DNA of 37,669 nt from Planctomycetota bacterium. GTDB lineage: Bacteria > Planctomycetota > Planctomycetia > Pirellulales > Pirellulaceae. Positions 1 to 37,669 of the stretch are shown one piece after another. A model generated the notes under the pieces. It did no database searches and was not told the origin of the DNA. It saw nothing but the letters and a program-made list of their open reading frames with translations. Both the position numbers and the translations under genes were made by a program. The stretch covers positions 1-37,669 of the forward strand of contig JAPLNM010000024.1 of assembly GCA_026692845.1 (NCBI GenBank), in the 5' to 3' direction. Every line of letters begins with the position of its first letter. Position 1 is the stretch's first letter.

Positions 1-122
1 CGTTACGGCCCACAAACCGCCGTTCCCCAACTCGCGGATCATGCTCCTTATCTCCATTAGCCTATCCATTACCAAATTCCCGCCCGAGCAGCGCGTTGAC
101 CCGGGATGGAATGATACAATCG

Positions 123-172
123 CGTGCTCGATCGAGCACGAGCACGAGCACCGCTTCGCTGAGCACGAGCAC
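123..172. repeat. Palindrome plus GAGCAC hexamer repeats
   Basis: Positions 123-140 form a perfect 18-bp palindrome (half-site CGTGCTCGA). It runs into three GAGCAC hexamers (134-151) and, after a 9-bp break, two more (161-172). The hexamers carry the same core as the palindrome arm, so the array could have grown from it by slippage. The function is unknown: it could be a protein-binding site or neutral low-complexity sequence. Confidence 0.75.
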
Positions 173-280
173 GAAAAACAGCCAGAACAAAACCATGCAC
201 CGAAGTGGTCGGTCGGCCGCGCTCAATTTTAGAAACTCCTTTGGCGGCCACTCGGGGATGGTTGCCGTTCGTGCAATCTG

Positions 281-468
281 CCCCAGCCCGTTCTTCTCTT
301 CTGCCGCCTTGCGGCGGAAGAGAAAAAACAGACCCGCAACACGGCCCCTGTAGCTGCAAACCTTGGCCCCGACGGCACAAAGCCGACGGAGGCCATGAAG
401 AGCTCGATGGCCGCTGTGTAAGCCTACCATCGGGCTTGCACGGCGGAGGCGTAACTTGCAGCTAAAGA
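281..468. repeat. Direct repeat, copy 1 (hairpin element)
   Basis: This ~188-bp block is repeated at 488-675 with most positions identical, from the CCCCAGCCC start to the GTAACTTGCAGCTA end. It contains an inverted repeat around the loop CTT (about 291-326) in which one arm base has changed but can still pair as G-U if the plus strand is transcribed. A second imperfect hairpin is built on GGCCCCGACGGC / GCCGACGGAGGCC. No frame is kept open through both copies, so it looks like a structured non-coding element rather than a gene fragment. Confidence 0.85.
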
Positions 469-487
469 GCATGGGTTAAGCGATCCG

Positions 488-675
488 CCCCAGCCCTTTC
501 TTCTCTTCTGCCGCCTTGCGGCAGAAGAGAAGAAACAGACCCGCAACACGCCCCCTTAGCTGGAAATCTTGGCCCCGACGGCATAAAGCCGACGGAGGCC
601 AAGAAGAGCTCGATGGGCGCTGTGTGAGCCTACCGTCGGGCTTGGCCGGCGGAGGCGTAACTTGCAGCTACAGAG
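488..675. repeat. Direct repeat, copy 2 (hairpin element)
   Basis: Second copy of the block at 281-468, separated from it by about 20 bp. Here the first hairpin is perfect: 18-bp arms at 497-514 and 518-535 around a 3-base loop. The second hairpin (about 567-602) pairs CTTGGCC with GGCCAAG and CCG-A-CGGC with GCCG-A-CGG around a short A-rich loop. The leftward phosphatase gene ends at 680, so these structures would lie at the 3' end of its transcript. There is no T-tract after the first hairpin on either strand, so it is not a classical intrinsic terminator. Confidence 0.85.
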
Positions 676-679
676 TCGA

Positions 680-2371
680 TCAATCTCGTCCCACGATCAC
701 AATGCACATATCGTCTTCTTGCTCGCACCCAACGATGTGCTCTTCGACCGACTTGATTAGCTCCTGACCGGCCGAGACGACTTGCCCCTTGGCCGCCTCG
801 ATGATCCCCCGGACTCGGTTGATCGAGAACTGAGTTCCTTCTTTGTTGGGGGCTTCGAAGATCCCGTCGGTGTACATCGTCAAGCACTCACCGGGTTGCA
901 GAATGACTTCGGTCGAATCGAACTCGATGTCGGACATGATTCCTAGCGGGGGCCCGGCGATGTCCTCTCCGGGTTCGCTGATCGACCCATCGGCATGGTA
1001 ATGGATCGGAGGCATGTGCCCTGCGATGACGATCGTGGCTTTGTTGGTCGGCTTGTCGTAGACGATCACCGACATGGTGATAAAGCGATCGGCGTCGAGC
1101 GCTGTGATGCGGTCGTTGAGTTGCGCCATCGCCTTGCGCGGGTCGCTGATCGAAGCGAAGGCAAACCGTGCTTCGGCCGATAGTTTAGCCATGAACATCG
1201 CGGCGGCTACCCCGTGACCGACGACGTCGGCCAGGGCGATTACGAGGCGATTGTTATCGAGTTCGAGGTAGTCGAAGTAATCGCCACCGATTTGCTGCGC
1301 TGCGTTGTAGTATTGATAGAACGAGAGTCCTTGGCAATTCGGGGAGGTCTTGGGAAGGAATTTCAGTTGCACGTCCTTGGCCAATTCCAAGTCTTGTTCG
1401 ACGAGTTTTTGGGCGATCATGTTTTCATGCAACTGGGCATTTTCGATCGCGACACCCGCTTGGTTGGCAACGCCTATGAGAATCTCCAAATCCTTGGCTT
1501 CGAATCCGCCTTTGGTCTGCGTCGAGTCGATCTGAATGACCCCGAGCGGCTCGCCTTCGAAATTCAGCAAAGGGGCGACGATCATCGATTTGATTTTGAA
1601 GTCCGCGACGCTTTCGCTCATGCTGAAGTCGCCACTGGCGTCGAGCGACATGATCGCCTCTTTGGTTCTCATCACCTCGCGAAGCACCGTCTTGGACAAT
1701 CGGACCTGGTCTTCCTGGTCCTTGTTGCGTGTCTTGACTGAGCGAGGGACGAGTTTCCCGGATTCGTCTTTGAGGACGATGAACCCTCGGTCGGCTTGAA
1801 GAAAGATCGTAAAGAGCGAATCGAGGACCTTGGGCAAAACCTCATCGATCCCGATGGTCTTTCCGAGGTTGCGCATGATCTCCAACAGCGCCGAGAGTTT
1901 CGATTCGGCGCTGGCCGACAACTGGAAACCGTACTCGCTTCCCCGCACGTCGAGACGCCCAGTGACGGTTCGCACCGCGTTTTTTTCGTTCTCGCTCTCG
2001 TCCTCGTCCTCATCGATCAAGACACCCAGCGGTTGGTTTTTCGAGGAACCTTCCTCGGCTCGAATCGAGCTTTGCTCGCGTACATCGCCGAAAAGCATTT
2101 CGATCTCGCAGATCCGGACGGTGTCCCCATCCTGGAGTTGCGTCGGACCGTTGATCAGCTTGCCATTGACGAACGTACCATTGCGGCTGCCAAGGTCCTC
2201 GCAGGCGTATCCGCCGTTGCGAGCAAACAAGCGTGCGTGCGTGCGCGAGACGACCGCACCGCTCTCGAGGACCAAGTCGCACTCAGGGTGCCGACCGATC
2301 ACGTACTGGGGTTTGGTAAGTAATTCCCGGCGTCCCATCGCCGGTCCGCTGATCATTTCGATGTAACTCAT
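680..2371 (-). CDS. FHA-GAF-SpoIIE serine phosphatase
   Basis: Predicted cytoplasmic signalling protein of 563 residues. An N-terminal FHA domain (about residues 20-95) has the phosphothreonine-binding signature GRH (26-28), SRTH (42-45) and GSRNG (61-65). An acidic linker (about 118-130) leads to a GAF domain (about 165-315) and a C-terminal PP2C/SpoIIE phosphatase (about 340-560) with the metal motifs GGDYFD (362-367) and ADVVGHG (381-387). Proteins of this design dephosphorylate Ser/Thr-phosphorylated partners, often anti-sigma-factor antagonists, in response to a GAF-sensed signal. No partner kinase or antagonist gene is nearby. I chose the ATG at 2371; a GTG 33 bases upstream would add a hydrophobic stretch not expected before FHA. 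Neither start has a strong Shine-Dalgarno sequence. The family call is firm; the partner is unknown. Confidence 0.93.
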   Translation of the reverse strand: MSYIEMISGPAMGRRELLTKPQYVIGRHPECDLVLESGAVVSRTHARLFARNGGYACEDLGSRNGTFVNGKLINGPTQLQDGDTVRICEIEMLFGDVREQSSIRAEEGSSKNQPLGVLIDEDEDESENEKNAVRTVTGRLDVRGSEYGFQLSASAESKLSALLEIMRNLGKTIGIDEVLPKVLDSLFTIFLQADRGFIVLKDESGKLVPRSVKTRNKDQEDQVRLSKTVLREVMRTKEAIMSLDASGDFSMSESVADFKIKSMIVAPLLNFEGEPLGVIQIDSTQTKGGFEAKDLEILIGVANQAGVAIENAQLHENMIAQKLVEQDLELAKDVQLKFLPKTSPNCQGLSFYQYYNAAQQIGGDYFDYLELDNNRLVIALADVVGHGVAAAMFMAKLSAEARFAFASISDPRKAMAQLNDRITALDADRFITMSVIVYDKPTNKATIVIAGHMPPIHYHADGSISEPGEDIAGPPLGIMSDIEFDSTEVILQPGECLTMYTDGIFEAPNKEGTQFSINRVRGIIEAAKGQVVSAGQELIKSVEEHIVGCEQEDDMCIVIVGRD

Positions 2372-2708
2372 AAATCCAACAACCAAAAGGACTTTTAAAA
2401 CCACATTTTAAACTCAGTAAGAATAACGGTTTTCAGCCCTGATCGGGAGGGAAAATCGCTGAATCCAGGATCCAATCTGCATCAAAAAATCCCAGCGCAC
2501 CCGAAAATCCGGCGCTTGGCGATTCAGTTCACGGGACCCTAACGCCTCGCTTCGCTGGATTTCGCCCAGGTCCTCGCGCCGATCGACCTCGATGGAAAGT
2601 GGCAAGTCGCCTTGGATCTATCGGGGAGGTCGAAACACCCGAGCGCTGTGAATAAGCAGCTAGCTTGGGGTGGACTCTGCTCAAAACTCCAGGCTGCCCG
2701 GAGATCTG
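2372..2708. other. Intergenic, clpS to phosphatase gene
   Basis: A 337-bp spacer between two leftward genes. A 63-codon open frame lies inside it on the minus strand, but its product resembles nothing I know and has no clear ribosome binding site. I see no strong hairpin and no convincing -35/-10 pair. The size suggests that the phosphatase gene has its own promoter here. Confidence 0.5.
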
Positions 2709-3050
2709 CTAAGGAGCTTGTTCGATCGAGGCGTACATGCTTCCTTTGGACTTCATGCTCATCGGATCGGCTCCGTAGGCTTTGATCTGATCGCGTTTGA
2801 GTTCGGCCAGTTCCATGGTCGTCGTCAGGCAGATCGCGCGGCCTGTTTTGTCGACCTGTTCGGCCAACTTTCGCCCAGCCGTATCGGTCATGTGAAAGAG
2901 CTCTTTCATCATTCGAATAACGTAATCGTAAGTATGCTCAGGGTCATCCCAGAGGATCACGTGGTACCTCGGTTGACGCTTGGGCTTCTTGCTGGGCTCT
3001 TTTTGCTGGGTTTCCTCTTCAACCACTGCAGAGGCGCTTGCATTGGACAT
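2709..3050 (-). CDS. clpS: ClpS, N-degron adaptor of Clp protease
   Basis: A 113-residue protein with the ClpS core after a charged, disordered N-terminal tail of about 28 residues. ClpS binds ClpA/ClpC and delivers substrates bearing destabilising N-terminal residues to ClpP. The matching blocks are YHVILWDD...HTYDYVI near residues 29-45 and VDKTGRAIC...ELAELKRDQI near 66-87. Aligned by eye to E. coli ClpS, the degron-pocket residues Asn34, Asp36 and His66 appear as Asp, Pro and Asp, while Asp35 is kept. Substrate choice may therefore differ from the enterobacterial protein. No clp protease gene lies in the window. The gene stands alone, divergent from the M20 peptidase. Family membership is well supported; the altered specificity is inference. 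Confidence 0.92.
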   Translation of the reverse strand: MSNASASAVVEEETQQKEPSKKPKRQPRYHVILWDDPEHTYDYVIRMMKELFHMTDTAGRKLAEQVDKTGRAICLTTTMELAELKRDQIKAYGADPMSMKSKGSMYASIEQAP

Positions 3051-3070
3051 CGTCTTGGGTTCCTCGAATC

Positions 3071-3115
3071 TATCCTGCTGTATCCTGCTGTATCCTGCCT
3101 AGGAATCCTTCCTAG
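3071..3115. promoter_or_regulatory. Tandem repeat and inverted repeat in divergent promoter region
   Basis: In the 182-bp space between divergent clpS and the M20 peptidase gene, the 10-mer TATCCTGCTG occurs in nearly three tandem copies (3071-3098). It is followed directly by a perfect inverted repeat with 7-bp arms CTAGGAA / TTCCTAG and a 3-base spacer (3099-3115). The position suits an operator shared by both genes, but I cannot tie it to a known regulator. Confidence 0.4.
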
Positions 3116-3232
3116 AGAAGATTTCGCGTGGGGAGTTTGGTGTGAAATCTCCCACTCGGGCATATGATTCGATATAGTGTACCAAAATTCCAAGGTTTTT
3201 TAAAAAATGCGTTTGTTTTCCCAGGAACCACC

Positions 3233-4609
3233 ATGTCAAAATTTGAGCAACTCGATGCCTACTTAGTTGAACACCAACATGCTCACCTCGAATTGCTTTT
3301 TGAACTGCTTCGGATCCCTAGCGTCTCGGCTGACAGTTCCAAGAAGTCCGAGATGGGCCGGGCGGCCGCTTGGGTAGCAGATCAATTCCGCTCGGCGGGG
3401 CTCAAGACCGAACTGATTCCTGGCGATGGTCCCGCGTTGATCTACGCCGAGACCGAGCCGGTCGAAGGCCAACCGGTGGTATTGGTCTACGGTCACTACG
3501 ATGTCCAACCTGCAGATCCACTGGAATTATGGGATACTCCGCCGTTTGAACCGGCTTTGCGCGATGGGAACATCTATGCCCGAGGTTCGACCGATGATAA
3601 AGGCCAAATGCTCACGCATGTGCTGAGCGTTTTGGCTTGGAAAAACTGCGGCATGAAATTGCCGGTGCAGGTCAAATTTTTGATCGAGGGCCAAGAAGAG
3701 CAGGGGAGTGAAGTGCTCGAGGCCAAGCTTCCAGAGCTCGCTAAGAAGCTTGCTTGCGATGTGATCGTCATCAGCGATTCCTCGCAGTATGCCAAGGGTC
3801 AGCCGGCGATCACCTATGGTCTACGCGGGATCGCTTACTTTGAGCTACGGGTCCACGGACCGAAAATGGATTTGCACTCGGGCTCCTTCGGCGGAGCCGT
3901 CACCAACCCTGGGCTTGCCCTGGCGCGGATCCTGACGGAAATCAAAACGCCCGATGGTCGGATTCAGTTGCCTGGATTCTATGACAATGTCGTCGAACTC
4001 GAAGCTTCCGAGCGCGCCATGTGGGACTCGATGGGCTTTTCCGACACGAAGTTCGCCGAGGCTTTGGGGGTCGATGCACTCACGGGCGAGACAGGCTACA
4101 GCACCCTCGAGCGCCGTTGGGCGCGTCCGACGTTCGATGTCCATGGCCTGCTGGGCGGATACCAAGGAGAGGGTGGCAAGACGGTGATTCCGTCGTGGAA
4201 TGGGGCCAAGATCAGTTTTCGGCTCGTCCCGAATCAAGATCCAGCAACCGTCGGCAGGCAACTCCGAGAGTTCATCGCTTCGCATACCCCCCCGGGAGTT
4301 CGGGTCGAGGTTATCGATTTGCATGGTGGCCGAGGGGTCGTGGTCGATCCGAATTCCAAGTTCATGAAGGGGGCCGTCCGGGCCGTCGAGGAGGGCTTTG
4401 GAGTTCAACCGGTATTGATTCGCGAGGGGGGCTCGATCCCGATCGTCGCTCAGATGGTCGACGCGCTGGACTGTGATGTCTTGCTCATCGGCTGGGGACT
4501 CGACGACGACGGCGCCCACAGCCCGAACGAGAAGTTCTGTTTGAACGATTTTTATCGAGGAATCCGTTCGAGCAGTCGGCTCTGGGAGCATCTAGCCGAT
4601 CGTCGGTAA
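3233..4609 (+). CDS. M20 family metallopeptidase (dipeptidase-like)
   Basis: A 458-residue zinc peptidase of the M20 family, of the kind that cleaves dipeptides or N-acyl amino acids in the cytoplasm. The metal and catalytic motifs are present in order: GHYDVQP (His88, Asp90), RGSTDDKGQ with the bridging Asp121, EGQEEQGSE with the catalytic Glu pair 155-156, and a late DDGAHSPNE carrying the final zinc His. DLHSGSFGG falls in the dimerisation (lid) domain, as in the DUG1/CNDP-like branch. An upstream in-frame ATG at 3164 would add 23 residues with no match to the family. The ATG at 3233 follows AGGA with good spacing, so I use it. The gene ends convergently with, and overlaps by 18 bp, the methyltransferase gene on the other strand. 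The exact substrate is not predictable. Confidence 0.93.
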   Translation: MSKFEQLDAYLVEHQHAHLELLFELLRIPSVSADSSKKSEMGRAAAWVADQFRSAGLKTELIPGDGPALIYAETEPVEGQPVVLVYGHYDVQPADPLELWDTPPFEPALRDGNIYARGSTDDKGQMLTHVLSVLAWKNCGMKLPVQVKFLIEGQEEQGSEVLEAKLPELAKKLACDVIVISDSSQYAKGQPAITYGLRGIAYFELRVHGPKMDLHSGSFGGAVTNPGLALARILTEIKTPDGRIQLPGFYDNVVELEASERAMWDSMGFSDTKFAEALGVDALTGETGYSTLERRWARPTFDVHGLLGGYQGEGGKTVIPSWNGAKISFRLVPNQDPATVGRQLREFIASHTPPGVRVEVIDLHGGRGVVVDPNSKFMKGAVRAVEEGFGVQPVLIREGGSIPIVAQMVDALDCDVLLIGWGLDDDGAHSPNEKFCLNDFYRGIRSSSRLWEHLADRR

Positions 4610-5836
4610 AATCCCTGGGGATTCTTTGATCCCCGAGGCGATATGGTAGCGTCCGGAGGGAAAAACCTCGCAGTCCTGAAACCATCGGGGCAAGTTCTCT
4701 TCGTACCAAGTCGGTTGCTTGGTCACCAGTACCAGGCGACCGCCAGAGCGCAGGGAGCGATGGGCGGCTAAGACCAATTTTTCGGCGATTTGAAAGTCGC
4801 CGAAGTAGGGCGGGTTGGTCAGGGCCATATCGAAAGTTCCAGGTTGGTTGTAATCCCCGTTGGCGTTGAGTTCGGTGGTAATGTTTTTGAGATTGTTCTT
4901 GGCTACCCCTTGCTGGACACACCAAATGGCTCTGGCATTTGAGTCCACGGCATGGATCTTGGCAGCCGAATCTCGCATGGCTAGCCCCAGTGAGACCGAT
5001 CCGCTCCCGCAACCGATATCGATCAGTCTTGCTTCGGGATAGACATCGACTGCATCGAGCAATTGCCGGGCCCCGTTATCGAGTTGGCGGTGCGAAAAAA
5101 CGCCCGGTCTAGTGATCAACTGGACCAACTCGTCGCAATCGCGAAAAGCCAGCTCGCACCGAAAATCTTTGAGCTTCTTGAGAGGTTTGGTCTTTTCGAC
5201 CAGATAAACGCGAGCCTTTTGATGCTCGCGTACGCGGACACTCTTTTCATACAACTTCAGTTGGTCATGGAGCCATTTGTCCTTGGGATTGTCGACTGCG
5301 GCGATGAGCGTACCGCCCACATCGAGTCGATCGAAACATTGCTGGAGATAGTCCCTGGTTAATTCCTGTTCACCTCGGTGAGGCAGAGGAACGATAGCCA
5401 AGTCGATTTTGTCGTCGGGCAAGTCGGCTAGGCATCGGATACTCAGGTTGCTTGGGACACTCGAAGCGGTATCGGAGTCGGTGATTTCGCAATGTTGGAC
5501 CGAGCGCTGCTGATGGAACAGATCGATGTACCAGAGCATGACATTCGTCGAGGGGAATTCTCGGGCGATCGATTCGGCGGCTTGGCCGCGTCCGGTAGAG
5601 ACCGCCGCGATGCGCAAGGGACGCTGTTGCTGCTGATTGCCATTGTTTTCCCCAAGGAGACTTGCCAGATGATCGCGCGCCACATCGAGCAGGGCTTGTT
5701 CTTCGTCCCTAGGAGCCAGTCGGTAGACGGTTCGACTCGACGCGACCGGATCGATATTGGCCGGATCGATATTGACCGAATCGATATTGGCCGGATCGGC
5801 AGGTTGGGGCTCAGGGGAGTTTTTCGGGTTATTCAT
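4592..5836 (-). CDS. RsmC/RlmG-like rRNA guanine methyltransferase
   Basis: A 414-residue class I SAM-dependent methyltransferase. Motif I is DIGCGSGS (273-280) and the base-flipping catalytic motif is NPPY (341-344), as in N2-guanine or N6-adenine methyltransferases. The layout matches the two-lobed RsmC/RlmG enzymes that modify 16S or 23S rRNA: a degenerate N-terminal methyltransferase-like half (about 35-215) followed by the active half (about 230-400). The N-terminus is odd, with residues 15-30 repeating an Asn-Ile-Asp-Pro-like unit encoded by a 15-bp DNA tandem repeat. A GGAG lies 12 bases upstream of the ATG, which is long spacing. The gene follows pnp on the same strand but is separated from it by a terminator, so it should have its own promoter. 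Whether it acts on 16S or 23S RNA cannot be read from sequence. Confidence 0.85.
   Translation of the reverse strand: MNNPKNSPEPQPADPANIDSVNIDPANIDPVASSRTVYRLAPRDEEQALLDVARDHLASLLGENNGNQQQQRPLRIAAVSTGRGQAAESIAREFPSTNVMLWYIDLFHQQRSVQHCEITDSDTASSVPSNLSIRCLADLPDDKIDLAIVPLPHRGEQELTRDYLQQCFDRLDVGGTLIAAVDNPKDKWLHDQLKLYEKSVRVREHQKARVYLVEKTKPLKKLKDFRCELAFRDCDELVQLITRPGVFSHRQLDNGARQLLDAVDVYPEARLIDIGCGSGSVSLGLAMRDSAAKIHAVDSNARAIWCVQQGVAKNNLKNITTELNANGDYNQPGTFDMALTNPPYFGDFQIAEKLVLAAHRSLRSGGRLVLVTKQPTWYEENLPRWFQDCEVFPSGRYHIASGIKESPGILPTIG
5746..5799. repeat. 15-bp tandem repeat inside methyltransferase gene
   Basis: About 3.5 copies of a 15-bp unit (CCGGATCGATATTGG on the plus strand) at 5746-5760, 5761-5775, 5776-5790 and part of a fourth. 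The unit is in frame with the methyltransferase gene on the minus strand and encodes the Asn-Ile-Asp repeats of its N-terminal tail. Copy number could change without shifting the frame. Confidence 0.85.
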
Positions 5837-5902
5837 GGGAACGGATCGCTCCTAAGGTCAACCCTTGAGAGGTCGACCGACGGGTCGGGTTCGGATCGAT
5901 GG

Positions 5903-5940
5903 AAAAAAGGGCCATGAGAGAGGGTATCTCGCATGGCCCT
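5903..5940 (-). terminator. Intrinsic terminator after pnp
   Basis: Read on the minus strand, a hairpin with 9-bp outer arms (AGGGCCATG / CATGGCCCT, 5932-5940 and 5908-5916) and an inner GAGA/TCTC extension is followed by a run of six T. It begins 37 bp after the pnp stop codon, the right place to end the rpsO-pnp transcript. It also separates pnp from the downstream methyltransferase gene. Confidence 0.88.
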
Positions 5941-5976
5941 GGAGTTTGAAATTATTGGTAGAACGGACGAAAGGAT

Positions 5977-8391
5977 TTAACGTCGATCGCCACCGCGACC
6001 GCCGCCACCGCCGCTTCCGCCGCCACCACCGCTGCGAGGGCCGCGTCCGCGTCCGCCGCCGCCACCACCGCCGCCGCCACTTCCGCCGCCACTTCCGCCG
6101 CCACCACCGCTTCCGCGTCGACGGAAGCCGTCCCGGCTACCGCCACCACCACCGCTGCTGCCGCGACGGTCACCTCCGCGATCGGTGGAACGTTCTGGAC
6201 GGTCGCCCCGTGGTGGACGATCATCGCGGTTCTCGAATCCTTCTGCGTCGCCTTCTTCTGGGAACTCCTCATCGCCTTGGGATTCGGTAGCCAAATCGTC
6301 TTCGACGCCGAGTTCTTCGAGGGCCCGTCGGCGAGAGAGTTTGACACGATCATGGTCATCGATATCGATCACCAAGACCTTCATCGGATCTCCGACTCGG
6401 CAGACCGAATCGACGCTTGAGACGTAGCCACTGGACAGTTCGCTCACGTGGCACAAACCGTCTTTGCCGGGGAGGATTTCGACAAACGCGCCGAAATCAC
6501 GAACGCTGGTAACGACTCCGTCGTAGATCTTGCCGATCTGGACCGTCGCGGTACAAGCTTCGACGCGGCTCAAAGCGGCCTTTGCCGAATCGGCATCGGA
6601 GCTCGCTACGGTAACGTTTCCTTCGTCATCGACATCGATCGACGCGCCGGTATCTTCTTGAATCGAACGGATATTTTTTCCGCCCGGTCCGATGAGCAAA
6701 CCGATCTTGTCCGGATCGATTTTGGTTCGAAGCAACCTTGGGGCATAACGGCTGATTTCGGTTCGAGGCCGTGGGATGCAGGTGAGCATCTTGCGGAGGA
6801 TCTCGATTCGAGCATCGCGGGCTTGCTTGAGCGTCGCTCGGATGATGTCTTCACTGATCCCGTCGATCTTCAAGTCCAACTGGATTCCGGTGATTCCGTT
6901 TTGGGTTCCAGCGATTTTGAAGTCCATATCGCCGTGATGATCTTCGTCGCCGATGATATCGGTCAGGAGCACGAAGCTGTCTTTATCGCGGACCAATCCG
7001 ATACTGATCCCGGCGACGGGATTGGTGATCGGAACGCCCGCAGCCATGAGACCTAAGCAACCGCCGCAGACGGAAGCCATCGAGGACGAGCCGTTGCTCT
7101 CGAGGATATCGCTGATGACCCGAACGGTGTAAGGGAAATCATCCACATCGGGCAGGACCGCTTCGAGCGATCGTTCGGCGAGCATGCCGTGGCCGATCTC
7201 TCGACGCCCAGGGCCTCGGTTCGGCTTGCATTCCCCGACCGAGAACGGAGGGAAGTTGTAATCGAGCATGAACTTCTTGCTGTACTCATCCATCAATCCG
7301 TCTACCCGTTGCTCATCGCGAGGGGTACCGAGAGTCACGGTGATGAAGGCTTGGGTTTCACCGCGTTGGAACAAGGCCGTTCCGTGGGTTCGCGGTAGCA
7401 GGTCCGTTTCGCAATGGATGGCACGAAGACTCTTTGAATCACGCCCATCGCTACGGGTACCGGCAAGGATCAGATCACGAACGATCTGGTTTTCCAGGGT
7501 GTGCCAAGCTCGGTTCACGACGCTCGGATCCAATGCTCCTTGAGCCGTTGCATCGGGGATCAGTTCCGCGAGTGCAGCGTGTCGGAGTTGTCCGCAAGCT
7601 TCGTTGCGAGCTTGCTTGCCATCGATTTGTTTGGCTTCCTTGAATCGTGCGTAGTAACGATCCTTCAAGGTTGCGATCAATGCAGAGTCGTCTGGAGAGA
7701 CGAAGGCGACTCGCTGGGGATTGACCTTAGCGAGCAGTTCCTTTTGCAAATCGAGAACTTCACGGCAAACCCCGTGGGCGTACTTGATCGCATCGAGCAT
7801 CTCATTTTCTGGAATTTCGTGGCAGAAGCCTTCGATCATCACAACTTCCCGATCGTTGGCCGAGACGATCATATCCAGATCGCTTTCCTCGAGTTGGCGA
7901 ACGGTTGGAAACGGGATGAACTTGCCATCGATTCGACCGATTCGAACCGAAGCGATCGGACCTTGGAAAGGCAGGGTGCTGATGTAGGCGGCACAAGCCG
8001 CGCCGTTCATCGCCAGCACGTCGGCATCGTTTTGGGTATCGGAGCTCAAAACCAAGCACCGGACTTGGACTTCGTTGCTGAATCCCTCGGGGAACAGAGG
8101 CCGAATCGGACGGTCGACCAATCGGCTCGTAAGGGTCTCTTTGGTCGTCGGACGACCTTCACGCTTGAGAAAGCCCCCAGGGAACTTGCCCGCCGCTGCG
8201 AAACGCTCTCGGTAATCGCAAGTCAGCGGAAAGAAATCTGTACCGGGACGCGATGGACCGCTGGTCACTGCATTGAGGACAACGGTGTCCCCATATTGGG
8301 CCAAAATACAAGCTTGAGCTTGTTTGGCCAATTGACCGGTCTCAAAGGACAAAACCGAATCGCCAATCTTCTTCTCTACACGAATTTTCAC
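5977..8391 (-). CDS. pnp: Polynucleotide phosphorylase with RGG-rich tail
   Basis: An 804-residue PNPase, the phosphorolytic 3'-5' exoribonuclease of mRNA decay and RNA quality control. Two RNase PH-like domains occupy about residues 1-545, a KH domain with GPGGKNIR follows (about 547-616), then an S1 domain (about 617-686). The protein then runs on for ~118 residues: first an acidic stretch, then almost only Gly, Arg and Ser in GGGGG and RGG-like runs. Most PNPases are about 700 residues long, so this tail is an extension that could bind RNA or help assemble a degradosome. The start is GTG at 8391; a GAGGA ribosome binding site at 8401-8405 lies 9 bases upstream. The gene follows rpsO on the same strand, the usual bacterial order, but after an unusually long spacer. 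Confidence 0.97.
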   Translation of the reverse strand: MKIRVEKKIGDSVLSFETGQLAKQAQACILAQYGDTVVLNAVTSGPSRPGTDFFPLTCDYRERFAAAGKFPGGFLKREGRPTTKETLTSRLVDRPIRPLFPEGFSNEVQVRCLVLSSDTQNDADVLAMNGAACAAYISTLPFQGPIASVRIGRIDGKFIPFPTVRQLEESDLDMIVSANDREVVMIEGFCHEIPENEMLDAIKYAHGVCREVLDLQKELLAKVNPQRVAFVSPDDSALIATLKDRYYARFKEAKQIDGKQARNEACGQLRHAALAELIPDATAQGALDPSVVNRAWHTLENQIVRDLILAGTRSDGRDSKSLRAIHCETDLLPRTHGTALFQRGETQAFITVTLGTPRDEQRVDGLMDEYSKKFMLDYNFPPFSVGECKPNRGPGRREIGHGMLAERSLEAVLPDVDDFPYTVRVISDILESNGSSSMASVCGGCLGLMAAGVPITNPVAGISIGLVRDKDSFVLLTDIIGDEDHHGDMDFKIAGTQNGITGIQLDLKIDGISEDIIRATLKQARDARIEILRKMLTCIPRPRTEISRYAPRLLRTKIDPDKIGLLIGPGGKNIRSIQEDTGASIDVDDEGNVTVASSDADSAKAALSRVEACTATVQIGKIYDGVVTSVRDFGAFVEILPGKDGLCHVSELSSGYVSSVDSVCRVGDPMKVLVIDIDDHDRVKLSRRRALEELGVEDDLATESQGDEEFPEEGDAEGFENRDDRPPRGDRPERSTDRGGDRRGSSGGGGGSRDGFRRRGSGGGGGSGGGSGGGGGGGGGRGRGPRSGGGGGSGGGGGRGGDRR

Positions 8392-9170
8392 AATATTAAA
8401 TCCTCATGACAAACCTACAACAAACTGAATTCATTCCCACATGGAATCGCCGGCGGTTACCTACGCTCGCCCGGACGCTTTAAAAAACTTGACAACACTC
8501 TTTCGTAACTTGTTCCAATACTTTTTCCAAACCCGCAAAAACCGTGACTTCCGAAGAAATACAACCGGTTCGCACCATAACATGCGGGCCTTCGGTACCC
8601 CGATACCGACTCAATCCGCTTTGCGCCCAATTCGCTTTGAGCCTACTTAGCGACGAGGCAACCTTTTTTCTACTTTTCCTCTTGGATAATCCCTTACGTC
8701 CTGATACTTCGCACCCCTGAGTTCCTTGGCCGTTTGCTGCGAACTGCCTGAACGCTGCAGCACTGAATTCTGATTTACCACCGAACCGGTAGCACTAGCA
8801 GACCAATGAATATTTGGCCTATCCGATCACGGATCGGACCGTCGAGCCAAACGACTCTTTCGCAACAACTTCAATCGCGTTTCAACCGAAAAAATTTTTG
8901 GCTGGAGCGAACTAGGCCTCAACCGACTTGAGAGCCCCAAACGCCTTTTCAATATTCCTTAGCTACACGACATTCCTAAACTACACGGCCTTGCTACTCA
9001 ATCTCGTGGACCATCTCATCCTTGCGAACTTAAACATCGGTTTCGATACGATTATTCGCACGGCGATCGCAGGTTGAACAACGTCAACCCGCTGACAGTC
9101 TAAAGCCGATCGATGGCCACAGGACGAGAATCCGGCAGCAACGACTCCTGCAGATCGGGCAACTTGCGAA
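8392..9170. other. Long non-coding spacer between rpsO and pnp
   Basis: 779 bp without a credible gene, where many bacteria have 100-300 bp. A 69-codon plus-strand frame (8441-8650) resembles nothing. I see a hairpin TCCGATC-ACG-GATCGGA (8822-8838) and another, GGTTGA/TCAACC (9072-9089), with 6-base spacing between the arms. In enterobacteria this spacer holds the pnp promoter and the RNase III hairpin through which PNPase controls its own mRNA. A leader with a similar role, or a small RNA, would fit here, but I cannot point to a specific promoter. Confidence 0.55.
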
Positions 9171-9440
9171 CTACTTTCGAATATTCAACCTGGAGATCAA
9201 CTCCAAGTATCGTGCATGATCATTCTTGCGAACATAATCGAGCAACGAACGACGATTGCTAACCATCTTGAGCAAACCGCGACGGCTTGAGTAATCGCGA
9301 GTACTTCCTCGCATGTGCACGGTCATGCTGTTGATACGATCGGTCAAAAGGGCAATCTGCACGTCAGCCGAACCACTGTCCCCTTCGTGCTTCTGGAATC
9401 CCTTCAAAATCTCTAATTTTCGGTCTTTCGTGACTGTCAT
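9171..9440 (-). CDS. rpsO: 30S ribosomal protein S15
   Basis: An 89-residue protein of standard S15 length and sequence, with the conserved DSGSADVQIALLTDRI segment, the SRRGLL loop and the RRSLLDYVR helix that bind the three-way junction of 16S rRNA helices 20-22. I take the ATG at 9440, which gives the exact family length; an upstream in-frame start at 9458 would add six residues not found in S15. The gene lies upstream of pnp on the same strand and diverges from the sahR-like gene. Confidence 0.97.
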   Translation of the reverse strand: MTVTKDRKLEILKGFQKHEGDSGSADVQIALLTDRINSMTVHMRGSTRDYSSRRGLLKMVSNRRSLLDYVRKNDHARYLELISRLNIRK

Positions 9441-9587
9441 TCTGTCTCTTGGCAACAAGGCTTGTTAAAAAACTCTAAAAACAACTACCAAAGAACGCTT
9501 TTCGTTCCACGAATCGGTATGTAAACCCGTAAGCTTATCAATTTGCTAGAAAAAAGCAACCGCAAAGCCAAAACGGTCGAAATCGGC

Positions 9588-9615
9588 TTGAAAAAAAACG
9601 AGTAGCTGTTATTCT
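9588..9615 (+). promoter_or_regulatory. Predicted sigma-70 promoter of sahR-ahcY
   Basis: TTGAAA at 9588-9593 and TATTCT at 9610-9615 are separated by 16 bases. They stand about 50 bp before the regulator's start codon. Transcription would start near 9621, inside the inverted repeat listed next. The boxes match the consensus in about four of six positions each, so this is a moderate prediction. Confidence 0.5.
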
Positions 9616-9616
9616 T

Positions 9617-9636
9617 CTATCCGGATAAGCGGATAG
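9617..9636. promoter_or_regulatory. Predicted SahR-type operator
   Basis: A perfect inverted repeat with 7-bp arms, CTATCCG (9617-9623) and CGGATAG (9630-9636), around a 6-base spacer. It begins one base after the predicted -10 box and covers the expected transcription start, a typical repressor site. ArsR-family proteins bind such imperfect 16-20-bp palindromes as dimers, and the next gene encodes one. No second copy is seen before ahcY, which fits one shared promoter. Confidence 0.65.
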
Positions 9637-9667
9637 TCAGGTGGGGAGTTGTTCACCGAGTTTCTTT

Positions 9668-10630
9668 ATGAGTACGACCACTTCGATGATCGCTTGGATG
9701 CAGAGTTTGTCAGATCCGACTCGGAGCAGGATATTGCGTGTATTGGAAAGATCAGAGTTATCGGTGGCTGAATTGTGTAGCGTCCTGCAGGTTCCTCAAA
9801 GCACTGCTTCGCGGCATTTGAAGGTACTTTCCGATGACGGGTGGGTCTTTGGACGCCGAGAGGGCACAAGCAATTGGTACCGAATGAGTTCTTCGGAAAT
9901 GCCAGTGCACCAGAAAAAATTATGGAGTGTCGCCAAGAATCATTGTCTTCCCGCGTCGACCTCGGAGTTGGACGATTCGCGTCTGGAGCAAGTGTTGGAC
10001 GCTAGGCAGAGCAAGACGCAGAGTTTTTTTTCGAGCACTGCGGGCCGCTGGGATCGGCTTCGGTCTGATCTTTTCGGCACTCGGCTAGATGCTTGGGCGA
10101 TCGCCGCGAGTCTTGATAGCCGTTGGGTCGTTGGGGATTTGGGATGCGGAACCGGGACGCTCAGCCAAACACTGGCCCCTTGGGTCCGTCGTGTCATCTC
10201 GGTCGACGCATCGACTGCGATGATTCAATCGGCCCGCAAGCGGCTCAAGGATGTAGGCAACGTGGAGATTAGAAAAGGGGAACTGGCTTCGCTGCCGATC
10301 GACGACGAGTCGCTCGATCTGGCGATGATGGGGCTAGTGCTTCCTTACTTAGCAGAGCCCGAGAGGGTATTTCGCGAGGCGGCTCGGGCCTCGCGTGCTG
10401 AGGGCAGGTTGATTGTTTTGGATATGCTAGCCCACGAACGAACCGAGTACCGTGAGGAACTTGGACATATGTGGCTAGGTTTTTCACAATCTCAGATCGC
10501 CGATTGGATGGCCTCTTCGGGTTGGAAACTCGAAAGGTTTGTGGCTTTGCCCCTTGAGCCAGACGTCAAGGGGACCCCTGTGTTTGTGGCCACCGCGGTA
10601 CGCTCTGGCGTCGCGATGTCTAAAAACTGA
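9668..10630 (+). CDS. SahR-like ArsR regulator fused to methyltransferase fold
   Basis: A 320-residue fusion. Residues ~5-75 form an ArsR winged helix, with the recognition helix at about 44-54 (QSTASRHLKVL). Residues ~115-260 form a class I SAM-binding domain with motif I GDLGCGTG (156-163) and an acidic Asp180 for the ribose. Proteins with this architecture, notably SahR of Desulfovibrio and other Proteobacteria, sense S-adenosylhomocysteine and control methyl-cycle genes. Here ahcY, which removes that compound, follows 54 bp downstream on the same strand. The likely logic is repression of its own promoter, relieved when S-adenosylhomocysteine rises. The ATG at 9668 is my choice; a GTG at 9641 is possible. 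No strong ribosome binding site serves either. It might instead be an active methyltransferase, but its position argues for a regulator. Confidence 0.82.
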   Translation: MSTTTSMIAWMQSLSDPTRSRILRVLERSELSVAELCSVLQVPQSTASRHLKVLSDDGWVFGRREGTSNWYRMSSSEMPVHQKKLWSVAKNHCLPASTSELDDSRLEQVLDARQSKTQSFFSSTAGRWDRLRSDLFGTRLDAWAIAASLDSRWVVGDLGCGTGTLSQTLAPWVRRVISVDASTAMIQSARKRLKDVGNVEIRKGELASLPIDDESLDLAMMGLVLPYLAEPERVFREAARASRAEGRLIVLDMLAHERTEYREELGHMWLGFSQSQIADWMASSGWKLERFVALPLEPDVKGTPVFVATAVRSGVAMSKN

Positions 10631-10684
10631 TTGTTACTTTTTGAATAACCGTTTGTTTCACTTTTTGAAAATAGGAAAGCTTTC

Positions 10685-12223
<1,539 letters not shown>

Positions 12224-12274
12224 GTCTCGAGACTAAGTCATCAGATATTTAGGGTTCAGAGAATAGCCCTATTA

Positions 12275-12301
12275 CCTCCGTCGGATTGCTACCGGCGGAG
12301 G
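12275..12301 (+). terminator. First stem after ahcY
   Basis: A 10-bp stem with one G-U wobble (CCTCCGTCGG / CCGGCGGAGG, 12275-12284 and 12292-12301) around a 7-base loop. It lacks its own T-run and sits just before the stronger terminator, so it may assist termination or protect the 3' end. Confidence 0.55.
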
Positions 12302-12303
12302 AC

Positions 12304-12337
12304 AAAGAAGTGTGGTTATCCACACTTCTTTTATTTT
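12304..12337 (+). terminator. Intrinsic terminator of sahR-ahcY unit
   Basis: A perfect 12-bp stem (AAAGAAGTGTGG / CCACACTTCTTT, 12304-12315 and 12320-12331) with loop TTAT, followed by TATTTTT. It is a strong rho-independent terminator about 80 bp after the ahcY stop. Its T-tract overlaps the stop codon of the opposite gene at 12331-12333, so the two units share a very compact convergent end. Confidence 0.9.
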
Positions 12338-12867
12338 TCAGGAAGAATTTTTGGTCCCTCGGTTTCGTAGCGGCCGAGTCCACCTTGCTCACGTCGGCCG
12401 TGGGTCCACAGAAGCCATGTGTTGCGTTTGAAATACAGGCCAGAATAGTCGTATCCAAACGTTCCTTCTTGCGGTCTTCGGCATTCGCCTTTCAACGACC
12501 CGCTGGCTGGGTGTTTGAATGGAGTTGAGCCGCCGACGTATCCGATCGAATGCTGCGAATCGGTCCCTACATTTGCGAAAACGCCAGGGATCCAGGGATA
12601 GCCAGCCCTATGGATGCCTTCGGTGGCGTACCGGCCTGAAGGATTGCCTGCGGGTGTTTCTTTGCCTCGATTTTCGACCGAATAAGATTCTGCCAGCGAG
12701 TCGTCACGGCTACCCATTTTTACAAAACGTTTCGGAGCCTCTTGGACCGGACGCGGATCCCTAAGGGCCTGCTGTGTCCATGCAACACCAATCGTCAGTT
12801 GGGTGATCACTGCCAGTGCGATCGCACTGGCAATGGTCCTTGGTAGGACCTGTTTTTTCCGACGCAT
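12331..12867 (-). CDS. Small exported planctomycetal protein
   Basis: A 178-residue protein of unknown function. Residues 1-33 look like a signal peptide or membrane anchor: a basic start, then a hydrophobic stretch ending near AWTQQ. The C-terminal ~70 residues are rich in Gly, Tyr, Trp and Arg, with FGYDYSGLYFKRNTW and HGRREQGGLGRYETEG. I associate such a block with small secreted proteins common in Pirellulaceae, but that is from memory and untested. AAGGAGG ends about 7 bases before the ATG, one of the best ribosome binding sites in the window. The gene lies 151 bp downstream of the HbpS-domain gene on the same strand, so the two could share a transcript. Confidence 0.75.
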   Translation of the reverse strand: MRRKKQVLPRTIASAIALAVITQLTIGVAWTQQALRDPRPVQEAPKRFVKMGSRDDSLAESYSVENRGKETPAGNPSGRYATEGIHRAGYPWIPGVFANVGTDSQHSIGYVGGSTPFKHPASGSLKGECRRPQEGTFGYDYSGLYFKRNTWLLWTHGRREQGGLGRYETEGPKILPEK

Positions 12868-13018
12868 GTTCCGCCCTCCTTGGCCTGGATCGACGAAAGA
12901 ATTCCTGCCGCATAGCCATCTAAAGATTTGTCGGCAGAAACGCTAGGACCGATGCATGTATCGCAAGCCGGCATGAATAACGAGCACAATCGCTACAACG
13001 CGATGGAGCTTAGCTGGG

Positions 13019-15385
13019 CTATGCCAACGGATTGCGGTTGCCTTTTTGATAAGGCAACCGGACACCGGAGACGAAATACTGATCGGCACGAATGCTCGCC
13101 GGTGCCGTCAGACTCAATTCGCCGACCGAGGTCACGACGTCGTCTTGGTCGACCCCATCGCCGCTGACCCCGAATCCGCCGACGAGGCTCGGTGAGGATT
13201 GGCCGGCGGATTTCTTGTACAGCGCCGTGCTGCCTGGAAAGAACACGATCCCGTTTTGGTTCTTAAGATTCAGCGGGTCGCGGAAATTTCTCGAGGCGTT
13301 GAAGGCATCAAACGAGACGACCGTCGCATTGGCAGGATCTGCGTAAATCGAGGCCGCCAGGGGCACATTTGCGATATTCTCGCCGGTTCTGGAATTGATC
13401 CCCGGCATGTTCAGGATGCTAAAATCGCCAGCCGGCGCGTCGGATTCGGCGCCGGTTGGGAACCTAGGAGCAGCTAGGAATCGGAAGGTTCGGTTGGTGA
13501 AGGCAACGTTCAATGGAACATCGGCCAGCGAATCGTTGTTTGCATCGACCCGATCTGCGTCGACCAACCGGTCGCTTGCGTAGTACCCTGTATTGCGACT
13601 TTTTGCTAACGCCACATCGATCGAGAAGACCGTTGCATCTTTCATGCGGTAGAGACCTAGCACGTCGCCTTGGGAGTCGCTGACGGCAAGCACCATTTTG
13701 GTCCGAGCGCCGGGACGGAACGTCGGTTGGGCAGGGGCGAGCACATTCAGGCGGATCGCTGCGCGGGTCACATCCGCTTGCGCGATCCCATCGCGAATCA
13801 CTTTTTCAACATCGGCTGCCTTGATGTTGTCATGGACCGAATCGTGGGGCCGGACCAACCAACCTTCTGGGACAATCTCCGCGTCCTGGTACAAGGTACC
13901 ATCGGGCCTGATTCGCATGTCCAGGCCGCTATTGGCACCGGTACCCGATCCGAGTCGGATCCCTTCCTGGATCAATCGATCGACGCCCAGGATGGGGCTG
14001 GCCGTTGTCGGATGCGGTCCGAAGATTTCCAAGGTGATCCCAACCAAATCGATCCGTCCTGAAATCCCCGTGATCGTCGGCACGACCGGAGCGGATCCTT
14101 GAATGGCCGTCACCGGACGATTGTTCGGACCGAATGAGGTACCGCCGGCGGTGAAATAAGCGATGAATTCGGCTTCTAAGACCTTCGTAGCATTGAGCCT
14201 TTGAAGTTCGGTCTGAGGGCCCATGGCCCCTCGGGTCGATTCGTGTTGAAAGCTTTGTTCAAACGTCGCGAAGCCATCTTTGCCTGGGAAAAAAACGCCG
14301 ACACCACCGACGAGGATCGGAGTGGGCTTCCCTGCGATGAGCATCGGGCGGTACAGGGGAATGCCACCTGGCAAGGTTGCGATGCCCCGGCTTTGAGCCG
14401 TCGGGAGCAATCCGGATTGGGTGCCATAAGACTCAGGGAAAAGCTTCATGTACTCTTGGGCCGATGTGCCAACAAAGCTCGGATCGACGTTGAAGCGACG
14501 GTTCAACGTCAGGTCATCGCCGCCGAATCCTTTGATCCCATCGGGTCCAGGGTGCAAGGCGCTATCACGGCTTTGGTGTTCGATCCGAAAAAGATCGACC
14601 AGCGGAGTATTGCGGACTTCGGGCGGGAAATGTCCGCCGACGCCGATCGGAGCAACGAAGCCAGGTCCTCGAAGCGGAGAATGGATGTCGTTGATGTTCG
14701 GGTTCGACTCGACCTCACGTTGCGTCATCGTCGACTGACTGATGAATCGGATGGTGCGCGAGGTCAATGGAGCTTCGCTGTTGGAAAAGAATGCCGCCGT
14801 ACGCGCCTTGGCTACCGCGCCATCGATCGCAAAGACAAGATCTTCAGGGCGTCCAGCGAACGCCGTCTGAACGTCCTCTTCGACTCGGACTCCCAGGATT
14901 TGGCCGGCTCGATCCACGATCGCAATAATCGCATCCTTGCTCGTAGTGGCCATCGATGCGCGTTGCAGAAGGGTCTGAACCTCTGCTGCTTTGAGCCTGT
15001 GAATGTCCTCAAGGGTATTGAAGGCCGAGTCGTCTTCGCCGGAAACCAGCGGAGGAGGGATAAACGGGTTATTGGCATTGATCGTATCGATGACACTCAG
15101 GGCATCGAGGGGTGTGATCAAGCCGTCGTTATCGACATCGGGAAACTCCGAGACCTCCCCCTCTCCGAAGAACAAATTCAGCCCGGCCAGTTGCGAGGAG
15201 TTGATGCGATTGATGATCGCCAAGGGGTCTAAAGGCGAGACGACGTTGTCGTAGTTGACATCCTCGGGTAGGGCAGCATTGTGCCAAGGGGAGGCCGAGA
15301 AAAGTTCGCGAGATTCGAGTTGTTCAAAGACGATTCGTTTTCGAAGGCGATTGTTTCGGGTCCGATGGTTCTTATTGCGGTGCAC
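13019..15385 (-). CDS. Exported protein: LEPR-XLL, dockerin repeats, two HbpS/GlcG domains
   Basis: A 788-residue planctomycete surface-type protein. Residues 17-32 match the LEPR-XLL signature (FEQLESRELFSA), which replaces a normal signal peptide in many planctomycete exported proteins. Two dockerin-like Ca-binding repeats follow at about 42-64 and 83-105 (DVNYDNVVSPLD, DVDNDGLITPLD). The rest contains two copies of the HbpS/GlcG (DUF336) fold: about 128-380 (IAIVDRAGQILGV, VGGVGVFFPGKDG) and about 522-780 (LAVSDSQGDVLGL, VGGFGVSGDGVDQDD). Known HbpS proteins bind haem or act with redox sensors. The start is GTG at 15385 with a GAGGG-like site 8 bases upstream. It is divergent from the barrel-cytochrome pair, which makes a haem-related role attractive but unproved. 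No CXXCH motif is present. Confidence 0.85.
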   Translation of the reverse strand: MHRNKNHRTRNNRLRKRIVFEQLESRELFSASPWHNAALPEDVNYDNVVSPLDPLAIINRINSSQLAGLNLFFGEGEVSEFPDVDNDGLITPLDALSVIDTINANNPFIPPPLVSGEDDSAFNTLEDIHRLKAAEVQTLLQRASMATTSKDAIIAIVDRAGQILGVRVEEDVQTAFAGRPEDLVFAIDGAVAKARTAAFFSNSEAPLTSRTIRFISQSTMTQREVESNPNINDIHSPLRGPGFVAPIGVGGHFPPEVRNTPLVDLFRIEHQSRDSALHPGPDGIKGFGGDDLTLNRRFNVDPSFVGTSAQEYMKLFPESYGTQSGLLPTAQSRGIATLPGGIPLYRPMLIAGKPTPILVGGVGVFFPGKDGFATFEQSFQHESTRGAMGPQTELQRLNATKVLEAEFIAYFTAGGTSFGPNNRPVTAIQGSAPVVPTITGISGRIDLVGITLEIFGPHPTTASPILGVDRLIQEGIRLGSGTGANSGLDMRIRPDGTLYQDAEIVPEGWLVRPHDSVHDNIKAADVEKVIRDGIAQADVTRAAIRLNVLAPAQPTFRPGARTKMVLAVSDSQGDVLGLYRMKDATVFSIDVALAKSRNTGYYASDRLVDADRVDANNDSLADVPLNVAFTNRTFRFLAAPRFPTGAESDAPAGDFSILNMPGINSRTGENIANVPLAASIYADPANATVVSFDAFNASRNFRDPLNLKNQNGIVFFPGSTALYKKSAGQSSPSLVGGFGVSGDGVDQDDVVTSVGELSLTAPASIRADQYFVSGVRLPYQKGNRNPLA

Positions 15386-15733
15386 GTTTTGTTCCCTCGG
15401 GCGGTTTGCCTCGGTAAAGCTTCCAACCCAATTCTAGGGCACAATCGCCGCTAGAGGCTTCGATCCACTCTGAATTCCATCCACTCTGAAAAGTAGACAT
15501 CTAAAGACCGCTGGTTTGCGGTCCGAATAAGTCTTTCCTGTCAAAAGCGGATTTCCGAGGATTGCAAATTCAAGGAAACCGCGGCGTGAAAGCCTGCAAA
15601 ATAAGAAAAGTAACGACGGAAAGGTAAAATCGTTAGATTTTCATCGGCAATCAAACTTTAGATGGACGATACAACCGTCAGTTCCGTCTTAGTCGATCCG
15701 AAATTAGTGTAAATCGATGATTTCTGGTGAGAA
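15386..15733. other. Divergent promoter region
   Basis: 348 bp between the HbpS-domain gene (leftward) and the barrel gene (rightward), AT-richer than the flanks. It must hold the promoters of both units. I see no unambiguous -35/-10 pair and no clear large palindrome. No open frame here looks like a gene. Confidence 0.6.
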
Positions 15734-17767
15734 GTGCTCAAGTTCAAGCGGTGGATCAGTTTGTGGCTTGCGACCTCGCTAGGTGGGGCTTGGGCTACGT
15801 CTGCTTATCCGCAAGATTCACTAGATAGCTCACAGGTAGCTGGGCCAATTGAGCCTGCGGTAGTGGTTTCGCCAGCAAGACCTTTGCCTCCGATCGTATC
15901 GCCAGGGGAGCGCCAAGCCGAGGGTTTCAAGTCCGAGTCGACGGGGTTAGAGCAGACCTCTGGAAGGCTCGCTCAGGACGACCCTTCGTACTTAGGTTCG
16001 AGCGAACCGAAAAGTCTACAGTCCCTAGACACCCCGGCAAATCGGTTACCTGAAGCGCAGGTACCTGGCCCGAGCACCAGTCCGTTTTTCCGTTCTTGGT
16101 TCTTTCCCCCTGCTGGCTATACCGGGGGCACGAGCGTCGGGCCAACCGAGACTCAAAACACCGACCATTTCGTTCCTATTGAGGATCGCTGGCGGATCGG
16201 CACACCGAATTGGGATCGCTATGGCAAAGGCCATCCGCCGCTGGACGATTATCCGTTTGTCCAAGGAGCCTGGTGGGATCCCTACAATCAAAACGTGCTC
16301 AAAGGAGATTATCCGATCGCAGGTCAGGATGTCTTCATGAGGCTTGGTTTTCGCACTCAGAATTTGGTGGAGTATCGTCAGACGCCAATCCCGACGACGC
16401 CGACCGAGGCGACCCAGAATCCCGGTGAGTTCGAATTCTTTGGCAATCCGAATCAATTCCTTTTTACGCAGTACAACTCCGCATCGATCGATTTGTTCAA
16501 AGGGGACTCGGTTTTTCGTCCCTTTGATTGGCGTTTCAAAGTGAACGCGATTTTCAACCAAAACTATCTTAAGGTCTATGAGTTGGGGGTTGTTTCGCCG
16601 GATGTGACCGAGGGTACGAATCGGCATCGGACTTTTTGGTCGCTCGAGGAGTGGTTCTATGAATCCAAGATCGCCGACACGAGTCCCAATTACGATTTCG
16701 TCTCGATTCGGGCTGGCTCGCAGTTTTTCAGCAGCGACTTTCGTGGATTCATCTTTGCCGACACCAATCGCGCCGTGCGTCTTTTCGGGAACCGTTTGAG
16801 CAACCAAGACCAATACAATGTCCTGTGGTTTGATCAAACCGAAAAGGACACCAACAGTCTTCTGAATACTTTGGATGACAGGCATCAGAACACACTGATC
16901 GCAAACTATTACCGCAACGACTTCGTATTCCCTGGATACAACGCTCAGGTCAGTTTTCATTACAATCGCGACCAAGCCAGTACGAAGTTCGATACGAATG
17001 GGTTTTTGGTCCGACCCGATCCGGTCGGAGTGTATGCTCCGCACCAGGTCGATTCGTATTACCTGGGTTGGACCGGCAACGGTCATATCAACCGCTACAA
17101 CGTCAGCCATGCGGCTTATTACGTAACTGGCACCGACGAGCTCAATCCGTTGGCGGGCCAAGCTCAAGACATCAATGCATTTATGACGGCATTGGAACTT
17201 TCCTACGATCGGGATTGGGCTCGTTTCCGCTGTTCGTATTTTTATGCTTCAGGGGACTCCGACCCGACCGACACGCAAGCCAACGGATTTGATGCGATTC
17301 TCGACAATCCGAATTTCGCCGGTGGCGAATTCAGCTATTGGAATCGTCAGCAAATCAAGCTTTTTGGGGTCAACTTGGTGCAGCGTCAAAGTTTGATTCC
17401 AAACCTTCGCAGCAGCAAATTTCAGGGGCAAACGAACTTTGTTAACCCTGGAATCCAGCTTGTAAATTTCGGCTTTGACGCCGATTTGACGACGAAGTTC
17501 AAGTGGATCAACAACGCAAATTATCTATGGTTCAATCAAACCGAAACCTTGGAAATCTATACCTTTCAGGAGAAAGTCCACACGGAGATCGGCCTGGACC
17601 TGAGCTCGGGCGTTGAGTATCGTCCGCTCTTGAATAACAACATTCTGATTGTAGGTGGGATCTCGGGTCTGCTCGTTGGTCAAGGGTTTCGCGATCTGTA
17701 TCAACCGCTTTACGGTGACGTACCGGATCAGGCAGCCGGATTCTTCGAAGCGACATTCGAGTATTGA
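15734..17767 (+). CDS. Predicted outer-membrane beta-barrel, partner of multihaem cytochrome
   Basis: A 677-residue exported protein. Residues 1-27 form a signal peptide ([12 protein letters not shown]...ATSAYPQ). A Pro/Ser-rich linker follows to about residue 110. From about 170 to the end the sequence alternates polar and aromatic residues in short stretches, as in transmembrane beta strands, and the protein ends in ATFEY; a terminal aromatic residue is the usual BAM insertion signal. There is only one Cys, so it lacks the N-terminal CXXC of MtrB. The start is GTG at 15734. The cytochrome gene begins 10 bp after its stop. I infer that it forms the pore or anchor for that cytochrome, as in porin-cytochrome conduits. 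It could instead be an unrelated porin; no substrate can be read. Confidence 0.75.
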
Positions 17768-17777
17768 GGACAAGCAC

Positions 17778-20700
17778 ATGCCCAAGTTTGGATTTTGGGG
17801 CCGAATCAACCGCATCTTATTGTCGATCGGTCTCGGATGGGGTTGCTTACTGGCTTGTCCACAGCCCGTCGCTGCGCAAACGGCTCAGCAAATGGGTCAA
17901 GGGACATCGCCCAAGTTCCATACACCTAGCGTCCCACCACCGGCCGGGCAGGATCCTTGGGGACCGGCCCGAGCCCTAGGCATCGCCGGCAATGCGTCTT
18001 ATCCGATCCCGCAAGACCTATGCGATGTCGATATGTATCGGCAGAGCAAGACCGATGCTGCGGCCAAGAGTCAATCGTGTGTTCAGTGCCACAGCCAAGT
18101 CGGGAACATGCATCCGCCCAACACCGTCAATATTGGCTGTACCGACTGCCACGGGGGCAACGCCAACGACTTGACCAAACTCGGTTCGCACGTGCAGCCG
18201 AAGTATCCAGCATTGTGGCCCACGGCGGCCAATCCCGTACGGAGCTATGCGCTGCTGAATTATGAGAGTCCAGAGTTTGTGCGGTTTATGAACCCTGGAG
18301 ACCTCCGCGTCGCGCACATCGCTTGCGGTCAATGCCATGCGAACGAAGTTTTGCAACTGCGAAAAAGCATGATGACCCACGGATGCATGCTATGGGGATC
18401 GGCGATCTACAACAACGGAGGTTCTCCGACCAAATGGTCCAGTTACGGGGAGAGTTATTCGATGCAGGGCACGCCGCAGCGTTTGCAGACGGTCCCTGCG
18501 CCTTCGCAGTACGACATCGATTACAAAGGCATCCTGCCTTACCTGGACCCATTACCCCGCTTTGAGGTTTCCCAGCCGGCCAACATCCTGCGGATCTTCG
18601 AACGCGGGGGGCGTTTCCGAGCTGAAATCGGTATACCGGAGCGAACCGAGGAACCAGGCCGTCCTCGAGAACGGCTTGGAAATCGAGGTCTCGGAACGGA
18701 TAATCGAACCGATCCGGTGATGGTCGGCCTACAAAAGACACGTCTTCTGGACCCGACGTTGAATTTTTTAGGGACCAATGATCACGCCGGAGACTACCGC
18801 TCGAGCGGTTGCAGCGCCTGCCACGTCATCTATGCAAACGACCGCTCTGCGATGGCCTCAGGCCCGTTTGCCAAATACGGCCATCGCGGTCTAGCCGCCT
18901 CGGAAAAGGACGATTGGGTCAAGTACATCGATCCGACGATCCCCAAGGATGAGCCAGGCCATCCGATCCAACACCTGTTCACCAACAGCATTCCGACGAG
19001 CCAATGCATGGTCTGCCATATCCACCCCGGCACGACGGTCATCAACACGTACTTGGGTTTCATGTGGTGGGACAACGAAACCGACGGCCAGTGCATGTAC
19101 CCGAAGACACAAAAAAACCCGACAGCCGAGGAATCGATCGAAGCGTCTTGGTCGAACCCAGAGGAGGCCTCTGCCCGTGGTCTTTGGGGAGATCCAGAGT
19201 TCCTCGACCGCGTCAGCGAACTGAATCCGTTTCTCAAGCACACGCAATTTGCTGACTTTCACGGCCACGGCTGGGTATTCCGTGCGGTGTTCAAGAAAGA
19301 CCGCCAAGGCAACCTGCTCGACCACACCGGAACGCAGCTCGAGGCTCCGACGACCCCGGATCTCATGGCCGCCATGGAGCCATCCGATGAGTTCGAAAAA
19401 ATCCATGGCAAGCAGCGAGACGGCGTACCGGTGCACCTGATGGACATCCACACCGAAAAAGGGATGCACTGTGTCGATTGCCACTTTTACCAAGACGGCC
19501 ACGGAGACACCAAGCTCTACGGCGAGGTCCGTGCGGCGATCGAAATCCAATGCATCGATTGCCATGGGGATGCTACACAGAACCTGATTGCCAAGGTCGA
19601 TGGTCAATTGCGCAGCGGGCTTCCTGCACAGCTCCCGACGAGTGGACCGGCCTCGGGAGATCAACCGACGAATCTGCTGGCTCTGCGCACCGCGTTTGGA
19701 GAACCTCGCTTCGAGATCCGCAGGGTACCTGGGCGCAAACCGGTCTTGATCCAACGCAGCAACGTCGAGAAAGGTCTCGAGTGGGTCGTGACGCAAACGG
19801 CCGAGACGATCGACCCGCAGAGCGATTCGTACAACCCTCGAAGCCATATCGCCAAAACCGTACAAATGGGTTCCGATGGTCAGATGACCTGGGGTGGTTC
19901 AACCTCTGCTGAGCAGTGCGCTCATAGCAGCAAAAACATGAACTGCATCGCTTGCCACAGTTCCTGGAACCCAAGCTGTTTCGGGTGCCATCTGCCCCAA
20001 AAAGCGAACTTGAAAACACCCAACCTACACAACGGAGGGGAAGTCTCGCGCAATCGCATTTCGTACAATTTTCAGACCCTAAGGGACGATGTCTACATGA
20101 TCGCTCGGGACGGAAATGTCACAGGCAATCGCATCGGACCGGCCCGTAGCTCCTGCGCTATTCACGTTGGGAGTTACAACAGCAACCGCGAATCGATCTA
20201 TGTCCAACAGCAAACCATCAGCGGCGAAGGGCTCAGTGGAATCGCTTTTAGTACCAACGTTCCGCACACAGTCCGAGGGGGCTCAGGCTGGGATCCTAGC
20301 CATGCGACGCGGCCCCCGGGCACCTACGAAACGAAATCCTGTAGCGATTGCCATGTGTCGATCAACAACGACAACAATGCCATCATGTCTCAGTTGCTCA
20401 TGCAAGGCACCGGCGCGACGAACTTCATCGGCAAATACTGCTGGGTCGGTACCGGCGAGCATGGACTCGAAGGAATCGTCGTGACCGAGCAAACCGAACC
20501 GCAGGCGGTCCTCGGTAGCAGTTTGCACGAAATCGCCTATCCTGAAAATTACCGCAAGCATGTCCAAGAGCATCATCGCGAGTTGGAACATGCTCACGAG
20601 CATCCGGGCAGGGACATCATCGAGACGCTAAGCCCTCTTTACCGAAAAACGGAGATCCTCTCCTTGCAGCATCGGGGCGAATATCTCTACGCGGCGTGCG

Positions 20701-21731
20701 GCGAGGGGGGCTTGAGAGTTTTCGATATCGCTTTTATCGACCACAAAGGCTTCTCCGAGCGGATCACAACCGCACCGGTATCGCCGCTGGGACAACGCTT
20801 CTACGTTCGCACGCGCTATGCCACGAGCGTCGCTGCTCCGACGACGATCGCTCCGGATCCGACCCGTACGCACCGACCTGAGAACTTTGAACAAGCCGTC
20901 CCGGCACTCTATGCGTACATCTATGTGACGGACAAATACGAAGGTTTGGTGATGGTCTCTGCTGCCTCGTTGCTCGACGGGAAACCCGATAACAACTTTC
21001 TGAAAAAGGATGTGGTTTTCAACCCAGATGGGCTTCTATGCGGACATCCCCATGCCGTAGCTGTACAGTTTCGATACGCGTTCGTTTGCGACGAAGAGGG
21101 GGTTAAAGTATTCGACGTGACCGAATTGAGCGCCCCGCAGCATGTGCATACGGTCGAACTCCACGATGCGCATAGCATCTACCTAGCAAGAACGTATGCT
21201 TACGTCGCCGCTGGGCACCAAGGATTGGCCATCTTGAATATCGCCAATCCGACCGAAGCTCACATCGATCAGATCTACAATGCCGATGGCGAAATCAACG
21301 ATGCACACGATGTCAAATTAGGGATCACCAACGTCAGCCAGTTTGCGTACGTCGCCGACGGCAAAAATGGATTGCGAGTCGTCCAATTGACCAGTCCGGA
21401 GTTGCACGGCAACGATGGTTTCTCTCCAAGACCTAACCCGTGTTTGATCGCGACGCGCAAACTCCCCAAGGAGGGACATGCTCTGTGCATTTCGCGCGGG
21501 ATCGATCGAGATCGAGCCGTGGATGAATCGGGGAACCAAATCGCAGTCTTCGGACGCGTCGGTGCACGACCCTTGAACCGACAAGAAGTATCTCGCATGA
21601 CACGCAAACCCGACGGAAGTATTTTTCAAGTTAGCGACGATCCATTCGATCAGCGGGTTTACCAATTTCCCTCGACGATCAAGAAACTCGAAACGGCCCG
21701 TGCGTTGGGAACCGAATCGATCGTCCGCTAG
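17778..21731 (+). CDS. Decahaem cytochrome c with LVIVD beta-propeller
   Basis: A 1317-residue exported protein. Ten CXXCH haem-attachment sites lie at residues 101, 121, 183, 345, 410, 565, 592, 723, 734 and 855. A His-rich linker (about 928-945) leads to a C-terminal propeller (about 950-1260) with five LVIVD-like repeats such as [16 protein letters not shown] and [16 protein letters not shown]. The signal sequence (about 12-33) could be cut by signal peptidase I after VAA; an LLAC at 24-27 also resembles a lipobox. The ribosome binding site GAGGA overlaps the TGA of the barrel gene, so the two are probably translationally coupled. The start is the ATG at 17778; an upstream in-frame start at 17655 would run back into the barrel gene. 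The likely role is electron transfer across or outside the outer membrane. Donor and acceptor are unknown. Confidence 0.88.
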
Positions 21732-21754
21732 ACCGACACACTCGGAGTCATGCC

Positions 21755-21920
21755 ATGGTGAAAATCGCCTTGCTCGGTTGTGGCCTGATCGGCGATTTCT
21801 ACGCGCAAGCCCTCTTGGGTCAACGCGATTGTCGATGCGGCCTATCGCTCCATCGAATCGAAACGCTGGGAGCCGATCGAACTGGAGCGTTGGATCGTCA
21901 AGAACCTCAAGACCGGGTAA
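21755..21920 (+). pseudogene. Remnant of a Gfo/Idh/MocA oxidoreductase
   Basis: The first ~22 codons read [20 protein letters not shown], a typical Rossmann N-terminus of this NAD(P)-dependent family, starting at an ATG. At about 21817 the reading shifts by one base into a tail reading [20 protein letters not shown] and on to LKTG and a TAA at 21918-21920. That tail resembles the C-terminal end of the same family. About 300 residues of the middle are missing, so a large internal deletion has joined the two ends out of frame. The remnant lies 23 bp after the cytochrome gene and 11 bp from the end of trmB on the other strand. It may once have been co-transcribed with the cytochrome. The family call rests on motif memory. 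Confidence 0.75.
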
Positions 21921-21931
21921 ATCGAGAATCG

Positions 21932-22735
21932 TTAGTCGTCGTTCGGGTCGATCGCAAAGGTCGGTTGTACCATGGCTCGAACAAGCTGATCGAACTGCTC
22001 GCTTGAGATTTCCGCACGACGTGTTCCTTGCCCACGGTAGATTGTCAGCCCCTGTTTGCGGGAGAGTATTTCTCGCCTGGAACGAAACTCAGGTTCTGCG
22101 TTCCAATCCCCATCGAGGCTTATCCAATCGAATAAGCCCGGCAGGTTGCCGCATAGATAGTCCCAATACGCCTTGCGATCTGTCTGCAGGAAGATTTTTC
22201 CTTCGGGGATCAACATCCGGTACATCCATCCGATGAACTCAGGGGTGAGCATCCGCCGAGCCGCAGTCACCGGGTCGGCATAGGGCTGAGGATGATAGAT
22301 ATGGATCTCGGCGAGGCTTTGCTCGGCGCACAATTCCGTGAGGAATCGCCATCCATCGACGACCGCGAATCGTACGTGCATGAGTCCTCGTTGGTTGGCT
22401 CTACGGGTTCCATAGCGGACGACCGCCGGCAGCGAATCGATGGCCAAGTGATTTCGATCTGGGCGATCGACCGCATCGGCGATGGTGAAACGTCCGTTGC
22501 CACATCCGATGTCGACGACCAAAGGAGCTTTTCGTCCAAAGAGACTGTCCCAATCGACCGGTTTGGCATCCGGGATCCGCTTGAGGGCCGATTGCGTCCA
22601 TTGCTCTTTGGGAACAATTGGGCCTGGGATTGGTATCCCAAATTCGTACTCGGTTTGGCCCGGTTCAAGAACGATCGCTGGCGGTGCTTTGCGATGCGGC
22701 CTCAGATGATAACGGCTAGGACGTTTTGGACTCAT
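21932..22735 (-). CDS. trmB: tRNA (guanine-N7-)-methyltransferase, divergent
   Basis: A 267-residue SAM-dependent enzyme that methylates G46 of tRNA. Motif I is VVDIGCGNGRF, and the C-terminal half has the family block RRMLTPEFIGWMYRMLIPEG followed by FLQTDRKAYWDYL. The usual signature FPDPWPK-RHxKRR is replaced by YHPQPYADPVTAARR, so this is a divergent member. About 50 basic, Pro-rich residues precede the core. Its ATG overlaps the stop of the gamma-carbonic-anhydrase-like gene by 4 bp (ATGA), suggesting translational coupling. The function is likely but not certain, given the altered signature. Confidence 0.82.
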   Translation of the reverse strand: MSPKRPSRYHLRPHRKAPPAIVLEPGQTEYEFGIPIPGPIVPKEQWTQSALKRIPDAKPVDWDSLFGRKAPLVVDIGCGNGRFTIADAVDRPDRNHLAIDSLPAVVRYGTRRANQRGLMHVRFAVVDGWRFLTELCAEQSLAEIHIYHPQPYADPVTAARRMLTPEFIGWMYRMLIPEGKIFLQTDRKAYWDYLCGNLPGLFDWISLDGDWNAEPEFRSRREILSRKQGLTIYRGQGTRRAEISSEQFDQLVRAMVQPTFAIDPNDD

Positions 22736-23256
22736 ATTTTTTGATCACAACGAAGGTATAGCTGACCGATCTGGACGTAATGGCGCCAACCTCGTTCGAT
22801 CATTTCGAGCTCATTCTCACCGCATTCTCGAACGATCTTACCCGGAAGCCCCATAACTAGCGAGCGAGGAGGGATGATTTGTCCTTCTCGGACCAAAGCC
22901 CCAGCCGCGACGATCGAGCCGGTGCCGATGACCGCGCCGTTGAGAATCGTAGCACGCATGCCGATCAAGCAATCCGATTCAACCGTCGCACCGTGAACGA
23001 TCGCCCCGTGTCCGACGGTGACTCTCTGTCCGATGACCAGCGGATATCCAGGATCGGCATGCAGACACACCAGGTCTTGGATGTTGGTGAAATCACCGAT
23101 CGAGATCGCATCGGCATCGCCTCGCATGACCGAGCCGAAGAGAATCGTGCACGAGCGACCGATCGTCACATTCCCTCGCACGGTGGCATTTGGAGCGATG
23201 TAGCAATCGGACCCAACGAGTTCACGTCGGAATGATAAATCGATCGAATCATCCAT
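22732..23256 (-). CDS. Gamma-carbonic-anhydrase-like hexapeptide protein
   Basis: A 174-residue left-handed beta-helix protein of the YrdA/PaaY/gamma-CA group, showing repeated [LIV]-G-x4 hexapeptide turns. The three zinc histidines are in place: CLHADPG (His66), VTVGH (His83) and IVHGA (His88). Such proteins may hydrate CO2 or act as thioesterases; many have no proven activity. I place the start at ATG 23256, which has GGAG six bases upstream. A TTG at 23268 is in frame but would put that ribosome binding site inside the gene. It is the first gene of a leftward pair with trmB and is divergent from ftsK. Confidence 0.88.
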   Translation of the reverse strand: MDDSIDLSFRRELVGSDCYIAPNATVRGNVTIGRSCTILFGSVMRGDADAISIGDFTNIQDLVCLHADPGYPLVIGQRVTVGHGAIVHGATVESDCLIGMRATILNGAVIGTGSIVAAGALVREGQIIPPRSLVMGLPGKIVRECGENELEMIERGWRHYVQIGQLYLRCDQKI

Positions 23257-23448
23257 CTTGAGCTCCAAGTCTAAGGGGTGCGGCGCATTGACTCGGCGGA
23301 TTATAGCGATCCTACCGAGTCTGCTTGACGAAGACCCCTTGGATTTTCGGAGGTTCTTTCGGAAGCGGCACTAGTGTGGGGGAAACTTAAATAGTAGGTG
23401 GAGTTCTGTCCATCGACCTCTAGCACCCGGCTTATCGAACACACAGCT

Positions 23449-26547
<3,099 letters not shown>

Positions 26548-26668
26548 TCGGACGGATCAGACTGATCGGACGGATCAGACGGATCGGACGGATCAGACTG
26601 ATCAGACGGATCAGACGGATCAGACGGATCAGACGGATCAGACGGATCAGACGGATCGGACGAATCGG

Positions 26669-28069
26669 CTAGACGGTCGGTTGGCTCAAGTCGGCGTACT
26701 TTTTACTAAGGATATTCCTAGGCCAGGAAAAGCCCATTCCGACGCCATTGAGCAGTTCGGTTGGAACGACGCCCCCTAGGATTTTGAACATCGGCCGATA
26801 GAGCGATTCCCAATCCTTGTTCCCGACTGGGCAATATTGACGTCCATTTCCCTCAACGGCCGTGACCCCTTGGATTCGCGATGCGAGCGCAGCCGATGCC
26901 ATGAAGGAACCACCGATGCAGGTCAGATCCTGAACGTAGATTTTCATTCCCCAATGCTTGGCTGCGGCGCTCAAAAGGATCGAATCGCTGACCCCTTTGC
27001 AGGCCTTGACGGCCACGCCGGAGTATCCCTGCTGTTTTGCGAACCGGAGCATTTCCAGATCGGTCAGCGATTCATCGATCACCACGGGTTTGAGCCGGCT
27101 GACTCGGTGCATGGTAACTTCTTTGCGCAGTCGCAAATCGCGTCCCATGGGTTGTTCGATGTAGTGGATCTTGGGGACGGCCTCGCGATTGAGACGTTCG
27201 AGTCTCTCGAGGAAATCGATCACATAGTCCTCGTTTTCGCAGGCTTCGTTGAAGTCCAACGAATACGAAAACTGCTTGGTCGGGAAGGCTCGCGATGCGA
27301 TCCGATCGATCTCGACAACACGTCCAACATCGGCATCGAGTTCTTTGCCCGTGAGCTTGATTTTCAAGTGAGAAAGCTGCTGGGTTCGGATCCAATCTTC
27401 AAGGGTCTCGGGGAGTCCATCGTCGATTTTACGATTTAAATCATCTTTGCTCAGAGGATCGAGCGAGCCGACCAAATGGTATAGAAACAGCGTCGGTGAG
27501 ATCTTTGGGGCGATGATCTCCGAAAAATCCTTACCGATGAATTCCTCGCCAAGGAAGTGCGACAGGTCGGCTCCGACATGCTCATGGGTAAAGCAGTCGA
27601 AGGAGTTCTTCGCGTGCAATCTTCCGTAGGCATCATGCAGAGCGATATCTAGGGGAGAAAGGGCAAGTGCGATGGCAAGATCCGGGATCGCTTCGGTCAG
27701 TTTCATCGCTGCGGCGAGTTCTTCGGCAAGCTTTTTAGCGATGGGCTTGATTTGTGCAGCCAAGTGCAAAGGGTGAACGTCGGCTTCTAGTTTCGTGGCC
27801 GCAGCGACGATCCGTTCGGCCAGTACGATAACGGTCTTGAGGGCCATCTCGGGCGTCAGGCTCATAGAGGGCCACGCCCAAGCCGTTCCCATGGTCATCT
27901 CGCCGATGCCGTGAGATTTTTTCCTGCTGGTTTGGTCCTCGAGGCTAAGCGCCACACGGAAAACCGTCACGTCCTTGACCACCCGACCACCGAATTTCAG
28001 CGGGGATCGATACAGATAAGGAAACGTCTCGCATTCAGCTTCAACAACGGCAATCTTCGGCTTGCTCAT
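26669..28069 (-). CDS. Enolase-superfamily enzyme (mandelate racemase/MLE type)
   Basis: A 466-residue protein with the enolase-superfamily barrel. The metal ligands are Asp272 (SLDFNE), Glu305 (YIEQP) and Asp332 (VIDES). Candidate acid/base lysines are in KIK (236, 238) and VKACK (355, 358), the pattern of the muconate-lactonising branch (dipeptide epimerases, OSB synthases, acylamino-acid racemases). The N-terminal capping domain is longer than usual and the substrate cannot be deduced. It follows ribE on the same strand after 286 bp. That spacer contains two copies of the 12-mer CGGGTATTTTGA and a T-run but no obvious gene. Its 3' end touches the ftsK minisatellite. Confidence 0.85.
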   Translation of the reverse strand: MSKPKIAVVEAECETFPYLYRSPLKFGGRVVKDVTVFRVALSLEDQTSRKKSHGIGEMTMGTAWAWPSMSLTPEMALKTVIVLAERIVAAATKLEADVHPLHLAAQIKPIAKKLAEELAAAMKLTEAIPDLAIALALSPLDIALHDAYGRLHAKNSFDCFTHEHVGADLSHFLGEEFIGKDFSEIIAPKISPTLFLYHLVGSLDPLSKDDLNRKIDDGLPETLEDWIRTQQLSHLKIKLTGKELDADVGRVVEIDRIASRAFPTKQFSYSLDFNEACENEDYVIDFLERLERLNREAVPKIHYIEQPMGRDLRLRKEVTMHRVSRLKPVVIDESLTDLEMLRFAKQQGYSGVAVKACKGVSDSILLSAAAKHWGMKIYVQDLTCIGGSFMASAALASRIQGVTAVEGNGRQYCPVGNKDWESLYRPMFKILGGVVPTELLNGVGMGFSWPRNILSKKYADLSQPTV

Positions 28070-28355
28070 GGATAGAGACTCGGTGCTCCAAAAGGCTCAA
28101 ACGATGTTCTTTAAGGGTGTTCAGGCGATAGCATAGACATTTCGCGATGGGGGACGAAAGGGTCCAGAGTGAAAATCCCCTTGGATTTCCATTACTTCTG
28201 GATTTTTGTTCGCCACAGACTCGCACGGCTCAGCCCAGCGCAATGGCTGGCGTTTTGAGAATTCGCTCGGCGGGTATTTTGACGGGTATTTTGACGGTTT
28301 TTTTTTGGAGGCATCGCGAGGGTGGGAGGATCGATAGGGGGATTCGATCTGTGGA

Positions 28356-28961
28356 TTATCCACGGGCTTGAAGTTGCCTAGCGATGTACTTGGCCAAGAT
28401 ATCGGTTTCGAGGTGAACGGCATGGCCGGTCTGAAGATTTCCCAGAGTGGTGACCTCAAGGGTGTGAGGAATCAAGGCAACCGAGAAGTGCTCGTCGTCG
28501 GCTTCGACGAGCGTAAGGCTGACTCCATCGACGGTGATGGAACCTTTGGGTGCCATTTGGCGCAGTAAGTCGATCGGCGCGGTGAATTGATAGAATCGCC
28601 ATTGCCCTTCGGTGCGGACTTGTCTCAGGAGTCCAAGTCCATCGATATGCCCTGTGACGAAATGACCCCCGAGCCGATCGCCGGCTCGCAGCGAGCGTTC
28701 GCAGTTGACCGCCTGACCAGGGCTTAGGCGTCCGAAGTTGGTTTTCGAGAGGGTTTCCGAGCCGAGCTCGAAATGGCAAAGCGCGCCATCGATTTCGACG
28801 ACCGTCAGGCAGCATCCCGACAGGGCGATGCTGTCTCCGCGGCAAATGGGTTTGCCAGGGGAGCTAGGCAGGTTGCCAAGATCAAAGACTAAACGTTTCG
28901 AGGGTCCGATATCGATCGATTCAGACAGGATAACTTTGGATTCAACGAGTCCGGTGAACAT
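28356..28961 (-). CDS. ribE: Riboflavin synthase, alpha subunit
   Basis: A 201-residue protein with the canonical MFTGLVE start and two lumazine-binding barrels (about 1-97 and 98-190), each with a GD.I/G-S and VDGVSLT-like block (GDSIALSGCCLTV; GSITVDGVSLTLV). It dismutates two 6,7-dimethyl-8-ribityllumazine molecules to riboflavin. Length and motif order are standard. No other rib gene is in the window. AAGG lies roughly 10 bases before the ATG. It is divergent from eno. Confidence 0.96.
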   Translation of the reverse strand: MFTGLVESKVILSESIDIGPSKRLVFDLGNLPSSPGKPICRGDSIALSGCCLTVVEIDGALCHFELGSETLSKTNFGRLSPGQAVNCERSLRAGDRLGGHFVTGHIDGLGLLRQVRTEGQWRFYQFTAPIDLLRQMAPKGSITVDGVSLTLVEADDEHFSVALIPHTLEVTTLGNLQTGHAVHLETDILAKYIARQLQARG

Positions 28962-29040
28962 GCATTAGGAACCTTCATAAGAGCATTTCGATCGCTTCAG
29001 GGTAGCGGTTCGACGGGATTCGGCAACTCGGTCCGTTTGA

Positions 29041-30441
<1,401 letters not shown>

Positions 30442-30482
30442 AGATCCTTATCCCTTTTTAACCCCCGAAAGGTTGGCAACTC

Positions 30483-33731
<3,249 letters not shown>

Positions 33732-33792
33732 CGAACCATGTGCTCATCCATGTGCTCAATCGTACAGGGCTCTTGACGCTTAGGGCTATTGA

Positions 33793-34428
33793 CTAGCGGG
33801 GGTGTTCTTGGCCGATGAAGTCCGAGACCGATTGGCTCGGTTTTTTCGGCTCGGACCCCCAAGCGTTGGTCCAGGAGGAGAACCAACTGGATTTCTTCGA
33901 TTCCGATTGGGGTTTGGGATCCGGGTAGGGGTCCAGCCATGCGGCGGTATTGTTCCACATCCGCTTACTGGAAAGCGAAAACCGCTGAGCCATCGTCTTG
34001 TTGTTCGTGCCGTAGCTACGAGCAGGCCGACTGGATTTGGTATTCGAACCACTGGGCCACCAGGAACTCGAGGAGGATTTCGCGTTAGATTTCCGGTTTT
34101 TCGAAGCGATCCATTCGAGCCACTCCGGGTCGGACTCGAAGACCGATGCGACTTGGCCAGCCGACACGACGGGCCGGGAGGAAATCTGCCGTTCGGCAGG
34201 CGTTTCGAAGCGCGTTTGGGGAGACTGCGCCCAAGCGTTTTGAGCTGGGGATCGACCGAAGTCGACCAGCAGGACCAGCAGGACCAGCAGCCAAAGGGCG
34301 TACAAGGGGCGCAGGGAGCCAAAGCGTTTGATTCTCTCTTGCATGCCGTTGGTGCTTATCGACCGGTTTGGACACGGAGGCTGCGAACCGTTGGTAAAGA
34401 TGCCGTCACTCTTTGGGCCGATGGGCAT
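33793..34428 (-). CDS. Membrane-anchored Ser/Trp-rich hypothetical protein
   Basis: A 211-residue protein I do not recognise. A cytoplasmic-looking start (about 1-40) is followed by one hydrophobic segment (about 41-56, LYALWLLVLLVLLVDF), partly encoded by a 9-bp tandem repeat. After AWAQ, a possible signal-peptidase site, the rest is rich in Ser, Lys, Asn and Trp (SSSSSWWPSG, KKSSWFSSWTNAWG) with no domain I know. The start at 34428 is supported by AAGGAG seven bases upstream (34436-34443). A longer in-frame version from 34488 would swallow that site. It is convergent with carB. A second open frame overlaps it but has no such support. Confidence 0.65.
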   Translation of the reverse strand: MPIGPKSDGIFTNGSQPPCPNRSISTNGMQERIKRFGSLRPLYALWLLVLLVLLVDFGRSPAQNAWAQSPQTRFETPAERQISSRPVVSAGQVASVFESDPEWLEWIASKNRKSNAKSSSSSWWPSGSNTKSSRPARSYGTNNKTMAQRFSLSSKRMWNNTAAWLDPYPDPKPQSESKKSSWFSSWTNAWGSEPKKPSQSVSDFIGQEHPR

Positions 34429-34731
34429 AGCGGATCTCCTTTTTGAAAGCCTTTGTGAAAAGCTCGACACAGCGCAGGGATATAGCAAAAATCGAGGTTT
34501 GGCGTCTAGCCAAGCTTGCTTTGCAAACTGGTTTGGGAGTATCGGATTGCTGGCTCGGGCATAACGAATGGATAGAAAAATGCCGGAAAGCCAAAGTAGG
34601 CTTGATCCGAATCCCAGTTTCGGTTAATTTCAAGGGAGTTGAGAGCTGGTTCGACAGGCTATAGTGCCCTGGAAGATTGGCATTTCGACCTAAAAAATAA
34701 GACCCAAGGGTTTTGATCAGGCTCAGTTCGT
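34429..34731. other. Intergenic region before tRNA-Gly
   Basis: 303 bp upstream of both the leftward hypothetical gene and the rightward tRNA. Short open frames here do not resemble proteins. It should contain both promoters; the best plus-strand candidate is listed separately. Confidence 0.55.
34639..34665 (+). promoter_or_regulatory. Possible promoter of tRNA-Gly / tig
   Basis: TTGAGA (34639-34644) and TATAGT (34660-34665) are 15 bases apart, shorter than ideal. Transcription would start about 60 bp before the tRNA. With only 70 bp between the tRNA and tig, the two might share this promoter. Confidence 0.3.
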
Positions 34732-34804
34732 GCGGGTGTAGCTCAGTTGGTAGAGCACAACGTTGCCAACGTTGTTGTCGTGGGTTCGAATCCCATCACC
34801 CGCT
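34732..34804 (+). tRNA. tRNA-Gly (GCC)
   Basis: A complete 73-nt cloverleaf. The acceptor arms are GCGGGTG and CACCCGC, the D-arm is in the AGCTCAGTTGGTAGAGCA block, and the anticodon stem is CAACG/CGTTG with loop TTGCCAA (anticodon GCC). The T-arm is GTGGG-TTCGAAT-CCCAT, with discriminator base T. No CCA is encoded. Confidence 0.97.
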
Positions 34805-34874
34805 CTTAATTGCCTGCTAGAAACCCTTTTTTCATTTCGTCGTCTCCTCCATATTTTCGCTTTGCGAGTTACGA

Positions 34875-36347
34875 ATGTCAGCAGTCGATACCGAGGCAAA
34901 AGGCAAGTTAGATTTCAAGGTCAAGATCGATCAAACCGCGGCTTGCCAGCGGCATATCGTCGTGACAGTACCTCGTGCAGAAATCGATCGCTATTTCCGC
35001 GAAGCCTACAGCGAGATTGCTCCACGGGCAGATTTGCCTGGATTCCGACAAGGGAAAATCCCTCGGAAACTCCTTGAGTCGCGGTTCAAAAAGACAGTCG
35101 CAGACCAAGTCAAAAGCAGCTTGGTCATGGACAGCCTTCAGCAGATCACCGAAGGTGGCGAAATTTCAGCGATTGCAGAACCCGACATGGATTACGGGGC
35201 CGTCAAGCTGCCGGATTCGGGAGACTTTACCTTCGAATTCAAGATTGAAGTCCGTCCAGAGTTCGAGTCGCCCAAGTGGGAAGGGCTCAAGCTCACGAAG
35301 ACAGAATTTACCCTGACCGACGACGAGGTTGAGACCCAATTGATCCGCACACTCGAGCGGATCACCCCAGGAGAGTCTTGGGACGGAGAAGCACGATTGG
35401 GCGATCGTCTGGTGCTCGATGGCGAATTCTTGCACAACGGCCGCAAGATCACTGCATTTGAAGAAGTTCTTGTTGTATTGCGCTCCGAATTGAGTCTTGC
35501 AGACTGCATCGTCGAGAACTTCGGCGAGTTGATGACCGGCGCAAGGGAAGGCGACCGAATATCGACCAAAGTCAAGGTCATGGAAACCTCGCTCAACGAA
35601 GCTTTGCGTGGTCAGGAAGTCGACGCATCCTTCAAGGTTGTTGAGATTCGACGTGTCAATGTCGAGACGCTCAACAGCACCCAGCTATCCTCGATCGGTT
35701 TTGATGACACGAACGAGCTGCGAGATTTCGTACGAAGCGAGCTCAAGCGTCAAAGCGAATACCACCAAAACCAACTCCTGCGTGAGCAGATCACCAAAGA
35801 GTTGACCGTAGGAGCCGATTGGGAACTCCCAACTGGTATGGTCCGACGCCAAGCCGAACGTGAACTTCAGCGAAGAGTTCTCGAAATGCGACGCAACGGC
35901 TTTTCCGACGACCAAATACGGACCGTCGTCAATACGATGCGTCGAAACATTGAAGAGCACACACGATCGGCCCTCCGCGAACACTTCGTTCTCGAAAAGC
36001 TCGCTGAGGATTTACAGATCGAGCCCACCGACGAACAATACGAAGCCGAAATCAAGCTTATCGGCGAGCAAAGCGACTCGACGGTCCGTCAGGTCAAAGC
36101 CAAGCTCGATCGTACCGGACAAATGGACGCTCTACGGAACCAAATCATCGAGCGATTGGTCATCGAGCGTATCGTCGCTGCTGCCGAACTGAAGTCCGTT
36201 AAGGGAGATTCCATCCTGAAGAAAGAGCCCAAGGAATTCGCCGTCGAATTCCTTGTCGCTCCGGTTTCTCAGTCGCTTCCCGAAGCGAAGTACGATGACC
36301 TTCCTGAAGATGGTGCCGACGACAAGAGTCCAGTCAAACCCACCTAG
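34875..36347 (+). CDS. tig: Trigger factor chaperone
   Basis: A 490-residue ribosome-bound chaperone and prolyl isomerase that meets nascent chains at the exit tunnel. The N-terminal ribosome-binding domain has the signature loop GFRQGKIPRKLLESRF (about 56-71). An FKBP-like middle domain spans about 155-245, and a helical, charged C-terminal domain follows. It is about 50-60 residues longer than the E. coli protein, with an acidic, low-complexity end. In many bacteria tig is followed by clpP and clpX; here a LOG-family gene follows 31 bp later. No strong ribosome binding site precedes the ATG. Confidence 0.95.
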   Translation: MSAVDTEAKGKLDFKVKIDQTAACQRHIVVTVPRAEIDRYFREAYSEIAPRADLPGFRQGKIPRKLLESRFKKTVADQVKSSLVMDSLQQITEGGEISAIAEPDMDYGAVKLPDSGDFTFEFKIEVRPEFESPKWEGLKLTKTEFTLTDDEVETQLIRTLERITPGESWDGEARLGDRLVLDGEFLHNGRKITAFEEVLVVLRSELSLADCIVENFGELMTGAREGDRISTKVKVMETSLNEALRGQEVDASFKVVEIRRVNVETLNSTQLSSIGFDDTNELRDFVRSELKRQSEYHQNQLLREQITKELTVGADWELPTGMVRRQAERELQRRVLEMRRNGFSDDQIRTVVNTMRRNIEEHTRSALREHFVLEKLAEDLQIEPTDEQYEAEIKLIGEQSDSTVRQVKAKLDRTGQMDALRNQIIERLVIERIVAAAELKSVKGDSILKKEPKEFAVEFLVAPVSQSLPEAKYDDLPEDGADDKSPVKPT

Positions 36348-36378
36348 AGTCAAGCCCAAGAGGTGGGTCTGATCTGTC

Positions 36379-37446
36379 ATGGACGAATCCAAACCACCCG
36401 AGATTCCATGGAACATACTCCCTGAGGCGCTCGGGGAGCGGGAAAAGGAACGTCAGACACCGGCTGACGAGCCCGCTTCGCTGCTCTCGAATCATGACCT
36501 CATCGAGATGATGAGGCGGACGGTCGATCAACTCGCAAGCAGCAATATCTCCCTAGGCGATCTGAAGATCCTTTCGCGTACGCTCCGCGAATTGCGTTAC
36601 GCGTTCAAAGTTTTCCAGCCATTCCAGAGGCGGCGCAAAGTCACCATCTTCGGCTCGGCGCGAACCAAGCCCGATCATCCAGCTTATGTGCATGCAGAGT
36701 CTTTTGCCAAGCTCATGGCCGAGCATGGATGGATGGTCATCACCGGCGCCGGTGGTGGGATCATGGAAGCAGGCCACAAAGGAGCAGGCCGTGAGCTCTC
36801 CATGGGCCTAAATATCATGCTCCCGTTCGAGCAGTCGGCCAATCCCGTGATCAATGGCGATCCGAAACTCGTGACGCTTAAGTACTTTTTCACCCGCAAG
36901 CTGATGTTTGTCAAAGAGTGCAGCGCGGTGGTGTGTTATCCGGGTGGATTTGGAACTCTCGATGAAACCTTTGAGGTTTTGACACTTTTGCAAACCGGCA
37001 AGCAATCGCTCCTACCGATGGTGCTTGTCGATGAGCCTGGTGGGACCTATTGGAAAGACATCGAGAAGTTCTTCCGCAAGCATCTGCTAGGCGATCAGTG
37101 GATCAGTCCCGAAGACGTCCACCTGTACAAAGTCACCGACAGCAACGAACAAGCAGTCCGTGAAGTACTTCAGTTCTATCGGGTGTACCATAGCATGCGT
37201 TATGTCAACGATACACTCGCGATGCGGCTGACGGGTCCCTTGAGCCCAGAGCATCTCGATCGACTCAATACCGATTTTTCGGATATCGTTGTTTCGGGTC
37301 GCATCGAACAGGTCGCTGCACTACCCGAGGAGAGTGGCGAACCGGAACTTGCTCATCTTCCGCGTTTGACGTTTCACTTCAACCGTAGAAATCTCGGCCG
37401 GCTCCGGCAACTCATCGACGCGATCAATCACAGCGAATCGATCTGA
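36379..37446 (+). CDS. LOG-family nucleotide hydrolase-like protein
   Basis: A 355-residue protein with the LOG/'lysine decarboxylase-like' Rossmann fold: FGSAR (91-95), GAGGGIMEAG (123-132) and the family hallmark PGGFGTLDE (188-196). Members include cytokinin-activating phosphoribohydrolases and nucleotide 5'-monophosphate nucleosidases (PpnN type). Extra N-terminal (about 85 residues) and C-terminal (about 100 residues) segments flank the core, which fits the longer PpnN-like group better than the ~190-residue plant LOG type. Substrate is not predictable. It lies between tig and a hydrolase gene that starts 22 bp later, probably in one unit. Confidence 0.88.
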   Translation: MDESKPPEIPWNILPEALGEREKERQTPADEPASLLSNHDLIEMMRRTVDQLASSNISLGDLKILSRTLRELRYAFKVFQPFQRRRKVTIFGSARTKPDHPAYVHAESFAKLMAEHGWMVITGAGGGIMEAGHKGAGRELSMGLNIMLPFEQSANPVINGDPKLVTLKYFFTRKLMFVKECSAVVCYPGGFGTLDETFEVLTLLQTGKQSLLPMVLVDEPGGTYWKDIEKFFRKHLLGDQWISPEDVHLYKVTDSNEQAVREVLQFYRVYHSMRYVNDTLAMRLTGPLSPEHLDRLNTDFSDIVVSGRIEQVAALPEESGEPELAHLPRLTFHFNRRNLGRLRQLIDAINHSESI

Positions 37447-37468
37447 GGATCGATGGAGAAACCAGCGG

Positions 37469-37669
37469 ATGGAAATTCACGATTTTTACATTCCGCAGTA
37501 CCCGCTCGGAGAGCAAGAGCAAGCCGTCAAGCTCATGATGCGACGGTGGTGTTCCGAGACGATCGCACCAAGATATATCCTTGGGATTGTGCATGGTCTT
37601 GGAGAGCATGGGCAGCGTTATGCGCATGTAGCCGATTACTTTGTTGCCGATGGAGCCACCGTACTTGCC
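37469..37669 (+). CDS. Alpha/beta hydrolase (lysophospholipase-like), 5' end only
   Basis: The first 67 codons of a gene cut by the window edge. After a short strand, YILGIVHGLGEHGQRYAHVADYF contains the HGxGEHxxRY block of monoacylglycerol lipase/lysophospholipase-like serine hydrolases, in which the HG forms the oxyanion hole. The nucleophile and catalytic acid lie beyond the window. GGAG stands about 12 bases before the ATG. It follows the LOG-family gene closely on the same strand. Confidence 0.8.
   Translation, partial: MEIHDFYIPQYPLGEQEQAVKLMMRRWCSETIAPRYILGIVHGLGEHGQRYAHVADYFVADGATVLA

Follow-up and report, generated by a model that had tools for sequence, protein, structure and literature searches.

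A planctomycete genome carries two adjoining genes, one for a predicted outer-membrane beta-barrel (P) and the other for a ten-haem c-type cytochrome that ends in a beta-propeller (C), and a third gene (H) is tied to them. We conclude from their sequences that P and C are a real, conserved porin-cytochrome pair, and that P, C and H are probably the outer-membrane portion of a chain that carries electrons across the cell envelope, a reading to which we give a probability of about two in three.

Genes in the window

The window, by which we mean the whole stretch of 37,669 nucleotides that was analysed, is one contig of a planctomycete genome (5.24 Mb, 182 contigs); G+C is 55%. Most of its genes are housekeeping genes (PNPase, AdoHcyase, FtsK, enolase, carbamoyl-phosphate synthase and trigger factor), and in the middle are three genes that belong together, namely H, P and C. 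P (15734-17767, forward strand) starts with GTG and encodes a predicted outer-membrane beta-barrel protein of 677 amino acids, with about 18 strands (residues ~200-677) preceded by a long disordered N-terminal part. After a gap of 10 bp, C (17778-21731, forward strand; 3,954 bp, ATG start) encodes the 1317-residue cytochrome with its C-terminal propeller. A GAGGA resembling a ribosome binding site (17766-17770, forward strand) overlaps the stop codon of P (TGA, 17765-17767) and lies 7 nt before the ATG of C. P and C each have a single match in their own genome (E ≤ 0.001). The third conserved member, H (13019-15385, reverse strand), is divergent from P and encodes a dockerin and HbpS-like protein; the 348 bp between H and P (15386-15733) presumably hold the promoters of both genes. 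Adjoining H is a gene for a small, probably exported protein (12331-12867, reverse strand). The original prediction, which proposed that P and C form a porin-cytochrome conduit with a fused propeller, had the coordinates of both genes, the 10-bp gap, the ribosome binding site over the stop codon and the terminal tyrosine of P, and all of these are confirmed in the sequence.

Conservation of the P-C pair

To see how often the two genes occur together, we used 392 Planctomycetota genomes with cut-offs of E ≤ 1e-20 for C and H and E ≤ 1e-5 for P. C was found in 39 genomes and P in 39, with both in 38, so that one genome has C alone and one has P alone. The two genes adjoin in 32 of the 38; in the other six, the genes are either on different contigs (three genomes) or 0.8, 2.0 and 7.8 kb apart. 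The contrary pattern that the original prediction named, a barrel gene usually found without the cytochrome, is not what we observe in this sample. The 392 genomes are related to each other, and Fisher p-values for co-occurrence are descriptive only.

A scan of named genomes gave 452 relatives of C, and the 80 of these that we examined as loci belong, by title, to Planctomycetota, Acidobacteriota, Verrucomicrobiota, Proteobacteria, Binatia and Nitrospirae. Of the 71 usable loci, which come from several phyla, 59 have P on the strand of C and upstream of it, in 48 cases within 100 bp; nine of the 80 loci, with less than 600 bp upstream of C, were left out of this count. Six of the 12 loci lacking an upstream P have less than 2 kb of upstream sequence, and at L071, L074, L083, L084, L091 and L094 P was not found in the 4-10 kb upstream of C. 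The two samples overlap, as a 26,756-base contig is both G149:C36 and L114, and a 148,282-base contig is both G225:C24 and L105. A tree of C groups the sequences largely by phylum, with 9 label changes against a least possible number of 6, and therefore the C family looks old, with a patchy presence. The titles of L072, L080, L115 and L111 (Kuenenia stuttgartiensis, Akkermansia muciniphila) are odd for their place in the C tree, and these labels may be wrong.

P is predicted to be a barrel of ordinary porin width

P ends in ...FEATFEY and contains no CXXC, in agreement with the earlier statement that it lacks the N-terminal CXXC of MtrB; the signal peptides of P and C were judged by eye only. 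An AlphaFold2 model of P made with 48 aligned sequences has about 18 long strands, as counted from DSSP output. The pLDDT is mostly above 90 in blocks from residue ~200 onward and below 50 at residues 17-143 and 152-191. The best structural match to the model in the PDB is AlgE, the Pseudomonas alginate exporter (E 3e-15); the 14 best matches are all AlgE, and after these come chitoporins, MOMP and OprD-type porins. The model and the AlgE match uphold the proposal that P is an outer-membrane barrel, and a non-barrel fold, which had been named as the contrary outcome, was not obtained.

At E ≤ 0.1 the P of the window matches 0 Pfam families, including Alginate_exp (PF13372), and 0 NCBIfam families, and a sequence search of the PDB returned one chance-level match with P alone (E 0.96) and none with a P profile. 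Alginate_exp is matched by 5 of the 18 P relatives in alignment A2, the best at 1.1e-8. By geometry only, the backbone diameter of a regular barrel is ~31-36 Å for 18 strands and 45-52 Å for 26 strands. From the model we conclude that P is an outer-membrane barrel about as wide as an ordinary porin.

C is a ten-haem cytochrome with a propeller

The original prediction counted ten CXXCH sites in C, and there are exactly ten. From the first to the last of them (residues 101-859; 18078-20354, forward strand) the haem region spans ~760 residues. Each of the 54 aligned rows, the window's among them, has all ten, so they are not there by chance. Twelve further histidines are kept in at least 90% of the same 54 rows. 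This pattern of histidines and CXXCH is that expected of bis-His electron-carrying haems, for which twelve histidines would be enough.

The propeller region (20421-21452, forward strand; residues ~882-1225, approximate) is placed by an LVIVD match, by the model of C and by matches to propeller structures. LVIVD (PF08309) scores 46.6 bits in C against a cut-off of 20.2, with one stretch above the cut-off. The earlier claim of five LVIVD-type repeats was thus right as to the propeller and wrong as to the number, since six blade-like repeats are seen by eye on alignment A1. At window position 21044/21045 (C residues 1089/1090), ~40 residues that amount to one propeller repeat are missing. This repeat, which has no counterpart in the C of the window, is present in 53 of 53 A4 relatives, including the nearest (L061), and its absence may be a real loss or an assembly error.

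A model of C (residues 88-1275), made without haems, has a pLDDT of 80.6 and a pTM of 0.85. The 50 Foldseek matches listed for this model are all propeller-type structures or assemblies, and therefore nothing was learned from them about the haem part; no MtrC-like or other cytochrome fold for that part is among the 50 listed. A lipobox-like signal is present in 9 of the 18 A1 rows, including that of the window (LLAC), and in 7 of 70 further C relatives.

We also compared C with known cytochrome families. C is not ExtM (NF040943), as it scores 61.4 bits where the curated cut-off is 800 bits; the two have short haem-motif stretches in common, and 18 of 18 A1 members match ExtM. A relationship to octahaem nitrite reductase was rejected as well, the match (E 2.9e-4) consisting of short haem-motif stretches alone. 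A search with the MtrB/PioB model TIGR03509 of NCBIfam found nothing in the window's genome, which shows little, since the model was also silent in 14 control genomes.

These comparisons bear on how P and C might work together. MtrB-type barrels have 26 strands, and MtrA has about 330 residues. The haem region of C is far larger than MtrA, and a large haem domain would hardly fit in a barrel of ~18 strands with an AlgE-like fold that matches no NCBIfam family. A conduit of the MtrAB/PioAB type, in which the haem domain of C would be inserted through P with the propeller on one side for docking, is for these reasons quite unlikely, even though we do see a tight, widely kept gene pair of a barrel and a ten-haem cytochrome, and published porin-cytochrome systems share this gene logic in the portions of text available (PMC5615132, PMC5566968, PMC13264449). 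On the models, MtrAB-style insertion of C into P is not supported.

A second arrangement is that P is a solute pore, as has been proposed for ExtI of Geobacter, so that a soluble redox substrate (candidates are a metalloid or metal oxyanion, a quinone or a polymer) would cross the outer membrane and C would act on the periplasmic side, with no electrons crossing the outer membrane. Such a role would suit a barrel whose best structural matches are AlgE, chitoporin, MOMP and OprD-type porins, and it would suit the haem-motif stretches shared with ExtM. The available part of the Geobacter paper also places ExtI in a multihaem cluster and reports that its loss lowers selenite and tellurite reduction (PMC5877670). 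Set against this are the ExtM cut-off, by which C falls outside that family, and the tie of the pair to the exported-looking H, which hints at a partner beyond the periplasm. We therefore consider a pore of this kind unlikely and prefer to place P, C and H at the outer end of an electron-transfer chain.

H is tied to P and C

H matches an HbpS-like domain (PF03928, 34.7 bits against a cut-off of 25) and a dockerin domain (PF00404), and export signals are seen in it by eye; the H of L062 has a Planc_extracel match below threshold. At E ≤ 1e-20, with a profile that, like that of B described below, was built from loci picked for nearness to C, H is found in 31 of the 392 Planctomycetota genomes, and 30 of these 31 also have P and C. 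Put the other way, 30 of the 38 genomes with P and C contain H at this cut-off and 8 do not, compared with 1 of the 354 other genomes. At 34 of 45 loci H is found upstream of P at a distance of no more than 1.2 kb, and in 28 it is divergent, as in the window; these 45 are the loci, among the 61 bearing P, with at least 2.5 kb upstream of P. The small protein encoded at 12331-12867 has homologues beside H in 9 of the 80 loci (BLASTP, E ≤ 1e-5), close relatives only and all planctomycete by title. It is a possible accessory of the P, C and H system in close relatives, its membership being uncertain. The original prediction had left H aside, and likewise the separate inner-membrane gene set described next.

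A candidate inner-membrane module accompanies the pair in relatives

Clustering the neighbours in the 80 loci gave four more recurrent families. F has 4Fe-4S and cyclic-nucleotide-binding domains and is fused to a pyridine-nucleotide reductase (Pyr_redox) in L120, L135 and L138. B is a membrane protein of ~290 amino acids, D is a decahaem cytochrome that has a hydrophobic stretch at its N terminus, and the fourth family consists of c554-type cytochromes with 4-5 haems. Of the loci, 24 extend over 23 kb or more, and P is present in 22 of these, H in 19, D in 14, c554 in 12, B in 11 and F in 10. In L120, L135 and L136, the genes F, B, D, H, P and C run along one strand, and in L075 a set of F, NuoEF, c554, D and B begins 86 bp beyond C.

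The last order is also that of the window's own genome, where F, a NuoEF-like gene, c554, D and B follow one another on contig C43 (L146/L147, 88.2-107.6 kb). This genome has B (E 8e-72) and three c554-type genes on C43 and not on the window contig; the C43 cluster has an adenylate cyclase and two c554-type genes nearby, and the haem counts on C43 are 4, 4, 5 and 10. We regard it as a candidate module for moving electrons from NADH to the periplasm, in which cyclic-nucleotide-binding domains are present. In B, two WX3HX13H motifs and SGXXG are found in 24 of 24 sequences (the window genome's own and 23 relatives). PF13247 is not among the matches of the genome's own F, while other Fer4 models are, and it is found in the F of L099, L116, L120, L135, L138, L139 and L180.

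At E ≤ 1e-70, B is found in 22 of the 38 genomes with P and C and in 2 of the 354 others; loosening the cut-off to E ≤ 1e-10 raises these counts to 36 and 81. The latter number means that the inner module serves other systems too. Just 4 of the 80 loci have a NuoEF-like gene, next to F in three of them and next to D in the fourth, and the input dehydrogenase is therefore not always the same. Regulation is suggested by the cyclic-nucleotide domains of F, by the FHA domain that one D carries (L120) and by the cyclase present at 9 of the 80 loci.

Two variants of the module were seen. In G274, from the window's family, D and the c554-type cytochrome are a single frame of 1056 amino acids with 14 CXXCH (L186, 14299-17469, reverse strand) beside P, H, F and B. 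In G044, F and B adjoin 5-, 12- and 17-haem genes (L184, 408-10003), and the genome has only a weak match to C (E 1e-26); the three haem genes may represent a further outer module that works with this inner module.

The neighbouring genes also bear on whether the system handles haem or iron, with H as an exported haem or iron binder, P as its pore and C as a haem store. H does match the HbpS-like haem family and is nearly confined to genomes with P and C. However, an electron chain better explains why genes for NAD(P)H-flavin, Fe-S, b-type, decahaem and c554 proteins are linked to the system, and C has ten fixed haem sites with conserved distal histidines, all of which makes haem or iron handling very improbable.

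Proposed electron path

In the electron-transfer chain that we favour for P, C and H, NAD(P)H in the cytoplasm would reduce a flavin/Fe-S unit, which in the window's genome would be the NuoEF-like protein with F. Electrons would then pass to B, acting as a two-haem b-type protein of the inner membrane, from B to the membrane-anchored decahaem D, from D to the 4-5-haem c554-type cytochromes and from these to the ten haems of C. C would meet the barrel P at the outer membrane, H would be an exported partner, and the propeller of C would be a docking surface in contact with P or H. Given a P barrel of ~18 strands, docking of C at P, or insertion of only a slim part of C, is more likely than an arrangement like that of MtrA in MtrB, with C lodged inside the barrel. 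The genes, with their conservation, co-occurrence and clustering, are observed, and the barrel and propeller folds are seen in models; from these we infer the physical contact between P and C, the membrane crossing, an acceptor or donor outside the cell, and what H and cyclic nucleotides do. The dehydrogenase suggests that electrons flow outward; the reverse is also conceivable.

A wider proposal, which we put forward as tentative and rather doubtful, is that many Planctomycetota, Acidobacteriota and Verrucomicrobiota have a cyclic-nucleotide-gated route by which electrons of NAD(P)H reach the cell surface. It would end in a narrow barrel of the AlgE type and a propeller cytochrome, with an exported HbpS-type surface partner without CXXCH in place of a surface multihaem cytochrome. 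If the chain that we favour is real, bacteria of several phyla that are seldom regarded as electroactive have a complete candidate NAD(P)H-to-surface route, for which P, C and H together with B, D and F would be a marker set. Named isolates that carry it include Rubripirellula obstinata, Roseiconus nitratireducens, Rhodopirellula maiorica and Limnoglobus roseus. The chain also raises the structural question of how electrons would get past a barrel without the width for a plug like MtrA.

Comparison with known systems

Like MtrAB, PioAB and MtoAB, the P-C pair has a barrel gene beside a multihaem cytochrome gene, and the two are conserved together. P differs in having ~18 strands where those barrels have 26, in its AlgE-like fold and in lacking CXXC, and C is much larger and has a propeller. 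The MtrAB-like conduit of the original prediction therefore survives in part: the conserved pair with an inner module nearby stands, and the close analogy with MtrAB, given the strand number, the AlgE-like fold and the lack of an NCBIfam match, does not.

In the Geobacter Ext cluster, as described in the available part of the paper, a porin-like protein is likewise clustered with multihaem, b-type and Fe-S proteins; ExtI is a 45-kDa protein with 12 predicted strands, and ExtM has 12 haems (PMC5877670). A porin-multihaem system of Verrucomicrobia, a phylum that also holds P-C, has a novel porin gene with at least 20 strands beside multihaem genes, with eight conserved haem sites according to the text available, whereas the verrucomicrobial C relatives found here have ten CXXCH (PMC5615132).

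The inner module matches the PCC4 group of He et al. (2017) by its motifs. From the available text, PCC4 comprises a porin, 4-, 5- and 10-haem cytochromes and an Fe-S protein, with Planctomycetes among its members; its inner-membrane protein has two WX3HX13H motifs and SGXXG, and its subgroup II has an Fe-S protein with pfam13247 (PMC5566968). Matched by that description, the B of the window's genome has the PCC4 motifs, and C43 has 4-, 4-, 5- and 10-haem genes and F. PCC4-like clusters are also present in planctomycete genomes without P and C (L179, 789-11889; L180, 131-11994; L182, 62-11954), with F, B, 4-haem and 10-haem genes related to those of the window's genome, a 5-haem gene and a putative porin of ~545 amino acids. 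These three clusters contain no C-like propeller cytochrome and no H. When their porins were used as stand-ins for those of He et al., the P profile showed no detectable relation to them (probability 0.2, E 0.3), and the match between C and the 5-haem protein is limited to 87 columns around haem motifs (E 8e-6). The whole system is thus not PCC4, since the outer module of these clusters has a porin without detectable relation to P and a 5-haem protein that resembles C in haem-motif columns only. Because the inner modules are alike while porin and cytochrome differ, we conclude that the inner module is shared with PCC4-like clusters and that the outer module differs.

The propeller, H, the AlgE-like fold and the genome-wide P-C linkage are absent from the available text of both the PCC4 paper and a 2026 paper on Sterkfontein karst MAGs (PMC5566968, PMC13264449). 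Likewise, looking in the open-licence literature for LVIVD with cytochromes, HbpS with multihaem proteins, alginate export with multihaem cytochromes, or cyclic-nucleotide binding with decahaem proteins in extracellular electron transfer, we found nothing on this system. The available passage on the Sterkfontein 'first group', which mentions neither a propeller nor an HbpS-like gene, and neither an AlgE-like fold nor cyclic-nucleotide domains, describes 11 PCCs in which a decahaem cytochrome gene of 4-5 kbp is beside a gene for a ~20-strand porin, with a ferredoxin-NADP+ reductase gene nearby in 7 of the 11 (PMC13264449). By that description, the likeness to our pair extends to the 3,954-bp gene and ten haems of C, the ~18 strands of P and the Pyr_redox-ferredoxin F nearby in relatives, and pairs of the P-C type were probably already noted there (PMC13264449).
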